From Coriobacteriia bacterium (GTDB lineage: Bacteria; Actinomycetota; Coriobacteriia; Coriobacteriales; Atopobiaceae), in NCBI GenBank assembly GCA_030530145.1, contig JAUMVN010000015.1:1-54344 (forward strand): a stretch of 54,344 bases of DNA, read 5' to 3'. This document shows positions 1 through 54,344 of this stretch, one piece after another. The position numbers and the translations under genes are program-made. The notes under the pieces were generated by a model. That model worked only from the letters and a program-made list of their open reading frames with translations. It searched no databases and was not told where the DNA came from. Numbering within the stretch: position 1 is the first letter of the stretch; each line of letters begins with the position of its first letter.

Positions 1-96
1 TTGCAGCTGGCGGCTTGCGGGCAAAAGGGCGGTTGAGTTTCAAAACGGGCGTTTTCGGCGCCATCGAGCCTCCAAAGGCGACCCGCCGCGCACTTT

Positions 97-165
97 GGGA
101 CAAAAACAAAAACTCAAAGCCCTGAGTTTGAAAAAAGTTTTTGAGGTTGTCCCAGCTTTTGTCCC
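97..165. other. Nested inverted repeats in leader-like DNA
   Basis: The 355 bases before the first gene hold no convincing coding sequence. GGGACAA (97-103) can pair with TTGTCCC (147-153), enclosing a 7-bp stem AAACTCA/TGAGTTT (110-116 with 123-129). The same left arm, extended to GGGACAAAA, can instead pair with TTTTGTCCC (157-165). Two mutually exclusive pairings of this kind can mark a regulated RNA leader. They could equally be the tail of something that begins outside the window. Confidence 0.35.
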
Positions 166-282
166 CGAAGCCGACGAAACGCGACATCGCGTCATTCGGC
201 GGCACGCGTTCCGTGTCGATGCCGAAAACTGGGTGTAACTGGAGTGACGGGACGGCAGAACCGACGCCATCGAGTGGGAGTA

Positions 283-312
283 ACGAACAACAGTTCGTAT
301 TAATAATAAAGT
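283..312 (+). promoter_or_regulatory. Candidate promoter/operator of the two-component module
   Basis: A 6-bp inverted repeat ACGAAC-AACA-GTTCGT (283-298) runs straight into an AT-rich stretch (TATTAATAATAA). That stretch is the best -10 candidate before the response regulator at 356. No good -35 box is visible. The dyad could bind the regulator itself, which is an inference. Confidence 0.35.
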
Positions 313-355
313 AGCAGATAGAGCGGCCATTTCAAACGAAAGGAGGGAGGGACCT

Positions 356-1036
356 GTGGCACGGATTTTCATCATCGAGGACGATGCGCCTTTGCGCGAG
401 GGGCTCGTGCGCTTGCTGGATCTGCACGGCCATGAATGCGTCTGCTGCCAATCGTTTTCCGATGCCGCAGACGAGGCGCTGGCGGCCGATGCCGACTGCG
501 TCCTGCTCGACCTCTCGCTCCCAGGCGCCTTCGGGCACCAAATCTGCCGCGACATCCGTCGCGACAGCGACGTCCCCGTGATCGTGGTCACGTCCTCTGA
601 CAGCGAGTTCGACGAGGTCCTGAGCCTTGATGTGGGAGCCGACGATTACGTGACCAAGCCCTACCGCCCCGCCGCGCTGCTTGCCCGCATCGAGCGAGCG
701 CTTGCGCGCAGGCAGGATTCGGAAGCTACGACCTCGAAGGCCCTCGAAGTCGGCGGCGTCTCGCTTGACCCTTCACACGGCGAAGTTTCGTTTGGAAACA
801 AAACCTGCGAGCTCACGCGCAACGAGCTGCGCATCCTCCATGTGCTCATGCAAAGCGCGGGCGAGGTCATCACGCGCGCCGAGCTCATGGAGGAGCTTTG
901 GCAGACCGACTCCTTCGTGGACGACAACACGCTCACGGTGAACGTCAACCGCCTGCGCCGCTGCCTCGAGAATATCGGCGTGCCGGGCGGCTTTGTCGAG
1001 ACCAAGCGCGGACAAGGCTACTTGGTGCGCCCATGA
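356..1036 (+). CDS. OmpR-family response regulator (Bce-type module)
   Basis: This is a 226-residue DNA-binding response regulator. An N-terminal receiver domain has the acidic pair near residues 9-10, the phospho-acceptor Asp at 52 (LLDLSLPG) and the conserved Lys near 101 (VTKPYRP). A C-terminal winged-helix domain spans about residues 130-226. The start is GTG with a strong upstream GGAGGGAGGG. The gene overlaps the kinase by 4 bp (ATGA), so the two are translationally coupled. With the kinase, ABC ATPase and FtsX-like permease that follow, it forms a Bce-type cell-envelope stress module. It probably activates the transporter genes in response to a peptide antibiotic. The ligand cannot be read from sequence. 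Confidence 0.93.
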   Translation: MARIFIIEDDAPLREGLVRLLDLHGHECVCCQSFSDAADEALAADADCVLLDLSLPGAFGHQICRDIRRDSDVPVIVVTSSDSEFDEVLSLDVGADDYVTKPYRPAALLARIERALARRQDSEATTSKALEVGGVSLDPSHGEVSFGNKTCELTRNELRILHVLMQSAGEVITRAELMEELWQTDSFVDDNTLTVNVNRLRRCLENIGVPGGFVETKRGQGYLVRP

Positions 1037-2148
1037 GCGGGCCAAGATGGAGCTTCGCGGCCTTCGCCCGCGACCGCGCTCCGCTGGCCGCCGTCGCCCT
1101 TCTCTGCATCGGGGCCGCGGCGTTCGTGCTCGACGTGACGCAAGCGACAACGGGGACTATCGCGCTTGTGACCGTCCTGCTGCTTGCAGGCCTCGCCGCC
1201 GCGCTCTTGGCCGCCTATCACCGCGACGCGCGCTTCTGGCGCCAACTCGCCGATTTATCGGACGACCCCGCCTCCGCGCGCTTCATCTCGTCGCTCCTCC
1301 GCGAAGCCCGCACACTCGAAGCCCGGCTCGCTTGCGAAGCGTTGCAGGCGCAGGGCGCCGCCGCCACCGACGAGGTCAACGCCATTCGCGACGATGCGAG
1401 CGCCCATCGGCGCTACACCGAACTTTGGGTGCACCAAGCCAAGGCGGCTGTGGCCGCGCTGCAACTCGAGCTCGCCCCGCTGCACGGCGCCGATGCCGAT
1501 TCCGCGCGGGCCGAGCTCGCGCGCATCGAGGCGCAGATCGAGCAGGCCCTGTACTGCTCTCGCGCCCAAACCGTGAGCAACGACTACCTTATCCGCGAGG
1601 TCAAGCTCATCGACGTCGTCAACGCTGCAGTGCGAAAGCAGGCGCGACGCATGATCCGCGCAGGGATTGCGCCCCAGGTTGAAATCGATGAACAGGCCAG
1701 CGTCCTTACCGACGAGAAGTGGCTGGTGTTCATCCTGGGCCAGATCATGGACAACTCCATCAAGTACGGCGCGCGACGCATAGCGTTCTCACTGGAGATC
1801 AGCGATGCGAACACCGCCGACGGATGCACTTGGCTGCGTGTTTCAGACGACGGCGACGGCATCCCCGCCGCCGATGCGCCTCGCGTGTTCGAGCGCGGCT
1901 TCACGGGGAAGGCCGGACGCACGCACCATCCCGCCACGGGCATGGGTCTCTACCTGGTGGCCTGCGCCTGCCGCGACCTGGGGCTCGGCATCGAGCTTGA
2001 AAGCGAGGAAGGAGCGGGCACTGCGATCAGCATCGGCTTTCCGCAGGATCGGCGGCGATTGGAGCTTGCCGCCGCGAAGCGGGCTGAAGCAGGCCCGACT
2101 GGCTCGCCTGAGCAGGCGGAACCGGCGGCGAACCTTACGCAAACGTAA
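1033..2148 (+). CDS. Intramembrane-sensing histidine kinase (BceS-like)
   Basis: This is a 371-residue kinase. Two closely spaced membrane helices (about 18-34 and 42-62) have almost no extracellular loop, the hallmark of intramembrane-sensing kinases that take their signal from a partner ABC permease. The phospho-acceptor is probably His134 in LWVHQAK, which aligns with the BceS WVHQIK box. The Thr-Pro that usually follows is replaced by Ala-Ala. The ATPase domain shows an N box (DNSIKYG), a G1 box (DDGDGIP) and a G2 box (GMGLYL). The ATG at 1033 is chosen because it overlaps the regulator stop; an in-frame start further upstream would lie inside the regulator gene. Confidence 0.9.
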   Translation: MSGPRWSFAAFARDRAPLAAVALLCIGAAAFVLDVTQATTGTIALVTVLLLAGLAAALLAAYHRDARFWRQLADLSDDPASARFISSLLREARTLEARLACEALQAQGAAATDEVNAIRDDASAHRRYTELWVHQAKAAVAALQLELAPLHGADADSARAELARIEAQIEQALYCSRAQTVSNDYLIREVKLIDVVNAAVRKQARRMIRAGIAPQVEIDEQASVLTDEKWLVFILGQIMDNSIKYGARRIAFSLEISDANTADGCTWLRVSDDGDGIPAADAPRVFERGFTGKAGRTHHPATGMGLYLVACACRDLGLGIELESEEGAGTAISIGFPQDRRRLELAAAKRAEAGPTGSPEQAEPAANLTQT

Positions 2149-2161
2149 GGTTCGGGTAAGG
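2131..2161 (+). promoter_or_regulatory. Dyad and direct-repeat operator before the ABC transporter
   Basis: A perfect 9-bp inverted repeat AACCTTACG-CAAA-CGTAAGGTT (2131-2152) spans the kinase stop codon. Its right arm also starts a direct repeat GTAAGG-N5-GTAAGG (2145-2161) with an 11-bp step, the usual spacing of OmpR-family binding sites. No U-run follows, so it is unlikely to be a terminator. The likely role is a response-regulator site driving the ABC operon at 2234. Confidence 0.55.
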
Positions 2162-2233
2162 CAAATCGATGGATGACGGCGCGCGAAAGCTGGACGATGG
2201 GGACAACATCCACTGCAATGAAAGGACCCGAGC

Positions 2234-3070
2234 ATGAATGCTGTTCGCATCAATCCCCTTGCAACGCCCACGCCCGCCGACGCGCAGGGCGGCGCGCTTC
2301 TGCGCGTGACCGACGTCGAGAAGGCCTACGGCTCGCGCGGAGCCGTGACGCATGCCCTCGCAGGCGTGAGCTTTGCCATCGAGGCCGGCGAGTTCGTGGC
2401 CGTCATGGGGCCATCGGGCTCCGGCAAGAGCACACTGCTCAACTGCATCTCGACGATCGACCAGGTCAGCGGCGGGCACATCGTCCTCAATGGACGTGAT
2501 ATCACCGAGCTGCGCGGTCGCGAGCTTTCCCGTTTCCGCCGCGAGAGCCTGGGCTTCATCTTCCAGGACGCCAACCTGCTCGATACCCTCACAGGGTTCG
2601 AGAACATCGCCCTCGCCCTCACCATCAAGGGCGTATCCGCAGGCCAAGTTCGCGAGAGGGTCGACCGCGTCTCAAAGCTCCTTGGCGTCGAGGACGTGCT
2701 GGACAAGCGCCCTAACCAGATGTCGGGCGGCCAGCGCCAGCGCGTGGCCGCCGCGCGAGCCATCGTCGGCGATCCCAGGCTCGTGCTCGCCGACGAGCCA
2801 ACGGGTGCGCTCGACTCCCGCAACACCGCGGTCCTGCTCGAGACCCTCGAAGTCCTCAACGCAAAGCTCGGCAGCACCATCATCATGGTCACGCACGACG
2901 CCTTCGCCGCCTCGCATGCGGGGCGCGTGCTCTTCATAAAGGACGGCAAGCTCTTCAGCGAGGTGCGACGCGGCAGCGGCTCGCGCGAGGACTTCTACAC
3001 GCGCATCCTCGAGGTCCAGGCGTTTCTCGGCGGGCGCACCGGCTCGGTTGCGCCCCGCCACGCGCGTTAG
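2234..3070 (+). CDS. Bce-type ABC transporter ATP-binding protein
   Basis: This is a 278-residue MacB/BceA-type ATPase. It shows Walker A GPSGSGKST (about residue 57), the signature MSGGQRQRVAAARA, Walker B LVLADEPTGALD and an H-loop (MVTHD). It energises the FtsX-type permease encoded 9 bp downstream. In this family the complex frees or removes cell-wall-active peptides and signals to the kinase. The start ATG has an upstream AAAGGACC. A short Ala/Pro-rich N-terminal extension (about 20 residues) precedes the conserved fold. Confidence 0.93.
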   Translation: MNAVRINPLATPTPADAQGGALLRVTDVEKAYGSRGAVTHALAGVSFAIEAGEFVAVMGPSGSGKSTLLNCISTIDQVSGGHIVLNGRDITELRGRELSRFRRESLGFIFQDANLLDTLTGFENIALALTIKGVSAGQVRERVDRVSKLLGVEDVLDKRPNQMSGGQRQRVAAARAIVGDPRLVLADEPTGALDSRNTAVLLETLEVLNAKLGSTIIMVTHDAFAASHAGRVLFIKDGKLFSEVRRGSGSREDFYTRILEVQAFLGGRTGSVAPRHAR

Positions 3071-3079
3071 GGGGCTGCC

Positions 3080-5176
3080 ATGCTTGTGAAGCTCGCCTTG
3101 CGCAACGTGCGCCGCAGCGCGCGCGAATACGCCATCTATTTCGTCACTCTCGTCCTGGGCGTCGCCGTCTTCTACGCTTTCAACGCCATCGGCGACTCGT
3201 CTGCGCTCTTCGAAGCCAAGGAGAACGGTGAAGGGGTGCTGACCAGCGGCGGCATCGACGTCTTCGGCCTCATCTCGCAGCTCATCTCTATGTTCAGTGC
3301 GGTCGTGGCCGTGGTGCTGGGGCTGCTTGTCCTATACGCCAACCGCTTCGTCGTGCGCGCCAGGAAGCACGAGTTCGGCACCTATCTCCTGCTTGGCATG
3401 ACGGCTCCGCAGGTCTGCGCCGTCATCCTCATGGAGACGCTCTCGGTCGGCGCCATCTCGCTCGCCTGCGGGCTTGCCCTGGGCATCGGCGTGAGCCAGG
3501 GGCTCTCGTTCGCGGCGGCCGCGCTGCTCAAGATGAGCATCGCCAACTACCAGATCACCTTCAGCGTGAACTCGGCCGCAGCCACGCTGGCAACCTTCGC
3601 GGCGATCTTCCTGGTCACCGCCGCTTTCAATGCGCTGCAGATCGGCCGCTGCCGAATCATCACCCTGCTCAATTCCCGCTCGACAGGCGAGCGCATGGCG
3701 CTGCACCGCCCCGTCTTTTGCGTGGTCGGGTTCGCGCTGGCCATAGCGATTCTCGCCCTCGCCTACTGCACGCTCGCCGCATTCGACATGAACTTCACGA
3801 GCGACGAGTTCCTCCGGGCCACGGCCCTTATGCTCGCAGGCACCCTGCTCCTGTTCTGGTCGGGCTCGGGCTTCGTCGTCTTCGTGTTCTCGCGCTCCGA
3901 CAGCGTTTACCTGCGGGGCCTTCGTATGTTCACGGTGCGTCAGGTCGCCCACAAGGCGAACACCGCCTTCGTCTCGCTGTGGGCCGTATGCGTGCTGCTC
4001 TTCTTTGCCATCGCCACGTTCGCCTGCGGCTCCGGCCTCGCGAGCCTCTACTCGGGCGACATGAGCGAGTCTGCCCCATACGATGCCTCGTTCATCGGCT
4101 TCATCGCGTCGTCTGAGGAACCAAGTCACGAAGTCTATCAAGAAAACGACGGCGACTCCCTTGCCTGGATGAAGGAGAACTGCCCCAGCTGGAGCGAGCT
4201 CGTAAAAACCGCCGCCCAGATCGACCATTGGTTTGCCGAGCGCATGACCTACGGCGAACTCGAGAAGGCCCTCGGCATCTCGTCAGGTTCCAGCATCGAC
4301 TCAACCTTCGCGAGCTACCCCGTGGAGTTCGTGGGCGTCTCGCAGTACAACAGGGTCGCCCGTCTCATCGGCGCGCAGGAGATCGTCATGGCAGACGACG
4401 AGTACGCCGTCTGCAACAACGTGGACAGCCTTTCCGCGTTTTCCGAAGCACTCGCCTCGAGCGGGAAGGGCGTCGACATGCTGGGCACGCATCTCAAGGC
4501 TTCCGGCACGCTCGTTACGGCGCAGCTCGTAGACGACGAGAACGCTTACTCGACCGCCGTCCTCGTCGTGCCTGACGGTATCGTGCGAACGGCGCGCGCA
4601 GAGGGCCTGTGCCCGGGCCAGTCCACCGTGGACGTCATGTACCGCGACGGGCTTTCGCGGGCCGTGGCCACCGCGCAGCTCAGCGAGGAATGCGAGCAGG
4701 CGAGAGAAAGCGGGTCCGTCTGGCCCTATTCGTCCGCGCTCGACCCCGAGACGATCCGCAGCGGCACCCTGGCGTTGAAGCTCACCATCACGTACCTGGG
4801 CCTCTACATCAGCTTCGTTTTCCTCGTGACCACCGCGGCCGTGCTCTCGGTGCAGCAGCTCTCCGAGGTTGCCGAGAGCATCGGGCGCTACCGGATGCTC
4901 GCCCGGCTCGGCTGCAATCGGCGCACGCTGATGGCAAGCCTGCGCTCGCAGATGGCGGCCTACTTCGCGGCACCGCTCGTGGTCGCGCTCTGCCACGCGG
5001 CCTGTGCGGTGGGCGTCATGTACACGAGCGCGCTCTCGTTCGAGGGCGTCGATCCGTTGGTGCTCGCGGGAGCGGCGGGGCTCGTCATGGGCGTCTACCT
5101 GCTCTACCTCGTCTGCACCTACCAGGTGGCAAAGGGCGCGATCGTCTCCGGCGTCGGGAGCCGGCTGCTCAGCTAG
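3080..5176 (+). CDS. FtsX-like ABC permease (BceB type)
   Basis: This is a 698-residue permease with about ten predicted membrane helices. The first helix is near residues 20-38, a group of helices spans about 60-300, a large extracellular domain spans about 310-540, and C-terminal helices span about 560-690. This is the BceB plan: two FtsX units around a large sensory domain between TM7 and TM8. It begins nine bases after the ATPase stop and has a weak ribosome-binding site, consistent with coupled translation. Length is slightly above typical BceB (about 650), through the extracellular domain. The substrate is unknown but probably a cell-wall-active peptide. Confidence 0.9.
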   Translation: MLVKLALRNVRRSAREYAIYFVTLVLGVAVFYAFNAIGDSSALFEAKENGEGVLTSGGIDVFGLISQLISMFSAVVAVVLGLLVLYANRFVVRARKHEFGTYLLLGMTAPQVCAVILMETLSVGAISLACGLALGIGVSQGLSFAAAALLKMSIANYQITFSVNSAAATLATFAAIFLVTAAFNALQIGRCRIITLLNSRSTGERMALHRPVFCVVGFALAIAILALAYCTLAAFDMNFTSDEFLRATALMLAGTLLLFWSGSGFVVFVFSRSDSVYLRGLRMFTVRQVAHKANTAFVSLWAVCVLLFFAIATFACGSGLASLYSGDMSESAPYDASFIGFIASSEEPSHEVYQENDGDSLAWMKENCPSWSELVKTAAQIDHWFAERMTYGELEKALGISSGSSIDSTFASYPVEFVGVSQYNRVARLIGAQEIVMADDEYAVCNNVDSLSAFSEALASSGKGVDMLGTHLKASGTLVTAQLVDDENAYSTAVLVVPDGIVRTARAEGLCPGQSTVDVMYRDGLSRAVATAQLSEECEQARESGSVWPYSSALDPETIRSGTLALKLTITYLGLYISFVFLVTTAAVLSVQQLSEVAESIGRYRMLARLGCNRRTLMASLRSQMAAYFAAPLVVALCHAACAVGVMYTSALSFEGVDPLVLAGAAGLVMGVYLLYLVCTYQVAKGAIVSGVGSRLLS

Positions 5177-5396
5177 CACAAGGAGGAGGATCTGGCAGCG
5201 CCCGGAATTCGACTCAGCCTGCGTGCATATGCGCGAATGATCGCCAACGCCGCCGTTAAGCTGGCGCGACCAGGGCCTATATCTCGACGCATCCTTGCTC
5301 ATCTGCGCCCTTCTCGGTCTCGGAACTCACCGATCATCCCTCTTGGTTTCGAGGCTCTTCGTGTGCTGCGCGCAGTGCAACAAACGGAATCGGAAC

Positions 5397-5476
5397 TATA
5401 TGTAAGATTCGTCGTCCCTGCTTGAAATCTTACATATACGTACTATTCTTAACGGCAAACAGAAATCTTATGTTTA
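5397..5476 (+). promoter_or_regulatory. Operator of the hipBA operon
   Basis: Two perfect 12-bp arms, TATATGTAAGAT (5397-5408) and ATCTTACATATA (5427-5438), are separated by 18 bases. A third partial half-site ATCTTATGTTTA lies at 5465-5476, just before the antitoxin start. The arms are AT-rich and overlap the only plausible promoter. This fits cooperative autorepression by the HipB-like protein and HipA. The 5177-5396 stretch between the permease and this site shows no gene. Confidence 0.7.
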
Positions 5477-5485
5477 GGGAAGATT

Positions 5486-5734
5486 ATGCAGACTATCTCA
5501 CACGATTTACTCCTTGCGTCAGGCATTCCCGTGGTCGATACGAAGACGCTCGGCAGCGCTTTACGCGCACGTCGCAAGACGCTCGGCTACACGCAAGAAG
5601 ACGTGGCCTCTATGTTGAGCTTCAGCCCGCGCTTGGTCGGCGATATCGAGCGCGGGCGCGAGACGGTCGGCTTCGGCAAGGTGCTTGCCTATGCGACCGG
5701 TCTCGGTGTCGACCTCATTGCGGCGGAAAGGTAA
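5486..5734 (+). CDS. hipB: HipB-like XRE-family antitoxin
   Basis: This is an 82-residue protein with a Cro/C1 helix-turn-helix at about residues 23-78. The motif LGYTQEDVASML is followed by the recognition helix SPRLVGDIERGRE. It is short, as expected for HipB-type antitoxins, which repress their own promoter and hold HipA inactive. The ATG is preceded by AGGGA. HipA follows after 6 bp. Confidence 0.88.
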   Translation: MQTISHDLLLASGIPVVDTKTLGSALRARRKTLGYTQEDVASMLSFSPRLVGDIERGRETVGFGKVLAYATGLGVDLIAAER

Positions 5735-5740
5735 GGGGCC

Positions 5741-7015
5741 ATGGATAAGCTCATGGTTTTCCGGGAGATCGGCGGCGAATACGAGCTTGTCGGGATTTTG
5801 CGCGCCACCGACGATGGAGCTGTGTTCTCCTATGCCGAGGAATATCTGGAAAGCTCCGCGCCGGCTTCGATCTCTGTGAACTTCCCTTTGCGCGAGGGGC
5901 CTTTCGAGTCCGCTGAAACCAGGCGTTTCTTCGACGGATTGGCTCCGGAAGGCCAGCTTCGCAAGGCGATGTCCGCCGCTTTCCACAGCGATAGATCCGA
6001 TTACCGGGAGTTTATGGCCCGCTTAAACAATGAATCGGCAGGTGCCTTGGTGTTCGCCGAGGATCCGGCCATACTTGTCGAAGGTCGCGGCTATAAGAAA
6101 TACACGATGGACGACCTCGAGGATTTTGCCCGCTCTCCAAGGTCGGGGGAGCTGAGAGCCGGTATGGTATCAAGGCTCTCTTTGGCGGGCGCTCAGGCTA
6201 AGATCGGCCTGCATCATGTTGGCGTCGATGTTGCCGACGGTTGGCTGCTGCCCATGGGGTCTGCGCCCTCCACATATATCGTTAAGGCCGTTGACGACTT
6301 TTTTCCCGGGCAAACGATCAATGAGGCCCTCTGTATGAAAGTGGCGACGGCGCTTGGCTATGAGACGGCCGACTGCGAACTCATAGATATAGACGGCTTC
6401 GAGCCGCTGCTTGCCGTGAAGAGGTTCGATAGATTGCCGGCGGAAGTGGGGGGCGACTTTCCGCGTCGCCTTCATCAGGAGGACTTTTGCCAGGCGCTCG
6501 GCTATGAGCCTTACCAGAAATATGAACCTACGGACGGCAACTACGCAATTAACTCGGCTTTGATGATTGGCCGTACGACCAGGAATCCGTTCGGTGACAG
6601 AATGGGCTTCCTTTCGAGGCTCCTTTTGGACTGGGCGATTGGAAACTGCGACAACCATCTTAAGAACCACTCGCTACTTTGGGGCGCCGACTGGGGGTCT
6701 CGAACGCTCTCGCCTATTTACGACCTTACCTGCACGACCATATATCCCGAGTTGGATAGGGAGATGGGCGTCTCGTTGTGCAGGAGCAGGAAAATCGATG
6801 ACGTGAGGCGCGGCGACCTTGTAGAGTTGGCAAAGCAGTTGAGGGCTCCCAGGCATTTTCTGGATTCCGAGTTGGAGGAGATCGACGATAAGTTGCTAGT
6901 TGTCCTCGAATCTTGTGTGGCGGAGCTGGTGGGGGCCGGCTTTTCCCAAGCCGAGCAAATCGGCGAAGGGATTGCGGAAGGTTACCGAATGAGACGGGCG
7001 GCTCTAGACGCTTAG
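5741..7015 (+). CDS. hipA: HipA-family serine/threonine kinase toxin
   Basis: This is a 424-residue HipA. The N-terminal subdomain (about residues 1-105) is followed by the catalytic region. It carries the Ser-containing activation loop SLAGAQAKIGL (about 147-157), the catalytic Asp in NCDNHLKNHS (about 305) and the metal-binding YDLT (about 327). HipA proteins phosphorylate a cellular target, in E. coli glutamyl-tRNA synthetase, and cause persistence. Its DNA is visibly less GC-rich, with more A/T-ending codons, than the flanking genes, suggesting acquisition. All catalytic motifs look intact. Confidence 0.92.
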   Translation: MDKLMVFREIGGEYELVGILRATDDGAVFSYAEEYLESSAPASISVNFPLREGPFESAETRRFFDGLAPEGQLRKAMSAAFHSDRSDYREFMARLNNESAGALVFAEDPAILVEGRGYKKYTMDDLEDFARSPRSGELRAGMVSRLSLAGAQAKIGLHHVGVDVADGWLLPMGSAPSTYIVKAVDDFFPGQTINEALCMKVATALGYETADCELIDIDGFEPLLAVKRFDRLPAEVGGDFPRRLHQEDFCQALGYEPYQKYEPTDGNYAINSALMIGRTTRNPFGDRMGFLSRLLLDWAIGNCDNHLKNHSLLWGADWGSRTLSPIYDLTCTTIYPELDREMGVSLCRSRKIDDVRRGDLVELAKQLRAPRHFLDSELEEIDDKLLVVLESCVAELVGAGFSQAEQIGEGIAEGYRMRRAALDA

Positions 7016-7028
7016 GACGGACACGGCT

Positions 7029-7350
7029 TTAGAGCGCACGGCTTCGTTCCCTAAACCTCCCGATGAAGCGCTGGACCATGAGCTGCGCGGCGCCGACGGG
7101 TGCGCCGCGGAAGGGGTGCTTGGCCTAAACGATGCGGCAGCCTTCTGCGGGGAAGGGGCTGAGGGCGCACATCGCATGATCGACTTGCGTTAGATAGGGC
7201 TCGAGCGCGGGCGGCACGGCGATGCCGATGCCGACGGGACGGCTCTTGTGCTGCTTGAGCTCGGAGACCATCGCCCCGGAGATCTCCTCGGTGGCGCCCT
7301 GTTCCTCACAGGCAACCTTCATGCCCTCATTCAGCAGCAGAGACCCCACT
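7029..7350 (-). pseudogene. Decayed LysR-family regulator (C-terminal fragment)
   Basis: On the minus strand the frame ending at 7029 reads like the C-terminal part of a LysR effector domain: GIGIAVPPALEPYL, then an in-frame TAG (7127-7125) where the family usually has Trp, then AKHP and a terminal AQLMVQRFIGRFRE. Upstream residues (LLNEGMKVACEEQG) also look LysR-like, but the region between is short and the N-terminal DNA-binding domain is absent. It sits divergently beside an aldo/keto reductase, the usual place for its LysR regulator. Confidence 0.65.
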
Positions 7351-7465
7351 CCCTGCAAACGCACAGCAGGGTGAATGGAACGCCGGTGAACCCCGTACAC
7401 GCACCTCAAGCCGCCGCGCCTTATAGTGGGATGAGACGAAAACACGTCTGCAACGGAGTGCCAGG

Positions 7466-7534
7466 ATGAAGGAAGACATGTGGAACCGGTTCTTCTCGAG
7501 GGGGAAGCCCTCCGGGAGATTCCTCTCGCGCTAA
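7466..7534 (+). other. Short 22-codon ORF before the aldo/keto reductase
   Basis: ATG at 7466 opens a 22-codon frame (MKEDMWNRFFSRG...) that ends 31 bp before the reductase start. It could be a leader peptide or chance. No clear ribosome-binding site and no recognised family support it. Confidence 0.2.
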
Positions 7535-7565
7535 CAGGAACGGCTGACACGAGAGGACAGGGAAC

Positions 7566-8420
7566 ATGGAATACGTAAGGCTCAACAACGGCGTCGAGAT
7601 GCCCATGGTCGGCTTCGGCGTCTTCGAGATCGACCCCGGGCAGACGGCGCAGTGCGTCTACGACGCGCTCGAGGTGGGCTACCGCCTCATCGACACGGCG
7701 CAGGCGTACTACAACGAGGAGCAGGTCGGTGAGGGCATCGGGCGCGCGATGCGCGAGCTGGGCATAGCGCGCGAGGACATCTTCGTCACTACCAAGGTGT
7801 GGGTGACGGAGTTCGGCTACGAGAGGACGCGGGCCTCTGTGGAGGAGTCACTGCGCAAGCTGCGCCTCGACTACCTCGACCTCGTGCTCGTGCACCAATG
7901 CCTTTCCGACTACTACGGAGCGTGGCACGCCCTGGAGGACCTCTACGACGAGGGCAAGATACGCGCCATCGGCGTGTCCAACTTCAGCGCCGAGCGCATG
8001 GCCGACATCGCCACCTTCAACCGCGTCGTCCCCGCCGTCAACCAGGTGGAGACGCACCTCTTCTTCCAGCAGCACTCCCTGCACGGCTGGATGGAGAAGT
8101 ACGGCGTCCAGCACGAGGCATGGGGCCCGCTCGCGCAGCACCGCCTGGGCGAGATCCTGGCAAGCCCCGTCGTCTGCGCCATAGCCGAGGCGCACGGCAA
8201 GATGCCCGCGCAGGTTGCGCTGCGCCAGCACGTGCAGCGCGGCATCGTCGTCATCCCCAAGAGCGCGCACAAGGAGCGCATGCGCCAGAACCTCGACCTC
8301 TTCGACTTCGAGCTCACCGAGGACGAGATGGAGCGGCTGAGGTCCCTCGACGAGGACCGCTCCATATGGGCCGAGTACGACGACCCCATGATCGTCCGGT
8401 ACGCGATGACCGAGGAGTAG
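7566..8420 (+). CDS. Aldo/keto reductase (AKR5-like)
   Basis: This is a 284-residue NADPH-dependent oxidoreductase of the 2,5-diketo-gluconate reductase/AKR5 type. The catalytic tetrad is visible: Asp and Tyr in DTAQAYYNEE (about 43-52), Lys in TTKVW (about 78) and His in LVHQ (about 109). The cofactor-binding IPKSAHKERMRQN motif is near residue 235. The start ATG follows GAGAGGACAGGGA. A strong terminator follows, so it is a single-gene unit. The divergent LysR gene is decayed, so its former control may be lost. Confidence 0.92.
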   Translation: MEYVRLNNGVEMPMVGFGVFEIDPGQTAQCVYDALEVGYRLIDTAQAYYNEEQVGEGIGRAMRELGIAREDIFVTTKVWVTEFGYERTRASVEESLRKLRLDYLDLVLVHQCLSDYYGAWHALEDLYDEGKIRAIGVSNFSAERMADIATFNRVVPAVNQVETHLFFQQHSLHGWMEKYGVQHEAWGPLAQHRLGEILASPVVCAIAEAHGKMPAQVALRQHVQRGIVVIPKSAHKERMRQNLDLFDFELTEDEMERLRSLDEDRSIWAEYDDPMIVRYAMTEE

Positions 8421-8434
8421 TCAGAGACCCCTTG

Positions 8435-8468
8435 CGAGGGAGGCCCGATGCGGCCTCCCTCGTTTTTT
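8435..8468 (+). terminator. Rho-independent terminator after the aldo/keto reductase
   Basis: An 11-bp stem CGAGGGAGGCC/GGCCTCCCTCG (8435-8445 with 8452-8462) with a 6-base loop is followed by a run of Ts. Confidence 0.9.
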
Positions 8469-8476
8469 GCGTTCGA

Positions 8477-8896
8477 TCAGTGCCCGCGGTGCTTCTGCTT
8501 GCGCTTGGCCTTTCGTTGCTCGAAGCGAGCTTCCGCTTTATCTGCACGACGGGTGCTTCTTGCGCGGTTCCGCTCCAGCTTCTGAATCTCCCGTTGATTT
8601 GCGAGAGCCTGCTGAGCCTTGGTGCTCATCGCCGGCCGCTTAAGGGCCTTCGATGCCTCGTGGATGCGCCGCTTAGGATTTTTCGCGGGCTTGCGCACCT
8701 CGGCAGGCCCATCGCCGAAGAACCGGAGCCCCTCCCACCTGTTCACGACGAATTGCAGAATCTCCTCGTCGGACGGCTCCGCACCGAAGACGATGCGAGT
8801 GACGCCGTATACGCCGTCATCGACATGCTCCGCTAGCCCCACCCAAAATTGGCCGTCGTGATACACGGTCAGGGTGGACGACACGCTGATCTGCAT
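8477..8896 (-). CDS. yjdF: YjdF family protein (DUF2992)
   Basis: This is a 139-residue protein. The N-terminal part (1-60) matches the YjdF/DUF2992 pattern: MQISVSSTLTVYHDGQFWVG, then GVYGVTRIVFGAEPSDEEI and a following RWEGLRF. The C-terminal half is a Lys/Arg-rich helix, likely nucleic-acid binding or coiled. The start at 8896 is chosen because a strong GGAGGAAAC precedes it. An upstream ATG at 8941 would lie inside the probable riboswitch. YjdF proteins are controlled by the azaaromatic-sensing yjdF riboswitch; their biochemical role is unknown. Confidence 0.85.
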   Translation of the reverse strand: MQISVSSTLTVYHDGQFWVGLAEHVDDGVYGVTRIVFGAEPSDEEILQFVVNRWEGLRFFGDGPAEVRKPAKNPKRRIHEASKALKRPAMSTKAQQALANQREIQKLERNRARSTRRADKAEARFEQRKAKRKQKHRGH

Positions 8897-9018
8897 GGCT
8901 GTTTCCTCCTTTATGTAGATAACCATGCAGAGAAGGGACAACCAAGGAGGCAGGTTACTGATGCGGATTATCGCACGCCCACGACTACCCGACGGGGACC
9001 GTGTTTTTATCTCTGATG
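8897..9018 (-). promoter_or_regulatory. Probable yjdF-type riboswitch leader
   Basis: On the minus strand a -10 box TACAAT (9029-9024, with upstream TG) predicts a ~120-nt leader ahead of yjdF. A closing helix pairs AGATAA (9012-9007) with TTATCT (8922-8917). The ribosome-binding site AAGGAGG (8911-8905) is perfectly complementary to CCTCCTT (8950-8944), so it can be hidden in an alternative fold. Length, position and gene fit the yjdF riboswitch class, in which the ligand frees the ribosome-binding site. I could not check the class consensus nucleotides. Confidence 0.6.
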
Positions 9019-9178
9019 GGAGAATTGTAGCAGGTGCGAATCCACGCCCGCTACTTTTTTCAAGCGCGTCCGATACTCGGAGCAGCTTGTTTTCGTTGGA
9101 ATTGAATATGCACCGATACCGAATCGTTGCGCAGCCGTTGTAAACGATTCGGCCCTCAACTCACCGGAGATTGCTCTG

Positions 9179-9219
9179 CCGGTTTCGAAACTTTATAAAT
9201 GTTCGAGTTTCGAAACCGG
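9179..9219 (+). promoter_or_regulatory. Large palindromic operator (GTTTCGAAAC arms)
   Basis: Perfect 13-bp arms CCGGTTTCGAAAC (9179-9191) and GTTTCGAAACCGG (9207-9219) surround a 15-base AT-rich spacer (TTTATAAATGTTCGA). Each arm contains its own palindrome GTTTCGAAAC. It precedes a gene remnant by a few bases and has the look of a repressed promoter. Confidence 0.6.
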
Positions 9220-9231
9220 AAAGGGACAAAG

Positions 9232-9541
9232 ATGACCTGGGCCGATAAGGTCCATATCCTCCCTTTCAGTCTCGGGGAGTACCGCGAGTGCGTTCTGCTC
9301 GAGGCAGGGGGCTAGATGCGGCGCATGGGATTCGCGGCAAGAGCGGGTTGCGGATCGTCACAACGGCGCAGGCGAACCTGTGCCAAAGGCTGGTCTTGCG
9401 GAAAGGCCACCTCGTGTGTACGGGGAGCGGTTCCCCTTGGTTATCGTCGGATCGGTGAGAAGCCCGTGTTGGCCTCCGAGGAGCTACGAGGGCATTCTGC
9501 TCAAAGAGATGGGGCTTGACCGGATTTGTGCCGGTGCATAA
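9232..9541 (+). pseudogene. Remnant gene downstream of the palindromic promoter
   Basis: After a GAAAGGGA ribosome-binding site, ATG 9232 opens a 27-codon frame that stops at 9315 (ending PFSLGEYRECVLLEAG). Another fragment (SYEGILLKEMGL) ends in TAA at 9539-9541. LPFSLGEYRE resembles the lPLSF.Ey segment of DUF4143-type AAA ATPases, so this may be a gutted ATPase gene that left its promoter behind. Attribution is tentative. Confidence 0.3.
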
Positions 9542-9614
9542 AATATCGCCTACTAAAGCTGGACAGCCTCTCACGGAAGCGCAACTCCAGCTCTTTTTGT
9601 ATCTAAGGAAGCCC

Positions 9615-10019
9615 ATGAAGTACGAGAAGCCGTGGAAGAGCATCGAGGAGCAGGCGGAGCTGCTAACGAGCAAGGGTCTTGTGTGCTCCGATAAAGTCGC
9701 GCTTGAGCGTGCCCTTCGCGAGATCGGCTATTACAGGCTCTCAGCATATTGGTTTCCCTATAAGGTCTTGGATGCGGACGGTAGTGCGCATTTTCGCGAT
9801 AACACCACGCTCGAGATGGTTTTGCGATCCTATGAGTTCGACCGGCGCCTTCGGATGCTTATGTTTGATGCTATCGGAAAGATAGAGCTCGAGGAATTGC
9901 TGTCGGAGTTCGACGATATCCCTGCGGATAAACTCGGCTTCTTCGACGGCTGGGGGGAGTCTGATCCTTGGGCAAGGCTAATGCAGACAAACACCGGGAC
10001 AGACGGCTTTGCACAATAG
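9615..10019 (+). pseudogene. Abi_2 (AbiD/AbiF-like) gene with internal deletion
   Basis: The 134-codon frame starts like an Abi_2 abortive-infection protein: KPWKSIEEQAELLTSKGL, then EIGYYRLSAYWFPYK and YEFDRRLRMLMFDAIGKIE. It then jumps to residues that look like the family C-terminus (IPADKLGFFDGWGESDPW). Intact members are about 300 residues, so roughly half is missing, with the frame kept. ATG 9615 has an upstream AAGGAA. It may be a relic of a phage-defence gene. Whether the short product is made is unknown. Confidence 0.6.
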
Positions 10020-10145
10020 GCGAGCGGCGATAACCTGCAAAAGGGACGGTTCCTTTTGCAGGCTATTCAGCTCTGGGCACGCTGTGAATGAGAGGATGGT
10101 CTTATCACTTGTATGGAGCGAGCGCCGGAGAACTGGAGATGCGGC

Positions 10146-10640
10146 ATGAACATATGCGTATACGGGTCGGCCGACGTGCTGGATGAGGCGTGCATGAATG
10201 CCGCCAAGGCGCTCGGGAGGCATATCGGCAGCGGCGGGCACTCGCTGGTGTTCGGCGGTTTTGGGGACGGTCTGTTGGGAGCGGTGGCGGAGGAAGCCTG
10301 GAAGGGCGGCGCCAAGGTCATCTCGGTGCTGCCGGAGGCGCCGCGGAAGGGCCATACGGAGTTCCCGCATTCATCGCAGGTGTTCAAGGACGCCGACAAG
10401 AGAGCGCGGAAGAAGCTGCAGGCCGAGAACGCCGGCGCCTTCGTGGTGATGCCCGAGGGCCTGGGCGTGCTGGACGAGCTGTTCGAGGTGCTGCTCCTCA
10501 AGCAGTATGGGGAGCATAATAAGCCGATTTACATCGTGAACATTGAGCACAAATACAACCTTCTCATTTCCCTATTGATGGAGCAAAACTGCGAGGCGCT
10601 CTTTACGGTGATCTCAGAGGAAGAGATTCAAAGTATCTGA
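10146..10640 (+). CDS. LOG-family protein (lysine decarboxylase-like fold)
   Basis: This is a 164-residue Rossmann-type protein of the LOG/TIGR00725 group, related to cytokinin-riboside-monophosphate phosphoribohydrolases. It shows GGFGDGLLGAVAEEAWKGG where the family has GGG..G(L/V)M(G/E), a basic ADKRARKK segment, and MPEGLGVLDELFE where the family has PGG.GT..E. The catalytic Glu (LDE) and basic residues remain, but a Gly of the PGG motif is replaced by Glu. Activity on nucleotide monophosphates is therefore uncertain. ATG 10146 has an upstream GGAGAT. Confidence 0.7.
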   Translation: MNICVYGSADVLDEACMNAAKALGRHIGSGGHSLVFGGFGDGLLGAVAEEAWKGGAKVISVLPEAPRKGHTEFPHSSQVFKDADKRARKKLQAENAGAFVVMPEGLGVLDELFEVLLLKQYGEHNKPIYIVNIEHKYNLLISLLMEQNCEALFTVISEEEIQSI

Positions 10641-10688
10641 TTGGGACCGCTCGCGCATAGCCGCTCGCTCCGCGCTGTTGTTCTTCCG

Positions 10689-10745
10689 ATAGTACCGTAC
10701 TCCGGAGTACGGTACTATATAGTACGGTACTCCGGAGTACGGTCC
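10689..10745 (+). promoter_or_regulatory. Tandem GTACTCCGGAGTAC palindromes
   Basis: A perfect 30-bp palindrome centred on GTACTCCGGAGTAC (10689-10718) is followed at once by a second copy (10721-10745) with the same core. The TATA-containing junction (TACTATATAGTAC) could be the -10 region. The pair sits 28 bp before the DUF234 ATPase start and should be the binding site of a dimeric repressor, possibly the ATPase itself. Confidence 0.6.
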
Positions 10746-10772
10746 ATAACCAGAACACCGCAGGGAGGGCGT

Positions 10773-12200
10773 ATGTTTGTCGGACGTGAAGAAGAGCTCG
10801 GCGCGCTCGAGCGCATGTATGAGAAGGACGACTTTCAGATGGCCGTCATCTATGGCCGCAGACGCGTGGGCAAAACCTCCCTTATCGACGAGTTCGTAAA
10901 GAACAAGCCGGTCTTGTACTTCACGGCGCAGCAAAAGACCTCTCGGCAGAACCTCGAGCTGTTTAGCGCGGCGGTGTATGACGCCTTTTCTCTGCCTGGC
11001 TCTCTGCCCGCGTTCGCAACCTGGAACGCGGCCCTGGACTTTGTGGTCGAACGTGTTCAAGCCCAGGATGGGGAGTCTCCGTTCGTCTTCGTGTTCGACG
11101 AGTTCCCCTATGCGGCCGAATCCGACCCTTCTCTGCCTTCCGTCCTACAGGCGGCCATTGACCACGGCTTTAAGCAGACGCGCCTTCGGCTCATCCTCTG
11201 CGGAAGCAACGAGAGCTTCATGGAGGGCGAGGTTCTTGGAAGCAAGAGCCCGCTCTACGGTCGCAGGACCATGCAGATGCGGCTTTTGCCGTTTGACTAC
11301 CTTGATGCGGCGCGCATGCTGCCTGGCGTGGACCCCGAGACCTTGGTGGCCTACTATGCGACGTTTGGCGGGACTCCGTACTATCTCTCACAGGTCGACG
11401 CGCAGAAGTCCTACGAGCAAAACGTCGCCGAGCTTCTGTTTGACCGGCTCGGGATGCTCTGTGAGGAGCCGCTCATGCTCTTGCGCCAGGAGCTCAACGA
11501 GCCCGCGAGCTACAACTCCGTGTTGGACGCGATCGGCTCGGGCGCCACGGCGTCCACGAGGATTGCCGAGAAGGCCGGCGTCAACCAGAACTCGGTCGGC
11601 AAGTACCTGAGGACCATGGCCAATCTCGGGATCGTGGAGAAGGTCGCCCCGCTTGGAGGGGGCACGGCATCGAAGTCCTCGATCTGGCGCTTCAAGGACC
11701 CCTTCTTCTCGTATTGGTATCGCTTTGTGAGCCCCTATATCGGTACGATCGAGGAAGGTAACGGTCAGGCGGTCGTGCCGTACGCGACGTCCGGCCAGGC
11801 GTTTGAGACCTATGTGGGAAAACAGTTCGAGGCGGTTTGTCTGCAGTGGCTTCGCAGGGAGAGCAAGGCGGGGCGGACGCCGTTTCCCGTGCTGGAGTTC
11901 GGCCAGTGGTGGGGCACCGATTCCAAAGAGCGCGAGACCTGCGATATCGACGTCGTGGCTGCGAACAGCATCGAGCGTGCGGTTCTGCTGGGGGAGTGCA
12001 AGTGGCGCAACTCGTTTGACGAGAGCGAGGCGATTCAGACCCTTGAGGAGCGCTCAGACCTCCTCAGCGGCTTTACTAAGAGGCATTTTGTGCTCTTTAG
12101 CAAGAAGCCCGCGAGCGGTGGCACCGTCGCCAAGGCCAAGGAGCGCGACGATTTGAGGCTCGTGAGCGCTCGAGACCTGTACGCGGAGCTTGGGTACTAG
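10773..12200 (+). CDS. AAA-type ATPase with C-terminal DUF234
   Basis: This is a 475-residue protein. The N-terminal ATPase_2 domain has MFVGREEEL, Walker A GRRRVGKTSLI (about residue 29) and Walker B FVFVFDEFPY (about 105). A winged helix spans about 250-290. The C-terminal DUF234 domain has a PD-(D/E)XK-like signature with CDIDVVA and ECKW near residues 390-410. The ATG at 10773 (after GGGAGG) is used; an upstream in-frame start would translate the operator palindromes. Such ATPases are common, mobile accessory genes of unclear role in gut bacteria. Confidence 0.85.
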   Translation: MFVGREEELGALERMYEKDDFQMAVIYGRRRVGKTSLIDEFVKNKPVLYFTAQQKTSRQNLELFSAAVYDAFSLPGSLPAFATWNAALDFVVERVQAQDGESPFVFVFDEFPYAAESDPSLPSVLQAAIDHGFKQTRLRLILCGSNESFMEGEVLGSKSPLYGRRTMQMRLLPFDYLDAARMLPGVDPETLVAYYATFGGTPYYLSQVDAQKSYEQNVAELLFDRLGMLCEEPLMLLRQELNEPASYNSVLDAIGSGATASTRIAEKAGVNQNSVGKYLRTMANLGIVEKVAPLGGGTASKSSIWRFKDPFFSYWYRFVSPYIGTIEEGNGQAVVPYATSGQAFETYVGKQFEAVCLQWLRRESKAGRTPFPVLEFGQWWGTDSKERETCDIDVVAANSIERAVLLGECKWRNSFDESEAIQTLEERSDLLSGFTKRHFVLFSKKPASGGTVAKAKERDDLRLVSARDLYAELGY

Positions 12201-12282
12201 AGGGCAGCGGCTGTCTCGTGTGCTCGCGATAAGGAAAAGCCCCCGGTCTACTTCCGGACGGCGCGAGCGCCGTCGCCGCGGC

Positions 12283-12564
12283 CTATGCGGTTGCTAGCAG
12301 CTCGTGCTCGATTGCCCGGCGGACAAACTCCGAGCGCGATATGCCGAGGCGCTCGGTTACCTCGCGCATTGCGGCGATGCGCGACATGGGCACCGGGGTG
12401 GAGATCGTCTCCATCTTCTCCTTTTCCATGGTGGTAAAAGGCCTTCCCATGGTCACTTTCGAGAAATCGAAATCGGAGTAGTCGCCCGACTCGACTTTGG
12501 CGACGCCGCGCTCAACATCATCGACGGTCGTCCCGAAAAGCTCGCAAAGTTCCCTGTCGTTCAT
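12283..12564 (-). CDS. Ribbon-helix-helix (CopG-like) antitoxin-type protein
   Basis: This is a 93-residue protein whose C-terminal third has the ribbon-helix-helix pattern (VPMSRIAAMREVTERLG, then ISRSEFVRRAIEHEL). The N-terminus is acidic. Its ATG overlaps by one base the stop of a short upstream minus-strand frame (12566-12564, ribosome-binding site GGAAGGAG inside that frame), so it was probably translated with a partner. No intact toxin is next to it. Confidence 0.6.
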   Translation of the reverse strand: MNDRELCELFGTTVDDVERGVAKVESGDYSDFDFSKVTMGRPFTTMEKEKMETISTPVPMSRIAAMREVTERLGISRSEFVRRAIEHELLATA

Positions 12565-12644
12565 TACTTACTCCTTCCGAATCCTAACCTGCTCTTGATG
12601 TCGTGTTGCGGCGGGTACTGCGCATGGATGATAAACCACGGGCC
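12564..12644 (-). other. Short frame coupled to the RHH gene (possible toxin relic)
   Basis: The minus-strand frame MGPWFIIHAQYPP... ends in TAA exactly overlapping the RHH start codon. It is only 26 codons from its first ATG and is closed by a stop shortly upstream. Position and coupling suggest the 3' end of a lost toxin gene. I do not recognise the family. Confidence 0.25.
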
Positions 12645-12823
12645 CATGCGTCGTTTGCGAGCCGGTCATGTACGTCTGGGGATGTACAAGACTGCCCCAA
12701 ATCGCTCCTACGGCGGGCTGATTATCGACAACTGTCGGTTAAGGGTCCGGCTCGCGCGCGGTTCGCCTATCGTGGAAGTCCATTGCAGCAGGGCGCTGGG
12801 CCGCCGCAGGCGAAGGGATTCCC

Positions 12824-14953
12824 ATGGACGATCGGAAGAAGACGAATCGGGCCGGCGCTACCCCGGACGGCATCACGCGCAGGGCGTTCGTGGGGTCGGC
12901 TGGGCTTGCCTGTGCCGGGGCCGCCGCCGCAGCGTTGCCCGTCTCGCTCGCGCTCGCGCTCTCCGGGTGCTCATCGTCCGGGTCGGATGCCGGCAAAGAT
13001 GCCGAGCAGGAGCCTGAGCCCGACTCCTACGTGGCCCGCGCCGTCAAGCACCAGGACGTCGGCGTGCTTCTTGGCGCCATGACCCGCCGTGAGAAGATCT
13101 GCCAGATGCTCATGCCCGACTTCCGTAAGTGGAACACGGGCGGCTCGGCCGACGACGCGACGGACTTCGTAGAGATGAACGACCAGGTAGATGCCATTGT
13201 CGATACATACGGCTTCGGCGGCGTCATCCTCTTTGCCAACAACGTGCACGAGACGCAGCAGACCTTCGATCTGACTTATGCCCTGCAGACCGCCGCCGTG
13301 CGCAACACCGCGGGCTCGCAGGCCGGCGGCATCCCGCTGCTGCTCGGCATCGATCAGGAGGGCGGCATCGTCTACCGCCTGGGCAGCGGGTGCGCCATGC
13401 CGGGCAACATGGCCCTCGGTGCCGCGCGCAGCAAGGACCTGGCGCGCCAGTGCGGGCAGGTCATGGCCTCTGAGCTGGCCTCCCTTGGCATCAACGTCGA
13501 CTTTGCGCCTGTGGTGGACGTCAACAACAACCCGAACAACCCCGTCATCGGCCTGCGCTCGTTCTCCGATAAGCCCGGGCTCGTGAGCGAGCTGGGCTGC
13601 GCGATGCTCGACGGCATCCAAGAGCAGGGCGTCTGCGGCTGCGCCAAGCACTTCCCCGGCCACGGCGACGCGGCGACGGACTCCCACACGGGGCTGCCGC
13701 GCATCGACAAGGGCCTGGACGAGCTCGAGGCGCTCGAGTTCGTGCCGTTCCGCGCGGCGTTCGAGGCGGGGACGGACATGGTGATGACTGCCCATATCCA
13801 GTATCCGCAGGTAGAGACCGATACCGCGGCCTCTATCGATCCGGATATGGGCGAGATCGCCCTGCCCGCCACGCTGTCGCGCACCTTCCTCACGGACATC
13901 CTCCGCGACGAGCTCGGCTTTACGGGCGTGGCCATCACCGATGCCCTCAACATGGACGCCATCGCCCAGAACTTCACGCCGCTCGACGCCGTGCGCAGGG
14001 CGTTTCTCGCCGGGGCCGACATCGCGCTCATGCCGGTGCAGGTGTGGTGCGCGGACGACGCCGGCAAGATGGAGGAGCTCGTGAGCGCGCTCGAGGCCGA
14101 TGACGAGTTGACCGACGAGCGCCTGGACGCCTCGGTGCGACGTATCCTGGAGCTCAAGCTGCGCCGAGGCATCCTCGCGCTCGCAACGGCGGGGGAGAAC
14201 GTGGCCGGCGCGGGCTGCTCCTACGACGACGGGCTCGAGACGGCGCTTTCCACCGTCGGTTGCGACGAGAACCGCGCGGTCGAGCGCGAGGCGTCTGCGT
14301 GCGCGGTCACGGTCGTGCGGGGAGGGGGGCTTCTTCCCTTCAAGCCGCAGGCAGGGCAACGGGTGGTCCTGGTGGCCGCGCAGGAGAGCGAGCGGCCGGG
14401 CATGGAGCTCGCCATGCGCCGTTTGGTCGCGGAGGGGCACGTGCCTGAGGGCGTGGAGTACGAGTCCATGTGCTACGTCGGCGACGACACGGGCCCGCGC
14501 GCGGTGAGTAGGGCGGCCGACGAGGTGGCCGATGCGGTGGCCGGCGCGGACTTCGCCGTCGTGATCTCCGAGGTCGGGAAGGGCGACCTTGCCATCGAGT
14601 CCGCGGCTTTTGTCAGCGGCGCCGTGTGCTCCCGCGCGATCGAGGCGGCCGGGCAGGCGGGCGTCCCTCTTGCCATCATGAGCGTCTCCAAGCCGTATGA
14701 CCTCGCGCTTTATGGCGAGGGCTGCGCGCTGGTGGCGGTCTATGGCAATAAGGGCATGGATCCCACCGAGGCCCTCGCGCCCGACCGCGCCTTCGGGCCC
14801 AACGTCCCCGCCGGCGTCGAGGCCATCTTCGGCGGTCACGCGGTCACGGGCAAGCTCCCTGTGGATATCTATGCCGTCGAGCGCGGCGAGGACGGCAACT
14901 TCATCGATACCTCGACGGTCGTGTATCCCTTCGGCACCGGCGAGGCGTGCTAG
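12824..14953 (+). CDS. Glycoside hydrolase family 3 beta-N-acetylhexosaminidase, Tat lipoprotein
   Basis: This is a 709-residue secreted enzyme. The N-terminus has a twin-arginine motif (TRRAFVG, residues 18-24), a hydrophobic stretch and a lipobox LSGC with Cys49, so it is probably folded before export and lipid-anchored outside. The GH3 domain (about 75-440) has the NagZ-type KHFPGHGD loop with its catalytic His/Asp dyad, and AITDALNMDAI with the nucleophile Asp. A C-terminal Rossmann-like GH3_C-type domain spans about 480-700. It likely cleaves N-acetylglucosamine-containing glycans or muropeptides. ATG has an upstream AAGGGA. Confidence 0.88.
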   Translation: MDDRKKTNRAGATPDGITRRAFVGSAGLACAGAAAAALPVSLALALSGCSSSGSDAGKDAEQEPEPDSYVARAVKHQDVGVLLGAMTRREKICQMLMPDFRKWNTGGSADDATDFVEMNDQVDAIVDTYGFGGVILFANNVHETQQTFDLTYALQTAAVRNTAGSQAGGIPLLLGIDQEGGIVYRLGSGCAMPGNMALGAARSKDLARQCGQVMASELASLGINVDFAPVVDVNNNPNNPVIGLRSFSDKPGLVSELGCAMLDGIQEQGVCGCAKHFPGHGDAATDSHTGLPRIDKGLDELEALEFVPFRAAFEAGTDMVMTAHIQYPQVETDTAASIDPDMGEIALPATLSRTFLTDILRDELGFTGVAITDALNMDAIAQNFTPLDAVRRAFLAGADIALMPVQVWCADDAGKMEELVSALEADDELTDERLDASVRRILELKLRRGILALATAGENVAGAGCSYDDGLETALSTVGCDENRAVEREASACAVTVVRGGGLLPFKPQAGQRVVLVAAQESERPGMELAMRRLVAEGHVPEGVEYESMCYVGDDTGPRAVSRAADEVADAVAGADFAVVISEVGKGDLAIESAAFVSGAVCSRAIEAAGQAGVPLAIMSVSKPYDLALYGEGCALVAVYGNKGMDPTEALAPDRAFGPNVPAGVEAIFGGHAVTGKLPVDIYAVERGEDGNFIDTSTVVYPFGTGEAC

Positions 14954-14984
14954 CGCCTGCCGAGCCAGCGCCGCTTACCGGCGC

Positions 14985-15095
14985 CCCCTTTCCAAGTTCG
15001 GAAGCCTTCCAAACTTGGAAAGGGGCCGCGAACGGCGTGTATTCGCCGGCGAACGGCAGCTCTGGAAGTTTGGAAGCCTTCCGAACTTGGGAGAA
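14985..15095. repeat. REP-like double palindrome, copy A
   Basis: Stem 1 (14985-15025) has 14-bp arms CCCCTTTCCAAGTT/AACTTGGAAAGGGG plus an inner GGAAG/CTTCC. A ~35-base spacer (GCGAACGGCG..GCCGGCGAACGG) follows, then stem 2 (15066-15088, AAGTTTGGAAGCCTTCCGAAC core). It matches copies at 16320 and 17275. Confidence 0.85.
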
Positions 15096-15209
15096 GGAGG
15101 CGTCCGGTGAACAGCTGAACGGAGCCGCTGGCCAGAAGCTCCCCGCCCTTCTTGCTCGATGGGGCTACGCTTGGCATATCGGTGCATCCTAGGAGAGAGG
15201 GGCTTCATC

Positions 15210-16307
15210 ATGATGGGTCGACTGAGGGCGATGCGCGAGCCGCTCAAGTATGTGCAGGGTCGCGACGCCACGCTCAAGTTCTGGGACGAGATGGGCTACA
15301 TGGGGACGCGGTGGCTCTTCGTCTGCTCGAACAGCGGGTACAAGAGCTGCCACGACAAGATCGAGCAGAGTTTCGGCGACCGCGACGATTACCGTCGTTA
15401 CGAGGTCTTCCGCGGCATCTCGAGCTACGGCGAGATCGAGCGCATGAAGAAGATCGTCGAGGAGGACAAGATCGAGGCCGTGGTCGCGGTGGGCGGCGGC
15501 AGCGCCGTGGACACCGCGAAGGCGACCGCCTACTACGCCGGCGTCCACATCGTCATCGTCCCGACCGTGGCGGCGACCGACGCCCCGTGCACGGGCCTCT
15601 CGGTCATCTACAACGACGATCATAGCTTCTCGAAGTACCTGTTCTATCCGACCAACCCCGACGCGGTCCTGGTGGATACCGCCGTCATCGCCCAGGCGCC
15701 GGTTCGGTTCCTCGTCGCCGGCATGGGCGACGCGCTCGGCACCTACTTCGAGGGCCGCGCGTCCATCCGCACCGAGTCGGCGAGCCTCGAGGGCACGGGC
15801 ATCACCCGCGCGGGCATGGCGCTCGCGCGCCTGTGCTACGAGACGCTGCGCGATTACGGCGCGCAGGCGGTCGAGGCTTGTAAGCTGGGCGTCGTTACCC
15901 CAGCTTTGGAGAACGTCGTCGAGGCGAACGTGTACCTTTCCGGTGTCGGCGCGGACAACGTCAACTGCGCTGCGGCGCACTCCTTCTATAACGGCGTCAC
16001 GTCGCTTGGCATCGAGCACGCCGACCACGGCTGCTGCGTGGCGTTCGGCACTATCGTGCAGCTGGTCCTCGAGGGCGTTCCCACTGCAGAGATCCGAGAG
16101 GTCCAGGACTTCTGCCTCGAGGTCGGGCTGCCCGTGACGCTCGAGGAGATCGGTGTGACCACGGACGAGCAGGTCCAGAAGGTCGCCGAGGCCGCCTGCG
16201 TTGCCGGCGAGACGATCCACAACCTCGCGGGCGATGTCCAGCCCGTCGAGCTCCACGCGGCCATCCTCCAGGCCGACGCCATGGGCAAGGCGCTGCTGGG
16301 CAAATAG
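15210..16307 (+). CDS. gldA: Glycerol dehydrogenase (iron-containing ADH family)
   Basis: This is a 365-residue NAD-dependent polyol dehydrogenase. It shows the NAD-binding GGGSAVDTAK (about 94-103), the TDAPCTGLSVIY block typical of GldA, and metal ligands Asp in GMGDAL (about 170), His in AAAHSFYNG (about 252) and His in ADHGCCVAFG (about 270). It oxidises glycerol to dihydroxyacetone, or reduces similar ketoses. Two adjacent ATG codons (15210, 15213) follow AGGAGAGAGG; an upstream in-frame ATG at 15159 has no ribosome-binding site. REP-like elements flank the gene on both sides. Confidence 0.88.
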   Translation: MMGRLRAMREPLKYVQGRDATLKFWDEMGYMGTRWLFVCSNSGYKSCHDKIEQSFGDRDDYRRYEVFRGISSYGEIERMKKIVEEDKIEAVVAVGGGSAVDTAKATAYYAGVHIVIVPTVAATDAPCTGLSVIYNDDHSFSKYLFYPTNPDAVLVDTAVIAQAPVRFLVAGMGDALGTYFEGRASIRTESASLEGTGITRAGMALARLCYETLRDYGAQAVEACKLGVVTPALENVVEANVYLSGVGADNVNCAAAHSFYNGVTSLGIEHADHGCCVAFGTIVQLVLEGVPTAEIREVQDFCLEVGLPVTLEEIGVTTDEQVQKVAEAACVAGETIHNLAGDVQPVELHAAILQADAMGKALLGK

Positions 16308-16319
16308 CGCTTCTCAGCC

Positions 16320-16450
16320 GGCCCCTTCCCAAGTTCGGAAGGCTTCCGAACTTGGGAAGGGGCCGCGAACGGCGTGTTTTTGCCGGCGAACGGTAGCTCT
16401 GGAAGTTTGGAAGCCTTCCGAACTGCAAACGAGCCTTCCGAACTCGGGAG
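16320..16450. repeat. REP-like double palindrome, copy B
   Basis: Stem 1 (16320-16364) is a perfect palindrome with 22-bp arms and a one-base centre, starting GGCCCCTTCCCAAGTTCGG. The spacer matches copy A. Stem 2 is at 16403-16424, followed by a partial extra arm (16432-16450). It begins 12 bp after gldA stops and could also end transcription. Confidence 0.9.
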
Positions 16451-16475
16451 GCAGGCGACAACGCCCAACTCAAAG

Positions 16476-16497
16476 TATCACGGTAACGTGATATACT
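16476..16497 (+). promoter_or_regulatory. Operator/promoter of the DUF4160-DUF2442 pair
   Basis: Inverted repeat TATCACG-GTAA-CGTGATA (16476-16493) overlaps a TATACT -10 box (16492-16497), placed 23 bp before the first start codon. This fits autorepression by the HTH-bearing second protein. Confidence 0.6.
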
Positions 16498-16519
16498 GCC
16501 ATTGACGAAGGAGGGGCGT

Positions 16520-16774
16520 ATGCCGGTTCTAGCAAGGTTCTACGGGATTGTGGTCCGGATGTACTTTCTGGGTTCGGAGCACAACCCTCCCCATGTACAC
16601 GCCATTTACGGAGACGATACCGCAGCGTTCGACATCCGAACAGGCGAGATGCTGGACGGCGAGCTGCCCAAGCGTGCTGCCGGTATGGTTCGGGAGTGGA
16701 TCTCTGCCAACCAAGACGCGTTGGTTGAGATGTGGGAGACGCAGCAGTTCAAGAGGCTTGATCCGCTGGATTAG
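16520..16774 (+). CDS. DUF4160 protein (putative toxin of a TA-like pair)
   Basis: This is an 84-residue DUF4160 protein with the family core MPVLARFYGIVVRMYF and the NPPHVHAIYGD motif (about 23-33), whose two His are the likely functional residues. ATG 16520 follows GAAGGAGGGG. A DUF2442 gene follows after 13 bp. The two families are very often neighbours and are thought to form a toxin-antitoxin-like unit. No biochemical role is established that I can state from sequence. Confidence 0.8.
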   Translation: MPVLARFYGIVVRMYFLGSEHNPPHVHAIYGDDTAAFDIRTGEMLDGELPKRAAGMVREWISANQDALVEMWETQQFKRLDPLD

Positions 16775-16787
16775 GAGGTGGGCATAG

Positions 16788-17219
16788 ATGTTTCATAAGG
16801 TAAAGGATGTATTTCCGTTGCCGGACTTAAGGCTGTCGGTCCAATTCGCCAACGGGACCACGAAAATCTATGACGTTGCCCCTCTTTTAGACAGATTCGG
16901 CTCCTTTGCCCCGCTGGGCGACGAGGCGCTCTTCGCCAGTGTTCAGGTGGATGCGGGAGGATATGGCATCGTTTGGAACGACGATATCGATTTGTCGTGC
17001 GATGAGCTTTGGGAGAACGGCGTCGAGATGAGGACGCCGTTCGATGGCCTGATGTCCTTCTCCGATGCGAGCGAGCTTTGGGGGCTAAGCGAGTCGACGC
17101 TCCGCAAGGCTATTTCTTACGGAAAACTGGCTGCCGGGGTGGACGCTCGCAAGTACGGGAAGCAATGGGTTGTCACGCGACAAGCGATGTCGCGTGAGTA
17201 CGGCGAGCCGGTCGGGTAA
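16788..17219 (+). CDS. DUF2442 domain fused to a helix-turn-helix
   Basis: This is a 143-residue protein. Residues 1-88 are DUF2442: LRLSVQFANGTTKIYDV, LLDRFGSFAPL, then GYGIVWNDDIDLSCDELW. Residues 92-140 form an excisionase-like helix-turn-helix (SDASELWGLSESTLRKAI, then GKQWVVTRQAM). Many DUF2442 proteins are about 80-90 residues without the extra domain. The fusion suggests the protein binds the dyad at 16476 and represses its own operon. The start has an upstream AGGAGG. Confidence 0.8.
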   Translation: MFHKVKDVFPLPDLRLSVQFANGTTKIYDVAPLLDRFGSFAPLGDEALFASVQVDAGGYGIVWNDDIDLSCDELWENGVEMRTPFDGLMSFSDASELWGLSESTLRKAISYGKLAAGVDARKYGKQWVVTRQAMSREYGEPVG

Positions 17220-17274
17220 AGCCTCGGCTGCGTAGCCCGGGGTACCCAAGCTCACAACTTCTCGGCCGATCTCC

Positions 17275-17391
17275 GGCCCCTTTCCAAGTTCGGAAGGCTT
17301 CCAAACTTCCTGAGCTACCGTCCGTCGGCGAATACGTGCCGTCCGCGGCCCCTTTCCAAGTTTGGAAGCCTTCCGAACTTGAGAGAGGGGA
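17275..17391. repeat. REP-like double palindrome, copy C (inverted orientation)
   Basis: This is the same two-stem element as copies A and B but in reverse orientation: stem-2-like palindrome at 17275-17310, spacer, stem-1-like palindrome at 17348-17392. Copies B and C thus bracket the DUF4160/DUF2442 pair as inverted repeats about 0.8 kb apart. C lies between convergent genes. Confidence 0.85.
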
Positions 17392-17432
17392 GGCGGCGCG
17401 AAGGCAGTTGGAATGGCGAGAAGTTCAATCCT

Positions 17433-18575
17433 TTATCTTGCTTTGATATCGAGTTGGATTTCCGGCTGGGTGTTTTCGTTGAATGCGTCCTGCTCTTCGG
17501 TATTGAAGAAATAGTAGATGTAGTAATCTTCGGTGCGGTCGCTCAGCCAAATCTCGGTGTAGATGTCTCCCGCCGAAAACTGCTGGCAGAACTCTTCGGA
17601 GAACTCATGCTGGGTGAGAAGCGCTTCCGTTTTGGCGCGAGCGTTCGACGCCGAGAGCGCCTTGCCCAGCTTGCTGAAGTCCTGCTGGGCTTGGGCGAGA
17701 TTGTCCTCAAGCGACTTCTTGATATCGACCCGCTCGCTGTACCAAACATCGGTCACTAGGCCGTTTTTGTCGAGGTCTATGCTGACTTCCCCGCCGTCGT
17801 GGGACCAGTAGTCGCCGGAAAGAAACCCGTAGACGGTGTAGCCCTCGTCGCGGTACTTCTCCGCCGGGTTGCCGACGGTCGCGGTGGCCAGCCCCGCTTC
17901 CTCAAACGCGCTGGTCAAGAGCTCGACCTGCGCGGAGGCCGCGACCTGGCTCTTCTGCATCGACTCGCTGGCCGAGAGGTATCGAGCCCCATAGGCCGCG
18001 GCCGTTACGAGCACGGATGCAGCAACCATGGCAATCAGCGCGCGCTTGGTGTCGGGGACGGTGACGCCGTAGGCCTCCGCCACGGCCTCGGCATTACCGC
18101 TGATCTCGGCCAGCTGCTCCGCCGCTACCGCTGCCGTAGCGGCGGCCCCCGCCACGGAAGCCAGGCCGCCGAGGTCCTGGGCCGCCTCGTTGTCGGAATC
18201 GCTGAGAAGCCTTCCGGCCGCGCTGAGGGCAAGGGCGCCCGCGATTTCTGCCGAACGATCCTCTTCGGTCTGGCGCACACGCAATTGCTCAGTCAAGGCT
18301 ACCCAGCGCTTGCTCGACATGCCGAACTTCGGCATGAGGGCGCAGTAGCAAAACACGATCATGAAGGCTATGGCGAATGCAAAATAGACGTTCATCCCGA
18401 GAAAACGCAAGTTGCCCTCCCCGTAAAAAACGAGGTCGCCGATCATCTCTCCCAAGATGAACAGGACGCCCAAGACAAACGGCATAACGAGGGACACGAG
18501 GGCTAGCTGGGGGCAGACGCAGCATCTTTTGATGAGCCGGGCGTCTTTCTCGCTCAGTGCGCTGGCGCTAGGCAT
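17433..18575 (-). CDS. Membrane protein of unknown function
   Basis: This is a 380-residue protein with no recognised family. Two membrane helices lie near residues 24-46 and 60-82 and a third near 181-200. Between them is an Ala-rich, helical cytoplasmic region (about 95-175). After the third helix, a likely extracellular part begins with a coiled stretch and ends in a mixed alpha/beta domain (about 240-380) rich in Tyr and Asp. ATG 18575 follows AAAGGAG at good spacing. It is convergent with the DUF2442 gene across REP copy C. Confidence 0.7.
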   Translation of the reverse strand: MPSASALSEKDARLIKRCCVCPQLALVSLVMPFVLGVLFILGEMIGDLVFYGEGNLRFLGMNVYFAFAIAFMIVFCYCALMPKFGMSSKRWVALTEQLRVRQTEEDRSAEIAGALALSAAGRLLSDSDNEAAQDLGGLASVAGAAATAAVAAEQLAEISGNAEAVAEAYGVTVPDTKRALIAMVAASVLVTAAAYGARYLSASESMQKSQVAASAQVELLTSAFEEAGLATATVGNPAEKYRDEGYTVYGFLSGDYWSHDGGEVSIDLDKNGLVTDVWYSERVDIKKSLEDNLAQAQQDFSKLGKALSASNARAKTEALLTQHEFSEEFCQQFSAGDIYTEIWLSDRTEDYYIYYFFNTEEQDAFNENTQPEIQLDIKAR

Positions 18576-18652
18576 CGGGCGCGCTCCTTTTGCAACGACG
18601 TGATCTTTCAGTGGCTCGCGTGTGGATGCGGACCCCGGCGCGAGCAGAACCG

Positions 18653-19708
18653 TTAGTAGAACCAGCGGGCCTTCTTCGGCTTGGCGTCCGCTTCAGCCTC
18701 CGCCGGAGCCGCGGCCGCAGCCTCGGTCGTCGTGCCTGCCTCCACCTGCGCGGCCTCGAGCTCGCTGCCCTCCCAGATGTCGAGCTCCTTGCGCCCGTGC
18801 TTGCGGCCCCACAGGTAGAGCGCCAGGATGCACGCAGCGTTGACGATCACCGCGAGCCAGGTGCCCTCCACGCCGAACGCCGTGTCGTAGGCGAAGCCGC
18901 TCGTGGTCCGCCCGACGATGCCGAAGAACGAGTACGCCGACGCCATACCGCTGTTGGGCAGGCCAAAGAGGATGTTCTGCGTGAAGTTCCACGCCGTGTG
19001 CACGCCCATCGGCAGCCAGATGCTGTCGAAGTAGATCACCATCTGCGAATACAGCACGCCGGTGAGGAAGATGTCCACCAGCGCAAGCGGCGTGACCCCG
19101 GGGTTGAGGATGTGCCCGACGGAGAATATGGCCGAGGCGCCGAGAATGGCGACGGTCGTGTTGTACGTGCGCTTGATGCGCTGGTAGGCGAAGCCGCGGC
19201 AGAAGACCTCCTCCGTGGAAGCTTGAATCAGGATGATAATCAAAAAGGCAAGAAAGCCAACGATGGAGAACTGCGTGAACTCAAGCTGCACGCTGCCGGC
19301 AAGAATGGCGCCGAGGACGCAGACCGCGTTCATCGCGAAGCCGACGACGAGGCCGATGACGAGCATGTGGGGGCGGTTCCCGGTGGGCTCTGTGCCGAGC
19401 GCGCGCAGGTACGGCCGCCAGGGCCTGACGATCCGAAGCAGCAGCAAGAAGCTCAGAAGAAGCCCCGCAAAGAGCGCGTACTCGTTGAACAGGTCGACGC
19501 CGCCTGTGCCGAGCTCGGGGGTGAGCAGCGCTCGGCTCATCGCGGCGAGCGGCACGTCGACGATAAGCCCAAAGATGCCGCCCACAACCTGCATCAAGAC
19601 CTCAGTCAAAAACCAGGTCGAGACCACGCCGCACAGGATATAGACCTTCTTACTTTTTCTGCCCGTCCGCGCCGCGCTTTGCGTGACGGGTGCGTTGCTG
19701 CTGCCCAT
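18653..19708 (-). CDS. CPBP-family intramembrane metalloprotease
   Basis: This is a 351-residue, multi-spanning protein with the CPBP/CAAX-protease-like (Abi) motifs: STEEVFCRGFAYQR (about 165-178), FSVGH (about 194-198) and HTAWN (about 238-242). These give the Glu-Glu-Arg and two His of the metal site. About eight membrane helices are predicted, with an Ala/Glu-rich C-terminal tail. Such proteins process prenylated or signal-like peptides; bacterial members are linked to bacteriocin immunity. The start at 19708 is chosen for AAGGAG just upstream; ATG 19753 is an alternative with a poor site. Confidence 0.87.
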   Translation of the reverse strand: MGSSNAPVTQSAARTGRKSKKVYILCGVVSTWFLTEVLMQVVGGIFGLIVDVPLAAMSRALLTPELGTGGVDLFNEYALFAGLLLSFLLLLRIVRPWRPYLRALGTEPTGNRPHMLVIGLVVGFAMNAVCVLGAILAGSVQLEFTQFSIVGFLAFLIIILIQASTEEVFCRGFAYQRIKRTYNTTVAILGASAIFSVGHILNPGVTPLALVDIFLTGVLYSQMVIYFDSIWLPMGVHTAWNFTQNILFGLPNSGMASAYSFFGIVGRTTSGFAYDTAFGVEGTWLAVIVNAACILALYLWGRKHGRKELDIWEGSELEAAQVEAGTTTEAAAAAPAEAEADAKPKKARWFY

Positions 19709-19973
19709 GCGCCGACTCCTTCTTTGGTTGTTCGAGGGTTTGTCTGCTTCCATAGTAACCCCGCTTTGCGAGGCGGCTTGAAAATAGCCGTTTGAGCTGG
19801 GATAACGTTCTCTGTGTTTGCTATGCAACGAGAGGCGCTTCTCTCTATTAAGCTGAATAGATAATCCGGATATCTGAATTAGCGATAACGACTAACCGAT
19901 TATAGGTCCCTACCTGGTTACTCGCGCGCCGCCTAGCATGGCGGTACGCCAATCACTTGAGGGGAGATATCCT

Positions 19974-21299
19974 ATGTCAGATCAAATTCCGGAGATAGCG
20001 GCGCTTGCGGTCAGCCTTCTGTTGTTCGCGGTGCTGTGGTGGCTCAAAAAGGCGAAGGGCGTCGATTTCGGCGTGCGGACAATCGTGGCCGCCGCGCTTG
20101 GCATCGCTGTGGGCCTCGCGTTTCCTGGGCACTACACCTACGTGGCGGTGTTCGGCACCGTGTACTCCAACGTGATTTCCGCGCTCGTGGTGCCGCTTCT
20201 CGCGTTCAGCATCGTTTCGAGCATCACGAACCTGGGTGACTCGGTCCGCCTTAAGGCCATCGGGCTCAAAACGGTCTTCTTCCTGGTGCTCAACACCGCC
20301 ATCGCGAGCGTGATTACGCTGGCCGCGGGCATCGTCACCAACATCGGCGCCGGCATGGACTACGAGCTGGCCACCAACTACGAGGCAGCCGAGGTACCGA
20401 CGCTGGTCGAGACGGTCGTGGGCCTCTTCCCGAAGAACCTCGTGTCGCAGTGGGCCGACGGGCAGATCGTGCCGCTCGTGGTGTTCGCCATCATCGTGGC
20501 CGTGGCGTACAACGCCATTGCCGCCGACCGGGCCGAGGAGGTCGCGCCGTTCAAGCGCGTGGTTGACGCCGGCAACATCGTTTTGGGCAAGGTCGTGAGC
20601 CTGGTCATCTCGTTCACGCCGTACGCCGTGCTCTCGCTCGTGGCCCGCGCCGTGAGCCGTGCCAGCGTGACGGAGCTGCTGCCGCTCCTCGGCGTGCTGG
20701 CGCTCGTGTACGCGCTCTGCATCGTGCAGTCGTTCGTCGTCCACGGCGGGCTTGTCGCGCTCGTGGGCCACGTGAGCCCGAAGCGCTTCTTTAAGGCCAT
20801 CTGGCCTGCCGCGACGGTGGCGTTCACGTCCCAGAGCAGCGTGGGCACCGTGCCGGTGACGGTCCGCAGCCTTACCGAGCGTCTGGGGATCGACGGAGAC
20901 ATCGCGTCGTTCGGCGCCGGCCTCGGGGCGAACCTCGGCATGCCCGGCTGCGCGGGAATCTGGCCGACGCTGCTGGCCGTGTTCACGATCCACGTGCTCG
21001 GGCTCTCCTATACGCCGCAGCAGTACCTCGTCCTCATTGTGCTCGCCGTCGTGGTGTCCATCGGCACCGTGGGCGTGCCGGGGACCGCGACCATCACGGC
21101 GACGGCGCTCTTTACCGCGGCGGGCCTGCCGGTCGAGGCGATCGTGCTGCTGGCGCCGATCTCGAGCATCGCGGACATGGCGCGCACGGCCACGAACGTC
21201 ATCGGCGCCGCGGCCGCGACCACGATCGTCGCCGCGACCGAGGGGCAGATCGGCGAGGCGGCTGAGGTTGCCGTGAGCGGCGCGGCGGTCGAGGCGTAG
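19974..21299 (+). CDS. Dicarboxylate/amino acid:cation symporter (DAACS family)
   Basis: This is a 441-residue transporter of the glutamate/dicarboxylate symporter (SLC1-like) fold. It has eight membrane helices and two re-entrant loops: HP1 with FTSQSSVGTVPV (about 283-294), and a TM7-HP2 region with GAGLGANLGMPGCAG and GVPGTATITATAL. The usual TM8 signature is present near residue 400 (SIADMARTATNV). Substrate may be a dicarboxylate or an amino acid such as cystine or serine; the sequence does not decide. ATG has an upstream AGGGGAGA. It stands alone, with a terminator after it. Confidence 0.88.
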   Translation: MSDQIPEIAALAVSLLLFAVLWWLKKAKGVDFGVRTIVAAALGIAVGLAFPGHYTYVAVFGTVYSNVISALVVPLLAFSIVSSITNLGDSVRLKAIGLKTVFFLVLNTAIASVITLAAGIVTNIGAGMDYELATNYEAAEVPTLVETVVGLFPKNLVSQWADGQIVPLVVFAIIVAVAYNAIAADRAEEVAPFKRVVDAGNIVLGKVVSLVISFTPYAVLSLVARAVSRASVTELLPLLGVLALVYALCIVQSFVVHGGLVALVGHVSPKRFFKAIWPAATVAFTSQSSVGTVPVTVRSLTERLGIDGDIASFGAGLGANLGMPGCAGIWPTLLAVFTIHVLGLSYTPQQYLVLIVLAVVVSIGTVGVPGTATITATALFTAAGLPVEAIVLLAPISSIADMARTATNVIGAAAATTIVAATEGQIGEAAEVAVSGAAVEA

Positions 21300-21352
21300 C
21301 CCGCGGGGCCGTGTTTCGCAGGGCAAGGCTGTCTAGCCGGTTTGATGCGACG

Positions 21353-21385
21353 ATAGGGCGGGCGCTCGGGCGTCCGCCCTATTTG
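21353..21385 (+). terminator. Hairpin after the symporter gene
   Basis: ATAGGGCGG..CCGCCCTAT with an inner GCG/CGC forms a long stem, flanked by an outer GCGACG/CGTCGC. There is no long U-run, so it may be bidirectional or Rho-assisted. Confidence 0.6.
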
Positions 21386-21500
21386 CGTCGCGCGGTTGCG
21401 CGGTTCCGCGGTGCGTGCCCGTTGTCGGGTCTGTGCGGTAAGGTTTTATGGCTGCCCCGCACATCCGCGCTACGAGCGCCCGCGACCAAGAAAGTGACCG

Positions 21501-22436
21501 ATGATCCTCTCGCTTGCTCCCATGGAAGGCATTACTGGCCACGTGTTCCGGCGCGCCCATGCCGAGTGCTTCGGCGCGCTCGATCGTTACTACACGCCGT
21601 TCGTGTGCCCGCCGCGCGTCGGCTCGGACTTCGGCAAGCGCTACCGCGCGGAGCTCGACCCGGCGAACAACCGGGGGCTTAACGTGGTGCCGCAGCTCCT
21701 GACCAAGGACGCGGACGAGTTCGTCTGGGCGGCTGGGCTCCTGGAACAGATGGGCTACGACGAGGTCAACCTTAACCTGGGCTGCCCGGCGGGGACCGTC
21801 GTCTCCAAGGGGAAGGGCTCCGGTTTTCTCCGCGATCCAGAGGCGCTCGAGGCGTTCCTGCAGGACGTGTGCGCCCGCTCGCCGCTGCCGGTCTCCGTCA
21901 AGACCAGGCTCGGCATCGAGCGCGACGAGGAGTACGAGCGGATTCTGGAGGCGTATTGCCGTTGTCCGCTCGCGGAGCTGATCGTGCACCCGCGCGTCCA
22001 GAAGGACGGCTACAAGGGCCGTCCGCGACAGGAAGCGTATGGGTGGACGCTGGAGCGCGCGCCGTTTCCCGTGGCGTACAACGGCGACGTGAACACGGTC
22101 GGGGACTTCGAGGCGCTTCTGGGTGCGTATCCGCAGACGCGGCACGTGATGGTCGGTCGCGGGCTTCTTTCCAACCCGGCCCTCGCGCGGATGATAACGG
22201 GCGGGCCGGTGCTGAGCATGGCTGAGCTGCGGCGTTTCCACGATGCGCTCTTTGACGGCTACCGGGCAGAGATGGGCGGCAACGCGGTCATGCGCATGAA
22301 GGAGTGGTGGTCCTACGCGAAAGGGTCGTTCGAGGACCCGATGGCGGTCGCGCGGGCCGTGCGCAAGGCGCGCCGGGTTGAGGAATACGATGCGGCGGCC
22401 CAGAAGGTGTTCCGAACGGAGCGGTTGGCCGGGTGA
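21501..22436 (+). CDS. tRNA-dihydrouridine synthase family protein
   Basis: This is a 311-residue FMN enzyme of the Dus family, which reduces uridines in tRNA. LAPMEGITG (5-13) is the FMN-binding start. NLNLGCPAGTVVSKGKGSGF (about 90-109) carries the catalytic Cys. SVKTRLG (about 132) and IVHPR (about 155) are the other family blocks, followed by YNGDV and GRGLLSNP for phosphate binding. The C-terminal helical domain is short, as in bacterial DusB/DusC. Which uridine it modifies is not clear. Confidence 0.9.
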   Translation: MILSLAPMEGITGHVFRRAHAECFGALDRYYTPFVCPPRVGSDFGKRYRAELDPANNRGLNVVPQLLTKDADEFVWAAGLLEQMGYDEVNLNLGCPAGTVVSKGKGSGFLRDPEALEAFLQDVCARSPLPVSVKTRLGIERDEEYERILEAYCRCPLAELIVHPRVQKDGYKGRPRQEAYGWTLERAPFPVAYNGDVNTVGDFEALLGAYPQTRHVMVGRGLLSNPALARMITGGPVLSMAELRRFHDALFDGYRAEMGGNAVMRMKEWWSYAKGSFEDPMAVARAVRKARRVEEYDAAAQKVFRTERLAG

Positions 22437-22514
22437 CGGCGGGGTCCTGGGCGCTGCGGGAGGCTTGCGCTAGCGGTTGCAGGGGTTCTTTGAAGCGAAA
22501 ACAGCGTGAGTGTA

Positions 22515-22620
22515 CATCTTAATTCAAGCTTGGTATGTAGACTCGCTACGGAGCAAGGCGACTACCTGCGGATATGTAATGCGAAACCAGCCGGCTACTC
22601 GGGACTCTTGAATTAAGATG
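22515..22620. repeat. 106-bp element with 14-bp terminal inverted repeats
   Basis: CATCTTAATTCAAG (22515-22528) and CTTGAATTAAGATG (22607-22620) are perfect inverted repeats. A looser GTGAG/CTCAC extension sits outside. The 78-bp interior contains smaller stems (GTAG/CTAC). The arms are far more AT-rich than their surroundings. It could be a MITE-like element, a small structured RNA or a bidirectional terminator. Confidence 0.65.
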
Positions 22621-22737
22621 CTCACTTAAGCGACTTTCCGTCATGCGAGCTCGCGATGAGCATATGGGGCACCCGGGAAAGCGCGCTCGCCGTTGGGCTT
22701 TCGGTGCGAAACCCTCTCAAATCGCGCTCCCATGCCG

Positions 22738-23784
22738 CTAGATGAGGCCCTCCGGCAGGATTCCCACGTTCGTGAGCCAGAACCGGATGACGGTGAGCAC
22801 GAAGAACAGCACGACGGCGTAACGGTTGCGCATGATGAGCGCGATGTACTCGCGGAAGAACGCCGCGGGGTAGAAGAACGCCGCGGTGTGCCCGCCGACG
22901 CAGCTCGCGTTGATGCCCAGGCGGCGCGCATACATGGCCGCGCGCAGGCAGTGGTAGTCGCTCGTGGCGATGGTGAGGTGCTCGGCGCCACCGCGCTCGT
23001 CGATGATGGTGCGGGAGAAGCGCAGGTTCTCCTCGGTCGTGGTCGACTTGGCCTCGAGGAGCACGTCGGCCTCGGGGATGCCCTGCGAGAGCAGGTAGTC
23101 GGCCATGGCGCGCGCCTCGGGAACGACCTCGTCGGCGCCCTGTCCGCCGGAGACGATGATCTTTGCCTGGCGGCCGCCTTCCTCGTACGCCTTGATGGCG
23201 GCGTCGAGGCGCGACTGCAGGAGCGGCGTCACGGTGCCGTCCTTGCGGATGCCACAGCCGAGCGCGATGATGTACTCGCGCTCGGGCTTCTTGCGCGTTT
23301 TGTAGCAGATGTCGTTGGAGAACCAGGCCCCGAGCAGCGCGAACGGGATGTACTGCATAAACTTGGTGAGGATGCTGAGCACGTTGCCGGTGAGCTCGTC
23401 GACCATCTCCACGCTGTTCCCGGGGCCGATAAGGAACCAATAGGCGATGAAAACGAGCGCGATGCCCCAGGCAAAGGGCAGGGCATGGGAGAGCGAGACG
23501 CCCTCGCGGCGCACGGTGTAGACCCCGTTGGCCAGCAGCGCCACGCCCAAGACCAGGTAGATCGCAAGGAAAGCGGTGTAAACGACGCCGATGATGGCGT
23601 TGATCGGCGACGAGTAGTCGACCGGGTCCCAAAGAAGGAAGAACAGGCCGTTGAGGCAAAGAAGGACTGCGATCTCCAGCACGAAGCCGTTGGCGATGCG
23701 GTTGGGGTTGCGCTTGGACATGAACACGGCAAAAACGCCGACGAGCAGGCCAGGGATGATGGTGGTCAGGCCGATTGCGTGCAT
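22738..23784 (-). CDS. DUF218/YdcF-like membrane protein
   Basis: This is a 348-residue protein. About five N-terminal membrane helices (residues 1-165) lead to a DUF218 (SanA/YdcF-type) domain at about 172-310, with IALGCGIRKDG, then IIVSGGQGADE, EARAMADYLLSQGIP and EAKSTTTEENLRF, closed by one more helix (about 320-340). Members of this form act at the cell envelope, and some affect cell-wall permeability. The catalytic role is unproven. ATG has an upstream GGAAGGA. Confidence 0.85.
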   Translation of the reverse strand: MHAIGLTTIIPGLLVGVFAVFMSKRNPNRIANGFVLEIAVLLCLNGLFFLLWDPVDYSSPINAIIGVVYTAFLAIYLVLGVALLANGVYTVRREGVSLSHALPFAWGIALVFIAYWFLIGPGNSVEMVDELTGNVLSILTKFMQYIPFALLGAWFSNDICYKTRKKPEREYIIALGCGIRKDGTVTPLLQSRLDAAIKAYEEGGRQAKIIVSGGQGADEVVPEARAMADYLLSQGIPEADVLLEAKSTTTEENLRFSRTIIDERGGAEHLTIATSDYHCLRAAMYARRLGINASCVGGHTAAFFYPAAFFREYIALIMRNRYAVVLFFVLTVIRFWLTNVGILPEGLI

Positions 23785-23861
23785 GGGGGTCCTTCCGAAG
23801 GGGACTGAGCATCAATATTGTAGCGGCGGGGTGCGTCGCGGCGATGCTCTGCGGCTGGCGG

Positions 23862-24052
23862 TGCGCCACAAAAGCATGCCGCCGGCGACGAAGCGGGGGC
23901 TTCTCGCCACAGAAACGGGGCGCCGGCGACGAGGTAGGGGCTTCATGCCACAGAAGCGCGCCCCCGGCGACATGTGGTTGTCGCCGGGGGCGCGGAATTG
24001 TGGCGTCGCCGGGCAGTTGTGTCGCTCGGGCGGCGGTTCTGTGGCGCCAAGG
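23862..24052. repeat. 41-bp periodic dyad array 1
   Basis: Three direct units at exact 41-bp steps (GCCACA(G/A)AA at 23865, 23906, 23947; CCGGCGAC at 23882, 23923, 23964) are followed by inverted copies at 41 bp (TTGTGGC near 23998, TTCTGTGGC at 24037). The centre is a perfect 15-bp-arm hairpin (23957-23971 with 23980-23994). The 371-bp gap between the DUF218 and MFS genes holds this array and no credible gene. Confidence 0.8.
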
Positions 24053-24155
24053 CGGCGACGCGTCGCCCCGCCATGGCCCGAGGAGCCCGGTGCTTGATGA
24101 CGTGGCAGGAGGCGCTTCTTGCCAGCGACGGCGCGCTTCTTGCCCGGCTTTCGGG

Positions 24156-25670
24156 TTAGGCGTGCTTGGCCTCGCGCATCCTTGTGGAGAGCAGGAGCCC
24201 GATCACGGCGAGCACCAGCACAAAGCCGAAGCCGTAGTGCGAGCCGACGGTCGCCGAGGCATTGGCGCCGAGGCCCTGGGCGGACGCGGACGCCTCGCCG
24301 GCGGCGAGCATGCTCGTGGCCAGCGCGGTGCAAATGGCGCCGCAGACCTGCTCCATCGTGTTCAGGATCGTCGAGCCGTCGGTGCCCATATCCGCGGGCA
24401 GCGAGTTGAGGCCGTTCGTCTGGCAGGGCGACATGGCCAGGGGCACGCCGATCATGAGCAGGATGTGTGCAAGGATAACGAAGCCGACCGGCGTGTCCGT
24501 CGAGGTGAACAGCATAAGGGCCGCCCCGACGCAAGAAACGACGAAGCCGCAGCGCGCGGGCGCCGTTGCACCGACGCGGTCATACAGCTTGCCGGAGTAG
24601 AGCGAGACCGCCGCGTTGATGATTCCTCCCGGCAGCATGATCAGGCCGGAGAGCGTGACGGAGAGGCCGAGCCCGTTCTGCGCGAACTGCGGCAGCAGGT
24701 ACATGGCCGCGAGTGTGATGCCGAAGTTGACCATGACGAGGACGGCCGAGATGCGGAACTGCGGGTTGCCGAACGCGCGCAGGTTGAGGACGGGCGTCTT
24801 GCTGGCGAGCTGGCGGCGGATGTAGAACGCGAGGGCCGCGATGCCGACGATCAGCGAGCAGATCACGCCGGCCGAGCCCCAGCCCAGGAGGCTCGAGAGG
24901 CCGAAGCCGAGCACGATTCCGCCGAAGCCCAGGCACGAAAGGACGCAGGGCGCGATATCGACCGTCGGACGCGTGAGCTCATAGGGGCTGACCAGGTACT
25001 TTGCGGTAAACGCGAGGGCCACTGCAAGGACGATGGCAAAAATAAAGAAGAGCGCGCGCCACGAGAAGAAGCCCAGGATGACGCCGGAGAGGGAGGGCCC
25101 GATGGCGGGCGCGAACATGATGATGAGCGTCATGAGGCCCATGGCGCTGCCGATCTGCGACTGCGGGAAAACCTCGAGCACCACGGCGAACATCATGGGA
25201 AGCACGAGGCCGGTGCCGACGCCCTGGATCATACGGCCGACGAGCGCGACGGGGAAGTTGGGCGCAAGGCCGCTCATGAGCGAGCCGATGAAGAAGGCGC
25301 CGAGGGCAAAGAGGGTGAGCGAGCGCGTCTTGAACCACTTCATGAGGATGCCCGCGAAGGGGAGCACGAGGCCGATGACGAGCATGTAGCCCACGACCAT
25401 CCACTGGGCGAGCGCGGTGGTGATGCCGAAGACCTTCGTGAGCTGCGGCAATGCGATGTTGAGCGCGCTCTCGGAGAACATGCCGATGAATCCGCCGAGG
25501 TAGAGGCCCATCATGGCGAGGTGCGGGTGGTCGACGTGGACACGGGCGGCGTCGGGGGCTGCGGTGGTGCGGGCCTGGCTGGCGCGGGTTTGGGTGCGGG
25601 CCTGGCTGGCGCGGGTTTGGCCGGCGTAGGCCGAGGCGCTAAGGGCTGAGGCGTTGGAGCTTGTTGTCAC
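24156..25670 (-). CDS. DHA2-family multidrug MFS transporter (14 TM)
   Basis: This is a 504-residue major facilitator of the EmrB/QacA (DHA2) type. After a ~50-residue polar leader, about 14 membrane helices begin at HPHLAMMGLYLGGFIGMF. The family motif LPQLTKVFGI, then AQWMVVGYML, and motif C-type GPSLSG are present. It exports drugs or toxic organics by proton antiport. The start is set at GTG 25670 downstream of GGAAAGGA; no closer ATG exists before the first helix. The leader encodes a perfect 2 x 27-bp tandem repeat (25567-25620). Confidence 0.87.
   Translation of the reverse strand: MTTSSNASALSASAYAGQTRASQARTQTRASQARTTAAPDAARVHVDHPHLAMMGLYLGGFIGMFSESALNIALPQLTKVFGITTALAQWMVVGYMLVIGLVLPFAGILMKWFKTRSLTLFALGAFFIGSLMSGLAPNFPVALVGRMIQGVGTGLVLPMMFAVVLEVFPQSQIGSAMGLMTLIIMFAPAIGPSLSGVILGFFSWRALFFIFAIVLAVALAFTAKYLVSPYELTRPTVDIAPCVLSCLGFGGIVLGFGLSSLLGWGSAGVICSLIVGIAALAFYIRRQLASKTPVLNLRAFGNPQFRISAVLVMVNFGITLAAMYLLPQFAQNGLGLSVTLSGLIMLPGGIINAAVSLYSGKLYDRVGATAPARCGFVVSCVGAALMLFTSTDTPVGFVILAHILLMIGVPLAMSPCQTNGLNSLPADMGTDGSTILNTMEQVCGAICTALATSMLAAGEASASAQGLGANASATVGSHYGFGFVLVLAVIGLLLSTRMREAKHA
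25567..25620 (-). repeat. Perfect 2 x 27-bp tandem repeat within the MFS gene
   Basis: Units 25567-25593 and 25594-25620 are identical and encode a doubled QTRASQART-type segment in the cytoplasmic N-terminal tail. Confidence 0.9.
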
Positions 25671-25921
25671 CGATAAATCAGATCCTTTCCGTTGAGGGAT
25701 AAAAAAGCGAGCAAGCGGACGTCTCCGCGTTGCTCGTATTTTCTTGCTGCGTCGCTTCTTGCCGGCCGGCAAATAAGCGCTGGGGTTGTTTGTTCCCAGA
25801 TTCAGCGAATTGAATCAGGAGAATGCATGGTTGTCGTGGGATCGGGGGTCTCCGCGCGGTCCCGCGCATGTTAATCGGGCGTTTGGAGGTCGTTTGGGCT
25901 TTCCAAGGGCCTTTGTTGCAC

Positions 25922-26074
25922 AAAAAATCGAGATTCTGCGTGGTTGCATCGGCGTTTTTCGCTTGAATGGCTAACGCCGAAGACCCCGCAAGACGAGGAC
26001 TTCGGCGTTTGCCCAGTTGGCGACAGGTTGTAAGTACATCAAAGGATTAATAGTGCACGCAGAATCTCGGTTTT
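25922..26074. repeat. 153-bp element with ~20-bp terminal inverted repeats, copy 1
   Basis: The ends match AAAAATCGAGRTTCTGCRTG as inverted repeats (25922-25942 and 26056-26074, one mismatch). The interior has an AACGCCGAAG/CTTCGGCGTT hairpin and the sequence CGGCGTTTGCCCAGTTGGCG, which is shared with copy 2 at 30535. It sits between two minus-strand genes. The rest of 25671-26104 shows nothing else. Confidence 0.85.
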
Positions 26075-26104
26075 CTGTTCAACCGGCGCGAGCGCGGCGC
26101 CATC

Positions 26105-26677
26105 CTACGCCATCGGGTCGATGACCTCCTGCAGGTGGAGCGCCTCGCCGTCGAAGTCGTAGCGGAGAATGGCGCAGTTCGGAAGGCGCGGCAGGTCGGT
26201 GTGGTTCTTGTAGTCGTCGCCGTAGTAGCGCGGGACTTGGGACATCGCGGCGCCGTGTGAGACCATGAGGACACACTCGTGGTCGGGGCGCTTCATGAGC
26301 TCGACCATGCCCTCGACGAGGCGCGTGCGGAACTCGACCTCGCCCTCGCCGCCGAACTGCACGTAGAAGTCGCCGTAGGGCACCGGGATGTTGAGGTCCT
26401 CGGTGACACCCTCGAACTTGCCGAAGTTCCACTCCTTGAGGCACTTGACGCGCTCGTAGGGGACACCGGGGACGAGCAGCTCGGTCGTGTCGCAGCAGCG
26501 CTCGGAGGTGGAGCTGTACACGTGGTCGAAGGCGGGCGCGTTCGCGGCGAGCCAGGCGCCGGCGGTGCGGCCCTGCTCGATGCCGAGTTCGGTCAGGGGA
26601 GAGTCGCACCAGCCCTGCTTGCGGCGCAGCACGTTGAAGAGGGTCTGCCCGTGGCGAACCATATAAAGAGTTGACAT
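26105..26677 (-). CDS. Histidine phosphatase family protein (phosphoglycerate mutase-like)
   Basis: This is a 190-residue enzyme with the MVRHGQT phosphohistidine motif (6-12, catalytic His 9), second-site residues STSERCCDT (about 55) and MVSHGAAM (about 146) with the other catalytic His. Substrates of this family range from sugar phosphates to nucleotides; the sequence does not decide. ATG 26677 follows AGAAAGGA. It is the last gene of a same-strand run starting at 29416. Confidence 0.88.
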   Translation of the reverse strand: MSTLYMVRHGQTLFNVLRRKQGWCDSPLTELGIEQGRTAGAWLAANAPAFDHVYSSTSERCCDTTELLVPGVPYERVKCLKEWNFGKFEGVTEDLNIPVPYGDFYVQFGGEGEVEFRTRLVEGMVELMKRPDHECVLMVSHGAAMSQVPRYYGDDYKNHTDLPRLPNCAILRYDFDGEALHLQEVIDPMA

Positions 26678-26763
26678 GCGGCGGGTCCTTTCTTGCTGGA
26701 AGAGTGGGCAAAGCAAAGGGGTAAAGAGACGAGCGCGCGGCTCCAACCTCTTTGTCCGCTACG

Positions 26764-27261
26764 TTAGCGGTTGATGCTAGCGATCCAAGCGTCGACCTCG
26801 GCCTGCGGGGTCTTCTGGCTTGAGCCGCCGGTGGAGTCGAAGGTGACCTCGAGACTGGGGCCTGCGGTGGCGCCGGGCGCTGCGGACACGAGGTCCTCGA
26901 TGGTGTCGCCCGGCCATCCGGCGCTCGTGGAGAAGGCGACGACCGTCTTGCCGTCCCAGTCGACGCCGTTCATAAAGCTGCGGACTGCGGGCGCCATGGT
27001 GTACCACCAGGTCGGCGTGCCGACGGCGATGACGTCGTAGCTCGCCGGATCGAACTCGAGCGGCTCGATCTCGGGCGTGATCCCGGCGTGAATCTCGTCC
27101 TGTGCCTGCTTGACGGTGGCGTCGTATTCCTCGGGGTAGGGCTCGACGGTCTCAATGCGGGCCAGGTCAGCGCCGCAGGCGTCGGCCAGCTGCTCGGCGA
27201 TTTTCTCGGTGTTGCCGTTGGACCAGCTGTAGTACACGACCAACATGTTCTTCTTTGCCAC
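26764..27261 (-). CDS. Flavodoxin
   Basis: This is a 165-residue flavodoxin-fold protein. The FMN phosphate loop is SWSNGNTEKIA (about 11-21). TPTWWYTMAPAVRSF (about 80) contributes ring-stacking residues, and FSTSAGWPGDT follows. It carries electrons or acts as an FMN-dependent reductase for neighbouring oxidoreductases. The GTG start at 27261 has GGAGG upstream and lies two bases after the stop of the CMD-cupin gene, indicating tight coupling. Confidence 0.88.
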   Translation of the reverse strand: MAKKNMLVVYYSWSNGNTEKIAEQLADACGADLARIETVEPYPEEYDATVKQAQDEIHAGITPEIEPLEFDPASYDVIAVGTPTWWYTMAPAVRSFMNGVDWDGKTVVAFSTSAGWPGDTIEDLVSAAPGATAGPSLEVTFDSTGGSSQKTPQAEVDAWIASINR

Positions 27262-27263
27262 AG

Positions 27264-28016
27264 TTAAGCCTCCAAAGCGTTGTAGGTTGCGTCGTCGACG
27301 GGCTCGCACCATTCGTTGGAGCAGTCCTCGCCGGGGTAGCCGAAGGCCACATGGCTGAACCAGGAGCCGCGGCGGGCACCGTGCCAGTGCTTGACGTTCG
27401 CGGGGATCTCCACGATGTCGCCGGGCTTGAGGGCCTGGGCGGGCTTGCCCTCCTCCTGGTACCAGCCGTAGCCGTCGACGCAGATAAGGATCTGGCCGCC
27501 GCCCGAGGTGGCCGTGTGGATATGCCAGTTGTTGCGGCAGCCCGGCTCAAAGGTCACGTTGTGGATGGGCAAGTAGTCGCCGGGGGCGGTGAGGTTCTTG
27601 AGGTAGCTCTGGCCGATGAAGTACTGCGCGTAGGCGTCGTTGGGTTCGCCGAGGCCGAAGAAGCCGCCGTGGGACTCGGAGCCAGCTGCGCAGGCGTCCT
27701 CCGCATAGACCTCCTTCGCCAAATTGAAGGTTGCCCACGCCTTGGGCCAGCCCGCGTAGAAAGCCACGTGGGTAATGGCCGCCGCGAACTCCTCGCGAGT
27801 CACGCCATGCGCCTTGGCGTTGGCGATGTGGTACGCAAGGGAGCTGTCGGTGATGCCCTGCGCCATCAGGGTTGTGACGGTAAGCAGGCAGCGGGTCTTG
27901 AGGTCGATGCCGCCGCTGTTCCAGTTCTCGCCAAAGAGCACGTCGTCGTTGTAGTGCGCAAAATCGGGCGCGAAGTCTCCAAGCTGCTCGCGACCTGCGG
28001 TTTGTTTGATAGTCAT
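27264..28016 (-). CDS. Carboxymuconolactone decarboxylase-cupin fusion protein
   Basis: This is a 250-residue two-domain protein. Residues 1-105 are a CMD/AhpD-like domain (KTRCLLTVTTLMAQG, then HIANAKAHGVTREEF). Residues 125-245 are a cupin with metal-ligand pattern WHIHTATSGGGQ and a second-half HWHGA. The CMD part lacks an evident CxxC redox pair, arguing against peroxidase function. It may act on small aromatic or cyano compounds, or scavenge reactive products. It shares an operon with a flavodoxin and an aldo/keto reductase. ATG follows AAGGAGAAC. Confidence 0.87.
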   Translation of the reverse strand: MTIKQTAGREQLGDFAPDFAHYNDDVLFGENWNSGGIDLKTRCLLTVTTLMAQGITDSSLAYHIANAKAHGVTREEFAAAITHVAFYAGWPKAWATFNLAKEVYAEDACAAGSESHGGFFGLGEPNDAYAQYFIGQSYLKNLTAPGDYLPIHNVTFEPGCRNNWHIHTATSGGGQILICVDGYGWYQEEGKPAQALKPGDIVEIPANVKHWHGARRGSWFSHVAFGYPGEDCSNEWCEPVDDATYNALEA

Positions 28017-28041
28017 GCTTGTTCTCCTTTAGATGAGGGCT

Positions 28042-28172
28042 TTGAGAGCTTTGGGGACGTTGGTTAAACCCGCCAAATGAGAGTCCTGGGGACGTTGGTT
28101 AAACCCGCCAAATGAGAGCTGGAACCTACGTCCCCAAAGTCGTCAAATGAGAGCTGGAACCAACGTCCCCAA
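28042..28172. repeat. 34-35 bp tandem/inverted repeat array
   Basis: Two direct copies of a unit beginning GGGGACGTTGGTTAAACC start 35 bp apart (28053 and 28088). Two copies of AAATGAGAGCTGGAACC(T/A)AC follow, ending CGTCCCC, 34 bp apart. The GGGGACG ends of the first pair are complementary to the CGTCCCC ends of the second, so large hairpins can form. It fills the gap inside the redox gene run. Confidence 0.85.
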
Positions 28173-28177
28173 AACTG

Positions 28178-28381
28178 TCAGTGGGGGTGGCGGAGGTGGT
28201 AGATGAGGTAATCGAGGCACTCGAGCTTGCGCTGCTCGGCGTGGATGCCGTCGAGCAGGTCGCGGCGGTAGGCCTTGAGGCGGCAGAGCTTGGCGCAGGT
28301 GCTCGGCAGGGCGTCCACCTCGGCGATAAACGCCTCGTCGCAGCCGGCGTCGCGCAGGTTCTCGCGGGTCTTCTCATCCAT
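28178..28381 (-). CDS. Small charged helical protein
   Basis: This is a 67-residue protein (MDEKTRENLRDAGCDEAF...) predicted to be almost entirely helical, with many Glu, Arg and Leu and three Cys. It lies 15 bp after the aldo/keto reductase on the same strand. I do not recognise a named family. The context suggests an accessory factor of the redox operon. Confidence 0.6.
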   Translation of the reverse strand: MDEKTRENLRDAGCDEAFIAEVDALPSTCAKLCRLKAYRRDLLDGIHAEQRKLECLDYLIYHLRHPH

Positions 28382-28396
28382 AAATCGCCGGCCCGC

Positions 28397-29416
28397 CTAG
28401 CGAGTGAGCTTGACCTTGGTGGTGCCGGCGAGCGGCTTGTCGCCGGGGCGGGCGGCGGGGCCGACGAGGGCGTGCGGCTGGTAGAGCTCCTCGAGGAAGT
28501 CGATCTCGTCGGCGGAAAGCTGCACGTCAAGCGCCTTGACGGCGGCGTCCACGCGCTCGGGCTTGCTGCAGCCCACAATCGGTGCCTCGACGCCGCGCGC
28601 CCAGTGCCAGGCAAGCGCGACCTGGGCCATGGGGACCTCGTGGTCGGCTGCGACCTTGGCCACGCGCTCGATTACCGGCATGTCGATGGTGCGGTCGTGG
28701 TCGTACTTGTTGACCATGGTCTTGTCGGTGGTGCCGCGCACGCTCGAGGACTCCCAGGTCGGGCGGGTCAGGTGGCCGCTGGCCATGGGGCTGTACGGGG
28801 TGATGGCCATGTCGTACTGGCGGCAGACGGGGATCATCTCGCGCTCGTCCTCGCGGTAGAGCAGGTTGTAGTGGCACTGCATGGAAGTGAACTTGGCCCA
28901 GCTGTTGGCTTCTGCCGCGACCTGCATGTTGTGCAGCTGGTAGGCGTACATCGCGCTGGCGCCGAGGGCACGGACCTTGCCGGCGCGCACGAGGCGGTCG
29001 AGGGCCTCCATGGTCTCCTCGATGGGCGTGTCGTAGTCAAAGCGGTGGATGATGTAGAGGTCCAGGTAGTCGGTGCCGAGGCGCTTCAAGCTGCCCTCGA
29101 CCTCGCGCTCGATGGCTGCTGCGCTGAGCTTGCCCTCGTTGAAGTAGACCTTGCTCGCTAGGACGACGTCCTCGCGGGCGACGCCGAGGTCTCGCAGAGC
29201 CGCTCCGATGTACTCCTCGCTCGTGCCGAAACTGTAGCAGTTGGCCGTGTCGATGAAGTTGACGCCGAGGTCGAGCGCGCGCTTGATGACGGCGCGGGTG
29301 CCGTCCGGGCCGATTGTCCACTGGTGGAAGTCGGCGCTGGCCTCGCCGAAGCTCATGCCGCCGAGGCAGAGCTTGGAGATCTTGATGCCGGAGTGCCCAA
29401 GGGTCGTGTACTGCAT
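28397..29416 (-). CDS. Aldo/keto reductase (YajO/Gpr-like)
   Basis: This is a 339-residue NADPH-dependent reductase. The tetrad is visible: Asp and Tyr in FIDTANCYSFGTSEE (about 54-68), Lys in LASKVYFNEG (about 88) and His in YIIHRFDYDTP (about 122). The cofactor-site stretch VGCSKPERVDAAVKAL is near residue 280. The pattern fits the YajO/L-glyceraldehyde-3-phosphate reductase group. The gene heads a minus-strand cluster and is divergent from a LysR gene that probably controls it. ATG follows AGAAAGGCAGCAAAC. Confidence 0.9.
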   Translation of the reverse strand: MQYTTLGHSGIKISKLCLGGMSFGEASADFHQWTIGPDGTRAVIKRALDLGVNFIDTANCYSFGTSEEYIGAALRDLGVAREDVVLASKVYFNEGKLSAAAIEREVEGSLKRLGTDYLDLYIIHRFDYDTPIEETMEALDRLVRAGKVRALGASAMYAYQLHNMQVAAEANSWAKFTSMQCHYNLLYREDEREMIPVCRQYDMAITPYSPMASGHLTRPTWESSSVRGTTDKTMVNKYDHDRTIDMPVIERVAKVAADHEVPMAQVALAWHWARGVEAPIVGCSKPERVDAAVKALDVQLSADEIDFLEELYQPHALVGPAARPGDKPLAGTTKVKLTR

Positions 29417-29492
29417 GTTTGCTGCCTTTCTTGTCGGTGGGTTCTTCTTGTTGACCTAAGCATATGGGCGTCATGCGGCGATGTTAAATGCC

Positions 29493-29513
29493 TATACTAA
29501 CTAGTTGGATATA
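29493..29513. promoter_or_regulatory. Shared LysR-type regulatory region
   Basis: The divergent gap 29417-29562 contains TATACTAACTAGTTGGATATA, a near-palindrome centred on AACTAGTT. TATACT can serve as the -10 box for the LysR gene. Such dyads between divergent genes are typical LysR binding sites. Confidence 0.5.
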
Positions 29514-29562
29514 CGCGGTACGTATGGCAAGAAGCGCGTCTCGCACGAAAGGAATCGTGGCG

Positions 29563-30435
29563 ATGGAGCTCCGCACCCTGCGCTATTTCCTCGCGGTCGC
29601 GCGCGAGGAGAACATGACCGAGGCGGCCAACGTGCTGCATGTGACGCAGCCGACGCTCTCGCGGCAGATCGCCGACCTGGAGCGGGAGCTCGGCGTCGCG
29701 CTCTTCGACCGCACGAACCGCGCGTGCGTGCTCACGGGCGACGGCATGCGCCTTCGCCAGCGCGCCGAGGAGATCCTCTCGCTTGTGGAGCAGACCGAGG
29801 CGGAGCTTGCCGACGACGAGCACGAGCTTGCGGGCAACATTCGCATCGGCGCCGGCGAGACTCAGGCCATGGGGCACATCCTCAATACATTCGCGGCGCT
29901 TCGCCGGGATAACCCGGGCGTGACCTGCGAGTTGTTTACCGGCAACGCCGACGCCGTTGAGGAGCGGCTCGAGCGCGGCCTTCTGGACTTCGCGCTTCTC
30001 ATCGAGCCGGTGAACCTCGACAAATACGAGTGGCTCGAGATGCCGGGTGCGGACACCGTGGGCGCGGCGGTGGCCGCGTCGAGCGAGTGGGGGAGGCTTG
30101 CGGGCCTTACGCCCGCGGACATCGCGCGGATGCCCCTGCTTCTCAGCTCGCGCACGTCGAACAAGGCCATTGACCTGGTCGAATGGTCGGGCGGCGCCAT
30201 CGACCCCGAGCGGCTGAACGTTGTCGGGCGCTTCGACCTTCTTGGCAACGCGTCGCACCTAGTGCGCAGCGGCGCGGCGTGCGCGATGGGCATCGACCAC
30301 CTGCTGCAGCTGGAGTCGGCGGACCTCACGTTCGTGCCGCTCGACCCGCCGATGACCATCAAATCGTTCCTGGTTTGGAAGAAGTACCGCCTGCGCAGCC
30401 GCGCATGCGAGGAGTTCTTGCGGCGGCTGGGCTGA
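29563..30435 (+). CDS. LysR-family transcriptional regulator
   Basis: This is a 290-residue regulator. The N-terminal winged helix-turn-helix (MELRTLRYFLAVAREEN, then TQPTLSRQIADLERELG) is followed by an effector-binding domain (about 90-290). The start at 29563 follows GAAAGGAATC. It is transcribed away from the aldo/keto reductase cluster and probably senses a substrate or product of that cluster. The length is normal. Confidence 0.92.
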   Translation: MELRTLRYFLAVAREENMTEAANVLHVTQPTLSRQIADLERELGVALFDRTNRACVLTGDGMRLRQRAEEILSLVEQTEAELADDEHELAGNIRIGAGETQAMGHILNTFAALRRDNPGVTCELFTGNADAVEERLERGLLDFALLIEPVNLDKYEWLEMPGADTVGAAVAASSEWGRLAGLTPADIARMPLLLSSRTSNKAIDLVEWSGGAIDPERLNVVGRFDLLGNASHLVRSGAACAMGIDHLLQLESADLTFVPLDPPMTIKSFLVWKKYRLRSRACEEFLRRLG

Positions 30436-30534
30436 TGGACCGCTTGGGGGGCTTTTGGCATTGGGGTTGCTAGGTTCTGCATGTTAAGTGCCCGAGATTG
30501 AGGCCGCGAGGTTCTATTTGGCCCTCTCGTGATC

Positions 30535-30688
30535 AAAAAATCGAGGTTCTGCATGGTATTTGCCGGGTTTGGCGAGTAGCTTGGCGGTTTGACGCGGCGT
30601 AGGGAGGCGCCGCGTCGGCGTTTGCCCAGTTGGCGTGTCTATGACATGCCATAAACCATTTAACAAAGCACGCAGAACCTCGATTTTT
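30535..30688. repeat. 154-bp element with ~20-bp terminal inverted repeats, copy 2
   Basis: The termini AAAAATCGAGGTTCTGC (30536 on) and GCAGAACCTCGATTTTT (to 30688) pair, an interior GACGCGGCG/CGCCGCGTC hairpin follows, and CGGCGTTTGCCCAGTTGGCG is shared with copy 1. A partial extra end (AGGTTCTGCATGTTAAGTGCC) lies at about 30473. The rest of the gap holds only the promoter of the next gene. Confidence 0.85.
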
Positions 30689-30780
30689 GGCGCTCGGCAT
30701 CGGCAAAGGCGCCGCCGCACGGCCTTCCTATCTGCTCGACTAGAATGCTCCTGATTAAAAACGGGCGACAGGGGGGCGTA

Positions 30781-31536
30781 ATGGGCGTGGCGGATCGGCG
30801 CGGGGGACGAATCGTTAAGCGCGTGCTGGCGGTGGTCGTGGCTCTGCTCGCTGTGGCAGGCGTCGCGTTTGGCGTGTACGTCTCCGATTACTCGCGGGCG
30901 GGGAGTGTGGCCCAAGAGGTCATTTCCGCGGGCGCCGCGGCCGACGCGGCGGTTCGGGTCGATGAGACCGATGCGCTTATTGCCGTGGGGGACGCGTCGG
31001 CCGAATACGGCATCGTCTTTTATCCGGGCGGGAAGGTCGCGCCCGAGGCGTACGTTCCCCTGGCGGCCAAACTGGCACAACGCGGCGTTTTCTGCGTTAT
31101 TGCAAAAATGCCGTTTAACCTGGCGGTCTTTAATATCAACGCTGCGGATTCGGTTATCGACGCCTACCCGAATGTTGCGCACTGGTGGGTTGGCGGGCAC
31201 TCCCTTGGCGGCGCCATGGCTGCAAGTTATGCCGCGGACAACGCCTCGAAGGTGGAGGGTGTGGCGCTTCTTGCCGCCTACTCGAGCGACGACCTGACGG
31301 CCTTGGGCCTCAAGGCCGAGGTGGTCTATGGCAGTAACGACGGCGTGGTCAACCGAGAGAAGCTCGAGAATTGCATAGCTCGGCTGCCTGCGGATTCAGT
31401 GCTTGAAATCGCGGGCGGTAACCACGCCGGCTTTGGCGATTACGGCGCTCAGTCGGGCGACAATGACGCAACCATTTCGGCCGACGGCCAGCAGGAGCAG
31501 GCGGCCGATGCCGTGACGGCCGCGATGATGGGCTAG
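30781..31536 (+). CDS. Membrane-anchored alpha/beta hydrolase
   Basis: This is a 251-residue protein. A basic N-terminus and one membrane helix (about 15-35) tether an alpha/beta hydrolase outside the cell. The nucleophile is in GGHSLGG (Ser about 142), followed by a probable acid in YGSNDGV (about 184-190) and His in GGNHAGF (about 215). It belongs to the small dienelactone-hydrolase-like set (Abhydrolase_5). The start at 30781 follows AGGGGGG; an upstream in-frame ATG (30745) overlaps the -10 box TAGAAT (30741-30746), so it is rejected. Confidence 0.82.
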   Translation: MGVADRRGGRIVKRVLAVVVALLAVAGVAFGVYVSDYSRAGSVAQEVISAGAAADAAVRVDETDALIAVGDASAEYGIVFYPGGKVAPEAYVPLAAKLAQRGVFCVIAKMPFNLAVFNINAADSVIDAYPNVAHWWVGGHSLGGAMAASYAADNASKVEGVALLAAYSSDDLTALGLKAEVVYGSNDGVVNREKLENCIARLPADSVLEIAGGNHAGFGDYGAQSGDNDATISADGQQEQAADAVTAAMMG

Positions 31537-31548
31537 CGGGCCGTCCGC

Positions 31549-31554
31549 TACAAT
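31549..31554 (+). promoter_or_regulatory. -10 box implying a leaderless trmO transcript
   Basis: TACAAT (31549-31554) ends 7 bases before the ATG at 31562. No ribosome-binding site fits between, so transcription would start at or next to the start codon. Confidence 0.45.
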
Positions 31555-31561
31555 TCGAACC

Positions 31562-32287
31562 ATGAAACCAATCGCGCACATACGCACGGATTTGCCGCAG
31601 AAGTTCGGCATCCCGCGCAACAGCTTCCTCGCGCCGCACCTGCGGGGTCGGATTGTGTTCGAGCCCGAGTTCGCGCTCGCGTCCGCCGTGGCCGGCCTCG
31701 ACGAGTTCACTCACCTCTGGCTGATCTGGCAGTTCGAGAACGGTACCCCGGGCGGGACGGCGGCCGACATCGCGACCGACGCGGCCACCGCCGACAAGCG
31801 CGGCACGAACGCCAACTGGTCGTCGACCGTGCGCCCGCCGCGGCTGGGCGGCTCCGAGCGTAAGGGCGTCTTTGCGACAAGAAGCCCGTTTCGCCCGAAC
31901 CCGATAGGCCTGACCTGCGTAAAGCTCGACCGCGTAGAGCCGACTGACGACGGCCCCGTCATCCACGTCCTCGGCGCCGACCTGCGCGACGGCACCCCGA
32001 TCCTGGACATCAAGCCCTACATCCCCTTCGCGGACTGCCATCCCGAGGCTTCCGGCGGCTGGATCGAGGCCGCGCCGTGGCAGGAGCTGGAGGTCGATTT
32101 CCCCGAGGAGTTGCGCGATCGCGTCGACTCGGGCAAGCTCCCTGGCCTGATCGAGGTCCTGCGCCAAGACCCGCGCCGCGCCGGCAGCAAGCACGAGCCC
32201 GAGCGCGTCTATCACCTCGCGTACGCGCAGCACGACGTCGCCTTCACGGTCGACGGCGCTGAGCTGCGCGTTATTGGCGTGGACTAG
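31562..32287 (+). CDS. trmO: tRNA (adenine37-N6)-methyltransferase TrmO
   Basis: This is a 241-residue TsaA/TrmO protein, which methylates N6-threonylcarbamoyladenosine at position 37 of tRNA using SAM. It starts MKPIAHIRTDLPQKFGIPRN, shows GLDEFTHLWLIWQF (about 45-58), and has the SAM/substrate block RPPRLGGSERKGVFATRSPF, which runs directly into RPNPIGL (about 87-113). A C-terminal extension with HLAYAQHDVAF matches the bacterial form. No ribosome-binding site precedes the ATG. Confidence 0.9.
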   Translation: MKPIAHIRTDLPQKFGIPRNSFLAPHLRGRIVFEPEFALASAVAGLDEFTHLWLIWQFENGTPGGTAADIATDAATADKRGTNANWSSTVRPPRLGGSERKGVFATRSPFRPNPIGLTCVKLDRVEPTDDGPVIHVLGADLRDGTPILDIKPYIPFADCHPEASGGWIEAAPWQELEVDFPEELRDRVDSGKLPGLIEVLRQDPRRAGSKHEPERVYHLAYAQHDVAFTVDGAELRVIGVD

Positions 32288-32358
32288 CGGCCGGCGCGGC
32301 CGGATGCGGCGGGCCGAGCCGGTCAATCGGGCGGCACGGGTCGCAACGGCCCTTCTCG

Positions 32359-34254
32359 CTAGGACTTCTTCTCCCAGCGAAGCAGCAGCGACGAATTGAC
32401 GATGACCAGCACGCTGCCGCAATTGTGCACGAGCGCGCCGCTCACCGGGTCGAGCACGGCCAGAAACGCCAGCACGATTGCCAGGAAGTTGAGCCCCATC
32501 GAGAAGGTCAGGTTCGCTCGTATCACGCGCATGGTGTGGCGCGAGAGCTCGATGAGGTGGGGGAGGGCCGAGATATCGTCGTTGACGATGGCGATGTCGG
32601 CCGCCTCGACCGCCACGTCGCTGCCGGCGCCGCCCACCGCGATGCCGACGAAGGAGCGCTTGAGCGCGGGCGCGTCGTTGATGCCGTCGCCGACCATGGC
32701 GCAGCGCTCACCGGCGGCCTCGCTCCGCTCGATGTAAGCCATCTTGTCCTCGGGGCGGCAGCCGGCCTGGTAAGCGCTTATCCCCACCTGCGCGCAGACG
32801 GCGTCCGCGGCGGCCTCGTTGTCGCCGGTAAGAAGCACCGGCTCGGCGCCCGCCGCCCTGAGGGCCGCGACCGTCACCGCGGACTCGGGGCGGATCACGT
32901 CGGAGAGGGCGCAGACTCCGGCCGCGTGCCCGTCGACGGCAATAAACGCCAGCGTATCGCCGCTGTCTCGAAGTTCTGCGAGCTCCTCGGCGCCCCAAGC
33001 GCCGGTGTTGATGCCCAACTCGGACATCATCTGCTCGCCGCCCGCGCGCACTTCTCGCCCGCCGACCGTGGCGGTGACGCCGCGCCCCGGCTCCATCGCG
33101 AAGGCGATCGGCTCACCGAACTCGATGCCCCGCTCGCGCGCGCTGCGGACGATCGCCTTGCCGAGCGGGTGCTCACTGCGGAGCTCCGCCGACGCTACCA
33201 GCGAGAAGAGCTCATCGGCGTCGATCGCCGAGCCCGGAGCCGGGACCACCGCGACGACCTCGGGCTTGCCGAGCGTGACGGTGCCCGTCTTGTCGAAGAC
33301 CACGCGACCCACCTCGGCCAGGCGCTCGAGGGCGTCGCCCTCCTTGACGAGGAAGCCGCGCTTGGTCGCGTTGCCGATGGCAGCGACGATGGCCGTGGGC
33401 GTGGCGAGCACGAGCGAGCAGGGGCAGAACACGACGAGCACGGTGACGGAGCGCAGGATCTCGCCGGTGACCAGGTAGACGCCCGCGGCGGCCGCGAGCG
33501 CGCCGACGACCACCCAGGTTGCCCAGCGGTCGGCCAGGCGCACGATCCGCGCCTTACCGGCGTCGGCGCTCTGCACCAGGCGAGCCATGCGGCGGATTGA
33601 GCTGTCCTCGCCCACGTGCGTGGCGCGCACGTCGATGCTGCCGAACTGGTTGACGGTGCCGGCGCTTACCTCGTCGCCGGCGAGCTTGTCGACGGGCATG
33701 GGCTCGCCGGTGACGGCGCTCTCATCGATGCTCGTGGCGCCGGAGACCACGACACCGTCGACGGGGACCGTCTCGCCGGGAAGCACGCGGATAACCTGCT
33801 CGAGCTCAGCGTCGTCGGCGTCGATCATGCGGGTCTTGCCGCCGGCCTCGACCACGCGGGCCTGGCGCGGGGCGAGCTCGACGAGCCGCTGGATGCCCTT
33901 CTGCGCGCGCTCGACCGTAAGCTCCTCGAGCAGCCCGCCGAGCTGCATGATGAGGGCGACCTCTCCGGCCGCGAAGTACTCGCCGATGGCCACCGACGCG
34001 ATGAGCGCGAGCGAGACGAGCAGGTCGGCCTTGACGTCGAATTCCGTGACGATGGCGATAAACGCCTCGATGACGATGGGCACGCCGCACAGGATGATGG
34101 CGACCCAGGCGGGGTCCACCGCGAGGTCCCCGCCCGCGGCGAAGCTGATGGCGAGGAAGAGCGCCGACGTGACGAGAAGCGCGACGTCTTTGCGCGCGCC
34201 GCCGGCGTCGAGCAAGTCTTCCAGGGGTTTAAAGAGGGGCTTGAGGCTTTCCAT
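32359..34254 (-). CDS. Heavy-metal P-type ATPase (P1B)
   Basis: This is a 631-residue metal-exporting ATPase. It lacks an N-terminal HMA domain. It has the actuator TGEPMPVDK, the metal-site CPC in FCPCSLVLATPTAI (about 285), the phosphorylated DKTGTVT (about 325), an HP motif (EHPLGKA) and GDGINDAPAL (about 530). The last helix has HNCGSVLVIVNSS. CPC fits Zn/Cd or Cu transport, but the last-helix residues do not clearly decide. ATG 34254 follows GGAG and is chosen over in-frame upstream starts inside the operator. A divergent TetR gene adjoins it. Confidence 0.88.
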   Translation of the reverse strand: MESLKPLFKPLEDLLDAGGARKDVALLVTSALFLAISFAAGGDLAVDPAWVAIILCGVPIVIEAFIAIVTEFDVKADLLVSLALIASVAIGEYFAAGEVALIMQLGGLLEELTVERAQKGIQRLVELAPRQARVVEAGGKTRMIDADDAELEQVIRVLPGETVPVDGVVVSGATSIDESAVTGEPMPVDKLAGDEVSAGTVNQFGSIDVRATHVGEDSSIRRMARLVQSADAGKARIVRLADRWATWVVVGALAAAAGVYLVTGEILRSVTVLVVFCPCSLVLATPTAIVAAIGNATKRGFLVKEGDALERLAEVGRVVFDKTGTVTLGKPEVVAVVPAPGSAIDADELFSLVASAELRSEHPLGKAIVRSARERGIEFGEPIAFAMEPGRGVTATVGGREVRAGGEQMMSELGINTGAWGAEELAELRDSGDTLAFIAVDGHAAGVCALSDVIRPESAVTVAALRAAGAEPVLLTGDNEAAADAVCAQVGISAYQAGCRPEDKMAYIERSEAAGERCAMVGDGINDAPALKRSFVGIAVGGAGSDVAVEAADIAIVNDDISALPHLIELSRHTMRVIRANLTFSMGLNFLAIVLAFLAVLDPVSGALVHNCGSVLVIVNSSLLLRWEKKS

Positions 34255-34276
34255 TCTCACTCCGAACCTTGCTTCT

Positions 34277-34320
34277 ATTACGGAACTCATAGTTCGGTAT
34301 AATTCAGCTGGTTCGGTAAT
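34277..34320. promoter_or_regulatory. GTTCGGTA operator cluster between ATPase and TetR genes
   Basis: Two direct GTTCGGTA sites (34292-34299 and 34311-34318, 19 bp apart) and an inverted near-match TACGGAAC (34279-34286) occupy the divergent promoter region. They are the likely TetR sites. The rest of the 169-bp gap shows nothing else. Confidence 0.55.
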
Positions 34321-34423
34321 TACAGAAGCAAAGCCGCCAGGTTGAGCCCTATCGGACGCGGCGAACGCATTGCCCGATACCGGACGTTTCCTGCCGTTTG
34401 TCTTGTTTTGGGGGATTGCGCCC

Positions 34424-34981
34424 ATGCCCGAAGAGAAGCTCGACCGCCGCCAGCGCAAGACGCGCAAGGCCATCTACGACGCGTTCGAGGCGCTCATGGG
34501 CGAGCAGCACTACAGCTGTGTGACGGTGGCGCAGATCATCGAGCGCGCGGACGTGGGCCGCAGCACCTTCTACGCCCACTTCGAGACTAAAGACGAGCTG
34601 CTCGACCAGATGTGCCGCGAGATCTTCGACCACATCTTCGAGGGCGTGAACGAGCACTGCGTGACGCACCCCACGCTCGTGACCGAGAGCCTGGAGGGCA
34701 AGCTCACGCACCTGCTCTACCACCTGCGCGACACGCGCGGCGGCGTGTGCGGCAAGCTCGTGCGCGAGGGAGAGCCGCACTTCACGGCCTACTTCGAGGC
34801 GCAGCTGGACGTCCTCTTTGCAAAGAGCGGCCCTGCGCCGGCGTCGGGCGTGCCGGCGGAGTTCGCGCGCGTGCTCCTGGTGAGCTCGTTCTCGCACGCG
34901 GTCTCGTGGTGGTTCGCGGGCGGCGCAAAGAAGGATCCCGAGCAGGTGGCCGCCTGGTACATCGCCCAGATGGGGTTGTAA
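34424..34981 (+). CDS. TetR/AcrR-family transcriptional regulator
   Basis: This is a 185-residue repressor. The N-terminal TetR helix-turn-helix (RRQRKTRKAIYDAFEALM, then VAQIIERADVGRSTFYAHF) precedes a C-terminal helical ligand domain. It contains few Cys or His, so direct metal sensing is not obvious. Its divergent arrangement with the P-type ATPase and the shared GTTCGGTA sites suggest it controls that gene. Start 34424 follows GGGGGA. Confidence 0.88.
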   Translation: MPEEKLDRRQRKTRKAIYDAFEALMGEQHYSCVTVAQIIERADVGRSTFYAHFETKDELLDQMCREIFDHIFEGVNEHCVTHPTLVTESLEGKLTHLLYHLRDTRGGVCGKLVREGEPHFTAYFEAQLDVLFAKSGPAPASGVPAEFARVLLVSSFSHAVSWWFAGGAKKDPEQVAAWYIAQMGL

Positions 34982-35056
34982 GGGAGGCGCTACTCGGGGC
35001 CGTGCTTGTTGGCCAAGAAGTGCGTGTCGGGTGAGGCTGGCTTTCTGACCTGCGGA

Positions 35057-36886
35057 TTATTGCTCGGTATAGCTGAACGTCGTGACGTCGAACATGCCCT
35101 CGGGGCGGATGCGCAGCGTCGGGATCACGGGCAGCGGCAGGAAGATAAGCCCCATGATGGGGTCGACGGGCTGCTCGATGCCCATCTCGTGCGCCTTGTC
35201 CTCGAAGTCGTGGTGCTGAGCGGCGACCTCGGCGGCGTCGCGGTCGCTCATGAGGCCGCCGAGCGGCAGCGGGATGCGTGCCACGACTTCTTCCCCGCGC
35301 ACGAGCACGTGGCCGCCCTGGCCCACGGCCTCGACGGCCGCGCGCATGCTCGCCGGGTTGTCGCCGATGACGCAGACGTTGTGGGAGTCGTGGCCGATGG
35401 TGGAGGCCACGGCGCCGCCGGTGATGTTGTAGCCGCGCACCCAGCCGCGGCCGATGTGCTTGCCCACGAGGCCTGCGCCTGCGGGGCCGTCGCCGTCCGC
35501 GCCTGCCGCCTGCGCCGCGACGCCGCGGCCGTGGCGCTCGATGAGCATAATGCGCCGCAGGTCGTCGGCGGTATCGGGACGCAGCATCCCTGTGATGGCC
35601 TTGCCCGGCACGACATCGATGACGGCCTCGCCGGGGCGGAACGCGTAGTCGAAGACCTCGGGCGAGAGTTCGGGCAGGTGAACCGATCCGCGTAGCTTGT
35701 CGGCCAGTTCGGCGACCGCGGACGGCTCGGGTGCGATGCTGCCAACGAACTCGCCGTCCTCGGCCACGAGCGCGCCTGCCGCGTACACGCGATGCGGGGC
35801 AGCGGTGAACGTCAGGTCGTTGAGCAGCAGGAGGTCGGCGCGCTTGCCGGGGGCCACGGCGCCGCGACGCTCGATGGAATCGCTGAAGCCGTGGTCGAAC
35901 CCGAAGCACTCGGCGGTCGAGAGCGTCGCCATCGAGATCGCGACCACGGGATCGATGCCGGACTCAATGGCCACGCGGCAGGCGTTGTCGATCATGCCGA
36001 GCGTGAGCGCGTCGGACGGCGCGCGGTCGTCGGTGGCGAAGCAGCAGCGGCGCGCGCGGGCGGGATTCTCGAGCAACATCGGCGCGAGGTTTGCGAGGTC
36101 ATGGCTGCAGGTGCCCTCGCGCAGCATCACGTACATACCACGCGAGAGCTTCTCGAGCGCCTCATCGGGCATCGTGCTCTCGTGGTCGGCGATGATGCCG
36201 GTTGCCGCGTAGGCGTTGAGGTCGCGGCCCGCCACCATCGGCGCGTGTCCGTCTACCAGGCCGGATGCCGTTGCGCGCGCGGCGTCGATGCGAGCGAGCG
36301 TCTCGGGGTCGGCGCCGAAGACACCCGGGGTGTTCATCATCTCGCCGAGGCCGAAGACGTCGCCGGGGTGCGCGGATATGAAGGCGTGCATGTCCTCGGC
36401 GGAAATAACGGCCCCGGCCTGCTCGTCTGGAAGCGCCGGAACGCATGACGGCATCATGTATTTAATCGATATGGGCGCGCGGCGACCGTCCTCGACCATG
36501 AACTCGAGGCCGTCGAGGCCCGCGACGTTGCAGATCTCGTGGCTATCGGCGATGGCGGTCGTGGTTCCGCGGGTGGCTGCCATGCGCGCGTACTCCGCGG
36601 GGCGGATGTTCGACGATTCGATGTGCAGGTGGCCGTCGATAAGGCCGGGGGCCAGGTAGCGCCCCTCGCAGTCGATGACCTCGGCGGCTTCGTAAGCAGC
36701 TCCTCTTGCCGCGGTCGCGTCGTCGCCGTAAAGCACGCCGACGATCACGCTGTCCTTGACAGCGACCTGGCCGGGCACCACGCGAAGACCGTACACATCG
36801 ACGATCCGCGCGTTCGTAAAGAGAAGGTCCGCTGCCACGCGTCCCTCGGAGGCGTCGATCATGTGCTTGAGGCTTTCTGTGGACAT
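35057..36886 (-). CDS. ade: Adenine deaminase
   Basis: This is a 609-residue amidohydrolase that converts adenine to hypoxanthine for purine salvage. Metal ligands appear in LIDGHLHIESS (about 88-98), FGLGEMMN (about 180), VDGHAP (about 208) and DDRAPSD (about 290), and the C-terminal adenine-deaminase domain (about 420-609) is complete. Length matches the family. ATG 36886 follows GGGAGATGAG. It is monocistronic here. Confidence 0.93.
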   Translation of the reverse strand: MSTESLKHMIDASEGRVAADLLFTNARIVDVYGLRVVPGQVAVKDSVIVGVLYGDDATAARGAAYEAAEVIDCEGRYLAPGLIDGHLHIESSNIRPAEYARMAATRGTTTAIADSHEICNVAGLDGLEFMVEDGRRAPISIKYMMPSCVPALPDEQAGAVISAEDMHAFISAHPGDVFGLGEMMNTPGVFGADPETLARIDAARATASGLVDGHAPMVAGRDLNAYAATGIIADHESTMPDEALEKLSRGMYVMLREGTCSHDLANLAPMLLENPARARRCCFATDDRAPSDALTLGMIDNACRVAIESGIDPVVAISMATLSTAECFGFDHGFSDSIERRGAVAPGKRADLLLLNDLTFTAAPHRVYAAGALVAEDGEFVGSIAPEPSAVAELADKLRGSVHLPELSPEVFDYAFRPGEAVIDVVPGKAITGMLRPDTADDLRRIMLIERHGRGVAAQAAGADGDGPAGAGLVGKHIGRGWVRGYNITGGAVASTIGHDSHNVCVIGDNPASMRAAVEAVGQGGHVLVRGEEVVARIPLPLGGLMSDRDAAEVAAQHHDFEDKAHEMGIEQPVDPIMGLIFLPLPVIPTLRIRPEGMFDVTTFSYTEQ

Positions 36887-36969
36887 GACTGCTCATCTCC
36901 CTTGGTCGAGAGGAATTTGAACCAGTATGCCCCTTTTGACCTGCTGATTGTGGGGTGGTTGCCAACGAA

Positions 36970-37270
36970 CGGCCGTGCCGTGCGCCCTGGAATTGCGTCG
37001 GCCAGTAACCGGACGTGTCTGCGCGCCCCGAAAACGCGCCGCGCAGTAACGCGCCGTCCGCATCCGCCCCGGAAGTGCGTCGCGCAGTAATGTCGCGTTG
37101 CTGGCAGACGGCATTCTGGGGCTCGCGGCCCGCTAGCGTTACTGGGAGGCGACGTTTTCGGGGCGCGTGGCCTGTCGACGTTACTGTGAGGCAGCATTTT
37201 GGGGCTCACGGGCCACCGGCGTTACTGGCTGACGCAAATCTGGGGCTCGCGGCCCACCCGCGTTGCCGGA
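36970..37270. repeat. 41-bp periodic dyad array 2
   Basis: CAGTAA(C/T) occurs at 37003, 37044 and 37085 (41-bp steps). The inverse GTTACTG or a close variant occurs at 37097, 37138, 37180, 37221 and 37262 (41, 42, 41, 41). Units share cores such as TTTNGGGGC. The whole is a 3+5 inverted array about a dyad near 37094, filling the gap between ade and the relB-like gene. Confidence 0.88.
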
Positions 37271-37316
37271 TCCGTAACGAAGCGGCCGGAGACCTAAGCG
37301 TAAACGCACTTCTTGC

Positions 37317-37334
37317 CTGCTATACTGCTAGCAG
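37317..37334 (+). promoter_or_regulatory. Operator of the RelB/PIN operon
   Basis: CTGCTA-TACTGC-TAGCAG is a dyad that includes the -10 box TATACT (37321-37326), 14 bp before the antitoxin start. This is typical of an autorepressed toxin-antitoxin promoter. Confidence 0.65.
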
Positions 37335-37347
37335 ACAGGAGGCAATC

Positions 37348-37686
37348 ATGGCAACGGTAATGGCGCAGCTCAACACACGGGTTCCTGCCGACCTCAAGCG
37401 GGGCGGTGACGCGGTCTTTTCTCGCGCGGGTCTGAGCCCGAGCGACGTCGTTCGCGGCGTTTGGCGCTACGCGGTCGAGACGCAGTCCGTCCCGGACTTT
37501 CTTTTGAACGATGAGCGACCCATCTCCGCCCCCGAGGACGACGGCGCCGGACTCGCCGTTGCCGTGGCAGCCCGCGAGTGCGGGTTTATCGACAAGGGAA
37601 TTTCCGCGCCCCGCGCGAACGCCCGGGACGAGCGCGACGCGATGTACGACGAGCTCCTGGCCCGAATGGACGAGCGATGCCGGTAA
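37348..37686 (+). CDS. RelB/DinJ-family antitoxin
   Basis: This is a 112-residue protein. The N-terminus (MAQLNTRVPADLKRGGDAVF, then LSPSDVVRGVWRYAVET) is a RelB/DinJ ribbon-helix-helix. The disordered acidic C-terminus would wrap the toxin. ATG follows ACAGGAGGC. The stop overlaps the PIN toxin by 10 bp. Pairing of a DinJ-like antitoxin with a PIN toxin, rather than RelE/YafQ, is less usual. Confidence 0.85.
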   Translation: MATVMAQLNTRVPADLKRGGDAVFSRAGLSPSDVVRGVWRYAVETQSVPDFLLNDERPISAPEDDGAGLAVAVAARECGFIDKGISAPRANARDERDAMYDELLARMDERCR

Positions 37687-38144
37687 CCAAAGTCACCTCG
37701 CTCTTGCTGGACACGAACGTCTGGCTCGACTACTTCATGGGCGAGGGGCCTTGCATCGACGAGATCAGCCGGCTGATCGCCCAAGCGCAAACGACGTCGC
37801 TGCCGCTGCTTTATGTGCCCACAACGGCCAAGGACCTCTTCTACCTCATCCCGCGCCGTCTTCGGATGCGCGGCGGCGAGGACGGGGTCTCTTATGCGCC
37901 GGCCGCATGGGCGTGCCTCGAGCGCATGATGGAAATCGCCGCCGCCGCGCCGCTTTCCTTCCCGGAGTGCGAGCTTGCGCGGATGCTCAGGAAGAAGTTC
38001 CCTGACTTTGAGGACAACCTCATCATCGCTGCGGCCGAAACGGCGGACGTCGACTACATCGTGACCCAGGACAAGGCGTTTCTTGCCCAGGTTCCCGAGG
38101 CGTGCATAACCCCTGCTCGCGCGCTCGAGCTTCTTGACCGGTAG
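37677..38144 (+). CDS. PIN-domain toxin (VapC-like)
   Basis: This is a 155-residue PIN ribonuclease. Acidic active-site residues are visible in LLLDTNVWLDYF (Asp about 12), a central Glu (ECELARML, about 105) and FEDNLIIAAAE (Asp about 120), then VDYIVTQDKAF. VapC-type toxins cut tRNA or rRNA. Start ATG 37677 lies within the antitoxin's last codons, giving coupled translation. Confidence 0.85.
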   Translation: MPVTKVTSLLLDTNVWLDYFMGEGPCIDEISRLIAQAQTTSLPLLYVPTTAKDLFYLIPRRLRMRGGEDGVSYAPAAWACLERMMEIAAAAPLSFPECELARMLRKKFPDFEDNLIIAAAETADVDYIVTQDKAFLAQVPEACITPARALELLDR

Positions 38145-38192
38145 GGGGTCCGCGCCGTGGGCCGCGGGCCCCGCCGTCGTGGCGTTTTCGTC

Positions 38193-38216
38193 AGCCGTTG
38201 CCTAAACGGCTAGAAT
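38193..38216 (+). promoter_or_regulatory. Promoter of the topoisomerase operon with overlapping dyad
   Basis: The inverted repeat AGCCGTT-GCCTA-AACGGCT (38193-38211) abuts the -10 box TAGAAT (38211-38216), about 40 bp before the first start codon. It may bind a regulator or respond to supercoiling through cruciform formation. Confidence 0.5.
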
Positions 38217-38256
38217 ACTCTGACCCCAATCCAGCGAAAGAGCAGGCAACACATAC

Positions 38257-40242
38257 ATGGCCAACTACGGAAACGACAGCATCCGCCAGCTTAAAGACGA
38301 GGAGCGCGTGCGCCTGCGCCCCGCCGTCATCTTCGGCTCAGACGGCCTGGACGGCTGTGCGCACGCCGCTTTCGAAATCCTGTCAAACTCGGTCGACGAG
38401 GCTCGTCAGGGCTTCGGCAACCTCATCACGCTCACCGTCTTCAACGACGGCTCCGTCGAGGTCGAGGACCACGGCCGCGGCTGCCCGCTCGACTGGAACG
38501 CCAAGGAGAAGCGCTTTAACTGGGAGCTCGTCTTCTGCGAGCTCTACGCCGGCGGCAAGTACGACAACAACCAGGGCGGCGACTACGACTTCTCGCTCGG
38601 CACGAACGGCCTCGGCTCCTGCGCCACGCAGTACGCCTCCGAGTACATGGACGTCACCGTCTGGCGCGACGGCAACAAGTACCAGCTCCACTTTAAGAAG
38701 GGCAAGGTCGTCGGCGCAAAGAAGAAGGCGCTGACCATCGAGCCCACCGACGAGGACCGCACCGGCACCACCATCAAGTGGCGCCCCGACCTCGAGGTCT
38801 TCACCTCCATCGACGTGCCCGCCGACTGGTACCGCGAGACCATGCGCCGTCAGGCCGTGGTCAACGCCAACGTCACCTTCCGCCTGCGCATCGAGGGCGC
38901 GGACGGCGAGTTCGCCGAGGAAGAGTTCTGCTACCCCAAGGGCATCGAGGACTACGTGCTCGAGAAGGTCGGTGCCGACTACCTCACCGAGCCCTTCTTC
39001 ATCGAGGCCAGCCGCCGCGGCCGCGACCGCGACGACCTGCCTGACTACAACGTGAAGATCACGGCCTGCCTGTGCTTCTCGCGGACCTTCCAGATGCAGG
39101 AGTACTACCACAACTCCTCCTGGCTCGAGAACGGCGGCTCGCCCGAGAAGGCCGCGCGCAGCGCGTTTACCAGCGCGATCGACGCCTACATCAAAGGCCA
39201 GGGCAAGTACAACAAGAACGAGTCCGCCATCAAGTGGCAAGACGTGCAGGACTGCCTTGTGCTCGTCACGAACTGCTTCTCGACCCAGACCTCGTATGAG
39301 AACCAGACCAAGAAGGCCATCAACAACCGCTTTATCCAGCAGGCCATGACGGCCTTCTTCAAGGAGCGGATGGAGACCTACCTGATCGAGAACAAGGCAG
39401 CGGCCGATAAGATCTTGGAGCAGGTTCTTATCAACAAGCGCTCGCGCGAGAACGCCGAGAAGACGCGCCAGTCCATCAAGACCAACCTGCAGCAGAAGAC
39501 CGACATGGCCAACCGCGTGCAGAAGTTCATCGACTGCCGCTCCAAGGACAAGACCCGCCGCGAGATCTACATCGTAGAGGGCGACTCGGCGGCGGGCGCC
39601 ATCCGCACCTCGCGCGACGCCGAGTTCCAGGGCGTCATGCCCGTCCGCGGCAAGATCTTGAACTGCCTGAAGGAGGACTACCCGCGCATCTTCAAGTCCG
39701 ACATCATCATGGACCTGCTGCGCGTGCTCGGCTGCGGCGTCGAGGTCAAGGACAAGCGCATGAAGAACCTCGGCACCTTTGACCTGGACAACCTCAACTG
39801 GAACAAGGTCGTTATCTGTACGGACGCCGACGTCGACGGCTATCACATCCGCACGCTGATTCTCACCATGCTCTACCGCCTGGTACCCACGCTCATCCGC
39901 GAGGGCTACGTCTACATCGCCGAGTCGCCGCTCTACGAGATCAACTGCAAAGACAAGACCTACTTCGCCTACACCGACCTCGAGAAGAACAACATGCTCA
40001 AGGAGATCGGCGATCAGAAGTGCTCGATCAACCGCTCCAAGGGTCTTGGTGAGAACGACCCGGACATGATGTGGCTCACCACCATGAACCCCGAGACCCG
40101 CCGCCTCATCAAGGTGGAGCCCGAGGACGTGACCAAGATGGAGACCATGTTCAACCTGCTGCTGGGCAACGACGACGAGGGCCGCAAGCGCCACATCGCC
40201 GAGCACGGCAAGGAGTACCTCGACCAGCTTGACCTGCAGTAA
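38257..40242 (+). CDS. Type IIA topoisomerase subunit B (divergent, ParE-like)
   Basis: This is a 661-residue protein: GHKL ATPase (about 1-215), transducer (about 220-395) and Toprim plus C-terminal part (about 430-661). Catalytic residues are kept: NSVDEA, EGDSAAG (normally EGDSAGG), DADVDGYH and RSKGLGE. The ATP-lid motif is GTNGLG where GyrB/ParE have G.HGVG. These changes put it outside ordinary GyrB/ParE. It forms a heterotetramer with the next gene's product. Codon use is strongly biased to C-ending codons, as in highly expressed genes. Confidence 0.88.
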   Translation: MANYGNDSIRQLKDEERVRLRPAVIFGSDGLDGCAHAAFEILSNSVDEARQGFGNLITLTVFNDGSVEVEDHGRGCPLDWNAKEKRFNWELVFCELYAGGKYDNNQGGDYDFSLGTNGLGSCATQYASEYMDVTVWRDGNKYQLHFKKGKVVGAKKKALTIEPTDEDRTGTTIKWRPDLEVFTSIDVPADWYRETMRRQAVVNANVTFRLRIEGADGEFAEEEFCYPKGIEDYVLEKVGADYLTEPFFIEASRRGRDRDDLPDYNVKITACLCFSRTFQMQEYYHNSSWLENGGSPEKAARSAFTSAIDAYIKGQGKYNKNESAIKWQDVQDCLVLVTNCFSTQTSYENQTKKAINNRFIQQAMTAFFKERMETYLIENKAAADKILEQVLINKRSRENAEKTRQSIKTNLQQKTDMANRVQKFIDCRSKDKTRREIYIVEGDSAAGAIRTSRDAEFQGVMPVRGKILNCLKEDYPRIFKSDIIMDLLRVLGCGVEVKDKRMKNLGTFDLDNLNWNKVVICTDADVDGYHIRTLILTMLYRLVPTLIREGYVYIAESPLYEINCKDKTYFAYTDLEKNNMLKEIGDQKCSINRSKGLGENDPDMMWLTTMNPETRRLIKVEPEDVTKMETMFNLLLGNDDEGRKRHIAEHGKEYLDQLDLQ

Positions 40243-40251
40243 GGAATAACC

Positions 40252-42501
40252 GTGGCAAAGAAGACCAAGAAGCAGCAAACCAAGAAGAAGCAGGTAGACG
40301 CTAGCAACGTGATCGGCCTGCACTCCGAGGTTGTGGAGCAGCCCATCACCTACACGCTCGAGACGAACTACATGCCCTACGCCATGAGCACCAACGTCTC
40401 GCGCGCGTTCCCCGAGATCGACGGCTTCAAGCCCTCGCACCGCAAACTGCTCTACACCATGTACAAGATGGGTCTGCTCAACGGCGCGCGCCAGAAGAGC
40501 GCGAACATCGTGGGCCAGACCATGAAGTTGAACCCCCACGGCGACGCGGCCATCTACGAGACGATGGTTCGTCTTGCCACGGGCAACGAAGCCCTGCTTA
40601 CGCCCTTCGTCGAGTCCAAGGGCAACTTCGGCAAGTACTACTCGGGCGACCTCTCCTACGCAGCGTCGCGATACACCGAGGCCAAGCTCTCGCCTATCTG
40701 CGCGGAGATCTTCAAGGACATCGACAAGGACCCGGTCGACTTCATGGACAGCTACGACGGCGCCATGAAGGAGCCGCGCCTGCTGCCCACGACCTTCCCG
40801 AACATCCTCGTCTCGGCCAACAAGGGCATCGGCGTCGCCATGGCCTCCGACATCTGCGGCTTCAACTTGAACGAGGTCTGCACGGCCACGATGCACTTCC
40901 TCGACGACCCCGACTGCGACCTGCACGAGTACCTGCCCGCGCCTGACTTCTCCACCGGTGGCGAGATCATTTATCGCCGCGAAGAGATGGACAAGATCTA
41001 CGAGACGGGTCTCGGCGGCTTCCAGATCCGCTCGCGCTGGCGCTACCTGCCCGACGAGCGCATCATCGAGGTCTACGAGATTCCCTACACCACCAAGACC
41101 GACGTGATCATCGACCGCATCGTCAAGCTCTCCAAGGAGGGCAAGGTGCGCGAGATCGCCGACATCCGTGACGAGACGGACCTCTCGGGCCTGCGCATCG
41201 CCATCGACGTCAAGCGCGGCACCGACCCCGAGCAGCTCATGGCCAAGCTCTTCAAGTCCACGACGCTGCAGGACACGTTCAGCTGCAACTTCAACGTGCT
41301 CGTTGACGGCTACCCGCGCGTCATGGGCGTGCGCCAGATTCTCAAGGAATGGGTGGCGTGGCGCATGGAGTCCACGCGCCGCCGCATCACCTTCGACCTC
41401 CAGAAGAAGAGCGATCGCCTGCACCTGCTCCACGGTCTCGAGGCCATCCTGCTGGACATCGACAAGGCTATCGCCATCATTCGCGGCACCAAGCTCGAGG
41501 TCGACGTCGTCCCCAACCTTATGAAGGGCTTCGGCATCGACCAGGTCCAGGCCGAGTTCGTGGCCGAGATCAAGCTGCGTAACATCAACGAGGAGTACAT
41601 CCTCAACCGCACGAAGGACATCGCCAAGCTCGAGGGCGAGATCGCCGAGCTCAAGGCGACGCTCGCGAGCGAGCAGAAGATCAAGGGCGTGATCCGCGGC
41701 GAGCTCGAGACCGTGAACAAGAAGTACGTGACCCCGCGCAAGACCGGCCTGGTCTCGCCGGAGGAGGTCGTGGAGGTGAGCCTCGAGCCCGAGGTCGAGG
41801 AGTACCCCGTGACCATCATGGTCTCGCGCCACGGCTACCTCAAGAAGATGACCGACCGCGTGCTGAGTCGCGCGGCGGCGCTCAAGTACAAGGACGGCGA
41901 CGAGCCCTTCATCGAGTTCGCGTCGAACAACACGCACGAGTTGCTCGTCTTTACCGACCAGCAGCAGGTCTACAAGTGCAAGGTCGCCCAGTTCGAGGAC
42001 ACCAAGTCCGCGCAGCTCGGCTCGTTCCTGGCCACCGACCTCGAGATGGCCGCGGACGAGAACGTGACCTGGGTCATCGACCCCGAGGACTACAAGGCTG
42101 ACCTGCTGTTCGTCTTCGAGAACGGCCGCGTGGCCCGCGTCGCGCTCTCTGGTTATGCCACCAAGACCAACCGCAAGAAGCTCAAGAACGCCATCTATGG
42201 CGGGTCCAAGCTGCTCTACGCGACGGTGCTCAAGGAGGACCGCGACATCGCCCTGGCCACGAACGACCAGCGCCTGCTCAACTTCAACACGGAGCTTCTT
42301 GCCACCAAGACCACGAACAGCACCCAGGGCATCCAAGCGGTCACCAAGAAGAAGGGCCGCATCGTGGATGGCGTGGGCCAGATCGAGGAGTTCCTCGGGC
42401 CGGACGCCTACGTTGAGAAGTTCCGCACTGCCAAGCTGCCCTCCGCCGGCGCCTCCATCGCGGAGACCGACATGAAGAGCCTGTTCGACCTGGAGGGGTA
42501 G
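40252..42501 (+). CDS. Type IIA topoisomerase subunit A (divergent, ParC-like)
   Basis: This is a 749-residue DNA-cleaving subunit. DGFKPSHRKLLYTM (about 58-71) begins the winged-helix region, the catalytic Tyr lies in ASRYTEAKLSPI (about 142), and the C-terminal beta-pinwheel spans about 520-749. No GyrA-box (QRRGGKG) is present, which argues for decatenation (topoisomerase IV) rather than gyrase. A Lys-rich N-terminus (AKKTKKQQTKKKQ) may bind DNA. The GTG start at 40252 lies 9 bp after the B subunit. Confidence 0.88.
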   Translation: MAKKTKKQQTKKKQVDASNVIGLHSEVVEQPITYTLETNYMPYAMSTNVSRAFPEIDGFKPSHRKLLYTMYKMGLLNGARQKSANIVGQTMKLNPHGDAAIYETMVRLATGNEALLTPFVESKGNFGKYYSGDLSYAASRYTEAKLSPICAEIFKDIDKDPVDFMDSYDGAMKEPRLLPTTFPNILVSANKGIGVAMASDICGFNLNEVCTATMHFLDDPDCDLHEYLPAPDFSTGGEIIYRREEMDKIYETGLGGFQIRSRWRYLPDERIIEVYEIPYTTKTDVIIDRIVKLSKEGKVREIADIRDETDLSGLRIAIDVKRGTDPEQLMAKLFKSTTLQDTFSCNFNVLVDGYPRVMGVRQILKEWVAWRMESTRRRITFDLQKKSDRLHLLHGLEAILLDIDKAIAIIRGTKLEVDVVPNLMKGFGIDQVQAEFVAEIKLRNINEEYILNRTKDIAKLEGEIAELKATLASEQKIKGVIRGELETVNKKYVTPRKTGLVSPEEVVEVSLEPEVEEYPVTIMVSRHGYLKKMTDRVLSRAAALKYKDGDEPFIEFASNNTHELLVFTDQQQVYKCKVAQFEDTKSAQLGSFLATDLEMAADENVTWVIDPEDYKADLLFVFENGRVARVALSGYATKTNRKKLKNAIYGGSKLLYATVLKEDRDIALATNDQRLLNFNTELLATKTTNSTQGIQAVTKKKGRIVDGVGQIEEFLGPDAYVEKFRTAKLPSAGASIAETDMKSLFDLEG

Positions 42502-42508
42502 GGGAGCG

Positions 42509-43012
42509 ATGAGAGACGCGGGCAAGGCGGACGACGTGACGATCCGTCCGATCAGGGCGGCCGACGACGAGGCTATGGGCACGATCGCTCGGCAGAACCT
42601 CAAGGCGTTCGGGCTGGACATCCCGGGCACGGCGTACTTCGACCCGGAGATCATGCACCTGAGCGAGTTCTACGGCGCCGCGCCGGATTGCCGCAGCTAC
42701 TTCGTGGCGGTGGATGCGGGCGGCGTGCTTCTCGGCGGGGGCGGCCTCGCGGAGTTCGAGCCGCTTGAGGGCACGGCGGAGCTGCAGAAGCTCTATCTCG
42801 GCGACGGCGCCAAGGGTCACGGTCTCGGCACGCGGATGGTCGGCCTCATCGAGGACCGCGCCCGCGAGCTGGGGTATGCGCGTCTCTACCTCGAGACCCA
42901 CTCGGCGCTCAAGGCCGCGATACACCTGTACGAGAAGCTCGGCTACGAGCGCATCGAGCCGGTCTCGGCCAACCATGCGACGATGGACCACTTCTACATC
43001 AAGGAGCTCTAG
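42509..43012 (+). CDS. GNAT-family N-acetyltransferase
   Basis: This is a 167-residue acetyltransferase. It shows the acetyl-CoA motif A (LQKLYLGDGAKGHGLGTRMV, Q/R-x-x-G-x-G/A type, about 91-110) and motif B (ARLYLETHSALKAAIHLYEK). The N-terminus VTIRPIRAADD is typical. Substrate is unknown. It starts 7 bp after the topoisomerase subunit A stop, so it may be cotranscribed. Confidence 0.85.
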   Translation: MRDAGKADDVTIRPIRAADDEAMGTIARQNLKAFGLDIPGTAYFDPEIMHLSEFYGAAPDCRSYFVAVDAGGVLLGGGGLAEFEPLEGTAELQKLYLGDGAKGHGLGTRMVGLIEDRARELGYARLYLETHSALKAAIHLYEKLGYERIEPVSANHATMDHFYIKEL

Positions 43013-43136
43013 GGGCGGCCGCCTCGGCGGCACCTCTTGCTTCTTGCCAGTGCCTGCGCCCGCACGCCGCGTCCTGCCCCGTGCGCGGGCGCGGGCTTCT
43101 TCCTATAGAGATTCGCAGGTCGAGCGCCCTCCGCGC

Positions 43137-43142
43137 TACAAT
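43137..43142 (+). promoter_or_regulatory. -10 box of prfC
   Basis: TACAAT lies 33 bp upstream of the prfC start, with ribosome-binding site GGAAGGA close to the start. The rest of the 43013-43174 gap shows no gene. Confidence 0.45.
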
Positions 43143-43174
43143 CTTGGAATTTGCGCACTTTAGGAAGGACATGC

Positions 43175-44788
43175 ATGGCAAGCCTCAAGGAACAAATCTC
43201 GTCGCGCCGCACGTTCGCGATCATCTCGCACCCGGACGCCGGTAAGACCACCCTTACCGAGAAGCTCCTCCTGTACACCGGCAGCATCCAGACCGCCGGC
43301 TCCGTCAAGGGCAAGAGCTCCGCGAAGCACGCCGTGTCCGACTGGATGGACATCGAGAAGGAACGCGGCATCTCCGTGACCTCGTCGGTGCTGCAGTTCA
43401 CCTACGAGGGCCACTGCGTGAACATCCTCGACACCCCCGGCCACCAGGACTTCTCTGAGGATACCTACCGCACGCTCATGGCCGCCGATGCCGCGGTCAT
43501 GGTCATCGACGGCGCCAAGGGCGTCGAGGCCCAGACCAAGAAGCTCTTCAAGGTCTGCACCCTGCGCCACATCCCCATCTTTACCTTCGTGAACAAGCTC
43601 GACCACGAGGCCCGCGACCCCTTTGACCTCATGGAAGAGATCGAGACCGTCCTCGGCATCGGCACCTACCCGATGAACTGGCCTATCGGCAGCGGCCGCA
43701 ACTTCCGCGGCGTCTTCGATCGCCAGGCCCGCCGCGTCCTCGCCTTTGAGGGCGACGGCCATGCCAACGCCACGAAGAAGGTCCGCGAGATCGAGGCCGA
43801 GCTCGGCAGCGATCAGCTCGAGGAGCTCATCGGCCAGGAGAACCACGAGAACCTGATGGACGATATCGAGCTGCTCGACGGCGCGGGCGACGAGCTCGAC
43901 CTTGAGGCCGTGAGCTGCGGAAAGCTCTCGCCGGTGTTCTTCGGCTCCGCGCTCACCAACTTCGGCGTCGAGCCTTTCCTCAAGGAGTTCCTGCGTCTGA
44001 CTCCTCCGCCGCGCGCCTACACCGATCAGCTCTCCGGCGAGGCCGTGGACCCCGTGGAGAACGACTTCTCCGGCTTCGTCTTCAAGATCCAGGCGAACAT
44101 GGACAAGAACCACCGCGACCGCATCGCCTTCGTGCGCATCTGCTCGGGCAAGTTCGAGCGCGGCATGACCGCCTATCACGTCCAGGGCGAGCGCAACCTC
44201 AAGCTGGCCACGGGCACCTCGATGATGGCCGACGACCGTGCCATCGTGGACGAGGCCTACGCGGGCGATATCGTCGGTCTCTTCGACCCGGGCATTTTCA
44301 GCATCGGCGACACCGTCTGTGCCGGCAAGAAGCGCGTCCAGTACCCGCCCATCCCGACCTTCCAGCCTGAGCACTTCGCCAAGATCTCGCAGGTGGATAC
44401 CCTCAAGCGCAAGCAGTTCATCAAGGGCATGGAGGAGCTCGCGCAGGAGGGCGCCGTCCAGATCTTCCGCGAGTACGGAGCGGGCATGGAGTCCGTGATC
44501 GTGGGCGTGGTCGGTGTGCTGCAGTTCGAGGTCCTCGAGCAGCGGCTCGAGAGCGAGTACCACGTCAAGGTCTACCGCCAGGGCCTTCCGTACAACCAGA
44601 TCCGTTGGATCCAGAATGCGCCCGACTCCTACGACATCAAGAAGCTCAGCCTCACGCGCGACACCTGCCGCGTGGAGGATATGCGTGGCGGCCGCCTGCT
44701 GCTCTTTACCTCGGAGTGGAACATCAACTGGGCCGTCGAGCACAACGAGGGCCTCGAGCTCTCCGAGTTCGGCAACGTCACGTTCTAA
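43175..44788 (+). CDS. prfC: Peptide chain release factor 3
   Basis: This is a 537-residue translational GTPase that recycles RF1/RF2 after termination. The G domain shows SHPDAGKTTLTEKLL (G1), DIEKERGISVTSS (G2), DTPGHQDFSEDTYR (G3) and NKLDHEARDP (G4). Domain II follows, then the RF3-specific C-terminal domain (QFEVLEQRLESEY, RDTCRVEDMRGG). The start at 43175 follows GGAAGGAC. A strong terminator follows. Confidence 0.95.
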   Translation: MASLKEQISSRRTFAIISHPDAGKTTLTEKLLLYTGSIQTAGSVKGKSSAKHAVSDWMDIEKERGISVTSSVLQFTYEGHCVNILDTPGHQDFSEDTYRTLMAADAAVMVIDGAKGVEAQTKKLFKVCTLRHIPIFTFVNKLDHEARDPFDLMEEIETVLGIGTYPMNWPIGSGRNFRGVFDRQARRVLAFEGDGHANATKKVREIEAELGSDQLEELIGQENHENLMDDIELLDGAGDELDLEAVSCGKLSPVFFGSALTNFGVEPFLKEFLRLTPPPRAYTDQLSGEAVDPVENDFSGFVFKIQANMDKNHRDRIAFVRICSGKFERGMTAYHVQGERNLKLATGTSMMADDRAIVDEAYAGDIVGLFDPGIFSIGDTVCAGKKRVQYPPIPTFQPEHFAKISQVDTLKRKQFIKGMEELAQEGAVQIFREYGAGMESVIVGVVGVLQFEVLEQRLESEYHVKVYRQGLPYNQIRWIQNAPDSYDIKKLSLTRDTCRVEDMRGGRLLLFTSEWNINWAVEHNEGLELSEFGNVTF

Positions 44789-44831
44789 GCTCTGGGCGCC
44801 CAGCGACGGGCAAGCATAAACCGCTCCAAAA

Positions 44832-44868
44832 GAAAGGCCCCGCCGGATTACCCGACGGGGCCTCTTTC
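44832..44868. terminator. Bidirectional terminator between prfC and the surface-protein gene
   Basis: GAAAGGCCCCG/CGGGGCC(T)CTTTC forms a long GC stem flanked by A and T runs on both sides, suiting both convergent genes. Confidence 0.85.
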
Positions 44869-44907
44869 GTTCTATGAAGCTTGCTGAATGGCAAGAAACG
44901 CGTGACT

Positions 44908-46167
44908 TTACAGCTCGGTGCGCTTCTTCGCGACCACGGCAGCGCTGAGGACGACGGCGCCCACAGCGACGATTGCGGCGGTGTTCACGCTCTCGTCACC
45001 GGTCTTGGGCACGTTGGTCTTGCGCTCGGTCGTCTCGGCCGCCGGCTTCGTGGGGGTCTTGTCGTCGGGCGTGGGCGTGGGCGTGACCTTGGCCTCGTGC
45101 GTGTTCGTGATGGTGCCGCCGTTGTCGACGGTCGCCTTGTCCGTCGTGTAGTCGGCGACACTCGCCTGCGTGACCTGGTAAGCGATCTCGTAGCGCTCGT
45201 CGTCGTCGGTGTAGGCGTACTTCTGGACGCCCTTGTACGTGACGGTGTAGGTGTCGTTGCCGTTGTCGACGACGGTCGGCTCCGCGTCGGAAGCCTCGCC
45301 GTCGGCGGTGAGGGAGAGGAGCTTGGCGAAGTCCTCGGCGCTCGGGCGGACGCCGTCCTTGTTGGAGGAGTCCTTCCAGGCGACGGTCACGGTCACATCG
45401 GTGGTGGCGGGCACGATGGTGAGGGTGCCGGGAACGACCTTGATGTAGTTGAAGCCGCAGATGTCGTCGCCGACGAGCACGATGTTGGTGTAGTCGCCAA
45501 TTTTGGCCTCGCCGAGACCCGTGCGGGTGCCGGCGGAGTTGCTCGTGTAAGCTGCGGGAATCTGCTCAGGGTCGGCCGTATAGGTGATGGCGTACTTGCC
45601 GGGCTTCTCGCCGGCCTCGCGGCTCAGCGTGAAGGCAGAAAGCGAGATTTCGGTCGTGGGGTCGCCGAGCAGGACCTTCAGGGTTGCAGTAAGAGTGGGG
45701 TCCTCCTCGCCCTCAACCTTGGTTACATTCTGCTCAGCGAACTCGTACTGGGTGCAGATGTCGTGACGAACATAGGAGTGATAACCAATTTCGTCCCACT
45801 TGGCGTAATCGCCGATATAGGTGATGCGCTCCCAGACGAAGCCCGAGCTCGTCATGCCTTCGTCGGTGTCCTTCCAAGCGGAAGCATCAATCTTGTCAGT
45901 GTTCCTGCGGTCGGTCACGAAAGCGTAGCTGCGCGTGAAGTCCTCGCCCTCGGTAAGGACGGTGCCGTCAGCGTCCTGAACGGTGCACTGGAAGTGGTGC
46001 GACTTGCCGTTGTACCACTCGCGCTTCGAGCCCGTTGCGTTGGGCCGTTGGTCTGCGCTCGCCAGCGCGGTCGTCGGGAGGGCGAGAGCAACGATCGCCG
46101 CGAACACTACCGCAAAAACAGCGAAAGAAGCTCTACCCCCCCCCAAGCTAAATTTAGACTTCTTCAT
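44908..46167 (-). CDS. LPXTG-type cell-wall anchored surface protein
   Basis: This is a 419-residue protein with a signal peptide (1-37, cleavage near ALA-SAD). It has beta-rich repeats ending in GTLTIVP (MBG-like, about 240-250), a Cna-B-like domain (VTVAWKDSSNKDGVRPS, about 258-345), a Thr/Pro stalk, and the sorting signal VPKTGD with hydrophobic helix and KKRTEL tail. A sortase would link it to peptidoglycan. No sortase gene is in the window. Codons 8-11 contain a run of nine Gs (46136-46144 on the plus strand as C9), a likely slippage site. Confidence 0.88.
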   Translation of the reverse strand: MKKSKFSLGGGRASFAVFAVVFAAIVALALPTTALASADQRPNATGSKREWYNGKSHHFQCTVQDADGTVLTEGEDFTRSYAFVTDRRNTDKIDASAWKDTDEGMTSSGFVWERITYIGDYAKWDEIGYHSYVRHDICTQYEFAEQNVTKVEGEEDPTLTATLKVLLGDPTTEISLSAFTLSREAGEKPGKYAITYTADPEQIPAAYTSNSAGTRTGLGEAKIGDYTNIVLVGDDICGFNYIKVVPGTLTIVPATTDVTVTVAWKDSSNKDGVRPSAEDFAKLLSLTADGEASDAEPTVVDNGNDTYTVTYKGVQKYAYTDDDERYEIAYQVTQASVADYTTDKATVDNGGTITNTHEAKVTPTPTPDDKTPTKPAAETTERKTNVPKTGDESVNTAAIVAVGAVVLSAAVVAKKRTEL

Positions 46168-46181
46168 GTAGACCTTCTTTC

Positions 46182-46226
46182 CTGCCTATGGGCAGCTTCC
46201 TTTGGCTCCCTTAAACAGAGCCAAAG
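46182..46226 (-). promoter_or_regulatory. Two hairpins in the surface-protein leader
   Basis: Upstream of the surface-protein start, CTTTGGCTC/GAGCCAAAG (46200-46208 with 46218-46226) and CTGCC/GGCAG (46182-46186 with 46191-46195) can form consecutive stems in the mRNA leader. The second lies next to the ribosome-binding site. Confidence 0.4.
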
Positions 46227-46308
46227 CCGATAGATAGTCCCATAGCTTATCACGGATAACTTCGAGGTGGCGTCATGGAAACCGCGCGTACATAAGAAAA
46301 AGACCAGG

Positions 46309-47025
46309 TTAAGCGGTTGTCGACCAGTCGATACTGTGCCCCCCATGCTCCACCAGCAGCTTGTTTGCTTGCGAGAAAGGCCGCGACCCTATGAAGGCGG
46401 GCAGCCCGCCGCCTGCGCGGTTGGCCGAGAGCGGGGAGGGATGGGTCGAGGCAAGGGAAAACTTCTCCCCGGCCACGTCCGGGCCGAGCGCTGCCCGGGC
46501 GTCGTCGACCAGCTTGACCGCGTGCCTGCCCCAGGTGAGAAACACCACGGGCTGCGGCAGCATGAGGCATCGGCGCACGATGTGGTCGGTCAGCACCTGC
46601 CACCCGAGCTTGGCGTGGGAGTTCGCCGCTCCTTGGCGCACGGTGAGCGTGGTGTTGAGCAGCAGCACGCCCTGACGCGCCCAGCCGGAAAGGTCGCCCG
46701 TCGCGGGGACGGCGCAGCCCAGGTCGGCGGCCATCTCTTTATAGATGTTCCTCAGGCTCGGCGGCAGCTTGCAGTCGCGATGGACCGAGAACGAGAGCCC
46801 CATGGCCTGGCCCTCCTCGTGGTAGGGGTCCTGCCCCAGGATCACCGCGCGCACGTCGGCGGGCGCGGTCCACGCGAGGGCGTTCAGGATGTCGTCCTGC
46901 GGCGGATAGATGACCTGGCCGTCCTCGCGCATCTGCGCTACCTCGGCCAGAAGCCGCGCGGTCGTGGCCTGGACCTCGGCCGGTGCGTCGGCGAGCCAGG
47001 CGTCGATGTTCCCCTGCTTGTCCAT
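46309..47025 (-). CDS. ung: Uracil-DNA glycosylase
   Basis: This is a 238-residue family-1 UDG. The water-activating motif is VILGQDPYHEEGQAMGLSFS (Asp about 65). GVLLLNTTLTV (about 119) and the minor-groove loop ASTHPSPLSANR (about 190, His) follow. It removes uracil from DNA. The start lies 2 bp after the HD-domain gene stop, indicating an operon. Confidence 0.95.
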   Translation of the reverse strand: MDKQGNIDAWLADAPAEVQATTARLLAEVAQMREDGQVIYPPQDDILNALAWTAPADVRAVILGQDPYHEEGQAMGLSFSVHRDCKLPPSLRNIYKEMAADLGCAVPATGDLSGWARQGVLLLNTTLTVRQGAANSHAKLGWQVLTDHIVRRCLMLPQPVVFLTWGRHAVKLVDDARAALGPDVAGEKFSLASTHPSPLSANRAGGGLPAFIGSRPFSQANKLLVEHGGHSIDWSTTA

Positions 47026-47027
47026 GG

Positions 47028-47564
47028 CTAGGCCTCGGCCGCTTGCTCGGTGGGCAGGGGGCCGAACATGGTGTCCAGCAGGTGCATACCGGTCTGCGTG
47101 CGGAAGATGGCGCTTCTCGCCGCGGCGATGCCCTGGGCGCTCGAGCTGTCCTCAAAGAGATTCACGAGGAAGTCAGCCTCGACGAGCGCCTGGTAGTCGG
47201 GCCCGTCGATGGCATCGTAGGTGTGGTGGTGGCCGACGAGAAACGCGACGCGCTCGCAGCGCTCGGGCGAGAAGCCCACCTCGGCGAGCATCCGGCGCGC
47301 CGGCTCGGGGCCGAGCTCCTCCTGGTACTTGCCCGAGGACTTGCCGTATTTCTCGATGGCGGGATGGATGCCGATGTCGTGGACGATGGCAGCCGCCTCG
47401 AGCGTGAGCTGGGTATCCGCGTCGAGGCCCTCGCCGAGGCCGATGGTGCGGGCAAAGCTTGCGACTTTTATAAAGTGCTGGATGCGCAGGGCGTCCCCTG
47501 CATCGAACTCGATCATCTTGAGCATGAGCTCGTGGAGCAGCTGCTCGGGAGCCTTGGTTTCCAT
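47028..47564 (-). CDS. HD-domain phosphohydrolase
   Basis: This is a 178-residue metal-dependent phosphohydrolase. HD-fold ligands are His in RIQHFIKV (about 30), the HD pair in AAAIVHDIGIH (about 60), and His in FLVGHHHTYDAIDGPDYQ with a later Asp in VEADFLVNL. The substrate is probably a nucleotide. It sits between a GGCT-fold gene and ung on the same strand. ATG follows GAGGAGAT. Confidence 0.87.
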   Translation of the reverse strand: METKAPEQLLHELMLKMIEFDAGDALRIQHFIKVASFARTIGLGEGLDADTQLTLEAAAIVHDIGIHPAIEKYGKSSGKYQEELGPEPARRMLAEVGFSPERCERVAFLVGHHHTYDAIDGPDYQALVEADFLVNLFEDSSSAQGIAAARSAIFRTQTGMHLLDTMFGPLPTEQAAEA

Positions 47565-47603
47565 GGGGATCTCCTCGGTGCGTTCGGTGGGGCACAGGGC
47601 GCT

Positions 47604-48140
47604 TTAGCGCTCGCTGCAGGTTACCAGATATCGATCGACCTCGGCGGGCGTCAGCTGCGGGAAGGTCTCCACAAGGCCGCGACGGATCACGTCCAGGTAG
47701 GCGGCGCTCGGCGCGTTCTTCTCACGGCGCGCGGCGTTGGTGAAGGTACGGGCGGGGATTCCCTTTATCGGGTCGAGGGCGACCTCGTCGCAGTACCACT
47801 CCGGGCTGCGGCCTTCTTGGTCGCGGACCTGCTCGTATTGGGGGCGCGAGACGAGCCAGGCGCGGGCGTAGGCGTCGCCGGTATACGTCGGGTCGAGGAA
47901 GCCGACGCCGCCGTTCTCCCATACGTGGCTGGACCCGCCGAAGTACAGGTCATAGGGCACGTGGACGGCGCGGGATTCGAGCGGGTCGGATGTGTCGTCG
48001 CAGCCGGCGTACGTCTTTCCGTTCAAGGGGCAGAACCCGCCCTTTATGTAGTACGAGAAACGCTCCCACCGTAGGTTGGAGCCGTAGCAGACGTACCAAA
48101 TGTGGCTGTTCGCGAGACCCGCGTAGTCGAGCGTGTCCAT
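47604..48140 (-). CDS. Gamma-glutamylcyclotransferase-fold protein
   Basis: This is a 178-residue protein with the GGCT-like YGSNLRWERF motif (about 19-28). It is followed by a substrate-loop region and a conserved core (HVPYDLYFGG, GVGFLDP, ARAWLVS). The acidic residue expected later may be Glu in WYCDEVALDP. The family cyclises gamma-glutamyl peptides or trims related amides. The start at 48140 follows AAGGATAGG. It heads the run with the HD gene and ung. Confidence 0.75.
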   Translation of the reverse strand: MDTLDYAGLANSHIWYVCYGSNLRWERFSYYIKGGFCPLNGKTYAGCDDTSDPLESRAVHVPYDLYFGGSSHVWENGGVGFLDPTYTGDAYARAWLVSRPQYEQVRDQEGRSPEWYCDEVALDPIKGIPARTFTNAARREKNAPSAAYLDVIRRGLVETFPQLTPAEVDRYLVTCSER

Positions 48141-48215
48141 CAAATTCCTATCCTTCCGAATCGGCCCAAGACATTCTAGCCCGCTGCCTGCAGTACTATC
48201 GAGGGCAATCGACGA

Positions 48216-48755
48216 ATGGGGGAGCGTGTGGGTAGAAGCGGCAAGACGGGCGCCGACGCGAGCGGCAGCGTAAACGGCGGGGTCCGAGGCGGCGCTCAGG
48301 GCAGCGGGGCCGCTGTGAGCAAGAAGGTCATCGGCGGCATCACCGCGGTGCTTCTTGCGGTCATCTGCTCGGCGTTCGGCCTGCAGGGCACGTCGGGCAG
48401 CGGCAGCGACGCATCCGCGACGGCGACGACGACCGCGTCGAGCACATCCGGCCAGCGGCAAGAGGACGCCTCCGCGTCATCGGACCAGGTAGGCACCCTC
48501 ACGTTCCGCAGCGAGGAGCGCCTACAGAGCCATTACGAGAAGCACGGCGTCCAGATGGGCTTCTCCTCAGCCGAGGACTACCTTGCCGCCGCGAACGCGG
48601 TGGTCTCCAACCCCGAGGCGCTCCACAAGCTCGAGTCGGAGGACGGCGACGACGTGTATTACCTCGAGTCGACCGGCGAGTTCGTGGTCGTCTCGCAGAA
48701 GGGTTATATCCGGACGTATTACCTGGCCGATAAAGATTATTACGACCGGCAGTAG
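48216..48755 (+). CDS. Secreted or membrane-anchored BECR-fold toxin-like protein
   Basis: This is a 179-residue protein. A basic, Gly-rich N-terminus and one membrane segment (about 38-56) are followed by a Ser/Thr linker. The C-terminal ~85 residues (HYEKHGVQMGFSSAEDYLAAA, ALHKLE, VYYLESTGEFVVVSQKGYI, RTYYLADKDYY) resemble the Barnase-EndoU-ColicinE5/D-RelE-like nuclease pattern, with a His at the HYEKHG start. TACTAT (48194-48199) is a possible -10. If active, it would be a cell-surface or exported RNase, with no obvious immunity gene beside it. Confidence 0.6.
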   Translation: MGERVGRSGKTGADASGSVNGGVRGGAQGSGAAVSKKVIGGITAVLLAVICSAFGLQGTSGSGSDASATATTTASSTSGQRQEDASASSDQVGTLTFRSEERLQSHYEKHGVQMGFSSAEDYLAAANAVVSNPEALHKLESEDGDDVYYLESTGEFVVVSQKGYIRTYYLADKDYYDRQ

Positions 48756-48764
48756 GCAGGTTGC

Positions 48765-49082
48765 ATGGCTTCTTTAATTGCGTTGAGCGAGCTTCCCTAT
48801 GCTGAGCTGCTCGGTATTGCGTATCTCTTTGTTATAAACCTCGCAACGCTTGTGGTGTACCTGGTGGATAAGGCGCGCGCTGGTCAGGGTGCCTCCCGTG
48901 TGCCCGAGTCGACCTTGCTCGGCCTTGCCCTGATCGGCGGCGCGCTCGGGGCGCTTCTTGGCATGTACCTCGTGCGGCACAAGACGCAGAAGTGGTACTT
49001 CAAGTTCACCGTGCCGATCATGCTCGCGGCGCAGACGGCGCTCGTGGTGTGGCTGGCGTTCTTTGCGGGGCCGCTGGTTTAA
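48765..49082 (+). CDS. DUF1294 membrane protein
   Basis: This is a 105-residue protein with three or four membrane helices and the DUF1294 signature: DKARAG..ASRVPESTLLGL, GGALGALLGMYLVRHKTQK. The family is of unknown function. It starts 9 bp after the toxin-like gene and is probably cotranscribed with it. Confidence 0.85.
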   Translation: MASLIALSELPYAELLGIAYLFVINLATLVVYLVDKARAGQGASRVPESTLLGLALIGGALGALLGMYLVRHKTQKWYFKFTVPIMLAAQTALVVWLAFFAGPLV

Positions 49083-49104
49083 CGGAGCCGCTCTTGTGGC
49101 GGCG

Positions 49105-50100
49105 CTAGCGTGGCAGCAGCGGCTTCTCCAGCTCGCGAGAGAGCTCGGGCAGGAGGGCTGCGAAGGTCGCGTCGCGCGTCTTCTTCTTGAGCTGGCACTC
49201 CCAGATAACGTGGACGGTCCAGCCGTCGGCGCGCAGGGCCTCGAGGTTCTGCCGGTCGCGCTCGACGTTGCGCGCGAACTTGGCGTCCCAGTACTCGACG
49301 TTCTTCTTCGGCGTGGAGGGGTTGCAGTTCGGGCAGCGGTGCCAGAAGCATCCGTTGATGAACACCGCGACCTTGCGCCCCGGCCACGCGACGTCGGGAC
49401 GGCCCGGGACCTTCCACTGCAGGCGGTAGCCGGTAAGGCCCGCCTCGCGCAGGCGCTCGCGGACGAGCAGCTCGGGCTTGGTGTCCTTGCCCTTGTTGCC
49501 CTGCATCGAGCGGTGCGTGCCGAAGTCGGTCGCCGCAGGCACGCCGCGCCTGGCAAGAAGGGCGCCCGGCTGCCCATCCGCCTCCGCGCGCTCGGCCTCT
49601 CGCAGCGCCTCCGACCAGCGCTCGGTTAGCCGCTCCAGGCTCCATGCCGCGTTCGCGGGGCTCGTGGACGGCAAGACGATCGCCGGCATGCCGCAGCGGT
49701 ACTCGAGGTATTTGCGGTAAAGCCGCCCCGCGGTGGCGCCGTTGCAGACGACGGCGCGGACGGGCGCCGCCGCGAGGATGCGCTCGACGCGGTTCTCCAC
49801 GACGTTCTTTATGCTGGCGTCGCTTGAGCCTTTGATGTCGCACTCGGCGATGACGTCCCACAGCGCGATGCCGTGGGCCAGCAGGAACGCGCGCTTCTCG
49901 TCAACGGTCTCGGGCACGGGACGCCCCTCGTATGCTGCGATGACGTGCCAGAAGCGGTTCTGGGGGTTGCCGTAGTAGAACTCGTTCGCGCGGCTGAGCA
50001 CGGAAGGAAACGACCCCAGCACGAGCACGCGGGAGCGCGCGTCGTACACGGGGTCGAAGCCGTGCTCTATGTGCTGGTACTTCGTTGCCATGCAGGCCAT
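49105..50100 (-). CDS. DNA glycosylase (UDG superfamily) fused to Vsr endonuclease
   Basis: This is a 331-residue two-domain repair enzyme. Residues 20-180 match the hypoxanthine/uracil DNA glycosylase group: RVLVLGSFPSVLSR, then YYGNPQNRFWHVI, ALWDVIAECDIKGSSD and VLPSTSPAN. Residues 200-315 are a very-short-patch repair endonuclease: DTKPELLVRERLREAG, GRPDVAWP (catalytic Asp), FINGCFWHRCPNC (catalytic His) and WDAKFARNVERD. Vsr is normally a stand-alone ~150-residue protein beside a DNA-cytosine methylase; no methylase is present here. The start ATG could be 50100 or 50091. Confidence 0.88.
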   Translation of the reverse strand: MACMATKYQHIEHGFDPVYDARSRVLVLGSFPSVLSRANEFYYGNPQNRFWHVIAAYEGRPVPETVDEKRAFLLAHGIALWDVIAECDIKGSSDASIKNVVENRVERILAAAPVRAVVCNGATAGRLYRKYLEYRCGMPAIVLPSTSPANAAWSLERLTERWSEALREAERAEADGQPGALLARRGVPAATDFGTHRSMQGNKGKDTKPELLVRERLREAGLTGYRLQWKVPGRPDVAWPGRKVAVFINGCFWHRCPNCNPSTPKKNVEYWDAKFARNVERDRQNLEALRADGWTVHVIWECQLKKKTRDATFAALLPELSRELEKPLLPR

Positions 50101-50118
50101 TCTACTCGCCGCGCGCGG

Positions 50119-50168
50119 TCGGGGCGCCCCAAAACGCCGCCGCCGGCGTCCGGGCGCCCCAAAACGTT
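50119..50168. repeat. Short array with GGGCGCCCCAAAACG units
   Basis: Two copies of GGGCGCCCCAAAACG occur 30 bp apart, between the ends of the Vsr fusion promoter region and the HerA-like gene. On the minus strand the core (CGTTTTGGGGCGC) matches the TTTNGGGGC core of the 41-bp arrays. Confidence 0.6.
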
Positions 50169-51771
50169 AGTAGCGGCGGGTGCCGAAGAGGCCGCGGAGG
50201 ATCTGGTTGGCCGCCTGCTTGCCCACGGAGGTGAGGACGCTCGTGGCCGCGCGCGTCATGGCGTCCACCTGCTTCTGCTGCTCCTTGGCGCGGCGCTCCG
50301 CTTCCTTCTCGGCGGCTCGCTGCTGGCGCTCGGCCTCCTTCTGGGCCGCGCGCTCGGCGGCCGCCTCGGCCTTGGCAGCCTCCTTCTGGGCCTTGGCCTC
50401 GGCCGCGGCCTGCTGCTTGGCGAACTCGGCCTTCTGGGCCTCGAGCTCGGCGCGCTCCTGCGCGAGCTTATCTGCCTCGGCGTCCGCCGCGGCCTGACCC
50501 TGGATGATCTCGTAGGCGCTCTCGCGGTCCACGGCGGTGCCGTACTTGGCCTGCAGGTCGGCCTGGGCCCCGATGACGGCGGCCTTGGCCTCGTCGCTCG
50601 CGGCTGCCATGAGGCACTGCGGCGGCAGGACCTTGGCGTTCTCGACCACGGAGGGCTTGCCGTCCTCGTCGAGGAAGCTCACGAGCGCCTCGCCCGTGCC
50701 GAGCTCCATGATGGCGTCCTCGCTCTTGAAGGCCGGGTTCGCGCGGAACGCCTGCGCCGCGGCCTTGACGGCCTTCTGCTCGGCGGGGGTATAGGCGCGC
50801 AGGCCGTGCTGGACGCGGTTGGAGAGCTGCGCCAGGACCTCGTCGGGGATGTCGGAGGGGCTCTGCGTGATGAAGTAGACGCCCACGCCCTTGGAGCGGA
50901 TTAGCTTGACGACTTGGATGATCTTGTCGAGCAGCTCGGAGGGCATGCCCTTGAACAGCAGGTGCGCCTCGTCGAAGAAGAAGACGAACTTGGGCTTGTC
51001 CATGTCGCCGACCTCAGGGAGCTTCTCGAAGAGGTCCGAGAGCATCCACAGCAGGAACATCGAGTAAATCTGCGGCTGCTGGATGAGCTGGGCGGCGTTC
51101 AGGATGTTCACGTAGCCCTCGCCGCTCGCATCGCAGGTGAACCAGTCGTTGAGGTCGAGCGCCGGCTCGCCGAAGAACACGTCGCCGCCCTGGTCCTCGA
51201 CGGCAAGAAGCGCGCGCTGGATGGCACCCACGGACTGCGCGCTCACGTTGCCGTACGTCGTGGTGTACTCCTTGGCGTGCTCGCTCACGTAGCCGAGCAT
51301 GGAGCGCAGGTCCTTGAGGTCGATGAGCAGCATTTGCTTGTCGTCAGCGATGCGGAACACGATGTTGAGGACGCCCTCCTGCACCTCGGTGAGGCCGAGC
51401 AGACGCGCGAGCAGGGTCGGGCCCATGTCCGAGATGGTGATGCGTACGGGGATGCCGCCCTCGCCGCTCATGTCCCAGAAGCGGGTGGGGCAGCCACGGT
51501 ACGTAAAGCTCTCGAGGCCGAACTTGGCGATGCGCTTCTGCATGTTCTCGGAGTCCGCGCCCGCCTGGCACATGCCGGTGACGTCGCCCTTCACATCGGC
51601 CATGAAGACGGGCACGCCCGCCTGCGAGAAGCCCTCGGCCAAAAGCTTCAGCGTGACCGTCTTTCCGGTGCCGGACGCGCCGGCGATGAGCCCGTGGCGG
51701 TTGGCCTGGTTGAGCAGCAGATAGCAGGGGTTCTCTCCCTGGGCAACCCAGATCTTATCCTCGCAGAGCAT
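50167..51771 (-). CDS. HerA/YjgR-like ATPase (DUF853)
   Basis: This is a 534-residue ATPase of the DUF853 (YjgR) helicase-like group. It shows Walker A GASGTGKTVTL (about 31-41), Walker B FVFFFDEAHLLF (about 263) and an arginine-containing QSPSDIPDEVLAQLSNR sensor region. Residues about 420-510 are a very long Ala/Glu/Gln-rich coiled coil. It resembles DNA-translocating HerA, but the role is unproven. A strong AAGGAGGTCC precedes the ATG. Confidence 0.88.
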   Translation of the reverse strand: MLCEDKIWVAQGENPCYLLLNQANRHGLIAGASGTGKTVTLKLLAEGFSQAGVPVFMADVKGDVTGMCQAGADSENMQKRIAKFGLESFTYRGCPTRFWDMSGEGGIPVRITISDMGPTLLARLLGLTEVQEGVLNIVFRIADDKQMLLIDLKDLRSMLGYVSEHAKEYTTTYGNVSAQSVGAIQRALLAVEDQGGDVFFGEPALDLNDWFTCDASGEGYVNILNAAQLIQQPQIYSMFLLWMLSDLFEKLPEVGDMDKPKFVFFFDEAHLLFKGMPSELLDKIIQVVKLIRSKGVGVYFITQSPSDIPDEVLAQLSNRVQHGLRAYTPAEQKAVKAAAQAFRANPAFKSEDAIMELGTGEALVSFLDEDGKPSVVENAKVLPPQCLMAAASDEAKAAVIGAQADLQAKYGTAVDRESAYEIIQGQAAADAEADKLAQERAELEAQKAEFAKQQAAAEAKAQKEAAKAEAAAERAAQKEAERQQRAAEKEAERRAKEQQKQVDAMTRAATSVLTSVGKQAANQILRGLFGTRRY

Positions 51772-51873
51772 GGGACCTCCTTGGTTCGGCCGAAAAACTA
51801 CCTCATTCTACCAGCGGGTTTATGGTTGAATTTCTATTTGTTGGCGAGTGGAGCGAAGGTTGAGCGAGGGCGG

Positions 51874-52344
51874 ATGAAGTACACGGTCGTGGCGGTGGGC
51901 AAGCTTAAGGAGAAGTTCTGGGTCGCGGCCTGCGCGGAGTACGTCAAGCGCCTGGGCGCCTATGCAAAGGTCGAGGTCCGCGAGGTCGCCGACATCGACC
52001 CGGCGCGCGCGGGCGGCGTTGACGCGGCCCGCCGCCGCGAGGGGCAGGCGATCCTCTCGGCGATCGGCGACCGCTCGCACGTGGTGCTTCTTGCCATCGA
52101 GGGCAAGGAACGCTCGAGCGAGGAGTTCTCCCGCCGGCTCGGCGAGCTGGCGCTCGGGGGCACGTCGGACATCACGTTCGTCATCGGCGGCTCGGACGGC
52201 GTCTCGGACGAGGTCCGCGCCCGCGCGAACGAGACGCTCTCGTTCGGGCGCATCACGCTGCCGCACAACCTCGCGCGCGTGGTGCTGCTCGAGCAGATTT
52301 ACCGCGCATGCAAGATTTCGCGCGGAGAGCCGTATCACAAGTGA
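51874..52344 (+). CDS. rlmH: 23S rRNA pseudouridine1915-N3 methyltransferase
   Basis: This is a 156-residue SPOUT methyltransferase. It starts KYTVVAVGKLKEKFW and has VVLLAIEGKERSSEEF, the SAM knot FVIGGSDGVSDEV (about 104) and the C-terminal LPHNLARVVLLEQIYRA, then the terminal GEPYHK. Only ATG 51874 gives the standard family N-terminus and length, and GAGGGCGG precedes it. Confidence 0.95.
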   Translation: MKYTVVAVGKLKEKFWVAACAEYVKRLGAYAKVEVREVADIDPARAGGVDAARRREGQAILSAIGDRSHVVLLAIEGKERSSEEFSRRLGELALGGTSDITFVIGGSDGVSDEVRARANETLSFGRITLPHNLARVVLLEQIYRACKISRGEPYHK

Positions 52345-52436
52345 TTCTAGCTGCGCGAATCTGCTAGGCTGGTACGGCTAAATTGAAACAGGGGCGCCGG
52401 CCGCGCGGGCTCGGCGCAGACGAAAGCAGGTAGAAC

Positions 52437-52736
52437 ATGGCTCTGTCCGGGCGTCAGATCAGGCAGCTGCGCAGCCTCGCGCACCACCTCGAGGCCGTCG
52501 TGATCGTGGGCAAGTCCAACGTCACCGAGAACACCGTCGAGCAGGCGAGCGAGTACCTCGAGAAGCACGAGCTCATCAAGTGCTCCGTGCTCGACACCTG
52601 CGCGCTGACCCCGCGCGAGGCCGCCGAGGAGCTGGCCGAGCACCTGGGCGCCGACGTCGTGCAGGTCATCGGGCGCAAGTTCACGCTGTACCGCGAGAGC
52701 TCGCGCGAGGGCGTCGAGAAGATTCAGCTCGCCTAA
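52437..52736 (+). CDS. yhbY: YhbY-type CRM-domain RNA-binding protein
   Basis: This is a 99-residue single CRM domain. LSGRQIRQLRSLAHHL starts it, GKSNVTENTVEQ stands where the family has its Gly-rich loop, and a C-terminal VVQVIGRKFTLYRES completes it. These proteins bind ribosomal precursor particles (50S assembly). The stop is one base from the next gene's GTG start. Confidence 0.92.
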   Translation: MALSGRQIRQLRSLAHHLEAVVIVGKSNVTENTVEQASEYLEKHELIKCSVLDTCALTPREAAEELAEHLGADVVQVIGRKFTLYRESSREGVEKIQLA

Positions 52737-52737
52737 C

Positions 52738-53418
52738 GTGTCTCGCCGCGATTCACAAAGCGATGCCAAGAAGGCCGCGTCCCCCGTCGAGCTTCGGCAA
52801 GACGAGCGCGGCCTTGCTCTTGTGGGCGAGGGTATGGAGCTGCGCGGGGACTTCTCGCGGATGCTGCCCCGCCTGCGCCAGGGGCGGCTGCAGCAGGAGC
52901 TGCTGGTCCGCGCCGCGCGCGTTCGTGGCGCGGAGGCGCCGACAGCCGTGGACTGCACGGCCGGGCTCGGCGAGGACTCGCTGCTGCTCGCGGCGGCGGG
53001 GTTCCGCGTCACGCTCTTTGAGCGGGACGAGGCGATCTGCGCGCTTCTTGCCGACGCGATTGCGCGGGCGGCAAAGGAACCCCAGCTCGCGGAGGTCGTC
53101 GGGCGCATGACGCTGGTGGGCGGCGACTCGATCGAGGGGCTGGCGGAGTTGGGCTTTACGCCCGACGTGGTCTATCTGGACCCGATGTTTCCCGCGCGCA
53201 CCAAGTCCGCGGCGGTAAAGAAGAAGTTCCAGCTGCTCCACCACTTGGAGCAGCCGTGCGAGGAGGAAGACGCCCTCGTGGCGGCCGCGCTGGCGGCGGG
53301 CCCGCGCAAGGTCGTGATCAAGCGCCCGGCCAAGGGGCCGCAGCTCGCGGGCATGAAGCCGAGCTACTCCATCGGCGGTAAGGCCGTTCGCTACGACGTC
53401 CTCGTGCCGCCGCGGTAG
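52738..53418 (+). CDS. rsmJ: 16S rRNA guanine1516-N2 methyltransferase-like (RsmJ)
   Basis: This is a 226-residue class I methyltransferase of the RsmJ group. DCTAGLGEDSLLLAAAGF binds SAM (about 81-98), LFERDEAICALL follows, LDPMFPARTKSAAVKKKF (about 147) is the RsmJ signature, and KVVIKRPAKG plus GGKAVRYDVL close it. The GTG start is coupled to yhbY. Confidence 0.9.
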   Translation: MSRRDSQSDAKKAASPVELRQDERGLALVGEGMELRGDFSRMLPRLRQGRLQQELLVRAARVRGAEAPTAVDCTAGLGEDSLLLAAAGFRVTLFERDEAICALLADAIARAAKEPQLAEVVGRMTLVGGDSIEGLAELGFTPDVVYLDPMFPARTKSAAVKKKFQLLHHLEQPCEEEDALVAAALAAGPRKVVIKRPAKGPQLAGMKPSYSIGGKAVRYDVLVPPR

Positions 53419-53429
53419 GGGCGGTCTGG

Positions 53430-53906
53430 CTATGTTAACGGCAGCGCGAGCCTCGTTGTCTCGACGAGCTCGCGGAAGCCGTAGCGTTTGTAGAACTCGG
53501 CCACCTCACGATCCACGGGATCGACGAGAAGGGCTCTCGCCCCGATTTGAGCCGAGGCTGCTAAGGAACGCTCAATAGTGTCCTTGAGCAGCGATTTTCC
53601 GAGCCCAAGGCCCTGGAAAGACGCATCGACGCCGAGCATCCCGAGCAGAATCGCGGGAATATGTTCGGGAGCGTTGCACTTGAGCCAGCCGCCGGCCACG
53701 TCGTCTCTTTGGACGGAATGCGCGCTGAGGCTGTAGAAACCTGCGATCTTCTCGCCAGACTTCACGATGTATACGACGGCGGTTCCGGTTTTCTGGGCGC
53801 GTGATGCGCGCTCGTGCGCCCATGCGTCGACCAGGTCAACGCCCGAGTGGAAATCTGCGAGCGAATCGGTTTTCGTAAGCGGCCTGGGCGGCTCCAAGGC
53901 CGTCAT
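53430..53906 (-). CDS. GNAT-family toxin (TacT/AtaT-like)
   Basis: This is a 158-residue acetyltransferase toxin. SGVDLVDAWAHERA is the TacT-type start, GFYSLSAHSV a core strand, and GVDASFQGLGLGKSLLKDTIE (about 93-113) the acetyl-CoA loop. VDREVAEFYKRYGF (with catalytic Tyr about 143) ends the fold. TacT toxins acetylate aminoacyl-tRNA and block translation. The start overlaps the antitoxin stop by 4 bp. Confidence 0.9.
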   Translation of the reverse strand: MTALEPPRPLTKTDSLADFHSGVDLVDAWAHERASRAQKTGTAVVYIVKSGEKIAGFYSLSAHSVQRDDVAGGWLKCNAPEHIPAILLGMLGVDASFQGLGLGKSLLKDTIERSLAASAQIGARALLVDPVDREVAEFYKRYGFRELVETTRLALPLT

Positions 53907-54178
53907 TCCCAGACCGCTTTACTGTTGATGAGGTCCTTGGCCTCAGCGGGCATACCTTGGTCGAGTGCCGCCTTAAAGTCGTAGAACGCCTGCATCGAGA
54001 GGCGCGTGACGGTTTCTTCCTGGATGTCCTCGCGGGCCGAGGCAGTGAGCTTTTGGAGTGCCCACTGCGTAATGGTCATGCCCTTGAGTGAGGCTGCGCG
54101 CTCGATCTCTTCGCGCTCCTCGGAACGCATGCGCAGGTCGAGCCTTGCGTCGCGCTTTGGTGCCGTGATGGTCGCCAT
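53903..54178 (-). CDS. DUF1778 ribbon-helix-helix antitoxin
   Basis: This is a 91-residue antitoxin with KRDARLDLRMRSEEREEIE, then AASLKGMTITQWALQK (ribbon-helix-helix), and a C-terminal toxin-binding tail. It is the usual partner of GNAT toxins. ATG 54178 follows ATAGGAGT. Confidence 0.9.
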   Translation of the reverse strand: MATITAPKRDARLDLRMRSEEREEIERAASLKGMTITQWALQKLTASAREDIQEETVTRLSMQAFYDFKAALDQGMPAEAKDLINSKAVWE

Positions 54179-54212
54179 GGATACTCCTATTCCGTGCAGT
54201 GGGAAGAGAATG

Positions 54213-54240
54213 TGTACGTAGAATCTCCGTACAAGTATAC
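54213..54240 (-). promoter_or_regulatory. Promoter/operator of the GNAT toxin-antitoxin operon
   Basis: TGTACG-N9-CGTACA (54213-54233) is a dyad next to TATACT (minus strand, 54239-54234), the likely -10 box. It fits autorepression by the RHH antitoxin. The rest of the sequence to the window end shows no gene. Confidence 0.55.
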
Positions 54241-54344
54241 CCATCTGGTTAGCCAAAGACTGCTTCGTCCTCAGTGGGGACCTTTCGGAGGCTCTATAAC
54301 ACTTTTGGTGGGTAGCACACACCAAGCACCCGGGACCGCGACGG

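Follow-up and report, generated by a model that had tools for sequence, protein, structure and literature searches.

A hypoxanthine-DNA glycosylase fused to a Vsr endonuclease in Coriobacteriia: domains, occurrence, origin and proposed role

The fusion gene and its domains

The window analysed here, the whole stretch of 54,344 nucleotides, derives from a gut-type actinobacterium. A single open reading frame of 331 aa was found by ORF listing at positions 49105-50100 of the reverse strand, with no interruption, and joins a DNA-deoxyinosine (hypoxanthine) glycosylase (HDG) to a Vsr endonuclease, as a sequence-only reading of this DNA had described. Relatives open with MA(S/T/K)YQHI, so the fusion more likely begins at the second methionine (ATG at 50091). 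The second glycosylase gene named in the sequence-only reading, ung, was confirmed 2.1 kb away (46309-47025, reverse strand) as a separate neighbour coding for a family 1 uracil-DNA glycosylase (PRK05254/TIGR00628). A surface protein with a C-terminal VPKTGDE-type sortase motif is encoded at 44908-46167.

Domain residue numbers were counted from codon 2 of the frame. In profile searches, residues 13-161 (49615-50061, reverse strand) matched positions 1-150 of 150 of TIGR04274 with 129.9 bits against a cut-off of 80, assigning the N-terminal domain to family 6 of the UDG superfamily. Residues 194-302 (49192-49518, reverse strand) matched positions 10-119 of 119 of the Vsr mismatch endonuclease model TIGR00632 with 105.6 bits against a cut-off of 97.85. 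The E. coli MUG-type model gave just 15.6 bits (cut-off 144). A PDB sequence search with the fusion returned Methanosarcina 2l3f (E=4e-18) and E. coli Vsr (1cw0, E=2e-17; matches 1cw0/1vsr/1odg). An AlphaFold model of the fusion (mean pLDDT 76, pTM 0.51) was superposed on 1cw0 with a Z of 13.3 and on 2l3f with a Z of 11.4.

The domains are separated by a flexible linker (49519-49602, reverse strand), mostly predicted from pLDDT to be disordered and highly variable among the fusions. In the linker alignment its length ranges from ∼20 to ∼190 residues, and little is conserved beyond the Vsr N-terminal lead. pLDDT falls below 50 at residues 179-206 of the AlphaFold model; these residues are predicted to be disordered, and the relative placement of the two domains is therefore not fixed by the model. 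Judged by these matches, both domains are complete and over their curated cut-offs, with a floppy linker between them, and the earlier claim of a complete Vsr domain held in this domain search of the translated frame.

Stand-alone HDGs have 33 positions with a conservation of 97% or more; the window fusion keeps every one, and the sole change at these positions among the fusions is V83A, found in two of them. The window motif, read from the sequence, is LPSTSPAN, near-invariant in relatives, and the motif-2 His of family 1 is absent. This His is missing in UDG families 2 and 6, and family 6 is the one UDG family reported to be without UDG activity (PMC5387724). Of the 'hypoxanthine/uracil type' assigned to the glycosylase beforehand, the hypoxanthine part stood with the TIGR04274 match and the uracil part is unlikely.

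Loss of catalytic residues had been raised as an objection to the fusion; the near-invariant and most catalytic residues were found to be kept. The Vsr equivalents of E. coli M14, T22, E25, D51, C66, W68, H69, C73, K89, N93, D97, W115, E116 and C117 are present in all fusions, and the F67 equivalent is Tyr in two. The E. coli Vsr reference row agrees with the 1cw0 alignment where both overlap. From the active-site set E25, D51, H64, H69 and D97, the window keeps all but H64, which is replaced by Asn, as in 49 of 59 stand-alone Vsr relatives. To our knowledge, no assay exists of a Vsr enzyme with Asn at the H64 position. Asp occupies this position in the active V.NgoAXIII and V.Nme18VIP (PMC12907096). 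The Vsr zinc ligand His71 is apparently replaced by Cys in the window (HRCPNC). Pairwise dN/dS was ∼0.06-0.4 for both domains wherever computable, with many pairs near saturation, and indicates that both fusion domains are under purifying selection.

Occurrence, copy number and origin of the fusion

The fusion survey covered the window's own family (f1, 140 genomes, including Kribbibacterium), the class (398 genomes) and a second family, the Eggerthellaceae (f2, 138 genomes), and the loci were read. Searching Coriobacteriia for the same fusion, as had been suggested with the sequence-only reading, yielded eight further genomes beside the window's, from four genera of another family. HDG-Vsr only is encoded in G397 and G427 (genus g46) and in G396 (g72). 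In G309 and G367 (g69) and in G269 and G360 (g55) the fusions are longer, with a C-terminal GIY-YIG domain after Vsr (PF01541, E 1.6e-14 to 4.7e-16; L145:4470-6155, L146:3615-5405, L147:3738-5297 and L148:4231-5793). The same HDG-Vsr-GIY-YIG protein is apparently split by two contig ends in G443 (g55), where L150 stops within the linker and L151 opens with the back half, Vsr and GIY-YIG (L151:91-837; GIY-YIG E 7e-18). The third domain is thus found in five of the eight further fusion genomes, in two genera of Eggerthellaceae (g55 and g69). It is absent from the window fusion, and the sole GIY-YIG match of the window's own genome lies in UvrC.

Since the fusion is present in eight other genomes, the window frame is not a product of chance or artefact; an assembly frameshift, also raised beforehand as an objection, was dismissed by recurrence of the fusion in nine genomes. 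The fusion was not found in a wider phylum sample of 346 genomes, in the plasmids, phages or viral contigs searched, or in family f3 at E <= 1e-80, a threshold that would miss long-linker fusions. Near-neighbour vsr and hdg genes in other genera were rejected as not fused; in genus g34, for example, separate vsr and hdg genes lie ∼1 kb apart with a metallophosphatase-like gene between them (L152:2353-4223). No description of an HDG-Vsr or HDG-Vsr-GIY-YIG architecture was found in the literature searched, a limited set with most subscription journals outside it. HDG-Vsr combines known enzymes in a new architecture and does not constitute a new class of enzyme.

Each of the nine fusion genomes has no HDG or Vsr match other than the fusion, so that, judging from the assemblies, the fused protein provides all of the cell's HDG and Vsr. 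Completeness of the near-complete fusion assemblies is 97.5% for the window's own genome (G000), 99% for G269, 99% for G360 and 98% for G309; the other values are 85% (G396), 84% (G443), 80% (G397) and 63% (G427). In most other f1 and f2 genomes HDG and Vsr are encoded separately, each by a single gene. Vsr is single-copy in 115 of the 140 f1 genomes, and one f1 genome (G022) shares an identical Vsr with K. absianum.

In the HDG tree, the glycosylase domains of all nine fusions are nested within a clade (95/93) of stand-alone HDGs from f1 and f3, apart from the stand-alone f2 HDGs, and forcing all f2 HDGs into one group was rejected (AU p=0.0001). In the Vsr tree, all nine fall in an Eggerthellaceae-type clade (98/98) and stand apart from the main f1 Vsr clade, which includes the same-genus copy. 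Moving the window Vsr to the main f1 Vsrs costs 11.9 log-likelihood units and is not formally rejected (AU p=0.18). For both domains, monophyly of the fusions was compatible with the data (p 0.51 and 0.53). The trees indicate that the fusion is a chimera: its HDG is of the type found in the window's own family, its Vsr of the Eggerthellaceae type. On the simplest reading, an HDG of f1/f3 type and a Vsr of f2 type would have been joined once, and the fusion would then have spread across the family border and later gained GIY-YIG; several fusion events may instead have occurred.

A recent tandem merger at the ancestral locus was rejected, as in G057, a genome of the same genus, HDG and Vsr are ∼694 kb apart and their loci, in the stretches read, share no neighbours with the window. 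A HerA_C-type ATPase gene (50167-51771) adjoins the fusion and was possibly acquired; in an empty-site search by means of this gene, 12 relatives, the same-genus genome among them, gave no match at E <= 1e-60.

Methylase and mismatch-repair context

Vsr is taught as the partner of Dcm. PF00145 (C5-methyltransferase) had no match anywhere in the window's own genome, which is 97.5% complete, so that the earlier statement that no methylase is near now extends to the genome as a whole. A resident cognate C5-methyltransferase, the mark of Dcm-Vsr very-short-patch repair, was thus not encountered there, and the window Vsr is therefore not serving a resident Dcm. PF00145 was also unmatched in the near-complete fusion genome G269, and C5-methyltransferases are present in five other fusion genomes. 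In the co-occurrence survey suggested earlier, Vsr is associated with C5-methyltransferases across the family (odds ratio 6.5, Fisher p=3e-4), so a link to 5mC may exist in general. No C5-methyltransferase was matched in 19 of 64 Vsr-positive family genomes of at least 95% completeness.

A search for MutS found none in the window's own genome, and all Coriobacteriia analysed have been reported to be without NucS and without MutS-MutL (PMC5290159). The Vsr enzyme V.NgoAXIII acts on T:G irrespective of context (PMC6116569).

Within f1 (stretches L192-L231), median GC was 52% in sampled Vsr-negative and 65% in Vsr-positive genomes (p=0.0003, kinship not corrected), with no such contrast within genus g9. 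The contrast would fit, without showing, GC-biased T:G repair.

Proposed function, alternatives and comparison with known systems

The fusion is proposed, with moderate confidence, to be a tethered, Dcm-independent base-lesion and mismatch repair protein whose two independent modules patrol I:T and T:G. From family knowledge, the N-terminal domain would excise hypoxanthine, the deaminated adenine of I:T pairs, and leave the abasic site to the ordinary BER enzymes. At T:G mismatches the C-terminal domain would nick on the 5' side of the T, and resynthesis by a polymerase would then restore C:G. I:T and G:T are isosteric wobble pairs, so the two modules, carried independently on one flexible tether, could sample the same kind of distortion in a single patrolling molecule and correct the right strand: a hypoxanthine purine would be removed, and opposite a guanine purine the T strand would be nicked. 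As the genome has neither a C5-methyltransferase nor MutS, T:G would stem from errors of replication, from recombination or from methylated DNA entering the cell and not from a resident Dcm. Two genera of Eggerthellaceae have gained a GIY-YIG nuclease as a third module. A broader version, in which Vsr is a Dcm-independent general T:G mismatch-repair nuclease in Coriobacteriia and the HDG tether distinguishes I:T from G:T, avoiding repair in the mutagenic direction, is considered unlikely.

The known substrates differ, being the hypoxanthine base for HDG and the T of T:G for Vsr. This difference, together with a variable linker holding little conserved sequence, suggests tethered independent modules and not a sequential one-lesion machine, and the earlier claim of a one-protein route of base excision plus strand nick, read as action on the same lesion, gained no specific support. 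In such sequential action Vsr would serve as an inbuilt AP endonuclease, nicking beside an abasic site made by the glycosylase. That base removal is physically coupled to a strand nicker, and that a further nuclease is joined in two genera, would suit it, but the mismatch-recognition residues of Vsr (M14, F67, W68, K89 and N93 equivalents) show the conservation expected of a T:G reader, the linker is disordered as well as variable, and the HDG and Vsr genes are separate in most relatives, which makes sequential action rather improbable. A fusion of convenience, in which two housekeeping repair genes merged neutrally or at the level of expression and are not coupled in mechanism, would agree with the variable linker and with the predominance of stand-alone forms in both families. 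Such a merger is nevertheless doubtful, given that the fusion is kept across genera and was apparently transferred between families, that both stand-alone copies are gone in nine of nine genomes and that a third nuclease was added.

The family-wide association of Vsr with C5-methyltransferases (odds ratio 6.5) would be expected if the fusion were left over from Dcm-linked very-short-patch repair after a recent loss of the methylase. This origin is very unlikely, however, when 19 of 64 near-complete Vsr-positive genomes are without any C5-methyltransferase and the Vsr domain of the fusion lineage is under purifying selection. Least probable is a defence or anti-mobile-DNA nuclease directed against deaminated, modified or heteroduplex incoming DNA: although PADLOC includes a Vsr model and Vsr is found on some phages and plasmids, the fusion was in no phage or plasmid record, its annotated neighbours are not defence genes by name, and single-copy Vsr in 115 of 140 family genomes is housekeeping-like.

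The window's own genome, without a C5-methyltransferase or MutS, has retained a Vsr and has it fused to a deamination glycosylase, and the fusion of these single-copy repair genes recurs in a class reported to be without known mismatch repair. Two questions arise: which enzyme corrects T:G in such bacteria, and why it is coupled to the removal of hypoxanthine.

Compared with family 6 HDG (TIGR04274; Methanosarcina HDG, 2l3f), the N-terminal domain is alike in its full-length model match and fold and shares the conserved motifs GSFPS, NPQNRFW and LPSTSPAN. Family 6 HDG is stand-alone in nearly all relatives examined, whereas that of the window carries a C-terminal Vsr nuclease. GIY-YIG nucleases (PF01541) supply the third domain of the g55 and g69 fusions and have no counterpart in the window fusion. 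The C-terminal domain resembles known Vsr enzymes (E. coli V.EcoKDcm, 1cw0; Neisseria V.NgoAXIII) in its full model match, in most catalytic residues and in its wedge residues, and differs from them in being fused to a glycosylase, in having Asn for H64 and in residing in a genome without a C5-methyltransferase.
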